From: Halalkalibacter krulwichiae
GTDB taxonomy: Bacteria > Bacillota > Bacilli > Bacillales > Bacillaceae_D
Length of the DNA stretch: 64,000 nt
Direction of reading: 5' to 3'
Assembly (NCBI RefSeq): GCF_002109385.1
Contig: NZ_CP020814.1
Coordinates: 3,743,501-3,807,500, forward strand
Below, piece after piece: positions 1 to 64,000 of this stretch. Each line of letters opens with the position of its first letter. The stretch's first letter is position 1. Under the pieces are notes generated by a model. That model made no database searches, was not told the origin of the DNA, and saw only the letters and a list, made by a program, of their open reading frames with translations. Position numbers and translations under genes: made by a program.

Positions 1-443
1 ACAAATCCGTACTGGGCGGTTTCCTGACCACCATTCCAAAAAAGATTAATTACAAAAGCAGAGAATAAAGCGAGACCGATTCTAACTGCCAGCACAACCG
101 ACATTCGGATGCCCACTTTCGCAGCAACCGCTGATTCGATAAACAAGTTATGAGAGAAGGAAAGCATGACTGCTAAAATGAAAACTTCCTTCACCGTTAA
201 CTCTAACGTTAAAATCGCACCGATTGCCGCATACAAATTAAGAACATTCCCTAGAACGAGTGGAATCGCAGCTTCTCCTGATAAGCCTATCAGTCCCATT
301 AAAGGAGCAAGCAAATCGGCAAGCCAACCTAGAACGGGCGTGTACCCTAAGATTGTAACAATTAAGGTGATTGGAAAAATGATTTTTCCAAGCGTCCATG
401 TTGTTTGTAGACCGACAAGTAATCCGCGCTTAAGCATCCCCAT
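1..443 (-). CDS. Nucleoside-recognition (Gate) domain membrane protein, 3' end outside window
   Basis: The reading frame runs off the left edge; about 147 residues of the N-terminal part are present. The start is the ATG preceded by GGAGGAGAG. The protein is hydrophobic, with at least three predicted membrane segments, a Gly/Pro-rich stretch (FPITLIVTILGYTPVLGWL) and a conserved-looking LMGLIGLSGEAAIPLVLGN segment typical of the nucleoside-recognition Gate-domain family. In B. subtilis the gene after hprK-lgt (yvoD) encodes such a protein, and it sits in the same place here, 20 bp downstream of lgt. Transported substrate is unknown. Family call from pattern and synteny; function not established. 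Confidence 0.8.
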   Translation of the reverse strand, partial: MGMLKRGLLVGLQTTWTLGKIIFPITLIVTILGYTPVLGWLADLLAPLMGLIGLSGEAAIPLVLGNVLNLYAAIGAILTLELTVKEVFILAVMLSFSHNLFIESAVAAKVGIRMSVVLAVRIGLALFSAFVINLFWNGGQETAQYGF

Positions 444-463
444 GCTACTCTCCTCCATCTCCA

Positions 464-1323
464 TTATTTTTTCTTTTTCTTTTTGTTTTTGCTTTGTTTT
501 TTTGTTGTAGGCAATGCTGGGTCAAAGTACCTCGGCGTATTTGATTGCATTCGACGATAAATAATCAGTATAACCGCGATTACAATCGCGATGATCGATA
601 CAACTTGAGCCGTCTTCAGCACACCACCGATCAACAAGTAGTCTAATCGTACTGCTTCAAGCCAGAAGCGTCCGAATGAATAGTAGATCATATACGTCAT
701 AAAGATTTCACCTTGGCGCAGGTTAAACCTTCTTAAATAAATAAGCAAAAGAAATCCTAACAAATTCCAAATCGATTCATATAAAAACGTTGGATGATAA
801 TAGGTTCCGTTGATATACATTTGATTAATAATAAATTCTGGTAACAGTAAGCTTTCTAAAAATTCTCTCGTAACAGGACCGCCATATACTTCTTGATTCA
901 TGAAGTTCCCCCAGCGGCCGATTGCCTGAGCTAAAATTAAACTCGGTGCTGTTATATCAGCAATTTGCCAAAATGAGTATCCACGTTTTTTACAGAAGAA
1001 ATACGCTGTGAGCATTCCCCGATGACCCCACCGTGAATAGCTAGGCCACCTTCCCATATGTAAAAGACCCGTATCGGATCATCGGCAAATTGCTCCCACC
1101 TAAAGATTACGTAATATAGTCTTGCTGATAAAATGGCGATCGGTAAAGCAAATAAAAGCAAATCCGCATATGTATCTTTCGGAAAACCACGCTTCACTGC
1201 TTCTCTAGTTGCAATAACGTACCCGATTGCCACCCCTAAACCAATTAAAGCACCGTACCAATAGATCGTAAAAGGCCCTAATTGTAAAAACACCCTACTT
1301 AACGGTTCAATTGTTTCTTCCAT
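464..1323 (-). CDS. lgt: Prolipoprotein diacylglyceryl transferase Lgt (1-nt frameshift)
   Basis: Membrane enzyme that transfers diacylglycerol from phosphatidylglycerol to the lipobox cysteine of prolipoproteins. The N-terminal part (from ATG at 1323, residues 1-102) holds [20 protein letters not shown] and the active-site HGG (LAIHGGVIG). The rest ([19 protein letters not shown], the [18 protein letters not shown] signature and a Lys-rich C-terminal tail) lies in the next frame. The frames join at 1017-1020, where four C (GGGG on the coding strand) stand where five are needed to read GGV-IG-GML. Restoring one G gives a 286-residue protein of normal length. It lies 38 bp downstream of hprK, as in other bacilli. 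Either a sequencing error or a real frameshift; error is favoured because the same lesion recurs in uvrA, fapA and fliD. Confidence 0.93.
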
Positions 1324-1361
1324 TGTTCCACCTCACCTTACTTCCTTTGCCTTTAGAAAAC

Positions 1362-2300
1362 TTAACGAAATTCGTCGTGATCTGCTTCTTCAATCACGTC
1401 TGTTAACCGCGATGAGAACTCTTGAGCGGCGTCATAGCCAAGACGCTTTAAGCGATAGTTCATCGCAGCCACTTCAATAATAACAGCTAAGTTACGACCA
1501 GGTCGAACCGGAACCGTCAACTTTGTAATTTCTGTATCAATAATCTTCATTTTCTCTTCATCAAGTCCTAAACGGTCATAAGCTTTGTTTTGATCCCATA
1601 GCTCAAGATGAATGCAAAGTACAATTCGTTTATATGGACGAACCGCTCCCGCTCCAAACAGAGTCATGACATTGATGATTCCTAGTCCACGAATCTCAAG
1701 CAAATGTTGGATTAAATCTGGAGAACGCCCTACCAATGTTCCCTCATTTTCTTGACGAATCTCGACCGAGTCATCTGCAACTAGGCGATGTCCACGGCGC
1801 ACAAGGTCGAGAGCGGTCTCACTTTTACCGACTCCACTATTCCCCGTAATTAATACACCAATTCCATAAATATCAACAAGAACACCATGAACAGCTGTCA
1901 TTGGTGCAAGCTCACTCTCAAGGTACGTGGTTATGCTACTACTTAAGCGTGTCGTTGGCATATTGGAACGCATAAGTGGTACGCCTACTTTTTCAGCGGC
2001 TTCAATTAACTCAGAAGGTACTTCTAACCCTCGTGAAAGAATAATCCCTGGTGTATCATATGTGCACAGCTTGAGCATTCTTTCTTCTTTTTCATGCTGC
2101 TTAAGATGTTCAAAAAAAGAAAGCTCTGTTCGACCTAATAACTGCAATCGTTTCGCAGGGTAATACGTAAAGTATCCAGCCATCTCAATTCCGGGCCGCG
2201 ATAGATCACTTGTTGTAATCGGACGATAAATGCCCTCTTCTCCTGCGATAAGCTCTAAATTAAAACGTTCTAATAAATCATTTGCTGTAACTTTTGCCAC
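1362..2300 (-). CDS. hprK: HPr kinase/phosphorylase
   Basis: Bifunctional enzyme that phosphorylates and dephosphorylates Ser46 of HPr (and Crh), controlling CcpA-dependent catabolite repression. The GTG start at 2300 follows AAAGGTGG with good spacing and gives 312 residues, the usual family length; a longer frame exists upstream but lacks a better ribosome site. Visible motifs are Walker [10 protein letters not shown] near residue 155 and the HPrK signature [10 protein letters not shown] near residue 205, followed by the C-terminal lid. First gene of an hprK-lgt-(Gate protein) operon. The window also carries a cre site in the xylose operon, so its CcpA output acts locally. Confidence 0.96.
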
Positions 2301-2552
2301 TACTCTAATCCCACCTTTATGATCGCTATCCTTACTAGTGTGAAGCTTTTTACATGCTTTTAGTACGCTTGAGCATTTCTGCACGGATTGGTTTGGTTAC
2401 TTAATCAAACGTTTGTTTAATGCAGAATCGTTAATAAGTACGTTCTCCATTTTATCATGTTTTACCGAAAAAAGCGTAATCGCTGTAAAAATCTGTAGAA
2501 CAAGGCCAAACAAAAAAAATCGCCCCTGCTTTAGCAGAAGACGAATGACACA

Positions 2553-2897
2553 CTACCCTTTTCGTATCGGTTTTACAACAAACGTTTGAATAAGTGCGAT
2601 TAGTACCGCAGCTAAGAGCGCCATTCCGAAGCCATTGATGACAAAAGCACTCCCCATTAGTGCTGCTGTCAACATGAGCGTGATTGCACTAATAACAAAT
2701 AGAAATAGCCCTAACGTCAAAACAGTAATTGGTAATGTTAAAACAACGAGAATCGGTTTAACGACCGCATTTACAATCGTTAATAGCAAACTAGCAATGA
2801 TTGCAGCTCCAAAACCAGAAAGCTCAAAACCATCAAATAAATACGCAATTCCAAGCAGTATAACTGCATTAATCAATAAACCGATCAGCCATCTCAT
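2553..2897 (-). CDS. yvlD: Phage holin family 4-like / DUF360-type membrane protein YvlD
   Basis: Small integral membrane protein of 114 residues with four predicted membrane helices and the pattern NAVVKPILVVLTLPITVLTL typical of YvlD. Its ATG overlaps the yvlC stop by one base (TAATG-type junction), so translation is probably coupled. Last gene of yvlBCD, an operon that in B. subtilis belongs to the SigW envelope-stress regulon; a SigW-like promoter is visible upstream of yvlB here. Molecular function is unknown in the family despite the holin label. Confidence 0.88.
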   Translation of the reverse strand: MRWLIGLLINAVILLGIAYLFDGFELSGFGAAIIASLLLTIVNAVVKPILVVLTLPITVLTLGLFLFVISAITLMLTAALMGSAFVINGFGMALLAAVLIALIQTFVVKPIRKG

Positions 2898-3097
2898 TAC
2901 TCTCTCACATCCTCTTCATTCGGTATAATGAATACAGCAATGATATACCCGATAATGAATGGAAATACACCTGATACGAAAAATAAAATGACAGCTAGTA
3001 GACGAACAAGAGTCGCGTCAATATTCATATAATTAGCAAGCCCACCGCATATGCCGGCGATTTTTCGATCATATTGTGATCGGTATAAACGTTTCAT
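2897..3097 (-). CDS. yvlC: PspC-domain membrane protein YvlC
   Basis: A 66-residue PspC-type protein: N-terminal RLYRSQYDRKIAGICGGLANYMNID motif region followed by one hydrophobic membrane segment and an acidic tail. PspC domains sense or signal envelope stress. Co-transcribed between yvlB and yvlD with a one-base overlap to yvlD. The ATG follows a GAGGTGAG ribosome site. Confidence 0.9.
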   Translation of the reverse strand: MKRLYRSQYDRKIAGICGGLANYMNIDATLVRLLAVILFFVSGVFPFIIGYIIAVFIIPNEEDVRE

Positions 3098-3138
3098 TTT
3101 TTCTCACCTCACTTTGAAAAGCACTCGCTCTAGGAGTT

Positions 3139-4245
3139 CTACTTTTGATCCTTGACTAGAACAGAGCCGGTATTTGCCGTAGCACTTAATTTTAACCTTG
3201 GAGAGGAAACTTGGTTTCCTAGAAAGTTCATTGACTTTTGTGCAAATTCTTTCTTTTCTTCTAGCACTTCATAATCTTCAAGATCGACTGTAAAGCCGCC
3301 AACATTTGTTTTTAACTTCCCTTCAATGCGGGTTGTTTTTGGAACAAACAAATGAATGCTTCCTGTCGTCGCTTTTAAATCTGCATATCCAGACTCCGTT
3401 AAGTCATCAATGTTATACGTAATGGAACCATTGATCGTCTCAACATCGACATCTTGAATTTTTCCTGTTAACGTAATCGCACCGTTTAACGTTTTACCAT
3501 CAAACACTTCAATCTCAATTTGTTTGAAATCAATGGCACCGTGTACCGTTTCCGCCATTGCCTTTTTCGCTGTAACATCAGCAAAAGTTAAAGCTCCATT
3601 CACCGCATTGACATCAAGAGTATCGACATGAATATGTTCCCCATGGATTTGACCGTTAAACGTGTATAACTTAATATGACTAAATTGTACACGTGGGACA
3701 TAAATCGTTGTTTGAACTTTGATCGATTTCGTCTTCGTATGGAAAAGCATCTTACGTTCATCCACCCTAAAAGCCGTTTCCTGCAAGAAGACTCTTCTCG
3801 CTTCCTCTGTATCCCTTACCCGATACACTTTCGCTTCACACTCAATTCGAATATCTTCCTCGTCCCATGGCTTAAATGTGATTGATCCATTCTCTAAGGA
3901 AACATCAAGAGCCGTTGGTTTCATGTCGCGATGTTGAAAAATATGGTCAACGACAACATGAGGGCCGAAGTTAAAATCCAAATCAACATCTTTGATTTTT
4001 TGAATCGCCGTCTCAATAAAGTTGGTAAATACATTTGTTGTAGAAGAAGCCGCTTGGCGGGCGCGCTCACGATACTTATCTCCATCTTCCCACTTTACTT
4101 TCGTTGTGACTTCAGACTTGTTGCGCGGCTCTGCTTTTGCTTGTTCACTTTCCGGTTTATCAATGGCCTCGAGTAACTTCAAACCTTCTTCTGCCGTTAT
4201 TTTCCCGTCTTCAATCATCTTTAAAATCATTTTACGCTCTTCCAA
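3139..4245 (-). CDS. yvlB: DUF4097 (beta-helix) protein YvlB/LiaX-like
   Basis: Starts at TTG 4245 behind GGGAGTGA, giving 368 residues; the longer frame from 4281 lacks a ribosome site. Residues 1-30 (EERKMILKMIEDGKITAEEG) form the short helical N-terminal domain typical of YvlB/LiaX proteins. The C-terminal half holds the regular repeats NGSITF, NGQIHGE, NGALTF, HGAIDF, NGAITL, NGSITY, TGSIHLF expected of the DUF4097 right-handed beta-helix fold. Related proteins act in cell-envelope stress; exact role not shown. First gene of yvlBCD, with a SigW-like promoter upstream. Confidence 0.9.
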   Translation of the reverse strand: MEERKMILKMIEDGKITAEEGLKLLEAIDKPESEQAKAEPRNKSEVTTKVKWEDGDKYRERARQAASSTTNVFTNFIETAIQKIKDVDLDFNFGPHVVVDHIFQHRDMKPTALDVSLENGSITFKPWDEEDIRIECEAKVYRVRDTEEARRVFLQETAFRVDERKMLFHTKTKSIKVQTTIYVPRVQFSHIKLYTFNGQIHGEHIHVDTLDVNAVNGALTFADVTAKKAMAETVHGAIDFKQIEIEVFDGKTLNGAITLTGKIQDVDVETINGSITYNIDDLTESGYADLKATTGSIHLFVPKTTRIEGKLKTNVGGFTVDLEDYEVLEEKKEFAQKSMNFLGNQVSSPRLKLSATANTGSVLVKDQK

Positions 4246-4305
4246 CTTCGTCACTCCCTTTAATTTCATGAGCATCGGCATTCATTAGTGTTCCCTAAGA
4301 AAAAG

Positions 4306-4356
4306 AAAGCAATGAATCCCTACTGATCTTCTACCAGTATTGTGCTCATTGCTTCC
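4306..4356. terminator. Hairpin between uvrA and yvlB
   Basis: Outer arms AGCAATGA/TCATTGCT enclose an inner stem TACTG/CAGTA. Read on the minus strand it is followed by a T-rich stretch, so it can end uvrA transcription. The SigW-like promoter of yvlB lies upstream of it, so it may also sit in the yvlB leader. Confidence 0.6.
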
Positions 4357-4405
4357 GATGACGATTTATGGCCAAAACGCTCATTCACATTCTTCACTAT
4401 TGTAT

Positions 4406-4432
4406 TACGAAGAAAGGAAAAATATCGTTTCA
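4406..4432 (-). promoter_or_regulatory. SigW-like promoter for yvlBCD
   Basis: Minus strand carries TGAAAC, 17 nt, then CGTA, close to the ECF SigW consensus (TGAAAC-N16-CGTA). It lies about 160 nt upstream of the yvlB start and just after the uvrA stop. SigW control of yvlABCD is known in B. subtilis; assignment here is by motif. Confidence 0.65.
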
Positions 4433-4459
4433 ACTTTTTTAAACCATTTATAATTTTTT

Positions 4460-7332
4460 TCAGCTATTTTGGTATTCCTTTTCACGAATCCATTGATCCA
4501 TCCTAGCTTTGTCTCGTTCTAAAATAGGCTTTAAATATTTTCCTGTGTAAGAACCTGCAACTTCTGCTACTTGTTCCGGAGTACCTTGTGCAACAAGTTG
4601 GCCACCTTTGTCCCCGCCTTCAGGTCCAAGATCAATGATGTGGTCAACTGTTTTAATGACGTCAAGATTATGCTCAATTACCAACACCGTATCGCCATTA
4701 TCGACGAGACGCTGTAACACCTTTAACAGACGATCAATGTCATCAACATGAAGCCCCGTTGTCGGTTCATCTAGTATATAAATGGTCCTTCCAGTCGCTC
4801 GTTTATGAAGCTGGGAAGCAAGTTTCACTCGTTGTGCTTCTCCACCAGATAATGTTGTGGCTGGCTGTCCAAGCTTCACATAGCCTAACCCAACATCAAC
4901 AAGCGTTTGGATTTTCCGATTTATCTTTGGAATGTTCGCGAAAAATTCCAATCCTTCTTCAACCGTCATTTCCAGCACATCAGCAACCGTCTTGCCTTTA
5001 TACGTTATATCTAGCGTTTCACGGTTGTAACGCTTGCCTTCACATACTTCACAAGGAACATACACATCAGGAAGAAAGTGCATCTCAATTTTAATAATTC
5101 CATCACCACGACAAGCTTCACAGCGACCGCCTTTCACATTAAAACTGAATCGACCTTTCTTATAGCCACGCACTTTTGCTTCATTGGTCATTGCAAACAC
5201 GTCACGAACATCATCAAACACGCCTGTATAAGTTGCCGGATTTGAACGCGGTGTCCGTCCAATTGGAGATTGATCAATATCAATGACTTTGTCAATATGA
5301 TCAAGTCCGACAATTTCTTTATGTGCACCAGGCTTTTCCTTTGCTCGGTTCAACTTTTGTGCCAATGATTTATACACGATTTCATTAATCAGTGTACTCT
5401 TCCCTGAACCAGATACACCGGTTACGGCAATAAAGAGTCCTAACGGAAACTCAACTGTAACATTTTTTAAGTTGTTTTCCGTTGCCTTCTTCACAGTAAA
5501 CGAGCGTTGTTCCACTGGACGACGTTCACTCGGAATCGGAATGAACTTTTTCCCAGAAAGGTATTGACCTGTTAAGGAATTATCGTCATTCATAATCTCT
5601 TCTGGTGTTCCTTGTGCTGTAATTTGACCACCATGCACACCGGCACCTGGTCCAATATCAATAATGTAATCGGCTGCCATCATCGTATCCTCATCATGTT
5701 CGACGACAATTAGCGTATTTCCAAGATTACGCATATGCTCTAGCGCCTCAATTAAACGGTCATTGTCACGCTGGTGAAGTCCAATCGAAGGCTCATCCAG
5801 TATATAGAGAACGCCCATTAATGACGAACCAATCTGTGTTGCCAAACGAATTCGTTGCGCCTCTCCCCTGAAAGCGTTCCTGCTGACCGACTTAACGATA
5901 AATAATCAAGGCCAACATTGATTAAGAAGCCAAGACGGTCATCGATTTCTTTTAAAATTAAGCGGGCAATCGCAACATCCTTTTCAGACAACTCAAGCGT
6001 CTCAAAAAATGCTTTCGCATCCTTAACCGAGAGCGCTGTCACATGTCCAATATGTTTGCCACCAATGAATACCGCAAGAGTCTCTTTTTTCAAACGGAAT
6101 CCTTTACACGTTGGACAATCTTTGTGTGTCATGTACGTTTCCATTTGCTCGCGGGTATAATCAGAACTTGTTTCCTTATAACGGCGGGCAATATTGTTTA
6201 AAACCCCTTCAAAAAACACAAGGTTCTCTCGGACTTGTCCAAATTCATTTTCATAACGGAAATAAATCCTGTCCGTGCCACTTCCATATAAAATTTTATC
6301 AAGCAGTGATTCAGGTATTTGATCAAGCGGCTGATACATATCAATCTGATAATGTTCGCAAACAGCCTCTAATAACTGCGGATAATATTGTGAACTTGTC
6401 GGCTCCCACGCGGCAATCGCATGCTCACTTAGCGACTTTGTCCGATCTGGAATAACAAGATCAAGATCGACTTCAAGCTTATGCCCAAGTCCATCACATG
6501 ATTGGCAGGCCCCAAACGGACTGTTAAACGAGAACATTCTTGGTTCAAGTTCTGGAATGGAAAAACCACATTCCGGACAAGCATGGTGCTGACTAAACAA
6601 TAACTCTTCTTCTCCAATGACATCGACAAGCACACGTCCATCCGCTAACGTTAGCGCTGATTCAAGTGAATCGGCTAGACGTGATTCAATCCCTTCTTTC
6701 ATGACGATGCGATCAATCACTACTTCGATGCTGTGCTTTTTGTTTTTTTCTAATTCAATCTCTTCGCCAACCTCATGCATTTCGCCATCAATCCGCACAC
6801 GGACATAGCCTTGCTTTTTAATGTCTTCTAGTACTTTGACGTGTGCTCCTTTTCTTCCTGATACGAGTGGGGCAAGAATTTGCATTTTCGTTCGTTCAGG
6901 AAACTCCAATAACCGATCGACCATCTGCTGAATCGTTTGCGAAGCTATTTCAATGCCGTGCTTTGGACAGACTGGTTTCCCTATCCGAGCATACAACAAA
7001 CGCAAATAATCAAAAATCTCCGTCACCGTACCAACTGTCGAACGTGGGTTACGGCTCGTTGTTTTCTGATCAATGGAAATCGCCGGTGATAAACCTTCTA
7101 TTGCATCGACATCTGGTTTGTCCATTTGCCCAAGAAACTGACGGGCATAGGCAGACAATGATTCAACATAGCGCCGTTGCCCTTCTGCATAAATCGTATC
7201 AAAGGCTAATGACGACTTCCCTGACCCAGATAGACCTGTCAAAACGACAAGCTTATCGCGAGGAATCGTTACATCAATGTTTTTTAAATTATGAGAGCGT
7301 GCCCCTTTAACGACAATATTCTCTAAAGCCAT
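4460..7332 (-). CDS. uvrA: Excinuclease ABC subunit A (1-nt frameshift)
   Basis: DNA-damage recognition ATPase of nucleotide excision repair; forms UvrA2B. The ATG at 7332 is chosen because GGAGGGGTGA precedes it (an in-frame GTG lies at 7341). Visible are Walker [10 protein letters not shown] near residue 30, the first zinc module (CPECGFS...CQSCDGLG), the second Walker [10 protein letters not shown], the C-terminal zinc module (CEACRGDG...CEVCEGKR) and the ABC signature [15 protein letters not shown]. The frame breaks in the first ABC signature: the coding strand has GGGG at 5865-5868 where five G are needed for LSGGEAQR. With one G restored the protein is about 957 residues, matching B. 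subtilis. Six bases downstream of uvrB, in one operon. Confidence 0.95.
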
Positions 7333-7337
7333 CTTAC

Positions 7338-9317
7338 TCACCCCTCCGCTTTCAGTTCTAGAACGAGATCTCGTAGTTCCGCTGCTCGTTCAAAGTTCAA
7401 TTCACGTGCTGCATCTTTCATCTCTTTTTCCATCCGCTCAATCACCGCTTCTCTCTCTTTCTTGCTAAGTTTCTGAGTCGGAGCAGCGTATGAATTTGTT
7501 TCTGTCTCTTCAGCTACAAGCGTTGCTTGAATGACATCCGGAATTTTCTTTTGAATCGTCTTTGGTGTAATGCCATGTTTTTCATTGTGTTCTTCTTGAA
7601 TGGCGCGACGGCGTTTCGTTTCATCGATCGCTAATTGCATTGATTTCGTGATTTTATCAGCGTACATGATGACATGACCATTTGCATTTCTTGCCGCTCG
7701 ACCGATCGTCTGAATCAGCGAACGATCCGAACGAAGGAAACCTTCCTTATCAGCATCTAAAATTGTCACAAGTGATACTTCTGGGATATCAAGCCCTTCT
7801 CTAAGCAAATTGATCCCAACTAATACATCGAATGTACCGATACGAAGCTGTCGAATAATTTCAATTCGCTCTAGTGTTTTGACCTCAGAGTGAAGATAAC
7901 GCACTTTGATGCCAATTTCTTTCAGATAATCAGTAAGGTCTTCAGACATTTTCTTCGTTAACGTCGTCACAAGTACGCGCTCATTTCGTTCAACACGTGC
8001 ATTAATTTCACCAATCAAATCGTCAATTTGTCCTTCAATTGGACGGACATCAATTGTTGGATCAAGCAATCCGGTTGGACGAATAATTTGCTCAACCATC
8101 TTCGGTGTATGTTCAAGCTCATACGGGCCAGGTGTTGCCGAAACATAAACAGCTTGATGAATCTTCTTTTCAAACTCCTCAAACTGGAGCGGGCGATTAT
8201 CAAGTGCTGATGGCAAACGAAACCCATGATCCACAAGGACCTGCTTACGAGCGCGGTCTCCATTGTACATTCCCCGCACTTGCGGAAGCGTAACGTGCGA
8301 CTCATCCATAATAAGAAGAAAATCTTCTGGGAAGAAGTCAATTAACGTATATGGGGTAGCCCCTGCTTCTCGCAAAGTTAAATGCCGGGAGTAATTCTCA
8401 ATCCCAGAACAGAAACCCATCTCCGCCATCATTTCAATATCATAGCGTGTACGCTGCTCCAACCTCTGCGCCTCAAGGAGCTTTCCTTGCTCATGAAGTT
8501 CCTTCAAGCGAGCTTCTAATTCAACTTCTATGTTCGCAATGGCTTTTTTCATTTTTTCTTCACGTGTAACGAAGTGGGATGCTGGGAAAATCGCCACATG
8601 ATTGCGTTCGCCCTTGATCTCACCAGTGAGAGAATCCACTTCCGTCATTCGATCAATTTCATCTCCGAAAAATTCAACCCGAATACACTGCTCATCTCTC
8701 GAAGCCGGAAAAATTTCAACGACATCTCCACGAACACGAAACGTTCCGCGCTGAAAGTTTACGTCGTTACGGTCATACTGAATATCAACGAGCATTCTTA
8801 AAAGTTCATTCCGATCTATTTCCATACCAACTCTTAAAGAAACGACTAGCTCTCGGTACTCTTCAGGAGAACCTAAGCCATAAATACACGACACACTCGC
8901 GATGATAATGACATCATTGCGCTCAAATAAAGCACTTGTCGCAGAGTGGCGCAACTTATCAATCTCATCATTAATACTTGCATCCTTTTCAATGAATGTA
9001 TCTGAACTTGGAACATAAGCCTCAGGCTGATAATAATCATAGTAACTAACAAAATACTCAACTGCGTTATTTGGGAAAAACTCTTTAAACTCACTGTACA
9101 ACTGGCCAGCGAGCGTTTTATTATGAGCCATAATTAACGTCGGTTTGTTGATTTCTTTAATTACATTCGACATCGTAAACGTTTTACCAGTTCCTGTTGC
9201 CCCTAGCAAAGTCTGATGCCTTTCTCCTTTTTTAATCCCATTCACTATTTCTTTAATAGCTTCTGGCTGATCCCCCTCTGGCTGATAAGCCGATACAAGT
9301 TCAAACGTCTCACTCAA
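7338..9317 (-). CDS. uvrB: Excinuclease ABC subunit B
   Basis: Helicase-like damage-verification subunit of nucleotide excision repair. A TTG start lies behind GAGGAGG; 659 residues. Walker [11 protein letters not shown] near residue 40, the beta-hairpin [12 protein letters not shown] near 95, helicase motifs ([25 protein letters not shown]), and a C-terminal UVR domain ([20 protein letters not shown]) that contacts UvrA/UvrC. Preceded by a LexA box and followed directly by uvrA. Confidence 0.97.
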
Positions 9318-9393
9318 GTCAGATACCCTCCTCGCGAACTGTTCATAAGTAGATGTATTATACCATAGTTAACCAGTTGAAAGCCAAACAATA

Positions 9394-9407
9394 CGAACGT
9401 TTGTTTT
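9394..9407. promoter_or_regulatory. LexA (SOS) box upstream of uvrBA
   Basis: CGAACGTTTGTTTT matches the Bacillus LexA consensus CGAAC-N4-GTTYC at nearly every fixed position. It lies 77 bp upstream of the uvrB start, as expected for the SOS-controlled uvrBA operon. Confidence 0.75.
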
Positions 9408-9474
9408 TAATTTATTAGGAGATTTCTTGGAAGTTTATGCTTTTCACCTTACAAGAAATGACCAAATGCACAGC

Positions 9475-9503
9475 AAAAAGGAAGACGAATCTCATCGTCT
9501 TCC
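9475..9503 (-). terminator. Rho-independent terminator of csbA
   Basis: Perfect 9-bp stem GGAAGACGA/TCGTCTTCC with a six-base loop, followed on the minus strand by TTTTT. It touches the csbA stop codon. Confidence 0.85.
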
Positions 9504-9727
9504 TACATGCCTGGCTTCTTTTTTAATCTTTTCTTTGCTATGATAAGCCCCAACACAAAAGATAGTAACGTAATCACTCCAACTGTCCATGGTTGTTCAC
9601 TAACCGGCAATACGACCCAGCATACCATCAAAGTGACAATACAAGCCCCAACAATACTAAATGTGACCCGTGTGACAACAACCATTAAGAGAAAAGGAAC
9701 GACTAGAGCAAGGACTAAGTCCGTCAT
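9503..9727 (-). CDS. csbA: CsbA family small membrane protein
   Basis: A 74-residue (ATG 9727) or 78-residue (TTG 9739) protein with two or three hydrophobic segments and a Lys-rich C-terminus (AKKRLKKKPGM). Size, topology and position just upstream of uvrBA match B. subtilis csbA, a SigB-controlled gene of unknown function. The ribosome site AAAGGAG is badly spaced for both starts, so the start is uncertain. No clear SigB promoter was found upstream. Confidence 0.8.
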   Translation of the reverse strand: MTDLVLALVVPFLLMVVVTRVTFSIVGACIVTLMVCWVVLPVSEQPWTVGVITLLSFVLGLIIAKKRLKKKPGM

Positions 9728-9997
9728 CCGGTTATTCAAACTCCTTTTTTGATCTCAATCAAGACATCTATAATACATGAGTGCTAGCTCTCTAACATTC
9801 ATTCATAATATGTTTATTATACTAAGCAATCGCTATGAAAGTAAGTCTATTTCATTAGGAAATATGGTAAAAATTCGATTCATCGACAATTTTCCGGGAA
9901 ATAGAACAACAGGATGATGGAAATTGACAGTAGACGTCTCATAAAGTCTGATTTTGACCTTTTGAGTCCTCAAATTATCAGGCAGTTGTTTCCTTGT

Positions 9998-10032
9998 AAA
10001 AAAGCTTGGTACGAGACACTCGTACCAAGCTT
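9998..10032 (-). terminator. Terminator of minJ
   Basis: 14-bp stem AAGCTTGGTACGAG/CTCGTACCAAGCTT, followed on the minus strand by a T tract. A near-twin of the fliT terminator at 30231. The rest of 9740-10068 shows no gene. Confidence 0.88.
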
Positions 10033-10068
10033 TGCGTCATGAGGAGCTATTGTCCTTCCCAACTTTCA

Positions 10069-11256
10069 TTACGTAATTGAATCTTGTAAAACAAGGTCAT
10101 CTTTTACGAGTAAAATCCCTACTTGATGATGCTCACCATCATAGAGAGCTCCTTGGGCAAAGCGTACTTCACCATCATGGTTGAGTACTTCTAACTTACA
10201 AAAAGCAGAATTCAATTGCAAAGCATCATAGAAGCTCGTTTCACTATTTACCGCTTGTCCGTTCACCTTGGCAATGGTTTCCCCAACAGAAATTTTCATT
10301 TTTTCTGCCGGACTTCCTGGCAGTACCCCTAAAACGATACACCCTTTTGACTTCGTTGCAAATATAGCAGAACGCTTTTCTTCAAGAGCTTTCGTTTGAT
10401 ACGTTAGTAATTCACGACCAACAATTGCCAATACACCTAACACTACAGCTAAAACTGGAACAAAATAACTCCCAATTGCAAACAGTGAAAATAAAAACCC
10501 TAGTCCTAAAACGCGATTGCCAATCGCTTTGATCGGATGTGTCGGAATAGAACCGCGAACGACCTGCTGGAAACCAATTAAAAATGGAACAAGAACGGGT
10601 TGAAGGGCTACATCCCCTATATGAATAGCTGGCCAATAAGAGATGGCCGGAATAACGCCCTCTGGAATAAACAAAATAACAGGTATGATCCACAGGCGTT
10701 TGGCTACATGTAAACCAATCCACTTGCCGCGCTTGCTTTTTTCAAGTCGTGGTGAAGTATAAACAGCCCCGTTGATTCGAATGAGAAACCCTTCCACAAT
10801 CATTAGAACGATAAGCAAACTGGCAACAGCTACGAGTGGTACTTGTGTAAGAATTTCATAGATTGGTTTTAGGAAATCTATTCTTCCAAGCAACGGCTCA
10901 AGCCCATATAGAAGCAATAACAACCCTAACGCATAGACGGGCGTTACCCAACGAAGTTGTGTCGTTACAGCTAATACAAGATAGAACGCCGCAACAATCG
11001 CCAGCCATTCCCAGGAGACTACAATGCCGAGGGCTATTGTCACGACAGAGACGTAAATCCCTGCTAACAACGCCGGTAAAAATGGAATTGTAAAATCAGC
11101 CATCCTTCGATAAACACGCGTATGAAAGGCCATTCGCTCCTTTTTGACCCTGTAATTGGCCATTAAGTAAAGAATAGCGATGCCGATATATAAAACAGGA
11201 TTTGCTAAAAAATAAAGGATAAAAACACTAATCATATGTAAGATGTCTGTTATCAT
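10069..11256 (-). CDS. minJ: Cell-division topological determinant MinJ (PDZ membrane protein)
   Basis: Polytopic membrane protein that bridges DivIVA and MinD at poles and septa, so that division is blocked away from mid-cell. The ATG at 11256 follows GAAGGAGT; 395 residues, as in B. subtilis (397). Residues 1-300 hold about 8 hydrophobic segments. A C-terminal cytosolic PDZ domain begins near residue 310 (GCIVLGVLPGSPAEKMKISV, GETIAKVNGQAV). Position next to ctpB-ftsXE is the B. subtilis arrangement. Confidence 0.9.
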   Translation of the reverse strand: MITDILHMISVFILYFLANPVLYIGIAILYLMANYRVKKERMAFHTRVYRRMADFTIPFLPALLAGIYVSVVTIALGIVVSWEWLAIVAAFYLVLAVTTQLRWVTPVYALGLLLLLYGLEPLLGRIDFLKPIYEILTQVPLVAVASLLIVLMIVEGFLIRINGAVYTSPRLEKSKRGKWIGLHVAKRLWIIPVILFIPEGVIPAISYWPAIHIGDVALQPVLVPFLIGFQQVVRGSIPTHPIKAIGNRVLGLGFLFSLFAIGSYFVPVLAVVLGVLAIVGRELLTYQTKALEEKRSAIFATKSKGCIVLGVLPGSPAEKMKISVGETIAKVNGQAVNSETSFYDALQLNSAFCKLEVLNHDGEVRFAQGALYDGEHHQVGILLVKDDLVLQDSIT

Positions 11257-11337
11257 AGTTGTGACTCCTTCAACTATTGTTTCTTTCACTATAACAATTT
11301 TTTCCGTTAAGACGTATATATTTTTCCTTTTTCATGT

Positions 11338-11376
11338 AAAAAGGTACATCCTCACTCTAACAGAAGGATGTACCTT
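11338..11376 (-). terminator. Terminator of ctpB
   Basis: 11-bp stem AAGGTACATCC/GGATGTACCTT with the minus strand running into TTTTT. Confidence 0.85.
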
Positions 11377-11406
11377 TATCATTCGACAAAAGTTTGTCGA
11401 TTCCTC

Positions 11407-12861
11407 TTATTCGTTTGCTTGTTTTATTAATAATTCAAGAGCCGTTTGGAACTGATTATCGTTTTCCCTGTCACGAACTTGCTCAACAACCTCTTGTTGA
11501 ATCAAAGCTGCTGTCTCTTCGTCAATTTCTCCAGTAGGATCAAGATCTTGATCACGTTGGAAGGCTGTTACAGCTTGCTTTGTCTGTTCGCTGTAGTAGC
11601 CATCATCGCGCCCAGGTTCAAACCCTAGCCCTTTTAGCATGAGTTGAGCATTTTTAATTTGTTCACTCATCATATCTTCTCGGAGAGCACCAACATCACC
11701 AACAGATAGCGGAGCGGAATAGAAATAGTCAGGCTGTCTTACTTCAACAGTCGGTTTGACTCCCTCACCATTAATGTCATTACCGCCAGATGTTAACCAT
11801 TTAAACAGTGATAATTTCAACTCACTGCCATCACCTAGCTTTATCGTCTGTTGAACGGTCCCTTTCCCAAACGTTTTCTCACCGACAACATCATATCCAC
11901 CACCCTCAATTAAAGCAGCTGCTAAAATTTCAGAGGCAGAGGCCGACGCTCCGTCTGTAATTCCAATGATTGGATAAGGCTTTGTCTCATTTAAATTAGA
12001 CATATAGCGGATTTTTTCACCTTCACGATTTTCAATTTGAACAATTGGAGTACCACCTGGGATAATAAGCTTCCCGATGTCTTCAACCGCATTCAAATAA
12101 CCACCAGGATTTCCACGAACATCAATTAATAGACCATCAATTCCTTGTTCCTCTAGTTCCATTAATTTTTCTTGGAAACGATCAGCTGTATCCTCAGAAA
12201 ACGAGGTGATTTCAAGTAAACCATATGTCTGACCATCACGTTCTATCACGTCTTTTCGTACCGTTTCGATTGGAATTAGCCCACGTTCAACAGGAATTTC
12301 AAATAATTCATTGACTCCTGCCCGTTCTACGGTTAAGCGGACTGTTGTTCCTTTCTCGCCTCTAATTTGCAAGACCGCCTCATAAAGAGAGAGACCATCA
12401 ATCGATTCACCATCAATCTCAATGATCTTATCATTTGGTTGTAACCCAGCTTTTTCAGCCGGTGAGTCTCGGAATGGAGCAACGATTGTCACTTTACCAT
12501 TAGTCATGCTGACTTCAGCACCAATCCCCTCAAAATGAGAACCGAGCGATTCAACAAACTGAGTTGCTGTTTCCTGATCCATATAAACAGAGTAAGGATC
12601 ATCTAATGTACGTAACATGCCTTCAATTGCACCTTCATATAACTCCTGCTCACTAACCTCTTCGACATATTGTTCTTGGATAATCGAAAGAGCCTTTTCA
12701 AATTTAGCGGACAACTCTTTACTAGATAACGTTTCCTCTACCTTCTCATCCGCTACAGTTGAGTCTGTTTTCACACTTGGCGGTGAAGATTGAAAATAAA
12801 AACCAAATACTCCTAACACAAACACCGCCGCAATAATCATCAGAACCTGCTTCTTATTCAT
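11407..12861 (-). CDS. ctpB: Carboxy-terminal processing protease CtpB (S41)
   Basis: Secreted or membrane-anchored serine protease; in B. subtilis CtpB cleaves SpoIVFA to trigger pro-SigK processing. The ATG at 12861 follows GGGAG; 484 residues. Order: N-terminal signal/anchor helix (about 5-25), helical segment, PDZ domain (about 110-190; DKIIEIDGESIDGLSLYEAV), S41 core with the catalytic Ser in GASASASEILAAALIEGG and Lys in GEKTFGKGTVQQ, and a C-terminal peptidoglycan-binding domain (AQLMLKGLGFEPGRDDGYYS, QTKQAVTAFQ). The upstream region to 13046 is gene-free. Confidence 0.92.
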   Translation of the reverse strand: MNKKQVLMIIAAVFVLGVFGFYFQSSPPSVKTDSTVADEKVEETLSSKELSAKFEKALSIIQEQYVEEVSEQELYEGAIEGMLRTLDDPYSVYMDQETATQFVESLGSHFEGIGAEVSMTNGKVTIVAPFRDSPAEKAGLQPNDKIIEIDGESIDGLSLYEAVLQIRGEKGTTVRLTVERAGVNELFEIPVERGLIPIETVRKDVIERDGQTYGLLEITSFSEDTADRFQEKLMELEEQGIDGLLIDVRGNPGGYLNAVEDIGKLIIPGGTPIVQIENREGEKIRYMSNLNETKPYPIIGITDGASASASEILAAALIEGGGYDVVGEKTFGKGTVQQTIKLGDGSELKLSLFKWLTSGGNDINGEGVKPTVEVRQPDYFYSAPLSVGDVGALREDMMSEQIKNAQLMLKGLGFEPGRDDGYYSEQTKQAVTAFQRDQDLDPTGEIDEETAALIQQEVVEQVRDRENDNQFQTALELLIKQANE

Positions 12862-13045
12862 TCTACCAACTCCCACTATGTCTAAAACATGCTTTACCTA
12901 CAACCAGAATTAAATCCAAGCACTAAAAATGAAAGCAAAAGGCACCACACAAACCGTGCAATGCCTATACCATTCTAAATAAACATAAAAATACCAAAAC
13001 CCAAAAACATCCCTACATTAATGTATGCATAAATGGACGAGTTAT

Positions 13046-13130
13046 GCAATGAGCGTAGCCGATGCCTTCCCTTAAGCTTTTTATGAGCGCCCTTCTCATA
13101 AAAAGCGCGCTAGCTGAACGGAGCCATTGC
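13046..13130. repeat. Structured intergenic repeat, copy 1
   Basis: 85-bp element with outer arms GCAATG/CATTGC and an inner perfect stem CTTTTTATGAG / CTCATAAAAAG around a short loop. Closely matches elements at 22791-22873 and 22938-23019. A partial copy (GCAATGAGCGCAGCCGATGCC) follows at 13189-13209. Located in the 430-bp gap between the envC-like gene and ctpB. Looks like a small palindromic repeat family; no ORF. Confidence 0.75.
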
Positions 13131-13261
13131 CATTCCTCGATGATTCCCCTCCAAAAAGTCGCTTTTTACCTTTTGGGATTGGATCTATGCAATGAGCGCA
13201 GCCGATGCCAATCCTCTAATGACCCATTTCCTTCATTGTAGTAAACAACCGAAAATAAGTC

Positions 13262-13294
13262 AAAACCTCACCACTTTTTTCATGCGGTGAGGTT
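13262..13294 (-). terminator. Terminator of the envC-like gene
   Basis: 9-bp stem AACCTCACC/GGTGAGGTT with a T-rich tail on the minus strand, 14 bp after the stop. Confidence 0.8.
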
Positions 13295-13307
13295 TATATC
13301 ATTTTAT

Positions 13308-14666
13308 TTAGGGTAAATAACGCATAGGATCTACTGCATTCGCTGAGCCGTTCCATCCGCCTTCATGAACCTCAAAGTGAAGGTGAGCTCCAAATGAATG
13401 TCCAGTGTTCCCCATTAAACCAAGACGTTGTCCTTTAGAAACACGTTGTCCTGAAGATACTTCTCTGTTTTCTAAGTGTGCATATAAAGTTGTAACTAAA
13501 CGACCATTTACTTGGTGCGCAATGATTACAGTATTTCCATAACTATTTGAATAATAGGATTGAACAACTGTACCATCTTGAACCGCTACAACTGGTACGT
13601 CACCCGTACGACCATTTTTTCCGATATCTATTCCGTAGTGCATACGTCCACCTGAGAACGCACGAGGGCCAAATCCAGATGTGATAGATCCAGTAGCCGG
13701 ACGCATAAAGCCAGATCCTGTTACAGGAGGAGCACTATGAACTTGTGATGAACCACTGTTTGAGCTTGAAGAGCTTGAAGAATTTGAACTCGAGTTCGAG
13801 CTTGAACTGCTCGAAGAACTACTTGAGCTAGCACTACGAGAAGCTAATTCTTCTGCTTCCTTACGTTTACGCTCTTCTTCTTCTTTTTTGCGTTTTTCCT
13901 CTGCTTCAAATGCAGCAAGCTCTTGTTTTAAGGCTTGTTCTTGATTACGCAGAATGTCTTCTTCGCCTTCAAGACCTTCAAGGTCTGCGTGTAACTCACC
14001 TTCTGTTGACTGAAGCTGTCCCATAATACGGTCTTTCTCTTGACGTTGTGCTTCTAGATCAGCCATTAACACTTCAAGTTCTGCTAAGTGAGATTCTAAT
14101 TTTTCTAATTGTACTTCTACTTCTGCTTTTGCTTCTTCCAATTGAAGGTGATCTTCAATATGTGCATCTAAGATGTTACGATCTTGTGTAGCAATAATTG
14201 ATAATGCACTAACACGATCAAGAAAATCACTAAACGTTTGCGCACCTAAAATAACTTCTAAATAGTTAACCGAGCCACCTGTTTGATACATAGAGCGAGC
14301 ACGTTCTTTTAGAAGTTCATCTCGTTCTGCAATTCGTTCTTCTAAAATTTTAATTTCTTCTTGAAGTTCCTCAATTTTTTCTTGAACTTCTTCAATTTCA
14401 GCACGTTTATCTCGAATCTTTTGATTTGTTTCCGCTACAGCTTCATCTATAGCCTGAATTTCAGCTGTAATATCATTCATTTCCTCTTGTAACTTTTCAA
14501 TTTCAGATTCTTTCTTTTGTTGTTTCGCTTTAACTTCTGCACGTTCTTTTTCTACATCTGATATTTGGTTTTTGAGTTCAGTATTCGCTAGTGCCTTCGG
14601 GTTAAACCCAAAAGAACCCGCTGTTAATATTACCGCTAAGGCGATAAGCCCAAGTTTCCTTTTCAT
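13308..14666 (-). CDS. EnvC-like murein hydrolase activator / M23 peptidase
   Basis: Secreted protein of 452 residues starting at ATG 14666 (GAGGAGG upstream). A signal peptide (about 1-30) is followed by a long Lys/Glu-rich coiled coil (about 30-270), a Ser/Asn-only low-complexity linker and a C-terminal LytM/M23 domain. The metal-site motifs are present: HYGIDIG and HLHFEVH with TLYAHL, so it may be an active endopeptidase. Coiled coil plus M23 directly downstream of ftsEX is the arrangement of hydrolases or activators gated by FtsEX during division. Not equivalent to B. subtilis CwlO, which has an NlpC/P60 domain. Confidence 0.9.
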   Translation of the reverse strand: MKRKLGLIALAVILTAGSFGFNPKALANTELKNQISDVEKERAEVKAKQQKKESEIEKLQEEMNDITAEIQAIDEAVAETNQKIRDKRAEIEEVQEKIEELQEEIKILEERIAERDELLKERARSMYQTGGSVNYLEVILGAQTFSDFLDRVSALSIIATQDRNILDAHIEDHLQLEEAKAEVEVQLEKLESHLAELEVLMADLEAQRQEKDRIMGQLQSTEGELHADLEGLEGEEDILRNQEQALKQELAAFEAEEKRKKEEEERKRKEAEELASRSASSSSSSSSSSSNSSSNSSSSSSSNSGSSQVHSAPPVTGSGFMRPATGSITSGFGPRAFSGGRMHYGIDIGKNGRTGDVPVVAVQDGTVVQSYYSNSYGNTVIIAHQVNGRLVTTLYAHLENREVSSGQRVSKGQRLGLMGNTGHSFGAHLHFEVHEGGWNGSANAVDPMRYLP

Positions 14667-14708
14667 CCAGCTGCTCCTCCTCAACCTTTTTCAACTTGTT
14701 ATGTAGTT

Positions 14709-14737
14709 GTTCAAAAAGGCGGTTTGCCTTTTTGAAC
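14709..14737 (-). terminator. Hairpin between ftsX and the envC-like gene
   Basis: 12-bp stem GTTCAAAAAGGC/GCCTTTTTGAAC. It lacks a clean T tract beyond the stem, so it may attenuate or protect the transcript rather than fully terminate. Confidence 0.55.
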
Positions 14738-14743
14738 AGCTTC

Positions 14744-15637
14744 TTATACTTTTAAGAATTTACGAACCGACATCATGCTTCCCCAGATACCGATAAATGC
14801 CCCAATCAAAAGCAGCAATCCTGCAATTTGCCACACGTGTGGGAAGACAGGAAGTAACGAGATGAACATTATTTCAATACGCGCACCTAGATTAGTAAAG
14901 ATATACGAGTAACCAAATACAATGACGATAATAGGAATAAGCGCTCCTAGTATCCCAAGTAGCATACCTTCCACAAAAAATGGCCAACGAATGAAACCAT
15001 TTGTAGCTCCAACGAGTTTCATAATTTGAATCTCTCTTTTTCTTGCTACAATCGTTATCTTAATCGTATTAGCGATTAGAAACATCGCTGTAAACATCAT
15101 ACCGACAACGAGAATTAATCCACCTGTGCGTATTAAACTCGTAGCTGTGAACAACCGATCAACATAATCACTTCCATAATTGACACGCTCCACATTCTCA
15201 AGAGGCTCAATATTACTAGCAACTTGTTCTGTTAATTGAGGCGTTGTGGAACGAACAACAAAGGAATCATTCAGTGGGTTTTCTTCGCGAATTGACTCGA
15301 ACACTTCTCCACTTTCTTGTAAACTATCAATCAGTTGATCTAAGCCTTCCTCTTTATCGACATACGTAATCGATTCGATGTTAGGAATTTGCTCTATTTC
15401 TGCCAGCAGCTCTGCCTGGTCCTCTTCTGTTGCTGTTAATTCAATATATACTTTTATCTCAACATCCTCTTCAATACCAGTTGCAATATTGTTGACGTTC
15501 ATAATAAGCAAAATGAACACTCCGACAACAAAAAGCATCACTGCAACGGCACTAATTGATGCAAAGGTCATCCAACCATTTCTACCTAAATTTCGTGTAC
15601 CTTCTCGAACATGCCGTCCGAGGGTTCTAAGCTTCAT
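14744..15637 (-). CDS. ftsX: Cell-division ABC transporter permease FtsX
   Basis: Membrane partner of FtsE; couples ATP hydrolysis to peptidoglycan hydrolase activity outside the cell. 297 residues, four membrane helices: one near 20-45, a large extracellular domain about 50-170 (KVYIELTATEEDQAELLAEI region), then three C-terminal helices. Overlaps the 3' end of ftsE by 11 bp, indicating coupling. The N-terminal LGRHVREGTRNLGRNGWMTF is characteristic. Confidence 0.95.
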   Translation of the reverse strand: MKLRTLGRHVREGTRNLGRNGWMTFASISAVAVMLFVVGVFILLIMNVNNIATGIEEDVEIKVYIELTATEEDQAELLAEIEQIPNIESITYVDKEEGLDQLIDSLQESGEVFESIREENPLNDSFVVRSTTPQLTEQVASNIEPLENVERVNYGSDYVDRLFTATSLIRTGGLILVVGMMFTAMFLIANTIKITIVARKREIQIMKLVGATNGFIRWPFFVEGMLLGILGALIPIIVIVFGYSYIFTNLGARIEIMFISLLPVFPHVWQIAGLLLLIGAFIGIWGSMMSVRKFLKV

Positions 15638-16313
15638 AGCCGTAGCTCCCCCTTACTTCATCTCGGACAACTCGTCCACCTTCAATGGCAATGACACGTT
15701 TTTTAATTGTGTTAACAATATCTTTATTATGAGTTGCCATAATAATTGTTGTCCCACGGTGGTTGATATCATCTAAGATGTCCATAATTTCCCAAGCTGT
15801 GTCTGGATCTAGATTTCCTGTAGGCTCATCGGCTATCAGTACTTCCGGGCTGTTGACAATGGCACGAGCAATTGCTACTCGTTGCTGCTCTCCCCCTGAT
15901 AACTCATGCGGCAAAGCTCTTGCTTTGTTCTTCAACCTAACAACATCTAAAACATCCATTACTTTTCGTTTAATCACACTTGGATTTTCTTCTATAACTT
16001 CTAAAGCAAATGCTACATTCTCATAGACTGATAGACTTGGGAGTAATTTAAAGTCTTGGAATACGACTCCCATTCTTCTTCTTAAAGCAGGAATTTCTCT
16101 TTCCTTTAGCTTTGCAAGATTCGTTTTATCTATGAAGATGTCGCCCTTTGTCGGTTTTTCTTCACGATACATCATTTTAATGAACGTCGATTTCCCTGCT
16201 CCACTTGGACCAACGACATAAATAAATTCACCTTTATCGATCGAAATCGAGATCCCATTTATCGCTTTAACGTTATTTGGGTAGGCTTTCCATACGTCTT
16301 TCATTTCAATCAT
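15627..16313 (-). CDS. ftsE: Cell-division ATP-binding protein FtsE
   Basis: 228-residue ABC ATPase. Walker A GPSGAGKST near residue 36, signature LSGGEQQRVAIARA near 140, Walker B VLIADEPTGNLD near 160 and the H-loop MATHNKD. Paired with ftsX in one operon; in B. subtilis FtsEX controls hydrolase activity and sporulation entry. Confidence 0.96.
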   Translation of the reverse strand: MIEMKDVWKAYPNNVKAINGISISIDKGEFIYVVGPSGAGKSTFIKMMYREEKPTKGDIFIDKTNLAKLKEREIPALRRRMGVVFQDFKLLPSLSVYENVAFALEVIEENPSVIKRKVMDVLDVVRLKNKARALPHELSGGEQQRVAIARAIVNSPEVLIADEPTGNLDPDTAWEIMDILDDINHRGTTIIMATHNKDIVNTIKKRVIAIEGGRVVRDEVRGSYGYEA

Positions 16314-16511
16314 TTTTTCACATCCCTGCGTTTCTTCTTACTTGTGCTAACGTTGAAGCACAGGATCGTAGCTTGTCCAGACAAAAAAACATGTTGGATT
16401 TTCGGTACTTCTGTCGTTTCCTAAATCATTATAACACCTAAACAAATAAATAGGTGGATCATTTATGTTACAATTTCATTTCAAGTTGTTAAAAGATCTT
16501 GTAATAAAACC

Positions 16512-16543
16512 AAAAAAAACCATCTTTCTTTTTCAGAAGATGG
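16512..16543 (-). terminator. Terminator of cccB
   Basis: Stem GCCATCTT/AAGATGGT-type with eight T on the minus strand, just past the cccB stop. The remaining ftsE-cccB gap shows no gene. Confidence 0.82.
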
Positions 16544-16570
16544 CTTTTTTGAGATAAGATTGTTTCGATA

Positions 16571-16930
16571 TTATTGCGATTCAATCCATCTAGCTAAGTT
16601 TTCTGCGTCTTCAGCAGGAATGTTAATAGCAGGCATTGTTCCTTGTCCATTTTGGATAACGTTTAGAATTTGCTCAGCAGTATGTCCCTCTCCAGCTAAA
16701 GCAGGACCCATAGCTCCTTCTAAGTTTCCACCGTGACAGCTAATACAGCTTGCTTCGTATTGTTCACGAGCCGCAGTCGCATCGAAATCACCTGTTGCTT
16801 CTTCCACCGCTGCTTCATCTGCTGGTGCTTCTTCTGGCGCTGCTTCCTCAGGAGCAGGAGCCGCTTCATCACCACCACCACATGCTGTTAGCGCCGTTAC
16901 TAAGCCAAGTGCAAGTAGAAATTTCTTCAT
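16571..16930 (-). CDS. cccB: Lipoprotein cytochrome c-551
   Basis: 119 residues from ATG 16930 (GGAGGGAG upstream). Lipobox LTAC near residue 16 makes it a membrane-anchored lipoprotein (Lgt substrate). An Ala/Glu/Pro-rich acidic linker of about 30 residues precedes a small class I cytochrome c fold: heme motif CISCH and an axial Met in GTMPAI. Small electron carrier to cytochrome c oxidase. The acidic linker suits an alkaliphile membrane surface (inference). Confidence 0.93.
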   Translation of the reverse strand: MKKFLLALGLVTALTACGGGDEAAPAPEEAAPEEAPADEAAVEEATGDFDATAAREQYEASCISCHGGNLEGAMGPALAGEGHTAEQILNVIQNGQGTMPAINIPAEDAENLARWIESQ

Positions 16931-16999
16931 GTCTTCTCCCTCCTTTCTTGGAAAATTAAGGAGTAACTCCATTCAGTATTATAACCCTCTTTTGATGTT

Positions 17000-17875
17000 T
17001 TAAGCTCGTTTAAACCCTTCCCCGAGAACTTCTGTCGCGTTAGAAACAATGACAAACGCTTTTGGATCAACCATTTTGACTACTTGTTTCAATTTTGTGA
17101 CCTCGGTTTGATGGACAACACACATGAGAACATCGCGTTCTTCGTTCGTATATCCTCCATAACCGCTTAATTTCGTCACACCACGATCAATGTCTCGCAG
17201 TAGAACTTGCCGAACTTCTTCTTGATGGTTAGAAATAATGAGAGCTATCTTTGCATAGCCTACCCCCATTTGTACAATATCAACCGTTTTTCCAGTAACA
17301 AATAAACTAATTAATGCATAAAGGGCAAGTTCAATCCCAAAAGCGACGGCTGACGTAATAACTATTAATCCATCAATTAGAAAAACGGCGAATCCGAGCG
17401 AAAGACCTGAATATTTCTGAATAATTTGTGCTGCTAAATCGGTCCCTCCCGTACTCGCACTTGCTCGAAAGACAATACCAATCCCGAGCCCAACACCGAT
17501 CCCGCCAAATAATGCTCCAAGAAGCGGATCTTCAAAGCCAACCGACCAGTCTCTCGTTACATAAACAATTAATGGTAAAAAAGCGGTACCTATTAACGTT
17601 TTTAAGCCGTATTTAAATCCTCCTAGCAATAAAATACCAAGGATAAATAATGGTATATTCAGCGACCACTGGGTAAACGCTGGTTCAATACCGAAAAGGT
17701 GAGCGACAATCGTACTAATCCCGCTCACTCCACCAGAAGCAATTTTATTTGGAAGCAAAAATAAATTAAATGCAATCGCGACAATCGCTGCACCGACTAA
17801 AATATATGTATAATCCAATAGTAATTGCTTAGTCCGACTTGGTGGCGGTTGCCCTCTTCGTTGCTTCATCATCAT
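17000..17875 (-). CDS. yvjA: YitT family membrane protein (YvjA)
   Basis: 291 residues from ATG 17875 behind AAGGAGTGA. Five or six membrane helices (PNKIASGGVSGISTIVAHLF, ASASTGGTDLAAQIIQKYSG) followed by a C-terminal DUF2179-type cytosolic domain (DIDRGVTKLSGYGGYTNEER, MCVVHQTEV). Position between prfB and cccB matches B. subtilis yvjA. Function unknown. Confidence 0.88.
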   Translation of the reverse strand: MMMKQRRGQPPPSRTKQLLLDYTYILVGAAIVAIAFNLFLLPNKIASGGVSGISTIVAHLFGIEPAFTQWSLNIPLFILGILLLGGFKYGLKTLIGTAFLPLIVYVTRDWSVGFEDPLLGALFGGIGVGLGIGIVFRASASTGGTDLAAQIIQKYSGLSLGFAVFLIDGLIVITSAVAFGIELALYALISLFVTGKTVDIVQMGVGYAKIALIISNHQEEVRQVLLRDIDRGVTKLSGYGGYTNEERDVLMCVVHQTEVTKLKQVVKMVDPKAFVIVSNATEVLGEGFKRA

Positions 17876-18034
17876 AACAGTCACTCCTTACGTATAGAAT
17901 GTCCAAATAATCCTTGCGTAGTATAGCATTAGCTTTCATATTCTGTAAATGAGACCGTGCTAACACGGTGATGGAGTGAAGTATATTCGAGATATTTCCT
18001 TATTTAAAACCGTAACAAGAGCTCTCTTAACGAG

Positions 18035-18059
18035 AAAAAGTCACCTAAAAAGGTGACTT
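18035..18059 (-). terminator. Terminator of prfB
   Basis: Stem AAGTCACCT/AGGTGACTT with TTTTT on the minus strand. Confidence 0.85.
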
Positions 18060-18066
18060 CCTCTTA

Positions 18067-19171
18067 TTATTGCCCTAACGCTAAGCGCAGATATGCATCA
18101 ATAAAACCATCAAGGTCTCCATCCATGACAGAGTTTGTGTTTCCAACTTCATACCCTGTACGGTGATCCTTCACCATGCTGTATGGATGGAAAACATATG
18201 AGCGAATCTGGCTTCCCCAGCCGATTTCTTTTTGCTCACCACGAATTTCCGCTAGCTCCGCTTGTTGCTTTTCAATTTCCAATTGATAAAGCTTTGCTTT
18301 CATCATTTTCATTGCGCGTTCGCGGTTTTTAATTTGTGACCGTTCCGTTTGACACGTCACAACGGTGTTGGTCGGTACGTGCGTAATACGAACAGCTGAG
18401 TCAGTCGTGTTAATATGCTGACCACCAGCTCCGCTTGCACGGTACGTATCAATTTTTAAATCTTCTGGTGATATATCAATTTCGACATTATCATCAAGCT
18501 CCGGCATGATCTCACATGAAACGAACGACGTGTGACGGCGACCCGATGAGTCAAATGGTGAAATTCGCACTAAGCGATGAACACCTTTTTCTGCTTTTAA
18601 ATAACCGTAGGCGTTATGCCCTTTGATTAAGAGGGTAACACTTTTCACACCAGCTTCATCGCCCGGTAAATAATCAAGTGTTTCAACTTTAAAGCTTTTG
18701 TCTTCTGCCCAACGCGTGTACATACGAAGCAACATCGACGCCCAGTCTTGAGACTCCGTTCCGCCAGCACCAGGGTGAAGCTCTAGAATTGCATTGTTCT
18801 TATCATATGGCTCACTCAGTAAAAGCTGAAGTTCAAAATCATTCATCTCCTGAGAAAGAGCTTTTACCCCAACTTCAAGCTCTTGCTGCAGATCTTCATC
18901 AGGCTCTTCTTTGACTAAGTCATATGAAACTTCAAGATCTTCAAACTTCTCTGCTAACTGTAAAAATGTATTCACTTGCTCCTTCAACGCATTTGCTTCA
19001 TTAATAACTACTTGCGCTGCATCTTGATCGTTCCAGAAATCTGGATCGGTCATTTTTTCGTCCAATTCAGCAATACGCTCTTGCTTCTCATCGAGGTCAA
19101 AGAGACCCCCTAAATTCATTTAGTCGTTTTTCCACTTGGGAAAGTTCTTGCTTGATTTCTACTAATTCCAT
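18067..19171 (-). CDS. prfB: Peptide chain release factor 2 (programmed +1 frameshift)
   Basis: Releases peptides at UGA and UAA stop codons. A short first frame from ATG 19171 (preceded by GAGGTGAG) encodes 24 residues starting [10 protein letters not shown], ends at an in-frame TGA at 19097-19099, and continues in the +1 frame as [12 protein letters not shown]. The joined product is about 367 residues with GGQ ([16 protein letters not shown]) and the stop-recognition SPF ([14 protein letters not shown]). A short ORF starting inside the second frame would miss the true N-terminus. Followed by a strong terminator and preceded by secA. Confidence 0.97.
19096..19112 (-). promoter_or_regulatory. 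RF2 autoregulatory +1 frameshift site
   Basis: On the coding strand AGGGGG (internal Shine-Dalgarno) is followed three bases later by CTT TGA C. This is the classic RF2 site: slow termination at UGA when RF2 is scarce lets the ribosome slip +1 from CUU to UUU and make full-length RF2. Confidence 0.95.
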
Positions 19172-19240
19172 CTTCTCACCTCAGGAGGATGAGCCAGATC
19201 TCCTCTGACTCATCCAACTCTTTCTATATTATTGTTATTA

Positions 19241-21757
19241 TTATTGTGCTGTTCCGCAGCAGTTTTTGTATTTCTTTCCGCTTCCGCACGTACAAGGATC
19301 GTTTCGTCCAACCGTTACTCCTTTACGGATTGGCTTGCGCTTTTTCGGTTGCTGCTCTGTGTTTTGCTGCATTGCTTTACCTTCTGCTACTTTTTGACGT
19401 TCAAGGTTTTGCTGCACTTGCGCTTTCATGATGTACATTGCCACTTCTTCTTCAATGGAATCGACCATTGCTTCAAACATTTCAAAGCCTTCAAAGCGGT
19501 ATTCACGAAGCGGATCATTTTGTCCGTAAGCACGTAAATGAATCCCTTGGCGAAGTTGGTCCATTTGGTCAATGTGATTCATCCACTTACGATCGACCGT
19601 ACGAAGCATGATCACTTTTTCAAATTCGCGCATATGCTCAGGTGTAAACTGCTCTTCTTTTTCGTTGTAGTTAGCCGTTACTTTTTCAACGATAAGATCA
19701 ACCATTTCCTCAGGATCTTTGCCTTTTAAGTCTTTCTCCGTTAGATCGTCTTCATTTAGTAGATTCGCTTTCATGTAATTGACGATCGCTGAAAGGTCCC
19801 AGTCCTCCGGCACTTCAGAATCCGGTGTGTGCAATTGAACCGTACGCTCAATGACAGATTTGATCATTTTCTCTACAATCGAACGTAGATTCTCGGACTC
19901 GAGAACTTCCATACGTTGTTTGTAGATGATCTCACGTTGTTCACGCATAACATCATCATATTGAAGAATTTGTTTACGTGCATCAAAGTTATTACCTTCT
20001 ACACGTTTTTGCGCTGTTTCAACGGCACGAGACACAAGCTTGCTTTCGATCGGCTCATCCTCTTCCATGCCAAGGCGATCCATCATTGCGCCCATACGCT
20101 CTGAACCGAAACGGCGCATCAATTCATCTTCCATCGATAAATAAAATTGCGTCGATCCCGGATCTCCTTGACGACCAGAACGTCCACGTAGCTGGTTGTC
20201 AATTCGACGACTCTCATGACGCTCTGTACCTAGTACGTGAAGTCCGCCCAATTCAAGTACGCCTTCTCCTAACTTAATGTCTGTTCCACGACCAGCCATA
20301 TTTGTTGCAATCGTTACAGCGCCTTTTTGACCTGCTCCTTCAATAATCTCCGCTTCTCTCTCATGGTTTTTCGCATTTAAAACATGATGCGGGATTTTAC
20401 GTTTTTTCAGGAGGCTTGAGACAAGCTCTGATGTTTCAACGCTAACTGTACCAACTAGAACAGGCTGGCCACTCTTGTACTTCTCGTCGATTTCATTGAC
20501 AACGGCTTTAAACTTCGCTTGCATCGTCTTGAAAATCAAATCTGGTTTATCGTCACGGGCAATTGGTTTATTCGTTGGAATAACCATAACGTCCATTCCG
20601 TAAATGTTACGGAACTCTTCTTCCTCGGTTTTTGCTGTACCCGTCATTCCGGCAAGCTTTTGGTATTTACGGAAGTAGTTTTGGAACGTAATCGACGCAA
20701 GCGTCATGCTTTCCTTTTGAATCTGCATGCCTTCTTTTGCTTCAATCGCTTGGTGTAAGCCATCGCTATAGCGACGTCCTTTCATTAGACGTCCTGTAAA
20801 TTGGTCAACGATCACGACTTCCCCGTCTTCAATCACATAATCAGTATCACGATGCATCACAACGTGGGCTTTTAATGATTGATTTAAATGATGGTTAAGC
20901 TGCACATGCTTTTGATCATAAAGGTTTTCAATGCCAAACGCACGCTCCGCTTTATTAACACCTTCTTCGGTTAATTGAACATTTTTTGTTTTTTCATCAA
21001 ACGTGTAGTCTTCTTCATTTTTTAAGACGCGAACGAATGAGTTCGCTTGTTGATAAAGCTGAGTTGAACGCTCTACAGAACCCGAAATAATTAACGGTGT
21101 TCGCGCCTCGTCAATTAAAATCGAGTCCACTTCATCGACTAAAGCAAAATGAAGCGGGCGTTGTACCATTTGCTCTTTGTAAAGCACCATGTTATCACGT
21201 AAATAATCAAATCCTAATTCGTTGTTTGTGCTGTATGTAACATCTGCTAAATACGCTTCTCGTTTTTCATCTTTCGAAAGATCAGAGGCATTTAATCCAA
21301 CTGTTAATCCTAAGAAACGGAAAAGCTCTCCCATGATTTCAAAGTCACGACGTGCTAAATATTCATTGACCGTAACAACATGGACTCCTTTTTCTGATAA
21401 GGCATTTAAGTAAACCGCTAATGTTCCAACAAGCGTTTTCCCTTCACCTGTTTTCATTTCCGCAATGTTTCCTTGATGGAGTGCAATCGCACCTAGTATC
21501 TGCACTGGATAAGGAGTCATGTTAAGGACACGGGTCGAAGCTTCTCTGACAACTGCAAACGCTTCGACTAATAAATCATCAAGCGATTCCCCTTTTTGGC
21601 AACGCTCTTTGAACTCTGCTGTTTTCGCACGAAGCTCCTCATCTGAAAGCTTCTTTATATCTGAAGCTAATGCTTCAACTTGGCCAACGATTTTTTCATT
21701 CTTCTTCACTTGTCGCTGACTCGGATCACCGATCACTTTTTTAAGTAAACCTAACAT
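19241..21757 (-). CDS. secA: Preprotein translocase ATPase SecA
   Basis: 838 residues. Walker A MKTGEGKT near residue 100, DEAD-type [15 protein letters not shown] near 208, preprotein cross-linking and helical scaffold regions, and the C-terminal zinc/SecB-type tail [15 protein letters not shown]. Drives Sec secretion of the flagellar-unrelated exported proteins, including the lipoproteins and hydrolases here. 69 bp upstream of prfB, the conserved secA-prfB pair. The 344-bp gap to the divergent gene at 22102 shows no further gene. Confidence 0.98.
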
Positions 21758-22101
21758 CCAATTCGCCCTCTCTTTTTTCAGCTCGTCCTACTTTCCAACG
21801 AGCATGACGCATTTTCACTAGCTTTAATTTTATCAGGTAAAAACAGGTCTTACAAGGGACACCCTCTTGACAAATATGTCGAAGCTCGTCAATTTCCTCT
21901 ACGATCTTTCTGACCAAGGAAGCAGAAAAGGAAAACTTGGGTGTTGTGACGATTTACCTTTATATATGAAGATTAAAATCTGCAGATAAAATGGGCTAGT
22001 GATAAGACTCTTACATTCAATCTAAATTGCCTCATTTATTTGTAAAACGAGAGTTGCTCCCTCCGCTTTTACCGCATAAGGTAAGCATGAGGAGGGATAT
22101 T

Positions 22102-22755
22102 ATGCGAATTTTAAACTGGGGAGTAGATTCCGCCGCTGCCGTAACAGAAGACTTGTACGAGTGCGTCGTAGGAAATTTTGGCCAACCAGATTTTTGGGGC
22201 CGTTACTTATCAACAATTCCAAATGTGAGTGAGGGACTTACCCTTGAAGAAGTACAATTGATTCATGATCGCGGTATGAAAATTATGACGATTTATAATA
22301 ATTTCAGTGCAGCCGTCGGTGAACGCGCCGGTGCGGTCGCCGCTCGCAATGCCATTTTTAAAGCACGTCAACTTGGTATAGAAGAAGGAAGTTTTTTGTT
22401 TGCAAATGTCGAACGATTTTTTGATACAGACGCAGCCTGGCTAACTGCATGGGTTGAAACACTATATAACAGCCCATATCGCCCAGGCATCTATGCTGAC
22501 CCTGATGAAGGACCATTTAACGCCGCTTTCTGCGAAGCAGCTGCTGCCAACCCTATCGTTCGCCAACAAAGCGTCATCTGGAGCGCCGAACCAGAGCCAG
22601 GAACAACCACAAAACAAAACGCCCCAAGACAATTCACCCCAAATCGCCCCGACTGCGACGCCAACGTCTGGGCCTGGCAATACGGCCGCGACGCCGACGA
22701 ATGCCCAATAGATACAGTCTTAATGGAGAATCGATTGTATAAAGAGTTATTTTAA
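22102..22755 (+). CDS. DUF1906 (glycoside hydrolase-like, Rv2525c-type) protein
   Basis: 217 residues from ATG 22102, chosen because GAGGAGGGAT precedes it; the longer frame upstream has no ribosome site. Begins MRILNWGVDSAAAV and shows the TIM-barrel-like pattern of DUF1906 proteins: GRYLSTIPNVSEGLT, HDRGMKIMTIYNNF, FANVERFFDTDAAWLTAW, GIYADPDEG, WAWQYGRDADECPIDTVLM. No signal peptide is visible. Related domains occur in cell-wall or spore-surface hydrolases; activity here is unproven. Only forward-strand gene in this stretch. Confidence 0.75.
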   Translation: MRILNWGVDSAAAVTEDLYECVVGNFGQPDFWGRYLSTIPNVSEGLTLEEVQLIHDRGMKIMTIYNNFSAAVGERAGAVAARNAIFKARQLGIEEGSFLFANVERFFDTDAAWLTAWVETLYNSPYRPGIYADPDEGPFNAAFCEAAAANPIVRQQSVIWSAEPEPGTTTKQNAPRQFTPNRPDCDANVWAWQYGRDADECPIDTVLMENRLYKELF

Positions 22756-23075
22756 AAAGGCGCCCTTTGCCTTTTTAAAATAACTCTTAAGCAATGAGCG
22801 CAGCCGGTGCCTTCCCTTAAGCCTTTTATGAGTGCCCTTCTCATAAAAGGTGCGCATCGTGCGGAGCCATTGCCTTCTTCGAAATCCCTCAAGAATCTTT
22901 TAAAAGGCGCCCTTTGCCTTTTTAAAATAACTCTTAAGCAATGAGCGCAGCCGATGCCTTCCCTTAAGCCTTTTATGAGTGCCCTTCTCTAAAAAGCGCG
23001 CATCGTGCGGAGCCATTGCCTTCTTCGAAATCCCCAAGAATCTTTTAAAAGGCGCCCTTTGCCTTTTTAAATAGA
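22742..23075. repeat. Array of structured repeats behind the DUF1906 gene
   Basis: A unit of about 145 bp occurs twice plus a third partial copy; the anchor GGCGCCCTTTGCC starts at 22759, 22906 and 23051. Each unit combines a hairpin AAAAAGGC/GCCTTTTT with the 82-83 bp GCAATG...CATTGC element (22791-22873 and 22938-23019) seen also at 13046. The first hairpin is a perfect 20-bp stem (22742-22790) that also serves as a terminator for the upstream gene. Confidence 0.8.
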
Positions 23076-23146
23076 AAAGGCAACGACAAGTACTCGCTTT
23101 TCGTCCCCTTCCTTTTAAATCCTAAAAAACTCATAAATTCCTTATA

Positions 23147-25215
23147 CTAACTCAATCTCAAACGATCACCTTCATCAAGATATGCTCGAACATGCTTTCT
23201 TGTATCTTTAAAGATATATTTTTTAGTACCTACTTTAATGATCGTTCCTTCCCACGCCTTATTGAGGTGAATCTTTTGATCAGCCGGGACTGCTATGACT
23301 GTTGCTGTACCAAAATCAGCTCCTGCTTCGTTTATCATTACGCCCATTTTGCCGTAGACTTCTCCCCCCGTACAATACCGTTTATCGTTAAATGTCCTGA
23401 AGCGTGAATCTTTGTATTTACACAACCCTTTCCTGTAATGCTGATGTCGCCACTACAGAAAAGCGAACTATTTGCTGCACTCGGAAGGATAATAGAAGAA
23501 TCAGGTTCAACAGGTGTTTGACTTACCTGATATAACTCTTTTAGTTTTTGCGACAGTTGAACTACTCGTTCAACTGAAACGGGCTTACTAGAAATTGATA
23601 AAAATACTTGTGCCATTTCACTTGAAACTTCTTTCCACTCTTCACGTTCTAAAAAGCGATCGGCCTTCCTAACAACTTTGACATATTTCTTCGCAAGTGA
23701 AGAAAAGCTTTTAAATTTTTTCTCAAGTAAAATCCGAATTAATGGCTGTAGGCCTCCTATAGAAAAGTCGCCGTTCTTAAAGGCCGGAGATTGTATTAAT
23801 TGACGAATAGCAGCGATGATGTTTTCCGTTTGAAATGAAAGTGGGCCTACAATCTTTCCTAGCTCTGCAACAATCATATTGTTTTTCCCAGCCGAAAGTT
23901 CCGACCCAGAAACATTTCCGTAGCAAAAAACCGCACCAGAGGCCGTCACCGTAGCCTGATTGACTTCCTTATGAACAATAATATCGCCTTCTGCCTCCAC
24001 AAGCATACTTTCGTCGATGTTCCCGATCACTTCTACGTCTCCAGTAAAGCGAATGTTTCCGGTAGTAATATCAACATTGCCGCGATGAGTTAATTTACGT
24101 AATATTTTCACCTTAACCATACGCCCTCTTTGTTCTAAATGAGGGCGCCCGGCTTCAATTGCAACCAATAGCTCGTTTACAAGTTCCATTCCTTTCCCGA
24201 TTACAAGGTTGACTGGATAAGTTGGCTTAGAAGAAATTTGTTCATTCGTTACAGTCCAACCGTCTTGTCCAGCAATCGGAGGATGGACAATCCCAACTAC
24301 TTCTCCAACTTTGACAGAGGGAATTTCCTTACTATCACGAAAATCAACACGGCCATTTTCGAGCTCTTTCGGCCCTTGTTGCATCTTTAGTTGGACAAGC
24401 GCTTCTACCCAACCGTCTTTGCCTTGTTTTGCCTCAAGCCCTGTTGCAATTTCAAAACTACCCGGTGTCTTTGCTTGCGACGCTTCTCTTATCGCCTCTT
24501 CATTTACTCCTCGGCTAATTTTTAAAGCATGTAATTTTTGCAAGACTATGTCATAGGTCAATTCGTTATAAGCTTCTTTGATTTGTTTAGCATGAATGGT
24601 AAGGTGCTTTTCTGGCTTATGATCAGGAATGCTTCGAGTCAACTTATAACCTGGCTCAACATGTAAGAGAACCTTTAATTTCTGTGGGGACAATTTGATG
24701 CTCCATTTTGTTGGAGTCTGCTCATTTTTTGTCTGCAACACATAAGTCTCGTTCTCGGTTACGATGACTTTTCTTTCTTTAATAACTTGTTCGTCTTTTA
24801 AAAGCTTAACCCCATCCGTGATCGTAATCATCGCTAGCTGTTTCGGTGCACTTTTCACATATAATTGGCCATCTTTCACCCAAGCTTTTCCGACCGTTTC
24901 TTCTGTAAAATGATTCGCAACGTTACGCTCTGCTTCCTGCTCATTCCAATCGGTTTCTTTAGTTGGGATTTGATTCACGATGTCTTCAAGAGTTGTATGA
25001 GAATCAGTTTGAGTCGAGGCTTCGCTCTTGGGAGAAAACACAGAATCCCTCATTATAAGTTTGACGATGGCATCTCTTGAGCCAATTTTCAAAAAACCTT
25101 TTGCTTCATTTTGAACGATTTCAATAGTAACGTCTTCTATAGTTGCATTCAGTACTATTAATCCACGTTGTATCGCCTCATTAATGTTTTTACCCTTTGA
25201 TATGATTGTTTTCAT
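23147..25215 (-). CDS. FapA family (DUF342) flagellar assembly protein A (1-nt frameshift)
   Basis: Starts MKTIISKGKNINEAIQRGLI at 25215, a Jag-N-like N-terminal region (about 1-55). The central DUF342 body has KEIPSVKVGEVVGIVHPPIAG followed by beta-helix repeats (GNVDITTGNIRFTGDVEVIG, GDIIVHKEV, GAVFCYGNV). The C-terminal 91 residues (GGEVYGKMGVMINEAGADFG) are in another frame; the coding strand has six G at 23364-23369 where seven would read VRGGEVYG. Restored length about 689 residues. FapA proteins occur with flagellar genes and are thought to affect cell polarity or flagellar assembly; nearby fli and flg operons fit. Confidence 0.83.
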
Positions 25216-25384
25216 GTAAACTCACCTGTATTTTATTAGAATGCGAAAGCTCACCCAACATAGATTATCTTTCAATTAGAACAACTTAATTGAAGGGAAA
25301 CCCTTATATCTTTTTTATCGACCTTTCGCCCTTTTACTTCCAGTGGTAATATTTTCCTGTTAGGTAACCATCCGCTACTACAAT

Positions 25385-25416
25385 AAAAAAGAGCACAGCC
25401 GCGTGTGGCTGCACTC
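25385..25416 (-). terminator. Terminator of hpf
   Basis: Stem AGAGTGCAGCC/GGCTGTGCTCT followed by six T on the minus strand. Confidence 0.87.
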
Positions 25417-25427
25417 TCCTTTTCAAC

Positions 25428-25979
25428 TTAAGCTTCAGGCTCAATCAAGCCATATTTTCCGTCTTTACGCTTATATACAACATTTGTTGAACCGTTAACG
25501 GCATCCGAGTAAACAAAGAAACTATGACCTAACATGTCCATTTGTAAAATGGCTTCCTCTGCATCCATCGGTTTTAAATTAAAACGTTTTTTCCGAACCA
25601 CTTCAAGCTCATCTGTTATTACAGGCTCATTTTCTAGTGGCTCTAGATCATTTTTAAACATATATTTCAAGCTTCCCTCTTGGCGAAACTTGCGATTAAC
25701 TTTTGTTTTATGTTTACGGATTTGTCGTTCTAATTTCTCAACGACATTGTCAATAGCCGCATACATATCAGAATGCTTTTCTTCTCCTCTTAGTAAGAGC
25801 TGAGGTAATGGAATTGTTACTTCGATGATATGCTGATTGTTTAGTACCTGCATGCGCACGTTGACATCAGCAATCGGTGTTGTATCGAAGTAACGCTCAA
25901 GCTTCCCGACTTTTTTTTCTACATAGTCTCGTAACGCTGGAGTTACTTCCATATTTTCACCACGGATATTATAGTTCAT
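25428..25979 (-). CDS. hpf: Long-form ribosome hibernation promoting factor
   Basis: 183 residues from ATG 25979 (AAGGAGGAG upstream). The N-terminal domain (1-100; MNYNIRGENMEVTPALRDYV) binds the 30S subunit, and the C-terminal dimerisation domain (about 125-183; EEAILQMDMLGHSFFVYSDA) joins two 70S ribosomes into 100S dimers in stationary phase or stress. A SigB-like promoter lies upstream; B. subtilis hpf (yvyD) is SigB/SigH controlled. Confidence 0.96.
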   Translation of the reverse strand: MNYNIRGENMEVTPALRDYVEKKVGKLERYFDTTPIADVNVRMQVLNNQHIIEVTIPLPQLLLRGEEKHSDMYAAIDNVVEKLERQIRKHKTKVNRKFRQEGSLKYMFKNDLEPLENEPVITDELEVVRKKRFNLKPMDAEEAILQMDMLGHSFFVYSDAVNGSTNVVYKRKDGKYGLIEPEA

Positions 25980-26015
25980 AAACAACTCCTCCTTTTTCTA
26001 TGTACTTATTTCTAT

Positions 26016-26042
26016 TTACCCCACTGAAACTCCTTCTTAAAC
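26016..26042 (-). promoter_or_regulatory. SigB-like promoter of hpf
   Basis: Minus strand GTTTAA, 15 nt, GGGTAA, close to the general-stress SigB consensus (GTTTaa-N12-15-GGGWAW), 37 bp upstream of the hpf start. Confidence 0.6.
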
Positions 26043-26129
26043 ATGAAAATTACTGAAAAATATGGCAATTTTGTTACTTTATAATTTATTATCATTAGCC
26101 GCGTTTTAGTCCATTTCTAATGGAAAAAA

Positions 26130-28023
26130 ATCGAGTAGGAGGAGGTGTTTAGCCTCCGACCTCTCACACCACCGTACGTACGGGTCCGTATACGGCGGTT
26201 CAATAAGTTAAGTGTGTTTAGAATTTATCGAGGAATATAGTTGAGTAAGATTGAGTAATCCAATTCGTTCAAGAAGATGATTTGGTATCGCGGTATTTAA
26301 GATGAAACTATTTGAAATATGCCAGTAGCCTTTCCGAGTGTTTGCCCACTCCCAAGCCTTTTGTTTGGGGATTTTTAGTTTGATAAGACTTTTAAAGCGA
26401 GTTTTAACCTTCTTCCACCTTTTCCAGATTATTTGTCTAATCCTTCGACGTATCCAACGATCAATTTCTTGAACATAGGTTTTCACAAGACCAACCCCAT
26501 AATAGTTGATCCACCCCCTAGTTACTTGGTTGACCTCCTTGATGATCTCACGGATCTCTCCTGGTCGTTTGCGGGAAGTTAGTTTTCCTACTTTTTCTTC
26601 GAGGCTCTTTTTCGCCTTAGTATGCGGACGGACTTGTGCTCCATTTCTTGTTGGATGTATACAGAACCCTAGAAACTTCCGTTTCGTCGGTTTACCAACT
26701 TCACTCTTCTCCTTATTCACCGTTAGCTTTAGTTTTTCTTCAAGAAATTTTGTAATGCTTTTTAATACTCTCTCTCCAGCCCTTTGGCTTTTCACGTAAA
26801 TGTTACAGTCATCTGCGTAGCGGATAAACTTATGACCACGCCTTTCTAGTTCTAGGTCCAGTTGGTGAAGATAGGCGTTACTAAGAAGCGGTGATAGATT
26901 TCCTCCTTGAGGAGTTCCAACCTCGCTTGGCTCATATTTTTCACCAATCATAATGCCACTTCGCAGGAATTTACGAATTAGCTTAAGCACTATTGGGTCC
27001 TGAATAAATTCCTCTACATGATACATGAGTTTATCATGGTTGACTGTATCGAAGTACTGCTTCATATCAATGTCTACCACGTATCGGTATCTCTCTTCAT
27101 AGTACTGTTTTGCTTTTCCGATTGCGTCGTGAGCACTTCGGTTTGGGCGGAAGCCAAAACTGTTTTCGGAGAAATGGGGGTTGATCCATTTTTCAATTAC
27201 TTGAAGAATCGCTTGTTGGACAAGTCGGTCTTTGACCGTGGGAATTCCTAGCTTTCTTTTTGAACCATCCTGCTTCGGAATTTCAACCCGCTTAACGGGT
27301 TGTGGTTGATACGTTCCATCTTTAATGGAAAGCACAAGAGACCTTCTCTCTTCGGCTAAGAATAGTGGCAATTTGTCTACCGTCATTCCGTCTATCCCAG
27401 GTTTTCCTTTGTTCTTCTTGACTCTTTTATAAGCCCTATTGAGGTTATCTCGATCAATAATCTCGCTGATCAATTCTGAACTTTCACCATCTCTTCTTCT
27501 AGGTTCAGCGTGAAGTATACTGCACGCTTCCGCTTTATGTTCAGGTTCCACCTTATGTTCTAGCAGGTAGCCATCTTTTGATGTTTTCTGTGGTCGATGC
27601 ATACTTCTCACCTCCGTTAGTTCCAAGATTCTTATTGTTCGGTCCTTCATCCACTGGACTACTATGACCTCTGCTGACTTCTTACCGTTCACAAGCTCAT
27701 CACTGAACTCGTTGTTTTCTTATGAAATTTCTTCATCTCGAAAACCCCGGTAAGACCTCCCCGGGTAAGTCTAACCGCTTTCCTCTCGTAGACACTGGAT
27801 TTACTGTAGGAGATTCGGGCAGTGTTGGACTTCGTTTTGTATAGGAAACTCGTCCGTCCCCAGCCAGCCTTATATCCAGTTTCTGTTCGTTGTCCCGAGA
27901 TTTTGCGTCCGGCTTCCTTCAGATTCTAGGTCACCCTAGACACCCTTGCCATTCGCTAACAGTTCCCACTGCCAAGCCTGTAGTGGACTTACACCACCTA
28001 GCTGTTAGACATGCCGGGCACAC
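26130..28023 (-). mobile_element. Group II intron, bacterial class C-like
   Basis: The 5' boundary GTGTGCCCGGCATG lies right after the T tract of the csp terminator. An approximately 420-nt structured 5' RNA is followed by the reverse transcriptase gene, a domain V-type hairpin (GAACCGCCGTATACGG ... CCGTACGTACGG, 26160-26200) and a domain VI hairpin GGAGG..CCTCC ending CTACTCGAT. Insertion directly behind a rho-independent terminator, lack of an endonuclease domain and about 1.9 kb length fit class C introns. Ends are estimated to a few bases. Confidence 0.88.
26208..27602 (-). CDS. ltrA: Group II intron reverse transcriptase/maturase
   Basis: 464 residues from the ATG preceded by GGAGGTGAGAAGT; a GTG 30 codons upstream is possible. 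RT domain with KPGIDGMT, RKLGIPTVKDRLVQQAI, SFGFRPNRSAHDAI, DIDMKQYFDTV, GTPQGGNLSPLLSN and the catalytic YADD (about residue 265), then maturase domain X (VNQVTRGWINYYGVGL). No HNH endonuclease domain is present after domain X, as in class C intron proteins. Frame intact, so the intron may still be mobile. Confidence 0.95.
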   Translation of the reverse strand: MHRPQKTSKDGYLLEHKVEPEHKAEACSILHAEPRRRDGESSELISEIIDRDNLNRAYKRVKKNKGKPGIDGMTVDKLPLFLAEERRSLVLSIKDGTYQPQPVKRVEIPKQDGSKRKLGIPTVKDRLVQQAILQVIEKWINPHFSENSFGFRPNRSAHDAIGKAKQYYEERYRYVVDIDMKQYFDTVNHDKLMYHVEEFIQDPIVLKLIRKFLRSGIMIGEKYEPSEVGTPQGGNLSPLLSNAYLHQLDLELERRGHKFIRYADDCNIYVKSQRAGERVLKSITKFLEEKLKLTVNKEKSEVGKPTKRKFLGFCIHPTRNGAQVRPHTKAKKSLEEKVGKLTSRKRPGEIREIIKEVNQVTRGWINYYGVGLVKTYVQEIDRWIRRRIRQIIWKRWKKVKTRFKSLIKLKIPKQKAWEWANTRKGYWHISNSFILNTAIPNHLLERIGLLNLTQLYSSINSKHT

Positions 28024-28027
28024 TATG

Positions 28028-28059
28028 AAAAAGCTCATCCCAGAAAACTGAGATGAGCT
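28028..28059 (-). terminator. Terminator of csp, target of the intron
   Basis: Stem AGCTCATC/GATGAGCT followed by TTTTT on the minus strand. The intron begins about four bases after the T tract. Confidence 0.88.
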
Positions 28060-28101
28060 GTATGGTTTTAGCTATTATTCATTTTCCAACAGGAATGTGA
28101 A

Positions 28102-28299
28102 TTAAAGCTTAACTACGTTCGCAGCTTGAGGACCACGAGCACCTTCAACGATTTCGAATTCTACGTCTTGACCTTCGTCTAAAGACTTGAAGCCTTCAGA
28201 GTTGATTGCTGAGAAGTGTACGAATACATCGTCTCCGTCTTCGCGCTCGATGAAACCAAATCCTTTTTCTGCGTTAAACCATTTTACTTTTCCTTGCAT
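28102..28299 (-). CDS. Cold-shock protein (CspB/CspC type)
   Basis: 65-residue single-domain RNA chaperone. RNP1 KGFGFIE and RNP2 VFVHFSAI are intact; acidic composition as in mesophilic bacilli. Own terminator. The 358-bp upstream region to 28658 has no ORF and may hold a cold-shock leader, though no consensus box was identified. Confidence 0.95.
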
Positions 28300-28658
28300 G
28301 CTTTCACATTCCCTTCATAACTAAATTGCTGTGGTAATTTCCACACTTTTACTATAACAGCGCTCTCATAAAATTGTCAAACCATTATAAGTCTGACAAC
28401 TCGCCAAAAATCAACATTTTCTTTGTTTTCGACGAATAAAATGGTTGCGCTTACACCATTTTATTTTTTCCCTAAATTTACCTGACTTTTTCTTACCACA
28501 AATGATCATTTTTAAGTTTGTACAAATAAGCTGTGAACTATTCTTACACACTTCATTGACCTAACAACTTTTTCCCTATTACAATATATTCAGGATAAAA
28601 CAAAAGGCAACGAAAGACGACAACCTATACAATCAATCAATCATTCTTTTGTCCCCGT

Positions 28659-28901
28659 TCACTCTTTTGCCGTTATGTATTTTACATATTCCCCATACAT
28701 CTCGGCAAATGAGGTTAAAAAGGTGTCGAAGCGCCTCACTTCTTGAGGTTTTATGCAAGCCCTCGCCTTCGCCCTTTTAGATAGGAGGATGACGCGAACC
28801 TTTCTAATGATCACAATCACAAAATATCGTATCCTCCCCTTGTCCACACATCTATATCTTGTGCCCTTGTTATCAAACAAAGTTTGCGCTACATCCTCCA
28901 C
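28659..28901 (-). CDS. Hypothetical small basic protein
   Basis: Possible 80-residue protein from GTG 28901 (AAAAGG upstream, MEDVAQTLFDNKGTRYRCVD). A longer frame reaches 29006 but runs into the promoter of the divergent lipoprotein gene. Contains a hydrophobic Arg-flanked stretch (RYFVIVIIRKVRVILL). I do not recognise the family, and the codon choice is not convincing. Could be a decayed gene or a chance frame. Confidence 0.3.
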   Translation of the reverse strand: MEDVAQTLFDNKGTRYRCVDKGRIRYFVIVIIRKVRVILLSKRAKARACIKPQEVRRFDTFLTSFAEMYGEYVKYITAKE

Positions 28902-28988
28902 TGTTTTCAACCTTTTGTCTCTATATAAATTAGTAAAACTTTGGTAAAATGAGGTGGTGTTGTGTAAATCAAACAAGGGGGTTCTTAC

Positions 28989-29891
28989 ATGGGGAATTTC
29001 AAACACTGGTTGGTCATTCTCTGCGGTCTTATTGCCTTATCTGCCTGCAGTGAATCAACATCAGTAGAGTCGACAGACCCTAAGCCGAACGAAACAAACG
29101 AAGCAGAGTTTACGGTCGAAGAAATTTTACAAAAGTCAATCGAGGCGATGAACGATGTTCAAAGTCTTTCTACCGAAATGAATATGATTCAAGAAATGGA
29201 ATTGCCACAAGATGAACAATATTCATCAAACATCCTTGTATATATGGAATTAACACAAGAACCTTTCAATATGTATCAAAAAATCAGTATGGACCTGCCT
29301 GAAGTAGGGCTAAGTGAAACTGAACTTTATATGGTTGAAGACACATTTTACTTCAAAGATCCAATGGAAGAGTCTTGGTTTACATATCCTGATGATCTTG
29401 CTGCTACTCTTCGCGAACTCGAGAGCGAACAATTCTCGACTAACGAACAGCTTGATCTGCTTTTAAAAAATGCTGATCTTCTCTCTTATACAGAAGATGA
29501 AGAGCACTATATTATTACAGTCGAAGGTTCTCCTGACTTGCTGCAAGACTTTGCACAAGAATTAAATGGCCTTGTTCACGACGAGATGACAGGTGACATT
29601 AATCAATTAATGATGATGTCAGACATTCAAGAGCTCAATTACACACTTTACATCGAAAAGGACACATTCATGCAAACAAAAATGGATATGTCCATGGCTT
29701 TTGAACTCTCAATGGATGGCGAACAAATCACGATTAAAACAGATACGCAAGCTTCATTTGATAATTTCAATGGCTACAGTGAAATTACTGTTCCAGAAGC
29801 AGTTATAAAAGAAGCCGAAGAATTTAACCTTGAGTTTACAGAATTTGAGGATTTTGAAGAATTCGACGTAGACGAAGAACTTGATGATTAA
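28989..29891 (+). CDS. DUF6612-like lipoprotein
   Basis: 300 residues; ATG behind AAGGGGG. Signal peptide with lipobox ALSAC near residue 19, then an acidic linker and a LolA/LppX-like pattern (EEILQKSIEAMNDVQSLSTE; long alternating beta strands with Met- and Glu-rich composition). Ends in a strongly acidic tail (EFEDFEEFDVDEELDD). Resembles small secreted bacillus lipoproteins of the DUF6612 type; ligand unknown. Stands alone with its own terminator. Confidence 0.7.
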   Translation: MGNFKHWLVILCGLIALSACSESTSVESTDPKPNETNEAEFTVEEILQKSIEAMNDVQSLSTEMNMIQEMELPQDEQYSSNILVYMELTQEPFNMYQKISMDLPEVGLSETELYMVEDTFYFKDPMEESWFTYPDDLAATLRELESEQFSTNEQLDLLLKNADLLSYTEDEEHYIITVEGSPDLLQDFAQELNGLVHDEMTGDINQLMMMSDIQELNYTLYIEKDTFMQTKMDMSMAFELSMDGEQITIKTDTQASFDNFNGYSEITVPEAVIKEAEEFNLEFTEFEDFEEFDVDEELDD

Positions 29892-29946
29892 TTAGGAGAA
29901 AAGCAACAGGTCTGGTTATGTTTAATGAAACTTCCATATTACAGTG

Positions 29947-29985
29947 AAAGCCGCATTGGTTATTGCCAATGCGGCTTTCTATTTT
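29947..29985 (+). terminator. Terminator of the lipoprotein gene
   Basis: 13-bp perfect stem AAAGCCGCATTGG/CCAATGCGGCTTT, then a T-rich tail. Confidence 0.88.
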
Positions 29986-30020
29986 AGAAACAGCCTTTTT
30001 CTAGCTTCTGAAGCTTTAGT

Positions 30021-30189
30021 GTCTTTTAGCAGGGTATCTAGGACATTTTCCTCCTTTTTCTTGCTCATCTTGTCCTTTAGCAGCCCTCTCTTGGACACTT
30101 TCCTCCTTTTTCTTGTCCATCTTGTCCTTTAGCAGCCCTCTCTTGGACACTTTCCTCCTTTTTCTTGTCCATCTTGTCCTTTAGCAGGC
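30021..30189. repeat. Tandem repeat, 52-bp unit, about 3.3 copies
   Basis: Units start at 30021, 30072, 30124 and (partial) 30176, each beginning GTCCTTTAGCAG. Units 2 and 3 are identical; unit 1 has diverged. Sits between the lipoprotein terminator and the fliT terminator. No ORF of quality crosses it. Confidence 0.85.
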
Positions 30190-30230
30190 CATATTCTAGC
30201 TTCTTGCCAAGAACTTTCCGCTTCCATGTT

Positions 30231-30270
30231 AAAAGCCTGGTACGAGAAAGAATTCTCGTACCAGGCTTTT
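30231..30270 (-). terminator. Terminator of the flaG-fliDST operon
   Basis: 16-bp perfect stem AAAAGCCTGGTACGAG/CTCGTACCAGGCTTTT. Nearly the same core as the minJ terminator at 9998. Confidence 0.87.
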
Positions 30271-30313
30271 ATGTGTGGAACACATAGTAGTCTTTAACAA
30301 CTGCAAAGAAGTG

Positions 30314-30676
30314 TTACACACCACGTGAGTCAAAGAAGATCCCGTCAGTTTGAGTTCCTTCATAAGGACTTTCATACTTGCGTGCATTTTCTTTTTTCTT
30401 TTGTACCTCTGTGATGTTCGCGCGAATTTCTGCTCGAACTTCTTCCAGTCGTTTGTTCAAACGTTTATTTAATTTCACTAGTTCTTCGCCTAGCTTCTTT
30501 TCTAGTTCTGATAAATTCATTGCATCTATTTTAGCAAGATGCTGCTCACGATATTGTAGCTGTTCATCGATCGTAGCGATAAAGCGATCTCGCTCATCCG
30601 CTTCTTTTGGGAAGGACTGGCTGACGTACTCAAACAGCGCTTGCGTTTGCAGAAAGAGCTCTTTGACAGGAGACAT
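30314..30676 (-). CDS. fliT: FliT-like flagellar chaperone
   Basis: 120 residues; ATG overlaps the fliS stop by one base (TAATG), so the longer frame to 30736 is not the gene. Entirely helical and charged (TQALFEYVSQSFPKEADERD, KLGEELVKLNKRLNKRLEEV). Sequence similarity in FliT is weak, but size and position after fliS match the B. subtilis fliD-fliS-fliT operon, where FliT chaperones FliD. Confidence 0.82.
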   Translation of the reverse strand: MSPVKELFLQTQALFEYVSQSFPKEADERDRFIATIDEQLQYREQHLAKIDAMNLSELEKKLGEELVKLNKRLNKRLEEVRAEIRANITEVQKKKENARKYESPYEGTQTDGIFFDSRGV

Positions 30677-31074
30677 TACGCTTGGCCGCCTGCACCGTGG
30701 CGATTTTGACGGTCTAATTGCATTGCCTGCTTCCACGTATCACGAAATTCTGTTACAAGTTCAGCTGCGTTTTCTAATGCTTTTCGGTCGCTTTTGACAT
30801 TCGCTTCAATGAGTTGATTTAAAATGAAGTCGTACATACGCATCATGTTTTGCCCGACTTCAGAATCAGTTTTTAACGTCACCATTAGTTCACGAATAAT
30901 GTTTTGCGCTTTTGTAATTGCGATGTTACGCTTTTCAATTTCATTCGATTCCATCGCTTGATTCGCTTGTTTAATAAACTTTAAACAACCGTTATAAAGC
31001 ATCAATGTAAGATCAGCTGGTGATGCTGTCTTCATTGCATTTTGTTTGTAGGCCGCTTGCATACTAGTTGCCAT
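30676..31074 (-). CDS. fliS: Flagellin export chaperone FliS
   Basis: 132 residues. Start ATG behind AAAGGAGAG. Shows the FliS pattern: YKQNAMKTASPADLTLMLYNGCLKFI, then IIRELMVTLKTDSEVGQNMMRMYDFILNQLIEAN split over the helical bundle. Binds the flagellin C-terminus and keeps it unfolded for export; with FliW and CsrA it sets flagellin homeostasis. Confidence 0.95.
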   Translation of the reverse strand: MATSMQAAYKQNAMKTASPADLTLMLYNGCLKFIKQANQAMESNEIEKRNIAITKAQNIIRELMVTLKTDSEVGQNMMRMYDFILNQLIEANVKSDRKALENAAELVTEFRDTWKQAMQLDRQNRHGAGGQA

Positions 31075-31088
31075 TTTTCTTCTCTCCT

Positions 31089-32893
31089 TTAGCCTTGTGG
31101 ATATAATTGAGCAAATAAGGTTTCTGCTTGTTGATTCGCTCGGTTCACCGCTGCATCCATCGCATTAAATTGACGCCAATATCTTTCCTCTACTTGTTGC
31201 AGGCGTCGCTCAAAGTCTGAAATCCTCGTTTCAATAGAGCTTAAGTTACGGCCAAGCGTAAATTGGTGGTTCGCAATTTTTCCTTTATAGCCACCAGCTG
31301 TATTGGCTAATGACGTAATAGCACCGTCGACTGTCGAACGAACTCTTCGTGCAATCCCTTGTTGTTCCGGTGTACTTCCATTGGCCGCAAACAATTGGAA
31401 CACCCCGTCTGCATCTTGTTCAATCGCTTGACGGAGCTTGTCTTCATCTATTTCTAACTTACCTCGGTCCATATAATTACTAGTTGTCGTAATTCCAATC
31501 GCCGATAACTGTGTAAAAGCTGAATCAAGAGCTCCACTTACCGGGTTATACAGATCCATTCGCATTCGGTCAAATTGCGTCCGAAGCGTCGCATCATTAC
31601 GCAGCAAACCACTCCTTGCCCGCTCTTCCCACTTTTCGATTTCCTTTTCAGATAACGCATCACGCTCATCATCGGTTAACGGCTTATAATCACGAAAGCG
31701 TTCTTCCGTCATTTTGCCATTAACAAAATCGAGAAGTTCATTGTATTCGTCTACAAACTTTTTAATCGTATCAACGACTTTATCAGTATCAGTAGACGCA
31801 TCTAACGTCACGACTTCATTCCCAGTGGTCACACCTTTTAACGTCATCGTCACACCAGAAATGGTAAAGGTATTAGTACGCCTTTCGGTTTCTAAGCCAT
31901 TTAGTGTAAACTTCGCATTTTGTGCGCCACCATCTTGACCATTGCTATCTAAATGAAGAACATCTTTAAAAAAGCCCGTAAACGTAATTTCAGCGCCCCC
32001 ACTAGTGTTGAAGACACCGGTTTGCGTTCGGGAAACATTGACCTTACCTGTATGTTCGTCATAGAAACCATTTACTCCGACAGAAGAACGTCCCATTTCC
32101 GTAAACACTTGGCTTAGTGATTGGTCGGACGTGAAGATGAATCGATCCTTAATCTCGTTCCCATTTTCATCAAAGGTTGAGATCCCCCCGTTGTGTATAA
32201 CTGCTTGGGATTAGTAGGATCATCCGCTTCTGTCATGTATGTGACTGAGACATTTGCTCCTTGAGATAACGACTTATGAAAAATAAGAGATTGATCTTTA
32301 AAGACAACTGTATTCTCATTCGGAGTTGGTGCCGGATCTGTTCCGTTATCGACAACAACGTTATAGACTTTGCCGTTTACTTTCACAACCATATCATCAT
32401 GATGAATAATCTCTGCTTCTGTATCTAATGTAACTGTATCACTATTTTCTGCTCGAATGGTCGTCTGATGGACAACACCCGATTTCCAATTCGTTTCAAA
32501 AGCTTGCTGCGAGCCCATTGCTTGCGTACTACTTACTTTTTCGCCATTGGCGATGCTAGCTGTACTGCTGTATGATGCGGCTCTCGCTAACTGAGTGATG
32601 TTGCTTAGACGAAATGAGGCGTTTGATGCATTGGCGAGAGCTGTTGCTGTGACAAGGTTGCTGTTTGAGCTCGTCACTCTTTTTGCCGTCATATTAGAAG
32701 CACGCATAACGGTATCAAATATATTAGTATGAAATGTATTTAATTTGCGATTAATCTCGCGGTAATCTTCCATTTTCCATTCAATGATCTGCTTTTCTTG
32801 CTTCATTTTATCAACAGGAATCCGTTCAGCTCTCATCAAATCAGAGACGATTTGATTAATATCCATTCCCGTCGCCATCCCAGCAATTCTCAT
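31089..32893 (-). CDS. fliD: Flagellar filament cap FliD (1-nt frameshift)
   Basis: Forms the cap that folds flagellin at the filament tip. N-terminal part from ATG 32893 (MRIAGMATGMDINQIVSDLM) covers residues 1-235; the rest is in another frame (MGRSSVGVNGFYDEHTGKVN to LFAQLYPQG). The break is at 32184-32189, where six G on the coding strand stand for seven: restored, the text reads YTTGGISTFDENGNEIKD. Full length about 601 residues with both terminal helical FliD domains. Truncation would abolish filaments, so an assembly error is favoured. Confidence 0.92.
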
Positions 32894-32995
32894 CTGTTCA
32901 ACCCCTCTTACATCATCGACATGTTTCTACTTATTTTATCGGTTCTCAATCGAAAAACATTTAGTCTATTAAATAAGATTTTCAATTTGACAGCT

Positions 32996-33352
32996 TTAAA
33001 TCTTCTTATCAATTAACAAGCCAGCGTGTTTTAGCATTGATGCGACCATATTAAGAAATTCTTCTGAAGGAATTTCACGAATGATTTCGTCATTGTCTTT
33101 ACTCACGAGTTGAATATACGAGCGATTTAATTCGTCATGCATATTAAATTTCACGCTCGTCATATTCGATTTGAGCAGCTCATTCATGCTTTCCACTTGG
33201 CGCCGAAGAGCTTCTTTTGAAGGAAACTGTGGATATTCATTGGGATTTTCTATCTCCTTTTGCTCTACTTGAATTTGCAAACGATTTTGTGTTTCTGATT
33301 TTACTGCCTGTATGTCTAATGAACTTGTGACGGAAGTACTTTTCACGTCCAT
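32996..33352 (-). CDS. flaG: FlaG family protein
   Basis: 118 residues; ATG behind ACGAGGTG. The C-terminal FlaG domain reads VKFNMHDELNRSYIQLVSKD with EIIREIPSEEFLNMVASMLK. FlaG proteins sit beside fliD and influence filament length. In B. subtilis (yvyC) this gene directly follows hag; here hag is 18 kb away. Confidence 0.93.
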   Translation of the reverse strand: MDVKSTSVTSSLDIQAVKSETQNRLQIQVEQKEIENPNEYPQFPSKEALRRQVESMNELLKSNMTSVKFNMHDELNRSYIQLVSKDNDEIIREIPSEEFLNMVASMLKHAGLLIDKKI

Positions 33353-33392
33353 GTTTGTGCACCTCGTTTATTTTGTTTTTTTCCTATCTTAT

Positions 33393-33419
33393 ATATCGGT
33401 AGATCAAGAGATTTCTTCA
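33393..33419 (-). promoter_or_regulatory. SigD promoter of flaG-fliD-fliS-fliT
   Basis: Minus strand TGAA, 15 nt, ACCGATAT; consensus for flagellar SigD is TAAA-N15-GCCGATAT. About 40 bp upstream of flaG. Confidence 0.8.
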
Positions 33420-33434
33420 GTCCGATTGTTTAAT

Positions 33435-33480
33435 AGAAAAAAGAAACGACTAAAAATTTCTCCCTTAGTCGCTTCTTTTT
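33435..33480 (-). terminator. Terminator upstream of flaG
   Basis: Stem GAAGCGACTAA/TTAGTCGTTTC with T tracts. Ends transcription of the small membrane gene at 33489. Confidence 0.8.
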
Positions 33481-33488
33481 CCACTTTT

Positions 33489-33695
33489 TTATTTATAAGA
33501 CTTATAGCCCTCCAAATAATAGATACTATTCATGATAATCCAAAGGGCACCAATTAATAAAAAGGCCAAAGGATTGAACGAAACAAATAATCCATATACA
33601 AACAGACCAATGATTGCCATAGAGAAGACAATGTTCATTTTCCGAAAGGCAATATAGGCGAGGCGGTACGTTTCATGACGTTCGCCATCATCCAT
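33489..33695 (-). CDS. Small membrane protein, possibly 5'-truncated by a homopolymer error
   Basis: Open frame of 68 residues (MDDGERHETYRLAYIAFRKM then two membrane helices). The same frame stays open upstream for 33 more codons (WWYAFSLFNKKNPEKSFQFF) until a TGA formed by a run of seven A (33792-33798 as T). With one A removed a TTG codon would begin the longer protein of about 103 residues. No good ribosome site precedes the internal ATG. Family unknown. Confidence 0.5.
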   Translation of the reverse strand: MDDGERHETYRLAYIAFRKMNIVFSMAIIGLFVYGLFVSFNPLAFLLIGALWIIMNSIYYLEGYKSYK

Positions 33696-33853
33696 CTTTC
33701 TTAAATATTCTGCATCCGGTTCGTTAGAAAAGAACTGAAAAGACTTCTCCGGATTCTTCTTATTAAAAAGGCTAAAGGCATACCACCAGTATTTTTTTCA
33801 AATCTAGCTACTAACTTACTTTTTTCTGCTTCTCCCCATTTCTACACACAACG

Positions 33854-33883
33854 CAAAAAAACTCCTAATATAGGAGTTTTTTT
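33854..33883. terminator. Bidirectional terminator
   Basis: Stem CTCCTA/TAGGAG flanked on both sides by seven A and seven T. Separates the aldo/keto reductase gene from the membrane ORF. Confidence 0.85.
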
Positions 33884-33914
33884 GCGTCCAACAGACATAT
33901 TCCCCACCAAATCT

Positions 33915-33951
33915 CAACAATTTCCGGGGAAATTCGGGGAGTGACAGGCAC
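33915..33951. repeat. REP-like intergenic motif
   Basis: Contains AATTTCCGGGGAAATT (palindrome) followed by GGGGAGTGACAGGCACC. The GTGACAGGCACC core resembles a short dispersed motif I recall from many Bacillus genomes; copy number here cannot be tested. A related AATTTTCCGGGAAAT occurs near 9889. Confidence 0.4.
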
Positions 33952-33952
33952 C

Positions 33953-34936
33953 TCAATAAACGCCGCGAATAAACGAATCTACCTTCTCTTCATAAAATGT
34001 TGATAACCGCTCACGCTCTTCAGTGCTATAACCTTTTACCGTCAGTGCTTCTAAATTGTCCTCTGCTTGTTTCAATGTCTTGAAGCCTGGGATGACACTC
34101 GTGACACCCTCCGTCTCCATGATCCATTTTAATGCGGCTCTTGTCATGTTGCCGCGTTCTTCTGCGATCCAACGTAACTGTTCGCTCAGCTCGACTCCTT
34201 TGGAAAATTCCAAGCCACCGAATGTTTCACCGACATTAAAGGCTTCTCCGTTGCGATTAAAATGACGGTGATCATCTGCAGCAAAGTTAGCACCTTGTGT
34301 GAATTTACCTGTTAGCAATCCACTTGCTAACGGAACTCTCGCTAAAATGCCGACTCCCTTCGCCTTAGCTGCTGGGAATAACTCAGTTGCTGGCTTTTGA
34401 CGAAGCATGTTGAAGATCACTTGGAGTGCACTTGCTTTAGTGTGATCGAGACAGAATAAACCTTCTTCAATCGTTTCAACACTCACTCCATAATAACGAA
34501 TTTTCCCCTCAGCTTTTAACTTCTCTAGTACTTCAAAAACAGAGCCATCTTTTAAGATTTCAAGTGGTGGACAGTGAATTTGATAGAGATCGATTGCTTC
34601 TCGTTCTAGTCGTTGTAAGCTTTGCTCACAGTAAGCACGAACACTTTGCTCTGAGTAAGTAGCTGGATCATGAATGTCTCCGGCACGACAAAATTTTGTC
34701 GCAATATGAATTTGATCTTCTTTCCCTTTTGTCGCTTTTGCTAAAAGTCGTTCGCTATGGCCATCGCCATATACATCGGCTGTATCGAAGAAATTAACAC
34801 CCTTTTCAATCGCTAGATCAAGACCTTTTAATGCTTCTTCATCATTCGTCTTTCCCCAAGCACCACCAATTGCCCACGTTCCAAAACTTAATTCGCTAAT
34901 ATGTAAGTCGGTGTTTCCAAGCTGGTTGTATTTCAT
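33953..34936 (-). CDS. Aldo/keto reductase
   Basis: 327 residues. N-terminal NQLGNTDLHISELSFGTWAI. The catalytic tetrad is visible as Asp and Tyr in DTADVYGDGHSE, Lys in IATKF and His in YQIHCPP; NAD(P)H-binding ARVPLASGLLTGKF and SVIPGFKTLKQAEDNLEAL near the C-terminus. It follows xylB with a terminator between, so it may be a separate unit of the xylose island (for example a pentose or aldehyde reductase); substrate unknown. Confidence 0.92.
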   Translation of the reverse strand: MKYNQLGNTDLHISELSFGTWAIGGAWGKTNDEEALKGLDLAIEKGVNFFDTADVYGDGHSERLLAKATKGKEDQIHIATKFCRAGDIHDPATYSEQSVRAYCEQSLQRLEREAIDLYQIHCPPLEILKDGSVFEVLEKLKAEGKIRYYGVSVETIEEGLFCLDHTKASALQVIFNMLRQKPATELFPAAKAKGVGILARVPLASGLLTGKFTQGANFAADDHRHFNRNGEAFNVGETFGGLEFSKGVELSEQLRWIAEERGNMTRAALKWIMETEGVTSVIPGFKTLKQAEDNLEALTVKGYSTEERERLSTFYEEKVDSFIRGVY

Positions 34937-34984
34937 TTCATCGTCACTCCTTCTCCAAAGTAGATACTAACTCCGCTATTATGC

Positions 34985-35020
34985 AAAAGCCTTGAAAGGA
35001 GACATCTCTCCTCTCAAGGC
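34985..35020 (-). terminator. Terminator of xylAB
   Basis: Stem CCTTGAGAGGAGA/TCTCCTTTCAAGG with TTTT on the minus strand, just after the xylB stop. Confidence 0.82.
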
Positions 35021-35035
35021 GTGTAGCTATCTAAC

Positions 35036-36535
35036 TTATTTTCGAAACTTCACAAGTTGTTTGTTCAGCTCTTGTGTTTGCGTGTATACCGTTTGATAAA
35101 GCTTAAATAGTTCTTGATACTTTTCGACATTGGCTTCGTTTGGTACGTATTCTTTATCAACTTTCAAGAATTGATCCGCACATTCGGTCATCGATTCAAA
35201 CCAGCCGCACCCATATGCAGCTAGCATCGCAGCTCCCATGCCTGGGCCTTGCTCACTAGCTAGTTTGACGATTTTTGCGTTAAAAATGTCTGCTTGCATT
35301 TGCAGCCATGCTTCATTTTTCGCTCCGCCACCAATCGAAACGACGGTATCAATTGTTTTGCCGTGGTTTCTAAAGATTTCAACTGATTCATGCAATGAAA
35401 ACGTAATTCCTTCAAGAACAGCACGGGCAAAGTCTTTCCGCTCATGTGAACCATCCATTCCGATGAAGCTTGCACGAATTGTTGAGTCAACATGTGGTGT
35501 CCGTTCTCCGACAAGATACGGGGTAAATAGTAACCCATTTGCTCCTGGTGGAACGGTTTCAACTCCGGCTAACAGATTCGAGAAGCTTTCTTCAGGGGCA
35601 AATACATCTTTGAACCAGCTCAAGCTGTAACCAGCTGCCAATGTCACACCCATCGTGTAAAACGCATTTGGTGCACCGTGGTTAAAATAATGGACAGTGC
35701 CTTGGAAGTCTTTCTCATCGCTTGATTCATAAGATAGGACAACGCCTGATGTTCCGATACTTGCTAATGTTCTTCCTTCTTCTAAAATCCCCGAACCAAT
35801 TGCGCCACACGCATTGTCAGCACCGCCAGCAAATACACGTGTATGCTCAGAAAGACCTGTACGCTCTGCTACTTCAGAAAGAAGCGTTCCAACTTCCTCG
35901 TGCGAACCGACTAATGGCGGACAAAAGTCCGTACTCAGTTCAAACAAGTTACAAATCTCTTTACTCCATGCTTTTTCAGAAACGTTTAAAAGCAACGTAC
36001 CGGCAGCATCCGAGTAATCCATGTGGATCTTTCCTGTTAGCTTGAGACGAACGTAATCTTTTGGCAACACGAATGTTTTTGCTTTCGTAAACAGTTCTGG
36101 CTCATGCTTTTTCACCCATAAAATTTTCGGTAACGTGAATCCTTCTAGAGCTGGGTTTTTCGTCAGCTCTAGAAGACGCTTTTCACCAACTGTATCATAG
36201 ATGTCTTGACATTCAGCGGTTGTGCGCGTGTCATTCCAAAGAATCGCGTTACGGAGAGGGGCACCCAGTTCATCAAGAAGGACAAGCCCATGCATTTGAC
36301 CGGAGAAGCTAATTCCTTCGATATCAGCCGGATCTCCCGTGAAATCCTTGAGGAGATCAGACAGTCCTGCAACTGTCTGATTCACCCAATCGTCTGGATT
36401 TTGTTCACTGTATCCCGTTTTTTCTTGAAAGAGCGGGTATTCTTTTGATACTTCCTGTGTCACTACACCGTTTTGATTAACGAGCAGTATTTTCACAGCA
36501 CTTGTTCCTAAATCTACCCCGATTACGTATTTCAT
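35036..36535 (-). CDS. xylB: Xylulokinase
   Basis: Phosphorylates D-xylulose to xylulose 5-phosphate for the pentose phosphate pathway. 499 residues, FGGY kinase fold: ATP-binding GVDLGTSAVKILLVNQNG at the N-terminus, substrate region SGQMHGLVLLDE with NDTR, and C-terminal signature VVSIGGGAKNEAWLQMQADI. 24 bp downstream of xylA and co-transcribed under XylR and CcpA control. Confidence 0.96.
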   Translation of the reverse strand: MKYVIGVDLGTSAVKILLVNQNGVVTQEVSKEYPLFQEKTGYSEQNPDDWVNQTVAGLSDLLKDFTGDPADIEGISFSGQMHGLVLLDELGAPLRNAILWNDTRTTAECQDIYDTVGEKRLLELTKNPALEGFTLPKILWVKKHEPELFTKAKTFVLPKDYVRLKLTGKIHMDYSDAAGTLLLNVSEKAWSKEICNLFELSTDFCPPLVGSHEEVGTLLSEVAERTGLSEHTRVFAGGADNACGAIGSGILEEGRTLASIGTSGVVLSYESSDEKDFQGTVHYFNHGAPNAFYTMGVTLAAGYSLSWFKDVFAPEESFSNLLAGVETVPPGANGLLFTPYLVGERTPHVDSTIRASFIGMDGSHERKDFARAVLEGITFSLHESVEIFRNHGKTIDTVVSIGGGAKNEAWLQMQADIFNAKIVKLASEQGPGMGAAMLAAYGCGWFESMTECADQFLKVDKEYVPNEANVEKYQELFKLYQTVYTQTQELNKQLVKFRK

Positions 36536-36559
36536 CGCTATCCTCTCCTGCTTAAAAAA

Positions 36560-37885
36560 TTACTCTCCTGCGTAAGCGCGTAGTAAGTATTGATTGATTG
36601 TCGCTTTAATACGCTCTAATTTACCAGACTCGTGTTTGATTTCTGTTAAGCCTAATGCATGGTCTTCAAGCTTTTTAAGATCCATGTTTCCTGCAACGAT
36701 TTCTTTTCCGATTCCTTCTGTAAAGCTTTGGTAGCGATTTTCGATAACTCCATCCATTACTTTGTCGTCGATTAACTGTTGAGCTACTTTTAAGCCAACT
36801 GCGAAGCTATCCATTCCTGCGATGTGTGCTTCAAATAGATCTTCAGGTGCGAATGATCCACGTCTTACTTTCGCATCAAAGTTTAATCCACCTCGGCCAA
36901 GACCACCGTTTTTAATAATTTCGTACATAGCAAGAATGCTAGAGTATAAGTCTGTTGGGAATTCATCCGTATCCCATCCTAATAACGGGTGACCTTGGTT
37001 CGCATCAACAGAACCTAACATGCCGTGAATACGAGCGTAATGTAATTCATGCTCAAATGTGTGACCAGCTAGTGTTGCATGGTTTGCTTCAATGTTGAAT
37101 TTAAAGTGATCTTGCAATCCGTAATGTTGAAGGAATGCATATCCGCTTGCCACATCGAAATCGTATTGGTGAGATGTTGGCTCTTTTGGTTTTGGTTCGA
37201 TTAAGAATTGTGCATCAAAGCCGATCTCCTTCGCATAATCAACTGCCATGTGGAAGAAGCGTCCTAAGTTATCCATTTCAAGCTTCATGTCAGTATTTAG
37301 AAGTGTTTCATACCCTTCACGGCCACCCCAGAATACATAGTTTTCAGCACCAAGTTCTTTTCCGATTTCAAGACCTTTTTTCACTTTTGCAGCTGAGTAA
37401 GCAAATACATCTGCACTGCTAGAAGAAGCTGCACCGTGAACGAAGCGTGGGTTAGAGAAGTTGTTCGCTGTGTTCCAAAGTAGCTTTGTTTTGCTGTCTT
37501 TCATGTAATCTTTAATCATCGCAACAATCGTATCTAAGTTTTCATACGTTTCTTTTAAGCTATCTCCCTCAGGAGCAATGTCTACATCATGGAAGCAGAA
37601 GTATGGAACACCTAATTTTTCGAAGAATTCAAATGCTGCTTCAACGCGCGCTTTTGCTAAATCCATTCCGCTAAATTTGTCCCATGGACGAATCGCTGTT
37701 CCTGCTCCGAATGGATCCGAAAGATCTTCTGTGAATGTGTGCCAGTAAGCTACACCGAAGCGAAGATACTCTTCCATTGTTTTTCCGCCAATTACTTCTG
37801 TTGGATTATAAAATTTGAATGCATATGGATTTGTTGATTTTGCGCCTTCGAATTTGATTTTGTCAATGTTAGAAAAATAAGTCAT
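36560..37885 (-). CDS. xylA: Xylose isomerase
   Basis: Converts D-xylose to D-xylulose. 441 residues, class II length with the extended N-terminus ([17 protein letters not shown]). Metal and substrate motifs: [12 protein letters not shown] (catalytic His), [17 protein letters not shown], and [17 protein letters not shown]. The ATG follows GGAGGG. First gene of xylAB with its own promoter, XylR operator and cre. Confidence 0.97.
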
Positions 37886-37933
37886 GGGTAAACCCTCCTG
37901 AGGAAATTTTTTATTTTATATGGATACAATAAT

Positions 37934-37998
37934 TGTAAGTGCTTTCAGGTTTATTATAGCAGTCGCTTCTTAGTTTGTCCATTGAATAAACAAAGTTT
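37934..37998 (-). promoter_or_regulatory. xylA promoter with XylR operator and cre site
   Basis: Minus strand -35 TGGACA (37976-37981), 17 bp, -10 TATAAT (37953-37958). The XylR-type operator TTTGTCCAT-TGA-ATAAACAAA (37974-37994) covers the -35. A cre site TGAAAGCACTTACA (37934-37947) lies just downstream of the -10. Predicts xylose induction plus CcpA repression. Confidence 0.88.
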
Positions 37999-38088
37999 AT
38001 TTTACTTTTTTTCTATAGCTTCTCTCCTGGTATTTTATCGATTTTGCCTTATAATAGGGAAAGAATTTCTATTATGAGGAGGCCCCCT

Positions 38089-38697
38089 ATGAGCCGTGCA
38101 CTTTATGCCATTTTAGAATGGATTACTCGTTTTGCTTATATAAATGCCTTATGGATCATCTTTACGTTAGCTGGAGCGATCCTTCTCGGGTTATTCCCCG
38201 CTACCGTTGCAATGTTCTCCGTCATTAGACAATGGTTAAAAGGCAAAACCGATCTACCTATCTTTTCAACGTTCTGGCAATACTATAAGACTGAGTTTCT
38301 TAAGAGCAACCGATTAGGCCTACTCGTTTATCTCGTTGCTCTCATTATTGGCTTCAATCTCTTCTTTCTTTACGCGAATATCGGTGAATTGCTAACATGG
38401 ACGTCGGCCCCATTACTAGCAGGCATAATTTTATTTGTCTTCATACTGTTTTACTTATTTCCAGCCTATGCACACTATGATCTAGGCCTCTTCCAACTAA
38501 TAAAAAATGCGTTTCTCACGATGCTTGTAAGCCCGATACACAACGTGGTGATCATCATTAGTCTTGTTGCTTTTTATTTCATCGTAACAGTGATTCCTGC
38601 ATTGGCCTTTATATTCGGCGCAAGCTTTTACGGCTTTATTACGATGTGGTTTGCCCTTCATGCATTCAACCGAATTCAAGAAAAACAAAGTGCGTAA
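38089..38697 (+). CDS. DUF624 (YesL-type) membrane protein
   Basis: 202 residues from ATG 38089 (GAGGAGG upstream). Five or six membrane helices; the N-terminal WITRFAYINALWIIFTLAGA and GLFPATVAMFSVIRQWLKGK are typical of DUF624 proteins. Such genes accompany polysaccharide or oligosaccharide ABC importers, as here. Divergent from xylA; function unknown. Confidence 0.88.
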   Translation: MSRALYAILEWITRFAYINALWIIFTLAGAILLGLFPATVAMFSVIRQWLKGKTDLPIFSTFWQYYKTEFLKSNRLGLLVYLVALIIGFNLFFLYANIGELLTWTSAPLLAGIILFVFILFYLFPAYAHYDLGLFQLIKNAFLTMLVSPIHNVVIIISLVAFYFIVTVIPALAFIFGASFYGFITMWFALHAFNRIQEKQSA

Positions 38698-38703
38698 CCA
38701 CCT

Positions 38704-38733
38704 ACCTGCCTCTTACACAGGCGGGTGTTTTTT
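38704..38733 (+). terminator. Terminator of the DUF624 gene
   Basis: Stem ACCTGCCT/AGGCGGGT followed by seven T. Touches the stop codon of the convergent permease gene. Confidence 0.85.
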
Positions 38734-39554
38734 TATCCTTTTACAGCACTTGAGGAAATCCCTTCGACAATTTTATTACTGAAGAATAAGAATGCAATGA
38801 GGATTGGCAGTATACTAATGATCAACGTCGCACCAATTGCACCCCAGTCTGTCATGTATTGCCCAACGAAGTTTTGAATTCCAACTGTTAATGTTTTGTA
38901 TTTGTCAGAGCTAATGAACGTATTGACAAAGACGAACTCGTTCCAGTTGTAGATCATGTTAATAATCGCTGTTGTCGCTAGGACAGGAGCAGAGATTGGT
39001 AAGAGAATGGTAAAGAACAAGCGATGAAGGGATGCCCCATCAATAATCGCTGCTTCCTCAATTTCTCTTGGAATCGTGTAATAAAATCCTAGTAAGATCA
39101 TCATCGTAATCGGCAAGTTATAGGCTGTATACGTAAGAACGATCGACCATGGATTATCGATTAAATTGACACTTAAAAACATGCTGAATAGTGGAATTAA
39201 TGCAGAGTGAATCGGAATCATTAATCCGACCATGAAAACCCCTAGAACGACTTTGTTAAGCTTCCAAGACATTCTCGTAATAACGAAAACAGCCATACTC
39301 GCAAACAAAAGCGTAATCGCAATTGATACTCCGGTAATCCAAACACTGTTGAAGAAGTACGTACCTATTCCGCCTTCCCACACACTTAAATAGTTTTCCC
39401 ACTTAATTTGCTGTGGAAGGGCAAAAGGCGAACCTGCAAAAATTTCACGATTGTCCTTTAAAGAGAAAAGGAACAGCCAGACAATAGGGAAAATTTGAAA
39501 GATGGCAACCATGCCTAGACAGAAATATAGTAAAAAGTACCCTATACGCCCCAT
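38733..39554 (-). CDS. Carbohydrate ABC transporter permease (MalG type)
   Basis: 273 residues, six membrane helices, with the EAA loop EEAAIIDGASLHRLFFTILLP that docks the ATPase. N-terminal FPIVWLFLFSLKDNREIFAG is typical of MalG-type permeases. No ATPase gene is in the cluster, so a shared MsmX-like ATPase probably powers it. Pairs with the permease at 39570. The xylan context suggests xylo-oligosaccharide uptake (inference). Confidence 0.92.
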   Translation of the reverse strand: MGRIGYFLLYFCLGMVAIFQIFPIVWLFLFSLKDNREIFAGSPFALPQQIKWENYLSVWEGGIGTYFFNSVWITGVSIAITLLFASMAVFVITRMSWKLNKVVLGVFMVGLMIPIHSALIPLFSMFLSVNLIDNPWSIVLTYTAYNLPITMMILLGFYYTIPREIEEAAIIDGASLHRLFFTILLPISAPVLATTAIINMIYNWNEFVFVNTFISSDKYKTLTVGIQNFVGQYMTDWGAIGATLIISILPILIAFLFFSNKIVEGISSSAVKG

Positions 39555-39569
39555 TACATAAACCTCCCT

Positions 39570-40448
39570 TTAATATTGGATCTCATCTTTATTAGCTGTA
39601 AGCTTTCTGACAATGACTGTGACGATTAAAGTAATAAGAAGCAGCATGAAACCTACGGCACTACCATAACCAAAGTTGTAGTTTCCAAACGCAAGCTTAT
39701 ACATATACGACGCCATTACTTCACTTGCTCCATTCGGGCCTCCGCCAGTCATAACGTAAATTAAATCAAAGTACTTAAGGGAACCAACAATCGCTAAGAC
39801 AACTGTTACTTTTACGACCCCCATTATTAAAGGCAGCTTAATGCGGTAAGCAATTTGTAGCGGTGTCGCTCCATCAATTTTCGCAGCCTCGATGATTGAC
39901 TCAGGAATTCCTTTTAAAGCTGCATAATAAATCAAAATGTAAAATCCTGCATATTGCCAAAGGATCGGAATGAAAATTGAGTACAAAACAATATTAGGAT
40001 CTGCTAACCATAATGGTGGGTTTTGAACCCCAAACCAGCCGAGAACACTGTTTAACATACCGTTTGATGGGTTGTAGATTTTAATCCAAAGCTGTGCAAT
40101 CGCAACAGATGATAAGAGCATCGGAATTAAGTAAATCTTTCTTAATATGTCAGCCCCTTTAATCTTCGAAGCTAAAATCATAGAAACCGCTAAGTAGATG
40201 ACTAAGCTAAGTGTTGAAAAAATGGCTAGTAAAAACGAATGGCCGGCACTTTCCCAGAAACGATTGTCCTGGAGCACATTGATATAGTTTTCTAAACCGA
40301 TGAACTGCATTGCTCCAATTCCATCCCATTTCATCAATCCATAATACCCTGTTAAGATCAATGGAATGAAGATTAGAACACTGACTAACAACAATGCAGG
40401 GAGAATATATAAAGATATAAACCATTTGTTTGACATTACTTTGTTCAT
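39570..40448 (-). CDS. Carbohydrate ABC transporter permease (MalF/UgpA type)
   Basis: 292 residues from ATG 40448; a TTG five codons upstream is an alternative. Six helices, with the EAA loop IEAAKIDGATPLQIAYRIKLP. N-terminal LYILPALLLVSVLIFIPLIL. 15 bp from the second permease and 83 bp from the binding-protein gene, one operon. Confidence 0.92.
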   Translation of the reverse strand: MNKVMSNKWFISLYILPALLLVSVLIFIPLILTGYYGLMKWDGIGAMQFIGLENYINVLQDNRFWESAGHSFLLAIFSTLSLVIYLAVSMILASKIKGADILRKIYLIPMLLSSVAIAQLWIKIYNPSNGMLNSVLGWFGVQNPPLWLADPNIVLYSIFIPILWQYAGFYILIYYAALKGIPESIIEAAKIDGATPLQIAYRIKLPLIMGVVKVTVVLAIVGSLKYFDLIYVMTGGGPNGASEVMASYMYKLAFGNYNFGYGSAVGFMLLLITLIVTVIVRKLTANKDEIQY

Positions 40449-40531
40449 ATCACTCAACCCCAATTAATAAAGAATGGAAAAGGACAAGACCATTTGAAGG
40501 AATTGTCCCTTTCAATAGACTGATGTTTTCC

Positions 40532-41854
40532 TTATTCACCAGAAAGCGCTTTCTCATGCTCCTCTGCAAATTCCTCTGGTGTAATTTGTAATCCGAATAA
40601 TGATTGAATTAAATCTAAGTGCGTTTGCGCAACAGATGCTGTCATTTGAACATCTGCATACAATGTTAAGTTCGTTGCATCATTTAAATCTTGTAACACT
40701 TCTACATACATATCAGGAAGGTCTAAGCTCTCACCATCAACGATTGTTGCTGGAATAACACCTGCTTGTTGTACTGCTCTTTCTCCCCATTGCTCGACGA
40801 AGTAAGCAGCAAATTGCTTCGCTTCTTCTTTTACATCTGAATTCTCAGCTACGAATAAGCCAACTCCTGGTCCACCAACGAAGCTGTTTGTGTCACCATT
40901 TCCATCAACTGTCGGGAACTTGAAGTAACCAACATTGTCTCTGAACTCTTGTGGAACGTTTTCATTTGTTGTGTAGTTTGGTAGATCCCAAGTTGCAATC
41001 ATGTACATAGCCGCTTGATCGTTCATGAACATGCTTTTCGCTTCTTCATCTGCAAGGCCATTAAATCCACTTGTAAATGAATCTGATTCTACCATTTCTT
41101 GAACTTTCGCCGCAGCTTCTACTAGCGCTGGATTTTCAAACGAACCTGAACGGTTGATTGCTTCTGTTAACACGTCGCTACCACCGATACGATCCGCAAA
41201 GTACATGTACCACATTGACCCTGTCCAACGATCTCTGTTACCAAGTGCAATTGGATTGACATTGTTTTCATTTAATGTAGCAATGACTTGCTCTAACTCA
41301 TCATAAGTAGTTGGTGCTTCTAACCCATACTCATTGAAAATCGCTTTATTATAGTAAACGTAAACTGTATTTAACTCTAAAGGTAACCCATAGCTAGAAC
41401 CGTCTTTTTCATAAGCTTCAAGAGTACCAGCTACGAACTCATCTCTTAATCCGTCATCTAACATATCATCTAATGGGGCAAATTTATTTCCTTCAACAAA
41501 TGGATCTAAGTAACCAGCTGCCCAAGTCATCCCAACATCTGGAAGTTCGTTAGATGCCGAAAGAATCGTAATTTGATCTTTATACTGTTCATTGCTCAAT
41601 ACTTGCATGTTGACTGAAACGTTTTCATTTTCAGCTTCGAAATCTTCAATGATTTCGCTTACAATTCTGTGATGCTCAGCAGAACTACCTTGTGGCCAAA
41701 GATGCATGAAATCAACCGTAGCTGTTTCTGCTGATCCTCCTCCAGCTGCCTGCTCACCATCTCCATTGCTATCAGATGCGCCTGAACACCCTGTAGCAAC
41801 TAACACACCTGCCATTAAAGCAAACAAAGATGTAACCGTTTTCTTTTTAAACAT
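40532..41854 (-). CDS. Extracellular sugar-binding lipoprotein
   Basis: 440 residues. Signal peptide with lipobox VATGC near residue 23, a Gly-rich acidic linker, then the family 1 solute-binding fold (HHRIVSEIIEDFEAENENVS, LPDVGMTWAAGYLDPFVEGN, GLPLELNTVYVYYNKAIFNE, FVGGPGVGLFVAENS). First gene of the importer operon, controlled by a XylR-like operator shared with the divergent xylR. Likely binds xylo-oligosaccharides or xylosides; ligand inferred from context. Confidence 0.92.
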   Translation of the reverse strand: MFKKKTVTSLFALMAGVLVATGCSGASDSNGDGEQAAGGGSAETATVDFMHLWPQGSSAEHHRIVSEIIEDFEAENENVSVNMQVLSNEQYKDQITILSASNELPDVGMTWAAGYLDPFVEGNKFAPLDDMLDDGLRDEFVAGTLEAYEKDGSSYGLPLELNTVYVYYNKAIFNEYGLEAPTTYDELEQVIATLNENNVNPIALGNRDRWTGSMWYMYFADRIGGSDVLTEAINRSGSFENPALVEAAAKVQEMVESDSFTSGFNGLADEEAKSMFMNDQAAMYMIATWDLPNYTTNENVPQEFRDNVGYFKFPTVDGNGDTNSFVGGPGVGLFVAENSDVKEEAKQFAAYFVEQWGERAVQQAGVIPATIVDGESLDLPDMYVEVLQDLNDATNLTLYADVQMTASVAQTHLDLIQSLFGLQITPEEFAEEHEKALSGE

Positions 41855-41905
41855 TTTGTTACCCCCTTTTGGTTAACCGTTAGCCTTTTCGCTAACTTCA
41901 AAAAT

Positions 41906-41956
41906 AGAATATCATGTAAAACATCGTTTGTCTAGTGGATAAACAAAGTGTATAAT
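41906..41956. promoter_or_regulatory. Divergent promoters sharing one XylR operator
   Basis: Operator TTTGTCTAG-TGG-ATAAACAAA (41927-41947). Leftward promoter: -35 TAGACA (41929-41934), 17 bp, -10 TATTCT (41906-41911). Rightward promoter: -35 TTGTCT (41928-41933), 17 bp, -10 TATAAT (41951-41956). One XylR dimer could block both, so XylR would be autoregulated. A further dyad TTAGC-N6-GCTAA lies at 41880-41895. Confidence 0.85.
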
Positions 41957-42108
41957 AGACTCATAAGTGTTATAATGAAATCATAGGAAGCCTTACCATC
42001 CTTGACTATTCAATCCTTTTCTAGGATCTATTAACCTTCCTCTTGAATTTCAACTTTCAAAAATTTTTTTATACTGACAACAACCTACTATGAAAGGAGT
42101 GAAAGAAG

Positions 42109-43308
42109 TTGAAAACAGTGAAAACGTTTAATCAACATGTTGTAAAAATTAGAAACAAATCTCTCGTCCTTCATGCGATCAAAGATTCCTACCCTATCTC
42201 AAGAGCTGAGTTAGCTACAACGATTGGCTTGAATAAAGGAACGGTCTCTTCTCTAGTAAATGAATTATTAGAAGAAAAATTAATTCTAGAATCTGGACCT
42301 GGCGTTTCAAGCGGCGGCCGTCGTCCGGTTATGCTCTTGTTTAATAAAACGGCTGGCTATACAATCGGAATCGACATTGGCGTCAACTACGTCCTTGCCC
42401 TTCTTACCGATTTACAAGGCGTGATCGTCAATGAAAAACGCATTAAAGTTCAACAACCTTCTTTCAATGAAATGACAGACGTACTTTATCATGTCATTGA
42501 TGAACTTATAGCAAGTGCTCCGACTAGTCCATATGGCATCGTTGGAATTGGTATTGGAGTTCCGGCAACGGTTAGCAATCATGAACAAATATTACTAGCA
42601 CCTAACCTTAAATGGAAAAACGTTGATTTAAAATCAGTAGTCGAAGAAAAATATCAAATTCCAGTGAAAATTAAGAACGAAGCCAACGCCGGTGCTTATG
42701 GCGAAAAGAAATTTGGCGTAGGGCAAGCGTTTGATGACCTCATTTATGTCAGTGGAGGAATTGGAATTGGGGTTGGCCTCATCTTAAATGGCAACCTATA
42801 TAAAGGACACAACGGCCTTTCCGGAGAACTTGGCCATATGACGATTAACATTGACGGCCCGGTATGTAACTGCGGCAATAAAGGTTGCTGGGAATTGTAT
42901 GCTTCGGAGCGCGCCTTGTTGAAATTGGCTGAAGACCAAGGAATCACTCCAAAAGGCGAGCAAGTAGTAACGCTTGAATGGATTATCAGCCAAGCAGAAG
43001 CTGGAGATGAACAAACGTTACAGCTGATTCAACAGCTAGCCAACCATTTAGTCGTTGGCCTTACGAACATCATTAACATTTTCAACCCTGAACAAATCAT
43101 TATCGGAAACCGTCTTGCAGCGTTGCAAAGCTGGCTGATTGGACCGTTAACCGACCACTTAGAGAAATATGCACTTGCTACACATCAAAAAGACTTAAAC
43201 ATACATTTTTCTAAATTAGAAAAGCGCTCCGCTGCACTCGGAGTTGCCGCATTCGCTGCAGAGAACTTTCTAACAATGAATTTAGAAGAAGAGCAAGCTA
43301 TCTTGTAA
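42109..43308 (+). CDS. xylR: Xylose-responsive ROK repressor XylR
   Basis: 399 residues from TTG 42109 behind AAAGGAGTGA. N-terminal winged helix (about 10-75; LVLHAIKDSYPISRAELATT with GLNKGTVSSLVNELLEE), then a ROK sugar-binding domain (TIGIDIGVNYVLALLTDLQG, ASGGIGIGVGLI-like) with the Cys-rich zinc motif CNCGNKGCWE. Binds operators at 37974 and 41927 and is released by xylose. Confidence 0.95.
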   Translation: MKTVKTFNQHVVKIRNKSLVLHAIKDSYPISRAELATTIGLNKGTVSSLVNELLEEKLILESGPGVSSGGRRPVMLLFNKTAGYTIGIDIGVNYVLALLTDLQGVIVNEKRIKVQQPSFNEMTDVLYHVIDELIASAPTSPYGIVGIGIGVPATVSNHEQILLAPNLKWKNVDLKSVVEEKYQIPVKIKNEANAGAYGEKKFGVGQAFDDLIYVSGGIGIGVGLILNGNLYKGHNGLSGELGHMTINIDGPVCNCGNKGCWELYASERALLKLAEDQGITPKGEQVVTLEWIISQAEAGDEQTLQLIQQLANHLVVGLTNIINIFNPEQIIIGNRLAALQSWLIGPLTDHLEKYALATHQKDLNIHFSKLEKRSAALGVAAFAAENFLTMNLEEEQAIL

Positions 43309-43344
43309 GCGCTATAAAAATTCTAAAATAGAGGTGGACATACG

Positions 43345-44952
43345 ATGACAACGATTCAAAACCCAATTTTAACTGGCTTTAATCCAGATCCAAGCATTTG
43401 TCGTGCAGGTGAAGACTACTACATTGCGGTCTCTACGTTTGAATGGTTTCCAGGTGTCGGCATTTATCACTCGAAGGATTTAAAAAATTGGCGTCTCGCA
43501 TCAAGACCATTAAACCGTCTTAGCCAATTAAACATGATGGGAAATCCAGACTCCGGCGGTATTTGGGCTCCTGCTCTTTCATACAGCGACGGCAAATTCT
43601 GGCTCATTTACACAGATGTAAAAGTAACAGAAGGACAATGGAAAGACAGCCACAACTACCTTGTCACATGTGACACAATTGACGGCGAATGGTCTGAACC
43701 GGTTCACTTGAACAGCTCAGGCTTTGACCCATCACTCTTCCATGATGACGACGGGAAAAAGTATTTTGTGAACATGGTTTGGGATCACCGCATCTCTCAT
43801 CACAACTTTTACGGCATTGTCCTTCAAGAATTTTGCCCAGAACAAATGAAGCTGATTGGCAAAAAAGAAGTCATCTTCAAAGGTACAGATGTGATGCTAA
43901 CAGAAGCTCCACATTTATATAAAATGAACGGCTATTATTATTTGCTAACTGCAGAAGGCGGAACAAAATATGACCACCAAGCGACAATTGCTCGTTCGAA
44001 AGATTTATGGGGACCATACGAAGTACACCCAGAAAACCCATTGATTACGTCGTTCCCATATCCGCGTAACCCACTGCAAAAAGCAGGTCATGCGTCGATC
44101 GTTCAAACACACACAGACGAATGGTTCCTCGTTCACTTAACGGGAAGACCACTGCCACAAGAAAACAAACCTTTGCTTGACCCACGTGGCTTCTGTCCAC
44201 TTGGAAGAGAAACAGCGATCCAACGTCTAGAGTGGAAAGAAGATTGGCCTTATGTCGTTGGCGGTAACCAACCATCGCTCGAGATTGAAGGCCCAGCGAT
44301 CGAAGAAGTAAAATGGGAAGCAGACTTTGATGAAAAAGACGATTTTGATCATGAGACATTAAACCTTCATTTCCAAACATTGCGTATCCCTCTTGGCGAG
44401 AACATCGTTTCACTAAAGGATCGCCCAGGACACCTACGCCTGTACGGAAAAGAATCGCTCACATCAAAATTCACACAAGCTTATGTAGCAAGACGCTGGC
44501 AGCACTTCAAATTCACAGCGGAAACAAAAGTTGCATTCCAACCTGAATCATTCCAGCAAGCAGCCGGTCTCGTTAACTACTACAACACGCAAAACTGGAC
44601 AGCGCTCCAAGTAACATGGAACGAAGAAAAAGGCAGAATCCTAGACATCACAACATGCGACAACTTCACTTTCGCTCAACCGCTAAAAGGTCGCGAAATC
44701 GTTATCCCAGAAGATGTCGAGTACGTATACATGCGCGTTGACGTACGCACAAACCTATACCGTTATTCATACTCATTCGACGGCACGAACTGGAATGAAA
44801 TCGAAATAGACTTCGAATCTTACAAGCTGTCAGATGACTACATCCAAGGAGGCGGCTTCTTCACCGGCGCATTCGTCGGAATGCAATGCCAAGACACATC
44901 AGGCGAAGGCCTCCCTGCTGACTTTGATTACTTTACGTATAAAGAAAGATAA
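43345..44952 (+). CDS. xynB: GH43 beta-xylosidase
   Basis: 535 residues; ATG behind GAGGTGG, 36 bp after xylR. N-terminal five-bladed propeller: catalytic base Asp in [20 protein letters not shown], pKa modulator Asp in [18 protein letters not shown], general acid Glu in [11 protein letters not shown]-terminal DUF1349/concanavalin-like domain follows from about residue 325. No signal peptide, so it cleaves imported xylobiose and related oligosaccharides in the cytoplasm to xylose for XylA/XylB. Intact. Confidence 0.95.
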
Positions 44953-44960
44953 TAGGAATA

Positions 44961-44996
44961 GAGGGCGTGTGAAATGAGACTTTTTCATACGCCCTC
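44961..44996 (+). terminator. Terminator of xylR-xynB
   Basis: Stem GAGGGCGTGTGAAA/TTTTTCATACGCCCTC, 9 bp after the xynB stop. Confidence 0.75.
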
Positions 44997-45020
44997 TTGC
45001 GTTCCGAAGCTAGCTTTTTT

Positions 45021-45132
45021 CGGCGAGTTTGGTAAAAATATCGCCTACACTTGTTGGTTTTTCGGCGAGTTTGGTTCAGATATCGCCCACACTTGTTGGT
45101 TTTTCGGCGACTTTCATCAACATATCGGCGCC
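45021..45132. repeat. Tandem repeat, 42-bp unit, about 2.7 copies
   Basis: Units start at 45021, 45063 and 45105 with CGGCGAGTTTGG; each can fold GGCGA/TCGCC. 42 bp is a multiple of three, which creates a spurious repetitive minus-strand ORF. Reminiscent of intergenic repeats common in alkaliphilic bacilli. Confidence 0.8.
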
Positions 45133-45139
45133 TCAATAA

Positions 45140-45173
45140 GAAACAGCTCTGCTTTGGCAGAGCTGTTTTCTTT
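45140..45173. terminator. Bidirectional terminator between xynB and the GH10 remnant
   Basis: Stem AACAGCTCTGC/GCAGAGCTGTT with T-rich flanks on both strands. Confidence 0.85.
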
Positions 45174-45174
45174 A

Positions 45175-45672
<498 letters not shown>

Positions 45673-45747
45673 ACTACTTAGATACTAATCAATTTACTAA
45701 AAACATTATAGATACATTACACAATTATAATAATTAATTTTAATCCA

Positions 45748-47169
45748 TTAATCATCATTCAAGATATAATATCGTAAATCTTTTTCATCAATTCTAGAAT
45801 AATCTTTACGAATAAATAAATAAAAAATAAATCCTATAAGAAACCAGGCAATTAATGCAATTATAGAAGGCATTTTTAATGCTGCTGGTGATATTGGAAT
45901 TAATAATAATAATATGAATATTATACTAAAGGTTATCCCCGAAAGAGCTATTAGTTTTTTTATAGGAGCGAACACCTGATTTCCAGACCGTTTCCAAGAT
46001 AAAAGTTTATAGGCTGCAATACATGTAAATAAATAGCCAACTGTTACTCCTATAGATGCCATGTCAACAATCCATGATAAAGCTGGCCTACCGAATAGCA
46101 TCAAAGGTAACATTGTTATTGCAATAAACCAGATCGCTTTATATGGTGTTTGATATTTCGGATGCAAATCTTCGAAAAACTTAGGTAACGCTCTTCCTCT
46201 TGCCATCGAATACAAGAGACGGCTAGAAGAATTTAAAAAACCATTTAACCCTGTGAAAATCCCCATTATAATAACAATTGTTAAAACTAACAAGCCCATT
46301 ATACCTGCTGAAGAATAAATGATATCACCTATTAACCAGAGACCACTATTACTATTAAAATTAGATATATCAAATGTCCATGATGCTACACCAATCATCA
46401 CTATATAAACTAATCCAGAAGATAATAGTGATAAAATAATTAACATAGTAGTTTTTTGGGTTGAGAATTTAAATTCTTCTGCTGCCTGTGGTACATTGTC
46501 AAACCCTACATATGCCCAGGGGGCTATTGCTAGTACAACTAATATAGAGACAGTAATTGATTGATTTTCATTAAAGGCTGGTTGCATATTCATCAACGGA
46601 AAATCCGCAAAATTAAATGTATAAATAGCAATGATGACTACACCAACTGCTAAAATAACAGAAAAAAACAATTGGAGCTTTCCCGAAAATTTAGATCCCT
46701 TAATATTAAACAGGGCGAATAATACAATCATTATAGAAGAGATTATTAACTCAGGTATATAAACTTCCCAACCAGCAATTGTATACAAATAACCTTGTTT
46801 CATAAATAAAGGATTTAAATATTTCAGTAATAAAGAAAAAGCAGACGCATTAAGGGCAACAATACTAGCATAACCCAATACCATGAACCATCCTGTTATA
46901 AAAGCCCAATTTCTACCTGAACTTAAATAAGCATAAGCATACCCTCCACCTGATACAGGATAACGGCGAATTAGTACACCATAACATATTGCGATCATCA
47001 TCATGATTGTAGCTCCTAAACCTAACCCAATCATAGCTCCTATACTACCAGATTGATTAACCCAATCAGTAGGTAAGATAAATGCTCCCCAACCTATTGA
47101 AGATCCAAAGGCAATCGACCAAACCCATGACGGTTTTATACTTCGCGCTAGTTCACTTCTTTGCGCCAT
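45748..47169 (-). CDS. APC family amino-acid permease
   Basis: 473 residues, about 12 membrane helices. The APC signature is clear: SWVWSIAFGSSIGWGAFILP in helix 1 (unwound Gly-containing segment), RRYPVSGGGYAYAYLSSGRN, APWAYVGFDNVPQAAEEFKF, GFLNSSSRLLYSMARGRALP. Substrate is probably an amino acid or amine. Its ATG lies 17 bp inside the 3' end of the ATP-grasp gene upstream (good AAGGAG site), so the two are translationally linked. A/T-rich like its two ATP-grasp neighbours and unlike the flanking operons. Confidence 0.9.
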   Translation of the reverse strand: MAQRSELARSIKPSWVWSIAFGSSIGWGAFILPTDWVNQSGSIGAMIGLGLGATIMMMIAICYGVLIRRYPVSGGGYAYAYLSSGRNWAFITGWFMVLGYASIVALNASAFSLLLKYLNPLFMKQGYLYTIAGWEVYIPELIISSIMIVLFALFNIKGSKFSGKLQLFFSVILAVGVVIIAIYTFNFADFPLMNMQPAFNENQSITVSILVVLAIAPWAYVGFDNVPQAAEEFKFSTQKTTMLIILSLLSSGLVYIVMIGVASWTFDISNFNSNSGLWLIGDIIYSSAGIMGLLVLTIVIIMGIFTGLNGFLNSSSRLLYSMARGRALPKFFEDLHPKYQTPYKAIWFIAITMLPLMLFGRPALSWIVDMASIGVTVGYLFTCIAAYKLLSWKRSGNQVFAPIKKLIALSGITFSIIFILLLLIPISPAALKMPSIIALIAWFLIGFIFYLFIRKDYSRIDEKDLRYYILNDD

Positions 47170-48223
47170 AATAAATTCTCCTTTCTTCTTTATTCAGAAC
47201 ATATTGATAATACATTGTTCGTGTAAAAGCAATGGATGTTGGTGCAAAGGTAATAGCTGGAGCACCATTAACTTCAAATAGGTATAATTCTCCTTCTGGA
47301 GAAATCCCAATATCCAAGCCAAGTGTCATCAATTCTGTTTGTCTTACCTTCTCTACTATTTGAGCTATCAAAATACCTAAATAGTTCAGTTTTTCATTTA
47401 TTTCATTTGCCCTTCCGTTAAAATTTGCTTTTAGAAATTGTAAACAATCTGCAATACCTCCTCCTTGATTTACATTAGAGATAACTTTTTGACCAATTCC
47501 AATTCTAATAGGCTTTTTTACAATAGCCCATTTACCCAAACCGTCCTTTTCAAGATGCACTCTACAATCAAATGGGTCGCCTTGTCTTGTACTTGACTGT
47601 ATATACTTTTGCAGAATATATTTCCCACCCGTAAATTCATTTTCAAAAAGATTTATAAACTCATACAAATCAATATTTTGAGTTTTTGTTTGATACTCAA
47701 CTTGATAATTGAAATCATCTAACTTTGTTACCAAATATACTCCTTTGCCTCCTAAACCATTAATGGGTTTTAAAACAACCTTTTTATCATGATTTAGGGC
47801 ATTATCTATATCTTTAAAATTTTCTACTCTTAACGTAGGTATTAGGTATTTTTCAATTTCACTATATTTTTCCAATTCTAAATTCATTAATTCCTTTGAG
47901 ATAATAAAAGGATTTGATGAAGCGAGTTTACCAAGATTTAAACGATTATCTGATAAAAGAGTGTTTTTCTCAAGAAATTCAAAAACTACTCTATTATTTT
48001 CCGAATATTCATAGGCCGTCACATCTATAAATAAAGGAATCTGAGTTTTAACGGTCACCCAATTATTTCTAATTAAAATCTTACCAGTAATTTCATGATT
48101 ACTGATATTGATATCTTTTGGTGTAAGGTAAATTAATTCTATTCCCAATTCTTTACATGAAATTGCTAATAACTTTGCCATCTGACTAGGCTGTGCTCTT
48201 GATCTCAAATAACCTACGAACAT
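47153..48223 (-). CDS. YheC/YheD-type ATP-grasp protein, single module
   Basis: 356 residues; ATG behind AAGGAG. N-terminal pre-ATP-grasp domain (MFVGYLRSRAQPSQMAKLLA), then an ATP-grasp fold: Lys and Gly-rich loop VVLKPINGLGGKGVYLV near 150, adenine-binding YILQKYIQ, DCRVHLEKDG, and the metal-binding end GLDIGISPEGELYLFEVNGA (Asp, Glu, Asn). YheC/D proteins are spore-associated in B. subtilis, but here the gene is in a flagellin-proximal cassette. ATP-grasp ligases join a carboxylate to an amine, so peptide or side-chain ligation is plausible; substrate unknown. Confidence 0.88.
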   Translation of the reverse strand: MFVGYLRSRAQPSQMAKLLAISCKELGIELIYLTPKDINISNHEITGKILIRNNWVTVKTQIPLFIDVTAYEYSENNRVVFEFLEKNTLLSDNRLNLGKLASSNPFIISKELMNLELEKYSEIEKYLIPTLRVENFKDIDNALNHDKKVVLKPINGLGGKGVYLVTKLDDFNYQVEYQTKTQNIDLYEFINLFENEFTGGKYILQKYIQSSTRQGDPFDCRVHLEKDGLGKWAIVKKPIRIGIGQKVISNVNQGGGIADCLQFLKANFNGRANEINEKLNYLGILIAQIVEKVRQTELMTLGLDIGISPEGELYLFEVNGAPAITFAPTSIAFTRTMYYQYVLNKEERRIYYGAKK

Positions 48224-48289
48224 ACTAAAGCTCCTTATTAGTTTTACTATTTACATATTAATATATTAAGTAGATATCAATTTAATCTA

Positions 48290-50797
48290 TTATAGCTTTT
48301 TTTCAGCCAATTTTATCGCATAGGGAATTGCATGTTTTGCTAATTCAAATTCGTAATTTATAAAACCTGGCTTGTTCACATTTACTTCTATTAATTTCAG
48401 CTTCAATTCTTTATCAACCGCTATATCTAACCCAATTTCATTTATTCTTTCCTCATACAGCCTTTCGAATTCCACAGCTACATTTAATGATAGTGTTCTA
48501 ACCTCACTCTCGATGTTTATATATATATCTTTGCCAAAATTTCTTTCTAGAAAGCTAGAAAGTTTACCAATATAACCACCTTTTCTTAGAACTAAGATAA
48601 CCGCATGATAAACTCCTACCCTAGGGTGGATATTCACAAAAGACCAATCATTTTTTTCATTTTTCATCATGTGCACCCTAATATCAAATGGTTGATTGTC
48701 TATTGTTCTCGATTCAATATATTTTTGTACAATGAATTTTCCATTCTTTAAGATCTCTCTTAAATACTGAGTAAGGTACATTTCACTATAAGTCCGTTCA
48801 ATTTCCCCCAAAGCTAAAAAGTAATTATCAATGTTCTTTTTTTCAATAAAATGAACACCATTTGCAAACGATCCTACCTCTGGCTTAACGATTATTTTTC
48901 CATATTTATTCAAAAAATCAAAAATATCTTTAACTCTTTCTACCTTTTTATAAGGAATTATATTTTCATCTAGAGCATTGGATAAATTCAACTTATCGTA
49001 TACTTCAAGCTTACTGATAGAATTACCAAAGAATTCATTTGTAAACGGGATTCCTTCAAACTCTTCATAAATATGGCTATAACTTTTCATTCCTCTTAGT
49101 CTTAGGCGATCGTAAATAGCATGTGGATATTCAACAATTTTAGGTATCCACTTTTTATCTTCATAGTAATAACCCCGAATTAACATTTCATCGTAATCAA
49201 TATCTTTAGGGGTAAAGTAAAAAAATTGGACATCTTCGTACTTAGCAACATATGCACAAGCGATCGCTAAATTATTATTTTCAGATTCGCTTACTAACAT
49301 TCCGATTCTGTATCGACCATCCGATTCTACTTTTTCTAATTTCGTTTTCAATACATCAAATTGACCATCGGTATTAACCTTCTTATTAAATTCATTAATA
49401 AAAAATAATTGATTTTTCCCAACATATTCTGCATAGGCAATAGTTTTTACTGCTCTCTCTTCCTCATGAAACGTCGACTGTGGACTAGTATTTACCTCGT
49501 GTAACCAAAAACGCCCATTTTCATCTATGGCTAAATCTAATCCCAACTCATCAAATGAAAACCCATATAGCTTATCAATATGTTTAGTTAATCCTAGTGA
49601 TAAGTCAATTAGTGCCTTTTCATATTTATTACCCGCTTTTCCAAATTCTCTATACAATAAATCAGTCAGTGATATAACTTTACCACCACGACTAATATTA
49701 CTCAGTATGGTTTTTCTATTCCCAATTCGAGGATATACTTTTGTTATTTCCCATTTTCCCTCTCCATTTTTTTGAACATGAGCTCTAATATCATAAGGTT
49801 CATCATTTTTAGTTCGACATTCCACGTACTTTTGAACTATGTAAACCTTTTCCTGAAGAAATTCTTCTTTAATCCAATGATTTAGTTCTTCTTCACTTAA
49901 AATATGTTGTTTTTGGTGTTCTAAAATAGAAAAACGTTTCCCTTTTTTTTCAATAAAATAAATATTATTACCTTGACTGCCTTTAATAGGTTTCACTACT
50001 ATTCTTTTGTTAACATTTAAAAAAGATTTAAGTGTAGTTTCTTTTGCAATGATCTTAAAAGGTATTAATAATTCATCATACTTTCTAGATTCAACTATTT
50101 TTTTAGGAAGGTGAAATTTATCACCTATATTAAAACACGTAAATGGAATTTCTCTTCTCAATCTTCTTTCAGTACGTGACCAATAAACTCGGGCTTTTGG
50201 CGATATATTATAAATCACCTCGGGAAAAGGAACACTTTCAATTATCCATTCTCCATCATCATAAACATTAGCCTTAATCTGTTTTAGGTTAAAATCCACA
50301 GCCTTAGAGCTAAAAAATATAAGCTTAATATCCCTTTTTTTACTTTCTTTTAATAAGGCACTTACACGCTCAGGCCTTATTTTATTAATAGGATTTTCCT
50401 GACAAAGATAAATACCAATTGTTATCGAATGCTGTTCACCTCTACTATAAAAATCTTCTTCATCTAAAACTTCCTTCCACTGCTGAAGCTGTGGCATTAA
50501 TGTAAATTGCATGACTTCACTAACTTTAATTAAATTTCTTTCTTCTATTAATGTTGTTATAAGAGAGATCGTCTTTTTAATTTTTTCAATATTATTTTGC
50601 ATGTAGCCATTTGCTAAAGCCAAATCTCGTAGATTCTTTTCAATAGCTCCAAATCCCTCAACAATTGAACTAAAAATTAAAATTGTTTCGTTAAATTTCA
50701 TTTCTCTTGCTACAACTTGGAAGTGGTCTCCAGCTTCTATTAATGTTTCTATTATCTTTCCCGATTGAAAAAGTAATTTTTCTCTTTGTTTCATCAC
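48290..50797 (-). CDS. Two-module YheC/YheD ATP-grasp protein with N-terminal helical domain
   Basis: 835 residues from GTG 50797 (or ATG 50794), AAGGAGAG upstream. Residues 1-125 are an all-helical domain (GKIIETLIEAGDHFQVVARE, IVEGFGAIEKNLRDLALANG). Module 1 (about 130-470): KRIVVKPIKGSQGNNIYFIE, YIVQKYVEC, DIRAHVQKNG, LGLDLAIDENGRFWLHEVNT. Module 2 (about 500-835): KIIVKPEVGSFANGVHFIE, FIVQKYIES, DIRVHMMKNE, IGLDIAVDKELKLKLIEVNV. Both keep ATP- and metal-binding residues, so both may be active; a fused tandem is unusual. Downstream of hag, upstream of the single-module gene, co-directional. Confidence 0.88.
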   Translation of the reverse strand: MMKQREKLLFQSGKIIETLIEAGDHFQVVAREMKFNETILIFSSIVEGFGAIEKNLRDLALANGYMQNNIEKIKKTISLITTLIEERNLIKVSEVMQFTLMPQLQQWKEVLDEEDFYSRGEQHSITIGIYLCQENPINKIRPERVSALLKESKKRDIKLIFFSSKAVDFNLKQIKANVYDDGEWIIESVPFPEVIYNISPKARVYWSRTERRLRREIPFTCFNIGDKFHLPKKIVESRKYDELLIPFKIIAKETTLKSFLNVNKRIVVKPIKGSQGNNIYFIEKKGKRFSILEHQKQHILSEEELNHWIKEEFLQEKVYIVQKYVECRTKNDEPYDIRAHVQKNGEGKWEITKVYPRIGNRKTILSNISRGGKVISLTDLLYREFGKAGNKYEKALIDLSLGLTKHIDKLYGFSFDELGLDLAIDENGRFWLHEVNTSPQSTFHEEERAVKTIAYAEYVGKNQLFFINEFNKKVNTDGQFDVLKTKLEKVESDGRYRIGMLVSESENNNLAIACAYVAKYEDVQFFYFTPKDIDYDEMLIRGYYYEDKKWIPKIVEYPHAIYDRLRLRGMKSYSHIYEEFEGIPFTNEFFGNSISKLEVYDKLNLSNALDENIIPYKKVERVKDIFDFLNKYGKIIVKPEVGSFANGVHFIEKKNIDNYFLALGEIERTYSEMYLTQYLREILKNGKFIVQKYIESRTIDNQPFDIRVHMMKNEKNDWSFVNIHPRVGVYHAVILVLRKGGYIGKLSSFLERNFGKDIYINIESEVRTLSLNVAVEFERLYEERINEIGLDIAVDKELKLKLIEVNVNKPGFINYEFELAKHAIPYAIKLAEKKL

Positions 50798-50836
50798 AGA
50801 TGCTCTCCTTTATAATTTGATAAAGATATATTAACT

Positions 50837-50993
50837 AAATTGAATCAATTTCATATTACATATTCATATGTAAACTACTAAAACATTTAAATTGAATATA
50901 ACTTAATATTTTTCTATAGTTGAATTATTAAATTTCACCCAACATTTATTGACATTCATTTAATTGTTCACTTCTATGAAATTGATTCAATTT
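50837..50993. promoter_or_regulatory. Pair of identical palindromes flanking the cassette promoter region
   Basis: AAATTGA-A-TCAATTT at 50837-50851 and AAATTGA-T-TCAATTT at 50979-50993. Extended, they form an 18-bp perfect inverted repeat 121 bp apart. They lie between the hag terminator and the ATP-grasp start and look like two operator sites of one dimeric regulator; a looping or inversion role is possible. Confidence 0.65.
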
Positions 50994-51012
50994 ATATTAT
51001 TGTTTACTCAGT

Positions 51013-51045
51013 AAAAAAGACCCTATTACTTCAGGGTCTTTTTTA
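51013..51045 (-). terminator. Terminator of hag
   Basis: Stem AAAAAAGACCCT/AGGGTCTTTTTT directly after the flagellin stop; separates hag from the ATP-grasp cassette. Confidence 0.9.
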
Positions 51046-51056
51046 CTACCGATAAA

Positions 51057-52022
51057 TTATCCCAATAATTGAAGTACGGCTTGTGGAGCTTGATTCGCCT
51101 GTGCAAGCATTGCTTGAGAAGCTTGAGAAAGAATATTGTTCTTTGTCATCTCCATTACTTCCCGCGCCATATCTACATCTCGTATACGAGATTCCGCAGC
51201 CTGTAAATTTTCAGCAGATGTATTCAAATTGTTAATTGAATGATCTAACCTATTTTGTAATGCACCTAATTTTGAACGTTCGCTCGAAACTTGTTCAATA
51301 GCTTTATCAATAGAACCAATAATATTATCGAAGGTTACAGCTCCTCCACCTTCACCTTCACCTTCACCTTCACCCGCACCCGCTGATTGGTGTACAGCAG
51401 TTGTCACATTAATGTTATTAATAGTGAGACCACCGCTTCCTTCACCTTCACCTTCACCTGCTGCGCTAACGTTCCCCAATGCACTCGCTCTCATGTCTGA
51501 AATATTTAAAGTTACAGTTTGTCTTTGATTAGCACCTATTTGGAAATTAAGGCTTCTAACAGCAGCGGCTTCACCTTCACCTTCACCTGCTGCTGCTTCA
51601 GCAAAATCACCAGTCATTAGCGTTTTAGTATTAAATTCTGTACGTTCAGCAATACCAGTTATCTCTGAGCTTAAAGCTGTAAGTTCATCTTGAATAGCAT
51701 CTAGATCTTCTGTAGTATTAGTATCATTAGCAGCTTGAACTGCTAATTCACGCATTCTCTGTAAAATTGAATGCGTTTCATTTAGAGCACCTTCAGCAGT
51801 TTGAATTAATGAAATACCATCCTGAGCATTTCGAGCAGCCTGGTCTAAACCACGAATCTGAGCACGCATTTTCTCAGAAATTGACAATCCTGTAGCATCA
51901 TCTCCAGCTTTATTAATTCGCATTCCTGAAGATAACTTCTCCATTGCTTTTTGCCCCGCCATTTGATTAGCACCCATCTGACGATACGTATTCATTGCCG
52001 GAATATTATTATTAATAATCAT
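51057..52022 (-). CDS. hag: Flagellin with three Gly-Glu repeat arrays
   Basis: Filament subunit, 321 residues; ATG 52022 behind AAGGAGG. Conserved D0/D1 ends: [20 protein letters not shown] and [20 protein letters not shown] at the N-terminus, [20 protein letters not shown] and [16 protein letters not shown] at the C-terminus. The short variable region carries GEGEGE at 146-151, GEGEGE at 189-194 and GEGEGEGE at 217-224, each in an Ala/Gly-rich loop around [20 protein letters not shown]. Such charged repeats are not a normal part of Bacillus Hag. Exported with FliS, translation controlled by CsrA-FliW, transcription by SigD. Confidence 0.96.
51351..51587 (-). repeat. Three GGTGAA microsatellite arrays inside hag
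   Basis: Exact GGTGAA hexamers on the coding strand: 4 units at 51351-51374, 3 at 51441-51458, 3 at 51570-51587. All ten units use the same Gly and Glu codons. Length change by a unit would keep the frame and add or remove one Gly-Glu. Confidence 0.95.
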
Positions 52023-52069
52023 TTCATTTCCTCCTTGAAATTCTCCGCCCACATCCTTGTGGTTGGATG
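52020..52069 (-). promoter_or_regulatory. hag leader with CsrA-type binding sites
   Basis: Coding strand: hairpin CATCC/GGATG (52052-52069) exposing AAGGATG, followed by the ribosome site AAGGAGG just before the ATG. Two GGA sites, one in a hairpin and one on the Shine-Dalgarno, reproduce the known B. subtilis hag leader layout for CsrA repression. Confidence 0.7.
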
Positions 52070-52140
52070 TTGATTTATTTTGTGGGGCAGTGGGTCACGG
52101 TTGTCGGCCGTACTTCCGTGACTTCCTGCCTACATTCTTA

Positions 52141-52167
52141 ATATCGGTTGATAGATTGAGATGTTTA
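52141..52167 (-). promoter_or_regulatory. SigD promoter of hag
   Basis: Minus strand TAAA, 15 nt, ACCGATAT; one mismatch to TAAA-N15-GCCGATAT. About 120 bp upstream of the hag start. A GTCACGG/CCGTGAC hairpin lies in the leader. Confidence 0.92.
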
Positions 52168-52198
52168 TAGTTTTTTTATGTTTTTTAAATTTTTTTTG

Positions 52199-52405
52199 CT
52201 ATGTTGCTACGAGTTCGACTTCTTGGAGAATTTCGTCGATGTGAATTCCGGCGGTTTGGGAATGATGATGTCGTCAAGTGTTTGGACGTATGGGTTGAGG
52301 GGGGCTTCCTTTGAAACAAAGATTATTTTTCCTGTACGGCCGTCGGTGAGACAGATGAGGCTACCAATTGATTGCTCCATAACCTTGCGGATAAAGGTGG
52401 CTAAC
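52199..52405 (-). pseudogene. HD-GYP-type protein, C-terminal remnant
   Basis: Minus strand encodes FIRKVMEQSIGSLICLTDG, RTGKIIFVSKEAPLNPYVQ and DDIIIPKPP, then after a one-base shift IHIDEILQEVELVAT and a stop. This pattern (IGS-LxDGRxGKI-APLxPYVQ-HIDEIL) is that of the tail of HD-GYP cyclic-di-GMP phosphodiesterases in bacilli. No HD domain, start or promoter remains. It sits between the hag promoter and csrA, so it is probably a decayed neighbour gene. Confidence 0.6.
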
Positions 52406-52445
52406 TAAAAAAACGAAAAGAGATCACACCCTTTTCGTCTATCGT

Positions 52446-52673
52446 CTAGTTCTTTCTTTCAAGAAACATCTTTAACGAGTCAATCGAGATACCTTGAGCG
52501 GCTTCATGGTTCTCTTCTTGAATGGCCAGGTATACTTCTTTTCGGTGAATTTCGACGTGTTTAGGGGCGTCGATGCCGAGTTTGACTTGGTCTCCTTCGA
52601 TCGCGAGGATTTTGATTTCGATGTCGCCTGCGATCTGAATCGATTGTTTTAGTTTTCTAGAGAGAACAAGCAT
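52446..52673 (-). CDS. csrA: Carbon storage regulator CsrA
   Basis: 75-residue RNA-binding dimer: [38 protein letters not shown]. Represses hag translation by covering its ribosome site; relieved by FliW. Starts directly after the fliW stop codon. Confidence 0.97.
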
Positions 52674-53126
52674 TTACTTTCCCTCCTTCGCTGTGACAGC
52701 GGCTTGCTTGAAAATTTGGTGCTTTGTTTGGTAGTCCGTGTCGCTTAGGAGGAGTTGTTTTCCCTTTTTCTTGTTGGCGTTAATGATGATTGGCCCTTGT
52801 AGGTTGGCGGTTGTTTCTTCGAATGGGTCTTTGACCGTCAAGACGACGAATGTGGCAACGTCTTCTTGTTTTTCGATCTCCAACTGTTCGATGGTCGCAT
52901 CCGGTAGTTTCACTTCGTAGTTCGGGACAACTTCAAATGGGTTCATCATAATAAACGCAACATTAACGCTTTTAATCGATTGCAAGACGAAAAATGGTGT
53001 CCCTTCGTCAAACGGAAGCAGGATGAATTGCTTTTCGTCTTCAAATGCTGGAATGCCTTGAGAGAAAGTAAGGATGTTCTCTGTATGTATGTTAATCGTT
53101 CCTTGGTATTTTGTTTCAATGTTCAT
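52674..53126 (-). CDS. fliW: Flagellar assembly factor FliW
   Basis: 150 residues from ATG 53126; the longer frame to 53189 lacks a matching start. Characteristic LTFSQGIPAFEDEKQFILLP, FIMMNPFEVVPNYEVKLPDA and LQGPIIINANKKKGKQLLLS. Binds either flagellin or CsrA, so that hag is translated only when flagellin has been exported. The three-part Hag-FliW-CsrA switch is complete here. Confidence 0.96.
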   Translation of the reverse strand: MNIETKYQGTINIHTENILTFSQGIPAFEDEKQFILLPFDEGTPFFVLQSIKSVNVAFIMMNPFEVVPNYEVKLPDATIEQLEIEKQEDVATFVVLTVKDPFEETTANLQGPIIINANKKKGKQLLLSDTDYQTKHQIFKQAAVTAKEGK

Positions 53127-53213
53127 GCGGTCACACACCTTCTTCATCGAATGAGAAATTTCCATCATTGTAACATAGTCGGTCTTCATTTTTTAAAAAA
53201 GGTCGGTCAAGCT

Positions 53214-53792
53214 TTATAGACCTTTGTTCACAATACTGCCTACTGATTGAAAGGAAATGTGATTTTTTTGTTGCAAGTATGCTTCTGTTTGCCATTTTGG
53301 TATGTCTATTTGTACGTCTCGGCGGTTGATTGTGATGTTTGGTTTTCGTTCATTGGCCGTGATTGAAAGTTGAGATGGTTGAAAGTCAAAGCGGACGCGG
53401 TCGGCTGATTTCGGCATGTAGCCGATTGTCGCTTGTTTCGGCGGACGTTCTGCGTTCCATTTTGCTTGTCTCGCAATTATACCTGTGCCGTTTTCAATTC
53501 TCATTAGTTGATCGCCTTGTTGAGCCGTTTTGGCGATGTAGCTTTGTGCTATTTGTACAGCACTTGCGGCTTGTTCCCGTGAATAGCGTAGCACCGATTT
53601 AAGATTGGCGTCGGCAAACGCCTCGGTTTGATCAATCTGCATTTTTGCCTCTGTCGTGTTCATCTTTAAAATGTGGTGAGTTTGTTGAATCGACATCTCC
53701 GCTGCTGGCTGGTTGATTTTCATTTCCGCTCGGTGTGAGCGGAGCCCGATCCGCGCAGCGGTTTGCTCGATATGTATCGCTAGAAGTTGCAC
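53214..53792 (-). CDS. yviE: DUF6470 protein YviE
   Basis: 192 residues, mostly beta and Gln/Ile-rich repeats (MKINQPAAEMSIQQTHHILK, AKMQIDQTEAFADANLKSVL). Size and place between flgL and fliW match B. subtilis yviE. Function unknown; encoded in the flagellar late operon. Confidence 0.85.
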   Translation of the reverse strand: MQLLAIHIEQTAARIGLRSHRAEMKINQPAAEMSIQQTHHILKMNTTEAKMQIDQTEAFADANLKSVLRYSREQAASAVQIAQSYIAKTAQQGDQLMRIENGTGIIARQAKWNAERPPKQATIGYMPKSADRVRFDFQPSQLSITANERKPNITINRRDVQIDIPKWQTEAYLQQKNHISFQSVGSIVNKGL

Positions 53793-53814
53793 GTTTGCCT
53801 CCTCCTTTCTCTTT

Positions 53815-53864
53815 TAAAAAGGGGACTTCTCAAAAGGTCGATCTTTGACTTTGAGAAGTCCCCT
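53815..53864 (-). terminator. Hairpin behind flgL
   Basis: Stem GGGGACTTCTCAAA/TTTTGAGAAGTCCCC with TTTTT on the minus strand. Confidence 0.85.
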
Positions 53865-53871
53865 AGCTCGC

Positions 53872-55065
53872 TTATCGCAAGAAGTCCATTAAAGTAGGCT
53901 GAATGATTCGTGCGCCTGATGACAGGGCCGCACGGTGGACCGTTTCTTGAGTCATTAAGTCGATGATGACTTTCTCAAGGTCCGCGTCTTCATTTTCTGA
54001 CATGATCCGGTTCGCATTTACTTCTTGTTCGAGCAAGCGGTTTTCAATCATTTGGACGCGGTTTACTCTTGCGCCAAGTTCTGCTCGTTCAGCAACAAAT
54101 GTGTTGATGTGTCCAAATAAATTGTCAATGTAGCTTGTGAGATCGGTCCCTTTCATCTTTGGGTCCTCGAGTGCTCGTTCAAGGCGGATGATGTCGCCAA
54201 ATAATTCGGTACTGAATACATCTCCAGCGTTAATATTGATCGGAACCGTAACCCCTTTAAGCAATTCAACTTCAACCGCTTGAGTGTTAATAGAAACCGT
54301 GTTTGCATTTGCGACAATGACATCTCGTTGCGAGACACTATTTGTTAGCTGTTGCTGGCTTGTTGGATCGTTCGCGTTATAGTCTTGGTTTCGCGCCTGG
54401 AACGTAACAGCACCGCTTGGGCTAATCGTTAACCGAGTTGCTTCACTTGCAAACGCATCTGAACCGTATTCAGGGCTCGTCTGACTTTTATCTTGAAAAA
54501 TATGTGAACCATTTTCTGTTCCAACATGCTGAAACGTTTTGCCGTTATAAATCACTTCAATCGACGAGAAATCGGTCGTCGTCTCATTTAGTAAAGCGGT
54601 AACGCCAAGGTCCATATTGTTTGTGTTTTTAATCGGTGCGGTTGTCGTGTCCGTTCCGTTGAAAATGTATTTGTTGCTGTTCTTTGTGTTACCGAGCGAT
54701 TCCAAGTGTTCACGGAGCTGCTTCACTTCTTTTGCAATGTTTGCGCGGTCTTCAGCGTTATTCGTATCGTTCGCTGCTTGTGTCGTAAGTTCGCGCATTC
54801 GTTGCAGCACTTGTGTCGCTTGATCAAGTGCTGCATCAGCGGTATCCATCCAGTTGTATGCTTCGCTTAGATTGCGCTTGAACTGCTCGACTTCTGTTAC
54901 TTGTGAGCGGTAGCGCATCCCTTTCATTGCAACAACAGGATCTTGTGAAGCACGTGTTATCTTCTTCCCTGTTGCAAGCTGGTCTTGGATTTGCGCTAAC
55001 CGGTTGTATCCTTGATTTAAATTACGTAATGAGCTTTGGGAGAGCATCATTTGTGTGACACGCAT
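53872..55065 (-). CDS. flgL: Flagellar hook-associated protein 3
   Basis: 397 residues; second hook-filament junction protein. Flagellin-like ends: MRVTQMMLSQSSLRNLNQGY, QLATGKKITRASQDPVVAMK and SENEDADLEKVIIDLMTQET. 16 bp downstream of flgK. Length is longer than B. subtilis FlgL (298), with an extra central domain around 170-300. Confidence 0.95.
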   Translation of the reverse strand: MRVTQMMLSQSSLRNLNQGYNRLAQIQDQLATGKKITRASQDPVVAMKGMRYRSQVTEVEQFKRNLSEAYNWMDTADAALDQATQVLQRMRELTTQAANDTNNAEDRANIAKEVKQLREHLESLGNTKNSNKYIFNGTDTTTAPIKNTNNMDLGVTALLNETTTDFSSIEVIYNGKTFQHVGTENGSHIFQDKSQTSPEYGSDAFASEATRLTISPSGAVTFQARNQDYNANDPTSQQQLTNSVSQRDVIVANANTVSINTQAVEVELLKGVTVPININAGDVFSTELFGDIIRLERALEDPKMKGTDLTSYIDNLFGHINTFVAERAELGARVNRVQMIENRLLEQEVNANRIMSENEDADLEKVIIDLMTQETVHRAALSSGARIIQPTLMDFLR

Positions 55066-55081
55066 TTAGATCCACCTATCC

Positions 55082-56779
55082 TTATCTGCCGACGACGCCC
55101 ATACCGTTAATAATGCGGTCGAGCATTTCATCAACCATCGTAATATTTCGTGCTGCAGCATTGTAAGCATGCTGGTATTGAATCATCATCGTCATTTCCT
55201 CATCGAGAGAGACGTTGCTAACCGATTGCCTGCGGTATTCGACACTGTCTTGAAGCGAGAGTGAACTGTTCATCATTCTGCCAGCTTCCTGTGTCGATAC
55301 AGCCATGTCGCCGATGACTCCTTGGTAATACGTGCTGATCGTACCGGAATCATTAGAAAAAGATAGCGTCGTGTCTTTCACATCTGCAAGGCGCTTCGCG
55401 TTTGTCCCATCACCGGCAAATGCTGTCGGGGCGCCGGTTGTAAAGTTTGAACTTGTAGTTAAAAAGTCGACAATGTTGCTGAAATACTGTTGATCACGTG
55501 GCGCATTGACTAGATCTTGATACACTTGCCTTTGGCCTGAAACGATGCTATTTATGTTGACACTTGATGCGGCTATGTTGTTCAAGCTCGCTTGGATATT
55601 CGAATCAAGCTTGATCGCTTTTGCGGCCCCTACTCCTTGTCCAACTCCACTTAGATCAAATAAATCACCACCGCGGTGAACAACTCCATTTTGATCCGCT
55701 AACGTAAAACCGATCGAATGAATGTTGTTCATCTCCGTTGCAAACACTTCGGCCATGCTATTTAATTCTTTCAGCATATTCGGATAGACACCAGTGACAT
55801 CCTCAGGTGATGTTCCGTACCCGTATGCTTCAATGAGAGCTTTCATTTCGCCGCGTGGCAATGTGTTGAGGACATTTGTTCCCGTTCCGTTCCCTTCTCT
55901 GACGGTAAAGCCTGTCACAAAATGGGCGTTTGGCTGAAACTCAATTTCGAATTGAGCTCTCTCACTTGCTCCGGTTCCATCAACTAGATTAATAGGTTGT
56001 CCTGCTTCATTTTGAACCGGCTTGCCTTGATCATCAATTAAAGTAACCGTCACAGCTCCTTCTGCGGCAGGGTTTGTATTTCCAACGCTAGCTACGCGCT
56101 GAACTTGAATGTTTACAAGATTCGAGAGCTGATCTAGTAGGCGATCTTGCTCATCGTATAAGTCATTTGTAACATAGCCGTGCGGTTCTGTTTTCCGGAT
56201 TTGTTCGTTCACTAAATCAAGTTGGCTTAACAACGAGTTGATTTCTAGGCGCTTGATTTCGATTTCGTTTTGATAATCATTTTGAATCATTGTTAACGAG
56301 TCATGTAAAAAGTTAAACGTCTCCGCGACCGCTACAGCACGTTGACGAACGACCGAGCGCGCTCCAGCATCTTCAGAATCGGCTGATAAGTCTTGCAGAG
56401 CTGTCCAAAACAAATCAATTTGTTGGCTCAAGCCTTGTTCCGATGGTTCGTTCAAAATGTCCTCCATCTTCGTTAACGCTTGATTGCGTGTTTGCCAATA
56501 TCCGACCTTATTCGTTTCATTGCGGTATTGCACATCAAGGAACTCTTCACGTATCCGCTGAACAGAGCCTGCTTTCACCCCTGTTCCAAGGTTCCCTGGG
56601 ACACTCGGGCTATTTCTGCCGACAGATGGGTACGATTCGGTTTGCGTAAAGTTCACTCGTTGTCTTGTGTAGCCTTCTGTATTGGCATTGGCAATGTTGT
56701 GACCTGTTGTATGCAGCGCATATTGCTGCGTCATCATCGCACGTCTGGCTGTTTCTAATGCATGGAATGTTGATAACAC
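55082..56779 (-). CDS. flgK: Flagellar hook-associated protein 1
   Basis: 565 residues; first hook-filament junction protein. N-terminal rod motif LHTTGHNIANANTEGYTRQR and the C-terminal SLDEEMTMMIQYQHAYNAAA. Middle region covers D1-D3. Between flgN and flgL as in bacilli. Confidence 0.96.
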   Translation of the reverse strand: MLSTFHALETARRAMMTQQYALHTTGHNIANANTEGYTRQRVNFTQTESYPSVGRNSPSVPGNLGTGVKAGSVQRIREEFLDVQYRNETNKVGYWQTRNQALTKMEDILNEPSEQGLSQQIDLFWTALQDLSADSEDAGARSVVRQRAVAVAETFNFLHDSLTMIQNDYQNEIEIKRLEINSLLSQLDLVNEQIRKTEPHGYVTNDLYDEQDRLLDQLSNLVNIQVQRVASVGNTNPAAEGAVTVTLIDDQGKPVQNEAGQPINLVDGTGASERAQFEIEFQPNAHFVTGFTVREGNGTGTNVLNTLPRGEMKALIEAYGYGTSPEDVTGVYPNMLKELNSMAEVFATEMNNIHSIGFTLADQNGVVHRGGDLFDLSGVGQGVGAAKAIKLDSNIQASLNNIAASSVNINSIVSGQRQVYQDLVNAPRDQQYFSNIVDFLTTSSNFTTGAPTAFAGDGTNAKRLADVKDTTLSFSNDSGTISTYYQGVIGDMAVSTQEAGRMMNSSLSLQDSVEYRRQSVSNVSLDEEMTMMIQYQHAYNAAARNITMVDEMLDRIINGMGVVGR

Positions 56780-56816
56780 GTGACATCCTCCGTTTCACTA
56801 TTTGGTGCGTAAACGA

Positions 56817-57311
56817 TTACGCTTTCGAATCAAAAATCGAGCGGCCGTTTCCTATTGGTCTGTCCTCATGCTCATGCGGATGGTAGCTGACATCCTCTTG
56901 ATGAGGGACCATTAAATCGAGGGAGAGGTTGACAAATCGCAACGATTCCGCGATTAAGTCTTGATTCAGTTCATTTTGCTGTTTCAGCTTTTGGGCATAA
57001 TCGAGAAGCTGTTGTTGTAATAGTTCAAGCTTTTCCGCTTCTTCTTTCGTCGCATATCGCTTCACATCGGTCATCGTTGCGCCTTCTTTTGCCTCTCCCT
57101 GTTCAAATAAATACGTCCGTACGACTTTTTGACGCAGCATTTCTGTCGTTTGGAGTTTATGAGCGAGCTTAGATTCCTCACGAACGATTTGCTCGAGTGC
57201 CTTCATATCGCCTTTTTTTATTGGTTCAAGCTTATCCACTGCAAGGTGATACAACTGCTCGTGAATTTCAAACAAACGTTCAATTAATTGAGTAATCGCC
57301 TTGATCGACAT
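56817..57311 (-). CDS. flgN: Flagellar export chaperone FlgN
   Basis: 164 residues, coiled and charged: LIERLFEIHEQLYHLAVDKL, EPIKKGDMKALEQIVREESK, NQDLIAESLRFVNLSLDLMV. Chaperone for FlgK and FlgL, whose genes follow. Confidence 0.9.
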   Translation of the reverse strand: MSIKAITQLIERLFEIHEQLYHLAVDKLEPIKKGDMKALEQIVREESKLAHKLQTTEMLRQKVVRTYLFEQGEAKEGATMTDVKRYATKEEAEKLELLQQQLLDYAQKLKQQNELNQDLIAESLRFVNLSLDLMVPHQEDVSYHPHEHEDRPIGNGRSIFDSKA

Positions 57312-57332
57312 CGCTTTTCCTCCTCCCTGACA

Positions 57333-57596
57333 CTAGTTGTTGTTCCAATAATCATATAGTTTATTAGCAATTGCTTTTGAATCGACTTTGTATTCTCCAG
57401 AGGCAATTTGCTTTTTCAATGCTTCGACTTTCTCTTGTCGTTCTTTTTCGACCTTCGTCACTTGCTGCATTGATAAAGCTTCTGATGAAATTTCTACTTT
57501 ATCTCGTTTCGCTTCTGTAGTCGCCGCTTTTTCTGTTTTCTCGATTTGCTTTCGATATGGATTTTGCGGAATGGAGTTATATGGATTAATTTTCAT
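57333..57596 (-). CDS. flgM: Anti-sigma-D factor FlgM
   Basis: 87 residues with the pattern MKINPYNSIPQNPYRKQ and C-terminal SigD-binding VEALKKQIASGEYKVDSKAI, ANKLYDYW. Holds SigD inactive until the hook is finished. A SigD promoter precedes it. Confidence 0.93.
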   Translation of the reverse strand: MKINPYNSIPQNPYRKQIEKTEKAATTEAKRDKVEISSEALSMQQVTKVEKERQEKVEALKKQIASGEYKVDSKAIANKLYDYWNNN

Positions 57597-57708
57597 GGTG
57601 TCACCTCACTTTCTTTTTTTAAAAAAACGATCATAAAAACGTCCCGATTCTGTTAGATGTTATCCCTTGATCGATCGACCAATGGACTTTTCACTATCCT
57701 TACAGTTA

Positions 57709-57735
57709 TTATCGGCACGTTTTTCAATTTTGTTA
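57709..57735 (-). promoter_or_regulatory. SigD promoter upstream of flgM
   Basis: Minus strand TAAC, 15 nt, GCCGATAA against TAAA-N15-GCCGATAT. 113 bp upstream of flgM, beside the 3' end of yvyF. Confidence 0.75.
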
Positions 57736-57742
57736 ACTCTTT

Positions 57743-58165
57743 TTATTCAATCCGATCTTTTAATGTATGATACGTTCGTTCCATTCGATGTTTTTCCTTT
57801 GTTCGTTCTTGAAAGTCCTTTTCTTGTTGATCTTGCTTTAACCCTTTTAGAATATAACCCTTGCACCCATCACAAATTCTTCCTTGTTGAATAATCTCCC
57901 CACAAGATTCACAAGGATAGCCTAAGTTTGGGAACAACTTTGTACTCAGGCGGCCTTCCCGAACAAATTGCTGAAGCAAAGTAAGAGTAACACCTGTTTT
58001 CTCATGAACTTCGACCATTGTCGCCATTCGATTATGCTTCGACCTCATGAATTTTGAGACCGTTTCAAAATGTCCCTCTTGTTCCATGTAACATTGTGGA
58101 CAAATCGAACGCAAAGCCTTAATGAAGATCTTTCCACAATTCGGACAGTTTTCAACATTCTTCAT
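57743..58165 (-). CDS. yvyF: Flagellar operon protein YvyF (TIGR03826 type)
   Basis: 140 residues with two Cys4 zinc sites (CPNCGK...CPQC near 7-26 and CESCGE...CDGC near 85-100) around a MerR-like helical segment (RMATMVEVHEKTGVTLTLLQ). Position between comFC and flgM as in B. subtilis. Function unknown, probably regulatory. Confidence 0.92.
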   Translation of the reverse strand: MKNVENCPNCGKIFIKALRSICPQCYMEQEGHFETVSKFMRSKHNRMATMVEVHEKTGVTLTLLQQFVREGRLSTKLFPNLGYPCESCGEIIQQGRICDGCKGYILKGLKQDQQEKDFQERTKEKHRMERTYHTLKDRIE

Positions 58166-58258
58166 CGTCCTTCCCCCTCCCTTTCAAAGTCATTATAGCG
58201 GAAAGAAAACGAACTTGTTAGAGTGTTTCAAAAAAAGCTTGGATCATGGTCCCCTCGT

Positions 58259-58975
58259 CTATCTCGCAATCGTCATCGATGCCACCTCTTTCGCCCCGTG
58301 CGCTAGTAACATTTTACAAGCTTGCCGAATCGTTGTCCCTGTTGTGTAAACATCATCAATTAAGACGATTTTCTTTTGATGAATACGAGACACGTTTTCC
58401 TCGTTGATTTGAAACGTCTGCTTCTGAAAATCGGTAATTCGTTGGTCTCGATTTTTCTTGCTTTGCTTTTCACTTGTTTTTCTCTTCAAAACATCACTCG
58501 TCTCGCTCCATTCTTTGATGAGCAGTTCAGCTTGATTAAAACCTCTCGCGTAAAGTCGTTCGTCACTTAACGGAATCGCAACGGGCAAATAGCCAGCAAA
58601 TTCCGTCCGGTAAAGCTTGTGCATCAGCGGCGAGAAAAACCGAGCGATCTCTGCATCACCGCGATATTTGTATACCGCAAGCCACTCTTTTAAAAAAGCA
58701 TTGTACTCATACAACGAACAGTTGCGGGTAAGCAAACCTGTTGTATCAGCTCGCTGTTCCCAACGCCAGCAATCGAGGCACTGACTTTCTTTGATGTAGT
58801 TTTGCGGCAATGTTTGAAGCGATCGCGAGCAACGTATGCAGCGAAGATCGCGAAGTGGCACAAGCTCTGCTTCACAAAGCTGACAGAGAAGGGCTGCCTG
58901 TTCAAGCAGAAAGAGTGTTCTCCAACTAACCGGTTCGATGAAATGTTCATGGCACGACAGACATCGCCTCATCAA
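58259..58975 (-). CDS. comFC: Late competence protein ComFC
   Basis: 238 residues. Zinc-finger start (CLSCHEHF, CQLCEAEL, CIRCSRSL, CLDCWRW) and a phosphoribosyltransferase domain with VAIPLSDERLYARGFNQAEL and the PRPP loop KIVLIDDVYTTGTT. Acts with ComFA in DNA uptake. Overlaps the comFA fragment by 4 bp; comFB, which lies between them in B. subtilis, is absent. Confidence 0.94.
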   Translation of the reverse strand: MMRRCLSCHEHFIEPVSWRTLFLLEQAALLCQLCEAELVPLRDLRCIRCSRSLQTLPQNYIKESQCLDCWRWEQRADTTGLLTRNCSLYEYNAFLKEWLAVYKYRGDAEIARFFSPLMHKLYRTEFAGYLPVAIPLSDERLYARGFNQAELLIKEWSETSDVLKRKTSEKQSKKNRDQRITDFQKQTFQINEENVSRIHQKKIVLIDDVYTTGTTIRQACKMLLAHGAKEVASMTIAR

Positions 58976-59913
58976 AATCCTCCTTCCTCATTCATGTTCG
59001 CAATATGGCTACGGGCTTTGAGCATTTCGTTCGTCACACCATAATGGAAAAAGACGACGTCTCCTGTTGGAGCTGTTTCTTTTCTGCCTGCCCTGCCGGC
59101 AATTTGGACGAGAGCAGACTCTTCAAAAATGGCATCATCTGCTCCGAACACCGCGACTTGCACATCAGCAAATGTCACGCCTCGTTCTAAAATCGTCGTC
59201 GTAAGCATTAAGGACTTTTTCCTCGTTCGAAATTGAGCCACTGCCTCATGACGAGTTGGTTCTTTTGCATGAACGGCAAAATGGTCGATTTGCCGCTGGT
59301 TGAGAATGTTTGATAATGTTTTTAATGCTCTCGTTGAAGGAACAAAAATCAGTTTTGGTTTATGCTGATGGCGAGTAATCCAATGAGCGACCGGTTCTGG
59401 TAAGGTGTTTTTACTTAGTTTTTTCGACCAATTGCCAAGCCATTGAAAACGTGGGACGGGCAGTGGGTAACCATGGTAACGTTTCGGGATTTTGACGACG
59501 TGTAAGTTCGGAGTAAATAAGACGGACTTAGAAGGAGTGGCACTTAAATAGATCATCGCGGCATTCGGTTTTGCTGCTTGTTCAACCGCATATTGAAGGC
59601 TCTTATCATAAGAAAACGGAAAGGCATCAACTTCATCGACGATGACGACATCAAAGGTTTTGTAAAAACGCATCGCTTGATGGGTTGTGGATAACACCAA
59701 TTGTGCTCCGAATTTTCGCTCTTTTTGTCCACCATAGAGCGTTGAAATGTGTGTATGTGGAAAACTATTCTGAATTCTCGGGGATAACTCTTTGACAACA
59801 TCGGTACGGGGTGTGGATAAGAGGACACGTTTTCCAAGCGCAAAAGCTCGTTCTAAGCCGTGAAACAGCACTTCTGTTTTCCCAGCTCCACAAATAACCG
59901 ACAATGAAAACAT
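58972..59913 (-). pseudogene. comFA: Competence helicase ComFA, 5' part missing
   Basis: Remaining 313 residues: Walker A VICGAGKTE near residue 10, RVLLSTPRTDVVKELSPR, DEAD-type VIVDEVDAFPFS, YLSATPSKS, LIFVPSTRALKTL, TTTILERGVTFADV and AGRAGRKE. B. subtilis ComFA has 463 residues; the N-terminal zinc finger and about 140 residues upstream of Walker A are replaced by unrelated sequence from about 59905. The frame reopens at an ATG just before the junction, but without a good ribosome site. DNA transformation would be impaired unless the 5' half is restored by excision of the element. Confidence 0.93.
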
Positions 59914-59940
59914 AAGGATTCATTGCTACTTATTTAAGGA
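59900..59940. other. Junction between comFA and foreign DNA (putative attachment site)
   Basis: ComFA homology starts at the codons for SVICGAGKTE and stops abruptly upstream, followed within 30 bp by the 3' end of a foreign gene. The matching comFA 5' half would lie at the other end of the element, outside the window. Confidence 0.55.
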
Positions 59941-60491
59941 GCTATTATAATATTCTTCGCTTCTCCACGTTCATATTTCTCGATAAAATCTATAAGCAAG
60001 ATTTCCAATATCCTCTCTACAGTGAAATGATGATCAGGAAACACTTTGGCCATGTCTGAAAATAATATTTCCATTCTCAGAATATCATCTCGATCTAGTC
60101 TCATAAATACGATCTCGAAGTCATCTTCTTTTCTAGGTTTTTTAATCGGATATAAAGGTACAGTCTCATCATCATCATTATTGTAATATCTTAATCTTAC
60201 ATTGATCGTCGATTTGTCTTTACTCATAAATAACCTGTTTAATCCTTTTACGTCCTGTGTACGTCTGACATGGTCCACAATATCATCTAATAGTAACTGC
60301 ATAAGATCATCAAGTTTATATCTATCACCAGTGGTCACAGTGACGTCATCGCATAAATTACGAGCTCTAAATAAGACGTCATGAGGCATTATTAACTTTA
60401 AGCTAACCTTGGACGGAGTAAACAATTTAATAAAGGGCGATCGCCCTTGCAGTTCATTCTGCAATAACTTTCTCTCGCTATATGCCCTCAA
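59934..60491 (-). CDS. Uncharacterised element protein, 185 aa
   Basis: Start TTG 60491 behind GGAGAG, overlapping the upstream gene by 14 bp. No family recognised. Mixed alpha/beta; two similar segments describe the halves: FTPSKVSLKLIMPHDVLFRA...DDLMQLLLDDIVDHVR and DFEIVFMRLDRDDILRMEIL...VERILEILLIDFIEKY, suggesting an internal duplication of a small (possibly ribbon-helix-helix-like) domain. Joined to the next two genes in a minus-strand operon near the element end. Confidence 0.6.
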   Translation of the reverse strand: MRAYSERKLLQNELQGRSPFIKLFTPSKVSLKLIMPHDVLFRARNLCDDVTVTTGDRYKLDDLMQLLLDDIVDHVRRTQDVKGLNRLFMSKDKSTINVRLRYYNNDDDETVPLYPIKKPRKEDDFEIVFMRLDRDDILRMEILFSDMAKVFPDHHFTVERILEILLIDFIEKYERGEAKNIIIAP

Positions 60492-60861
60492 TGATAATCT
60501 CTCCTCTCTCCAATCTTAATGACTGCATGAAGATACGATGAGTAGCTTTGCGCACGCTTCTACACCCCCATAATGCGGCATAGTATGATATTTGCTCTTG
60601 TAAGTGCAGATCGGCTTTTATATGGACGGTTGTTTGATAATTATAATAAGGCACTTCTTCAAATTCATTATTTCTGGACAATGCGGATTTAAGTAACTGA
60701 GTACAATAGTCTGTTTCAGATTCATTCCTCCCAATCGAAGCCATAATTATGAAGTGTTTTTCATCTTTAGCGACAGGGATCTTAATGTCTCGTTTCTTAT
60801 CAGATCGAGTTCTTCTTGAGACGTCTTTCTTCTTTTGATTAAGCATTGGGTTTAATCGCAC
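60478..60861 (-). CDS. Uncharacterised element protein, 127 aa
   Basis: GTG start behind GGGGGAG. Very basic N-terminus (NQKKKDVSRRTRSDKKRDIK) and a possible DNA-binding helical C-terminus (AALWGCRSVRKATHRIFMQS). The strand-helix-helix pattern TTVHIKADLHLQEQISYYAA resembles the 185-aa neighbour. Translationally coupled to it. Function unknown; a DNA-binding pair is my best guess. Confidence 0.6.
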   Translation of the reverse strand: MRLNPMLNQKKKDVSRRTRSDKKRDIKIPVAKDEKHFIIMASIGRNESETDYCTQLLKSALSRNNEFEEVPYYNYQTTVHIKADLHLQEQISYYAALWGCRSVRKATHRIFMQSLRLERGEIIIEGI

Positions 60862-60892
60862 TCTACTCCCCCACCTTCATTTTTAGGATTTT

Positions 60893-60938
60893 GCCTCCCT
60901 TAAGTCTGGGTAACTCGGTAACTCGGTCAAAAGGGAGG
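60893..60938 (-). terminator. Hairpin with GGTAACTC direct repeats
   Basis: Arms CCTCCCTT/AAGGGAGG enclose GGTAACTCGGTAACTCGG, a direct repeat. No T tract, so an operator or attenuator is as likely as a terminator. Confidence 0.45.
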
Positions 60939-60966
60939 TTGTTGCACATGAGAGGAGGGACTGACG

Positions 60967-61323
60967 TCACAATTGTCTTCCATTAAAATTGATAGATGCA
61001 TTCCCTCCTGGACTATATACTCTTGGACTGGTCTGTTGATAATTTTGTTGGACGACTTTCTTTGGTGGTGCTTGTGGTTTCTCTTGGACCACTTCTGCTT
61101 TATCGTGGTACCACAACCCATTCTCATCCGCTTCCCACAATGGATCAGGGAATGAGTGCCCCCTCTTTAGATATGGATCCATTAAATTTTTAAACTCTTG
61201 TGTGTGACCGGCAATAAATAAGGCTGCTCTGATAACCTGTGTGCGGTTTAAATGCGTTGCAGTCTCAAGGTTTGTTACATAGTCCTTGTAAAGATCATCG
61301 TATCTAACTGTTGGTCTGTACAT
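60967..61323 (-). CDS. Ribbon-helix-helix-like element protein
   Basis: 118 residues from ATG 61323 behind AGGAGGGA. N-terminal MYRPTVRYDDLYKDYVTNLE and LNRTQVIRAALFIAGHTQEF look like a ribbon-helix-helix DNA-binding domain (strand, two helices, RTQVIRAAL). The C-terminal tail is Gln/Pro-rich and disordered (QAPPKKVVQQNYQQTSPRVY). First gene of the three-gene minus-strand unit; possibly its regulator or a partition/relaxosome-type accessory. Confidence 0.6.
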   Translation of the reverse strand: MYRPTVRYDDLYKDYVTNLETATHLNRTQVIRAALFIAGHTQEFKNLMDPYLKRGHSFPDPLWEADENGLWYHDKAEVVQEKPQAPPKKVVQQNYQQTSPRVYSPGGNASINFNGRQL

Positions 61324-61465
61324 ACAATCCCTCCTGGCGTCATACTGACGTTTTTTAGCGCACATTGCTTTATCAAGATGTATACATTTTGTTTACTACT
61401 GCGACGTCTTGTGCACCTTGAATAAAAGATATTCGGTATCTTCTTTGAGTAGAACTTAAAGAAAT

Positions 61466-61493
61466 AAAAAAAGAGTAGCTCTCAGGCCACTCC
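61466..61493 (-). terminator. Terminator of the element lipoprotein gene
   Basis: Stem GAGTGGC/GCTACTC followed by seven T on the minus strand, touching the stop codon. Confidence 0.85.
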
Positions 61494-62189
61494 TTATAAT
61501 TCATATTTGACTTGTTGCTTCTCCGTAATTGTCTCATAGAAATCGGCATCCATAGATTGTGAAAAAATAATATTTACAGAGGTTATCTCTTCAGGATTCC
61601 CTTTATAGAACAACCCAACAACCCCTTCCTTTTTCACCTTGCCGTAAAAAATGCTATCAAAATCATCCTCACCGATTATAAAATCATTTAATGTCGCGTT
61701 CAATTGCTGCCCATTTGAAAGTACTACTTTATCAATACCAAACCAGTCGATGTTTTTCTCCTCTATATTTTCGGAAGAATAAACTATTTGAATATAATGC
61801 AATTCATCTGGAACATTCTTACTATCCATATACATTGAAAGTTGATTCTTTGTCTCTACGGGAACGTTTGTGAGTTTGAATAATTTAATATCATCAATTT
61901 TCACTTGGATTGGGTCGATATTAACTGTCTCATTTACTTCTTTGATTTTCATAAGCTCTAGTGTCCCGTATCCTGGCTCCTCCAAAATTTGACCAACTTC
62001 CGTTAACTTCGGATTTCCATATTCATCAGTTTCAATTTCTTCAATTTCTTCCTCTTCATTAGAAACTACTTTTTGTTCACTTGCAATTACTTCGTTTTCA
62101 GCTTCAGCAATATCTACAGAAGCATCCTCCTTAGGCCCACAGGCTGTAAGAAGTAAAACTAGTAATAACAATGAAGCTATCTTTTTCAT
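61494..62189 (-). CDS. Element-borne acidic lipoprotein
   Basis: 231 residues with signal peptide and lipobox LTAC near residue 17, then an acidic linker (SNEEEEIEEIETDEYGNPK) and a beta-rich domain (ELHYIQIVYSSENIEEKNID, KVVLSNGQQLNATLNDF). The layout resembles DUF4352-type immunoglobulin-like lipoproteins. Monocistronic with its own terminator: the style of a lysogenic-conversion gene. Function unknown. Confidence 0.7.
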   Translation of the reverse strand: MKKIASLLLLVLLLTACGPKEDASVDIAEAENEVIASEQKVVSNEEEEIEEIETDEYGNPKLTEVGQILEEPGYGTLELMKIKEVNETVNIDPIQVKIDDIKLFKLTNVPVETKNQLSMYMDSKNVPDELHYIQIVYSSENIEEKNIDWFGIDKVVLSNGQQLNATLNDFIIGEDDFDSIFYGKVKKEGVVGLFYKGNPEEITSVNIIFSQSMDADFYETITEKQQVKYEL

Positions 62190-62291
62190 ATTTCTTCTCC
62201 CCTATTCATATGTAAATAAATTCTAGTTTATCATACGTTTGGTTCTTAGAAGGAGTTTCATTTATAATATCAACCAAAAAGGTGATTTAAA

Positions 62292-62441
62292 TTGAACGAC
62301 ATTGATCGGAAGGTAAAACAAGTTATACAGAATGTAAACATAACTAAAGGGAGAAATCCAACACTTGAAGAGTTAATGCAATGGACCGGCAGAAGCAAGA
62401 AGGATTTACTGGAGATATTGAAGAGGATCGGATTCAGATGA
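62292..62441 (+). CDS. Small helix-turn-helix-like protein, 49 aa
   Basis: TTG start behind AAAAGGTGAT. MNDIDRKVKQVIQNVNITKG then RNPTLEELMQWTGRSKKDLL, EILKRIGFR; the second half looks like a sigma-region-3 or HTH pair of helices. Too short for usual ORF cut-offs. Its 3' end overlaps a convergent 49-codon gene by 36 bp. Confidence 0.6.
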   Translation: MNDIDRKVKQVIQNVNITKGRNPTLEELMQWTGRSKKDLLEILKRIGFR

Positions 62442-62555
62442 GTTTTCCGGTTCTGTCTTGATAAGAAATTCAAGCACCTTGACTTCTATCTCTCTTAATG
62501 GTCGTTTTAATTTCATTTCAAATTCAATAATTAGATTTTCTAATTCTTTTTTCAT
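62406..62555 (-). CDS. Small acidic helical protein, 49 aa
   Basis: ATG 62555 behind a strong AAAAGGAGG site. MKKELENLIIEFEMKLKRPL, REIEVKVLEFLIK, then an acidic tail. Convergent with and overlapping the 49-aa plus-strand gene. Family unknown. Confidence 0.55.
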   Translation of the reverse strand: MKKELENLIIEFEMKLKRPLREIEVKVLEFLIKTEPENSSESDPLQYLQ

Positions 62556-62757
62556 AGGATGCGCCTCCTTTTCTTAATAATACTCAAAAAGAGACAATGT
62601 TCAACAATTAAGGATGAATATCTGACAAATAAAATAAATCTCTAATTAAGCACTTTTCAACACCCTTCGATCTAATAAAGGTCCCTCTTACAAATAAATA
62701 CAAATTCCAACCGTAACATGATACTATTTAACTAATTGTAAATTGGAGGTATGTTTT

Positions 62758-63375
62758 ATGATCGAACTAAATATAGATGTTACAGAAGTTATAGATGGTT
62801 ATACTGAATTTAAAGAGTATATAAATGACGAATTCAACAAGGGTTTAATGTTAAGAGCTATTGATAATACAATTATAGGTAAATCATGGCCAAGAAGTTA
62901 TTTCGAATTAAGGTCATCTATATTACCGGCAATTCTTGGAGATAAGGCTTCTAAATTTCTCTTTTGGTTTATTTTTGGCGGGGACGATTCAACTGAAATT
63001 GACTATGAAGAAGAAGATCTACCTCTATTGAATTTTCTCCGGAGTAATTATACTGATAAATTCCTAAAGGCTAAACAGTTTAATGTTAATCCTCATGGGT
63101 TTTATCAAATTAATTACACTCACGGGGCTGATAAAGATAGGTTCAATATCTATATTACCAGGAATGATGACGAACAACTATTGTTGAGGACAAGCGTTGT
63201 TGAATATTGTGGGATGCTATCTCAATTTATTGAATATTTCTCTAAAATGACTAATGCCGGAGCGATTGAAATATCAGCAGAAGAAGAAACTTTTTTGAAA
63301 ATGATTTCGTCTGATTTAAAAGAAACATTTAACCGATTGGAAAATAGGTTTTATGAAGGTGATAATAATGAGTAA
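62758..63375 (+). CDS. Uncharacterised element protein, 205 aa
   Basis: ATG 62758 behind GGAGGT; an in-frame TTG at 62743 is less likely. Begins MIELNIDVTEVIDGYTEFKE; central segments SWPRSYFELRSSILPAILGD and FWFIFGGDDSTEIDYEEEDL; C-terminal helical region (KMISSDLKETFNRLENRFY). No membrane helix is certain. Overlaps the next gene by 8 bp (ATGAGTAA), so the two are coupled. Not recognised. Confidence 0.6.
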   Translation: MIELNIDVTEVIDGYTEFKEYINDEFNKGLMLRAIDNTIIGKSWPRSYFELRSSILPAILGDKASKFLFWFIFGGDDSTEIDYEEEDLPLLNFLRSNYTDKFLKAKQFNVNPHGFYQINYTHGADKDRFNIYITRNDDEQLLLRTSVVEYCGMLSQFIEYFSKMTNAGAIEISAEEETFLKMISSDLKETFNRLENRFYEGDNNE

Positions 63376-63868
63376 ATTATTATCAGAAAACCCTGTAATG
63401 AAAAACGTTGACTCCGATGGTATTATAGGTGCCGCAAAACACAAGGGAAAGGTTATCAGAATTTATGAGGAAGAAGAAACTACGAACCCTGTAAGGGAGG
63501 ATAAGTCTATGGATGATGGATATAAGAAATTAGTTGAACGATTAGATGCCGATTCTCGTGAACGAGAGGAAAGAATCCATAATCAAATGAGAGAAAGAGA
63601 GGAGAGATATGAAAGGCGCTCCAAGGAAGTTGAAGATAGAATAATTCAGTTATATGGTGAATCAGTTTCTCAAATCAATGGAAAATTAGATGCTCACGAA
63701 AAATTAATTGAGTCGAAATTTAATACAATGGACACAAAATTAGATTCAATGCAAAAGCAAGTTACAGATATTCATGGTCGCACACGTTTTTGGGTTAATC
63801 TTATCGTCCCCTCTATTGTTGCTATAGTTGTAGGTATATTAACCGCTTTGATATCTACAGGTTTTTTT
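63368..63868 (+). CDS. Coiled-coil tail-anchored membrane protein (XhlA/BhlA-like topology)
   Basis: ATG 63368. N-terminal unstructured part, then a long Arg/Glu coiled coil (LDADSREREERIHNQMRERE, KLDSMQKQVTDIHGRTRFWV) and a single C-terminal membrane helix (LIVPSIVAIVVGILTALIST). Topology is like phage XhlA/BhlA-type lysis accessories. The frame as sequenced reads on through the terminator to 63979; with one extra T in the run of seven at 63862-63868 it would stop right after GFF (about 167 residues), before the hairpin. Confidence 0.6.
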
Positions 63869-63873
63869 AATAC

Positions 63874-63901
63874 GCCCCACAGTAATGTGAGGGCTTTTTT
63901 T
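63874..63901 (+). terminator. Terminator of the coiled-coil gene
   Basis: Stem GCCCCACA/TGTGAGGGC followed by seven T. Lies between two convergent genes. Confidence 0.85.
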
Positions 63902-63902
63902 A

Positions 63903-64000
63903 TTAAAACAATTTACTCCAAGTTTGAGGGCCGACAATACCATCTACAGAGATCCCTTGAGAACGTTGGAAGTCTTTAACTGCTCCTTCTGTTACTGGAC
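63903..64000 (-). CDS. Phage-type lysin, C-terminal peptidoglycan-binding fragment
   Basis: The frame enters from the right edge and ends at TAA 63903-63905: AVKDFQRSQGISVDGIVGPQ, TWSKLF. This is the end of a PG_binding_1 repeat (DFQRSxGxxVDGIVGPxTW), typical of the C-terminus of Bacillus phage N-acetylmuramoyl-L-alanine amidases. The catalytic part lies outside the window. Supports a prophage origin of this end. Confidence 0.72.
   Translation of the reverse strand, partial: PVTEGAVKDFQRSQGISVDGIVGPQTWSKLF

Follow-up and report, generated by a model that had tools for sequence, protein, structure and literature searches.

What do the ATP-grasp genes beside the flagellin gene hag of Halalkalibacter krulwichiae act on? 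The initial annotation of this locus proposed that two ATP-grasp ligases attach amino acids to glutamate side chains in Gly-Glu (GE) loops of the flagellin, and that a neighboring permease supplies the substrate. A core of one ligase and the flagellin is supported here by gene linkage, by the domain DUF8042 and by glutamate enrichment in the flagellins, and the chemistry is what we infer. This ligase, called Y2, consists of DUF8042 and two YheC/YheD-type (YheC/D) modules. The features of the locus in the 64-kb window, which is the whole stretch of DNA analysed, are as follows.

52142..52167, - strand: putative sigma-D-like hag promoter, TAAA-N16-CCGATA (motif match)
51057..52022, - strand: hag, flagellin, 321 aa (PF00669, PF00700, NCBIfam flagellin Hag)
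51569..51588, - strand: GE array 1, GGTGAA repeat (TRF and genome-wide pattern search)
51439..51459, - strand: GE array 2, GGTGAA repeat (TRF and genome-wide pattern search)
51343..51374, - strand: GE array 3, GGTGAA repeat (TRF and genome-wide pattern search)
51009..51048, - strand: 17-pair hairpin between hag and Y2, possible terminator (fold)
48290..50797, - strand: Y2, DUF8042 plus two YheC/D ATP-grasp modules, 834-835 aa (PF14398)
50444..50794, - strand: four-helix domain DUF8042/PF26154 of Y2, residues 1-117 (precomputed domain, AlphaFold2)
49415..50428, - strand: ATP-grasp module 1 of Y2 (aligned members)
48293..49318, - strand: ATP-grasp module 2 of Y2 (aligned members)
47153..48223, - strand: one-module YheC/D ATP-grasp protein, 356 aa (PF14398)
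45748..47169, - strand: APC amino-acid permease (PF13520)

Locus layout and the Gly-Glu arrays of hag

The four genes lie on the minus strand at the positions first reported. The one-module gene begins 66 bases after Y2, and the start of the permease overlaps it by 17 bases, as had been noticed. Upstream of hag is a match to what we take to be the sigma-D consensus. This motif has two matches in the window against 0.7 expected by chance, so the support for the site is its location. The motif scan found no such site before Y2. The hairpin between hag and Y2 is strong (-22.2 kcal/mol, z -5.9, none of 200 shuffles equally stable); it is absent from the consensus terminator scan, and its U-run sits within the 3' arm. 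Because of this hairpin, the description of the ligase genes as directly downstream and co-directional holds for the direction and need not imply a single operon.

The hag ORF begins at ATG and matches PF00669 (158 bits), PF00700 (109.5 bits) and the NCBIfam flagellin Hag (388.6 bits, cut-off 352). Residues 1-320 match Hag of Bacillus subtilis (5wjt, E 3.5e-91). The variable region does contain three GE arrays, one of which reads GEGEGEGE. When aligned to 5wjt, they are located within or next to stretches of this region that contain gaps. The pattern GGNGARGGNGARGGNGAR has four matches, two of them overlapping, in the entire 4.61-Mb genome; every one lies in hag, which has three such sites, and is spelled GGTGAA. 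The reversed pattern has no match in the same genome. The arrays are therefore not due to chance.

The arrays are not a general signature of the system, as the proposal of GE loops as the target would have them. Among 150 flagellin-like ORFs, duplicates included, only this hag contains (GE)3, in seven copies of the gene. The repeat is seen in none of the 28 best relatives of the region, one of which, P0255, has ADGEAE.

Domains of Y2 and its linkage to flagellin genes

Y2 and the one-module protein both score far over the cut-off of the YheC/YheD family PF14398 (26.8 bits), with 343.6 bits over two stretches and 166.9 bits, respectively. These three modules are the only ones found in the genome. 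In module 1, K268, D420, E433 and N435 (Lys, Asp, Glu, Asn), which we take to be the ATP-grasp catalytic residues, are identical in all 32 aligned Y2 members. In module 2, D790, E803 and N805 are present here and are kept in 26, 27 and 28 of the 32. From the presumably spore-type one-module YheC/YheD proteins, Y2 differs by its two modules, by DUF8042 and by its place next to hag.

Fold comparison indicates that Y2 has the fold of the protein-amino-acid ligases RimK, LysX/ArgX and TTL/TTLL, from which it differs in its putative target, its tandem modules and the extra DUF8042. The RimK profiles PF08443 (19.5, cut-off 21) and TIGR00768 (25.3, cut-off 143.4) stay below their cut-offs. Over the full length of Y2, the TTL profile PF03133 scores 40.3 bits against a cut-off of 20.1, with no single stretch below E 0.001, and the residues that it matches are covered by PF14398 with its much higher score. 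The top matches in the fold comparison include ligases that presumably activate a protein carboxylate, and DcsG (18.3), synapsin (18.1), PPIP5K2 (18.0) and Ddl (17.6) are nearly as close. A D-Ala-D-Ala ligase ranks first in Foldseek, where the graspetide ligase 7mgv is also among the matches. By sequence, the best PDB match of the Y2 profile is a Ddl at a sub-threshold E of 0.027, followed by TTLL7 (0.048). The modelled fold thus appears compatible with several chemistries and singles out none.

The N terminus of Y2 is a helical domain of about 117 aa, which the initial annotation overlooked. The domain PF26154 (DUF8042) is precomputed on Y2 and on most of its full-length relatives, and AlphaFold2 predicts helices at 3-30, 34-57, 63-84 and 88-116 with a pLDDT of 92.7. 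Elsewhere, its homologues are small proteins of flagellar loci, in 29 of 32 fetched loci. Loci were picked by descending score from the places other than Y2 (33 of 49), with some low-scoring ones skipped. One of them, G015, was picked before three others once its nearness to hag was known; excluding it leaves 28 of 31. Nine of the 32 loci also carry Maf-like or PseB-like genes, names that we presumptively gave to these neighbors.

DUF8042 was considered as a homologue of FliS, FliT or FlgN and rejected, sequence support being absent: the hhalign probability against the chaperone FliS is 0.08-0.43%. FliS-like genes are present as separate genes in many Y2 loci. A fold search of the PDB with DUF8042 returns generic four-helix bundles, designed proteins ranking first. 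Three DUF8042 proteins gave no family over cut-off in the NCBIfam and Pfam sets searched, and no mention of DUF8042 was found in the literature searched.

A survey of the association of ATP-grasp genes with hag, on which the initial annotation had staked its reading, found the association for Y2. A flagellin gene lies within 3 kb of Y2 in 31 of 42 loci, in a scan not aimed at flagellin. Seven of the other 11 loci reach the contig edge within 2 kb, and two (L074 and L094) have complete flanks from which flagellin is absent. The queried flagellar genes are absent from the fetched flanks of all 20 one-module YheC/D loci (Fisher p 1.8e-8 against the Y2 loci, species not being independent). In a survey of one family, Y2 is linked to flagellin in 20 of 29 genomes and unlinked in four. 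Specific co-evolution of Y2 and flagellin is not supported, since their co-variation is no greater than that of Y2 and FliW (Mantel r 0.35 and 0.40, respectively, 11 loci).

The association does not extend to the remaining genes. In no other locus was an intact one-module YheC/D ORF found adjoining Y2, so the one-module ligase cannot be counted in a conserved unit. The permease, which matches PF13520 (130.3 bits), is an occasional neighbor and not a core part. It is seen in three of the 42 loci: the permeases, with 46-48% identity, adjoin Y2 in two of them (L089 and L090) and are 1.1 kb away in the third (L107). For the most part, the GE arrays, the one-module ligase and the permease have been added locally.

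Glutamate in the variable region of flagellins

The fraction of glutamate in the flagellin variable region is 0.100 in Y2 genomes and 0.049 in genomes without Y2, about a twofold difference (p = 1.6e-8; p-values treat species as independent, except in genus-mean and within-genus tests). The enrichment is also seen within genera. Aspartate in the variable region is unchanged, Ser+Thr is lower in Y2 genomes, and no glutamate enrichment is seen in the N-terminal part of these flagellins, which is conserved. The Y2 sample comprises 27 of 29 genomes (G468 and G470 left out). The other sample is 30 of the 130 genomes lacking full-length Y2, namely the first 20 free of matches and 10 with partial matches, of which 25 were read (G442, G432, G436 and G431 left out, G463 without a flagellin match). 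The flagellin adjoining Y2 was used in place of the best-scoring copy for G491 and G488; in an earlier version without this swap, the fractions are 0.100 and 0.056 (p 2.3e-6, n 22 and 21).

The enrichment was replicated outside the first family, with 12 Y2 loci, about one per genus and outside the places of the one-family survey. The controls that were read (27 of 28) include four that are nearly identical (L037-L040). In genomes with two flagellins, glutamate separates the Y2-linked from the unlinked one in five of six cases; six of nine pairs were readable, and a third flagellin of L089 was excluded. The counter-case is a Planococcaceae locus (L093), whose linked flagellins are poor in glutamate (nearest 0.041) and whose unlinked one is richer. 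One alignment column, in the motif ..DMSAE.., has glutamate in 18 of 24 short flagellins with Y2 and in one of 10 without it (Fisher p 0.0015). As a conserved acceptor site this column is exploratory only, because it was chosen after all columns had been scanned and this hag has serine there.

Proposed reaction of Y2 and alternatives

We consider it probable that Y2 is a dedicated flagellin-modifying enzyme that joins amino acids, in the manner of RimK or TTLL and most likely to glutamates of the variable region, because of the linkage, the N-terminal domain shared with flagellar loci and the glutamate-specific enrichment. Based on its gene neighborhood, DUF8042 would be a flagellar adaptor, delivering freshly synthesized flagellin to the enzyme ahead of export. 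The tandem modules, at least the first of which would be catalytic, would activate carboxylates with ATP and then attach amino acids. The likeliest acceptors would be side chains of glutamates in this variable region, which is short, and this modification could replace Maf-type O-glycosylation on short flagellins without outer domains. In H. krulwichiae, the three GE arrays may serve as extra acceptors, and the one-module ligase and the permease may have joined the operon.

It can be asked whether Y2 instead modifies a flagellin glycan, with a nonulosonic-acid or similar sugar as the acceptor of an amino acid, a role that has been suggested for ATP-grasp genes of other flagellin-modification clusters. 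In two Y2 loci (L078 and L095), genes that we regard from their sequences as LicD-like, aminotransferase-like and nucleotidyltransferase-like are found downstream, which speaks for this reading. However, no member of a Maf-like or PseB-like cluster is found in the 42 Y2 loci. PF01973 (library name MptE-like), presumably the Maf domain, is seen in none of 29 Y2 genomes and in seven of 30 without Y2; the H. krulwichiae genome reaches 24.3 bits, where the cut-off is 34.6. In the genomes without Y2, it accompanies six of 10 short flagellins and one of 15 long ones (p 0.007, counted by hand with intron-cut lengths included). The decrease of Ser+Thr and increase of Glu in the variable region are the opposite of what O-glycosylation would lead one to expect. 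The cluster and PF01973 results in Y2 genomes and the composition of the variable region make the glycan an unlikely substrate.

Known systems bear on the same question. Maf/nonulosonic-acid glycosylation islands, such as that of Geobacillus (PMC5109656), occupy the same slot adjoining flagellin as Y2, and DUF8042-type proteins are found there as well; Y2 genomes differ from them by the absence of PF01973 and by flagellins lower in Ser/Thr and higher in Glu. Precedents for an ATP-grasp enzyme in a flagellin-modification locus, which count for the glycan reading, are SfmE of Shewanella, the loss of which shifts the flagellin mass and where the modification is O-linked on Ser (PMC3765264), and CDR20291_0245 of Clostridioides difficile (PMC5207246). 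Unlike Y2, they are described with another ATP-grasp domain (ATP-grasp_4 and PF13535, respectively) and as parts of O-glycan systems, and the portions of these two descriptions consulted contain no mention of DUF8042. Flagellin decoration in this literature is sugar-based, with lysine methylation alongside it in Shewanella (PMC3765264).

A lysine or the N terminus of flagellin could also be the acceptor, with roles reversed: Y2 would activate a small acid or peptide and join it there, the glutamate surface serving for docking or charge balance. ATP-grasp ligases use many carboxylate/amine pairs, and glutamate enrichment by itself does not make glutamate the acceptor. This is nevertheless quite unlikely, as the variable region shows no change in Lys+Arg (0.041 versus 0.042, p 0.45) and ligases presumed to activate a protein carboxylate are among the top fold matches.

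There is little chance that Y2 is a non-modifying flagellar accessory for export, assembly or expression control, with glutamate reflecting alkaline or saline habitats. The catalytic residues of module 1 are kept throughout, and glutamate rises within genera, without aspartate, not in the N-terminal part, and mostly also between two flagellins of one genome. A coincidental neighborhood, with the ATP-grasp genes serving a spore, cell-wall or peptide product, is very improbable: YheD of B. subtilis is spore-associated with no known function in the part of the source consulted (PMC7911427) and YheC/D genes are common in relatives (76 of 120 genomes sampled), but the linkage separates Y2 from one-module loci, and Y2 shares its N-terminal domain with flagellar-locus proteins.

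With the amino-acid ligase reading of Y2, it is an even guess whether Gram-positives have a non-glycan class of flagellin modification, in which a ligase guided by DUF8042 puts amino acids, possibly chains, on filament glutamates much as TTLL enzymes glutamylate or glycylate tubulin, DUF8042 being a recruiting domain shared by flagellin-modifying enzymes. If so, bacteria would also coat their filaments with amino acids via an ATP-grasp ligase, the orphan enzyme family YheC/D would gain a function, and DUF8042 could be named a flagellin-recruiting domain. There would also be a parallel in eukaryotes, on whose unrelated flagellum tubulin is glutamylated. The surface chemistry of the filament matters for how phages attach, for immune sensing and biofilm formation, and for life in salt or alkali. 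Y2 is carried by Evansella halocellulosilytica, Alkalibacillus haloalkaliphilus and Lederbergia galactosidilytica, among others, and is also found in Oceanobacillus. The YheC/D proteins found in a plasmid search are only distant ones, on 16 Priestia plasmids.

The Y2 locus and its linkage to flagellin genes

The flagellin gene hag lies beside Y2, which encodes two YheC/D ATP-grasp modules, and two further genes on the same strand:

51057-52022, minus strand, hag, flagellin
48290-50797, minus strand, Y2, two-module YheC/D ATP-grasp gene
47153-48223, minus strand, one-module YheC/D gene
45748-47169, minus strand, APC permease

Y2, the one-module gene and the permease gene look like a single operon, because a gap of 66 bases separates the first two and the last two overlap by 17 bases. 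A hairpin of 17 pairs, absent from the consensus terminator scan list, separates hag from Y2, and a sigma-D-like site is present for hag. Based on these two features, hag is probably transcribed as its own unit. Genes resembling fliW, flgL and flgK by sequence look are found upstream of hag in the usual flagellar order. Just past the permease, at 45175-45612, is an ORF resembling a C-terminal remnant of a glycoside hydrolase (xylanase-like by eye), and the flagellar block may run up against a rearrangement point there. Elsewhere in the window, tandem repeats are seen at 22751-23083 (147-bp unit, 2.3 copies) and 30037-30187 (52-bp unit, 2.9 copies).

In the whole genome, PF14398 matches only the two modules of Y2 and the one-module protein; the genome thus seems to lack the usual spore-type YheC/D genes. 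In the excerpt of PMC7911427 consulted, B. subtilis YheD has no known function.

The initial annotation had placed these ligases with flagellin and suggested a survey of repeat flagellins co-occurring with YheC/D genes near hag; a survey of Y2 loci bears the linkage to flagellin out. In a genome collection that represents each species once, 31 of 42 Y2 loci have a flagellin gene within 3 kb, mostly as the adjacent gene and in either orientation. The linked flagellins belong to main flagellar operons or are orphan hag genes amid other genes. Among the 11 loci without flagellin, seven have a contig edge less than 2 kb from Y2 (L073, L075, L077, L092, L100, L103, L106), one is on a 12-kb contig (L107), one holds a weak Y2 fragment of 26% identity (L109), and two have complete flanks (L074, L094). 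By comparison, hag, fliW, flgL and flgK are near none of 20 control one-module YheC/D genes, presumed to be spore-type, with up to 10 kb fetched per side; two of the control genomes lack any flagellin match.

Another scan, of 159 genomes from a single family and overlapping in species with the first, gave 29 full-length Y2 genes. Flagellin is within 3.6 kb in 20, five are at contig edges (G426, G462, G523, G474, G514; lengths of the contigs taken from the corresponding records of the first scan), and four are unlinked (G438, G544, G545, G437). Among 13 genomes of the own genus, Y2 is found in one other (G008), split over two frames and less than 1 kb from a flagellin match. Y2 of locus L085 is split likewise, and the two may be the same strain. 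The Y2-flagellin gene pair is a real, conserved association.

Glutamate in the flagellin variable region

Variable regions were compared between 27 flagellins from genomes with Y2 and 25 from genomes without it, all of one family. The Glu fraction is 0.100 with Y2 and 0.049 without (Mann-Whitney p 1.6e-8). The difference is retained in genus means (0.102 vs 0.054, p 2.1e-5), within six mixed genera (24 genomes; one-sided permutation, p <0.001) and for the 18 linked copies alone (0.097 vs 0.049, p 1.2e-6). In the same 27 and 25 flagellins, neither Asp (p 0.44) nor Lys+Arg (p 0.45) of the variable region differs, nor does Glu of the conserved N-terminal part (p 0.55). With Y2, the variable region is shorter (79 vs 162 aa, p 1.7e-4) and lower in Ser+Thr (0.169 vs 0.219, p 0.001). 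Among short flagellins only, Glu is 0.104 with Y2 and 0.047 without (p 6e-4, n=20 and 8).

Outside that family, Glu is 0.107 in 12 Y2-linked flagellins, this hag included, and 0.049 in 27 relatives, four of them nearly identical (p 8e-6), while Asp is 0.072 and 0.077 (p 0.43). None of the relatives supplying these control flagellins has a full-length Y2. In five of six genomes that combine a linked flagellin with an unlinked one, the former is richer in Glu; the exception is L093 (Planococcaceae).

A general pressure towards acidity should raise Asp too, and should affect both flagellins of a cell; Asp is flat, and in five of the six pairs the linked flagellin has more Glu. Glu as a substrate requirement accounts for both the unchanged Asp and the difference within a cell. 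The flagellin composition points to glutamate.

The initial annotation had also reported Gly-Glu (GE) arrays in hag, and these are genuine and peculiar to this gene. A genome-wide pattern search finds them at three sites, each of the hexamer GGTGAA, with no other site in 4.61 Mb and 0 in the control. Aligned with B. subtilis Hag, they fall within gapped parts of the variable region or next to them. Among 150 scanned flagellin-like ORFs, (GE)3 is seen only in the seven copies of this hag. Its variable region has a Glu fraction of 0.106, with 13 Glu to 4 Asp, and the arrays fit a local means of Glu supply.

Amino acid ligation or glycan modification

Flagellin is probably the substrate modified by Y2. 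That the modification is attachment of amino acids to Glu side chains has about an even chance of being right. PF01973, the domain of Maf (library name MptE-like), is found in 0 of 29 genomes with Y2 and 7 of 30 without (p 0.011), and in all seven a flagellin match is within about 2.5 kb of it. The sole match in the own genome scores 24.3 bits, under the cut-off of 34.6, and is distant from hag. Y2 and flagellin glycosylation look like alternatives.

ATP-grasp genes are reported from flagellin-modification clusters with O-glycans in Shewanella (sfmE; in the part of PMC3765264 consulted) and C. difficile (likewise in PMC5207246). Neither ATP-grasp nor YheC is named in the main text of the paper on the Geobacillus glycosylation island (PMC5109656). 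The Y2-flagellin association is undescribed in the literature searched by titles and starts of abstracts; related predictions may be contained in a survey of ATP-grasp amidoligases from 2009 that PMC3765264 cites.

Loci L078 and L095 share three conserved genes downstream of Y2, presumably LicD-like, class-V aminotransferase-like and nucleotidyltransferase-like. Phosphonate or choline decoration of flagellin is possible there. In two different genera, genes resembling D-Ala-D-Ala ligases by sequence look, also ATP-grasp, are immediately 3' of Y2 (L072_11, L093_13).

The Y2 family and other flagellin genes

Judged by protein comparison, Y2 is a member of a distinct family. The search gave at least 120 matches, 32 of which were aligned. 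Among the matches listed, full-length relatives with up to 56% identity are found in Virgibacillus, Lentibacillus, Oceanobacillus, Evansella and others, and most carry an N-terminal PF26154/DUF8042 ahead of the two ATP-grasp modules. In six other matches (P0115-P0120), YheC/D modules are fused to Mur-ligase domains or PF09587; these architectures suggest peptide or poly-amino-acid synthesis.

The own genome has a second, large flagellin (L271; G000:C1:1042323-1044775) in two frames of 668 and 153 aa, adjoining a presumably fliS-like gene. It looks disrupted, because its N- and C-terminal flagellin matches fall in different frames. In ten other genomes (G438, G498, G488, G470, G437, G440, G434, G431, G441, G465), an insertion of several hundred bases splits flagellin genes, each time around position 51-56 of the PF00700 profile. 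ORFs resembling homing endonucleases by sequence look are close to Y2 in L092, L093 and L096. The pattern resembles that of flagellin genes carrying group I introns, as known from Bacillus.
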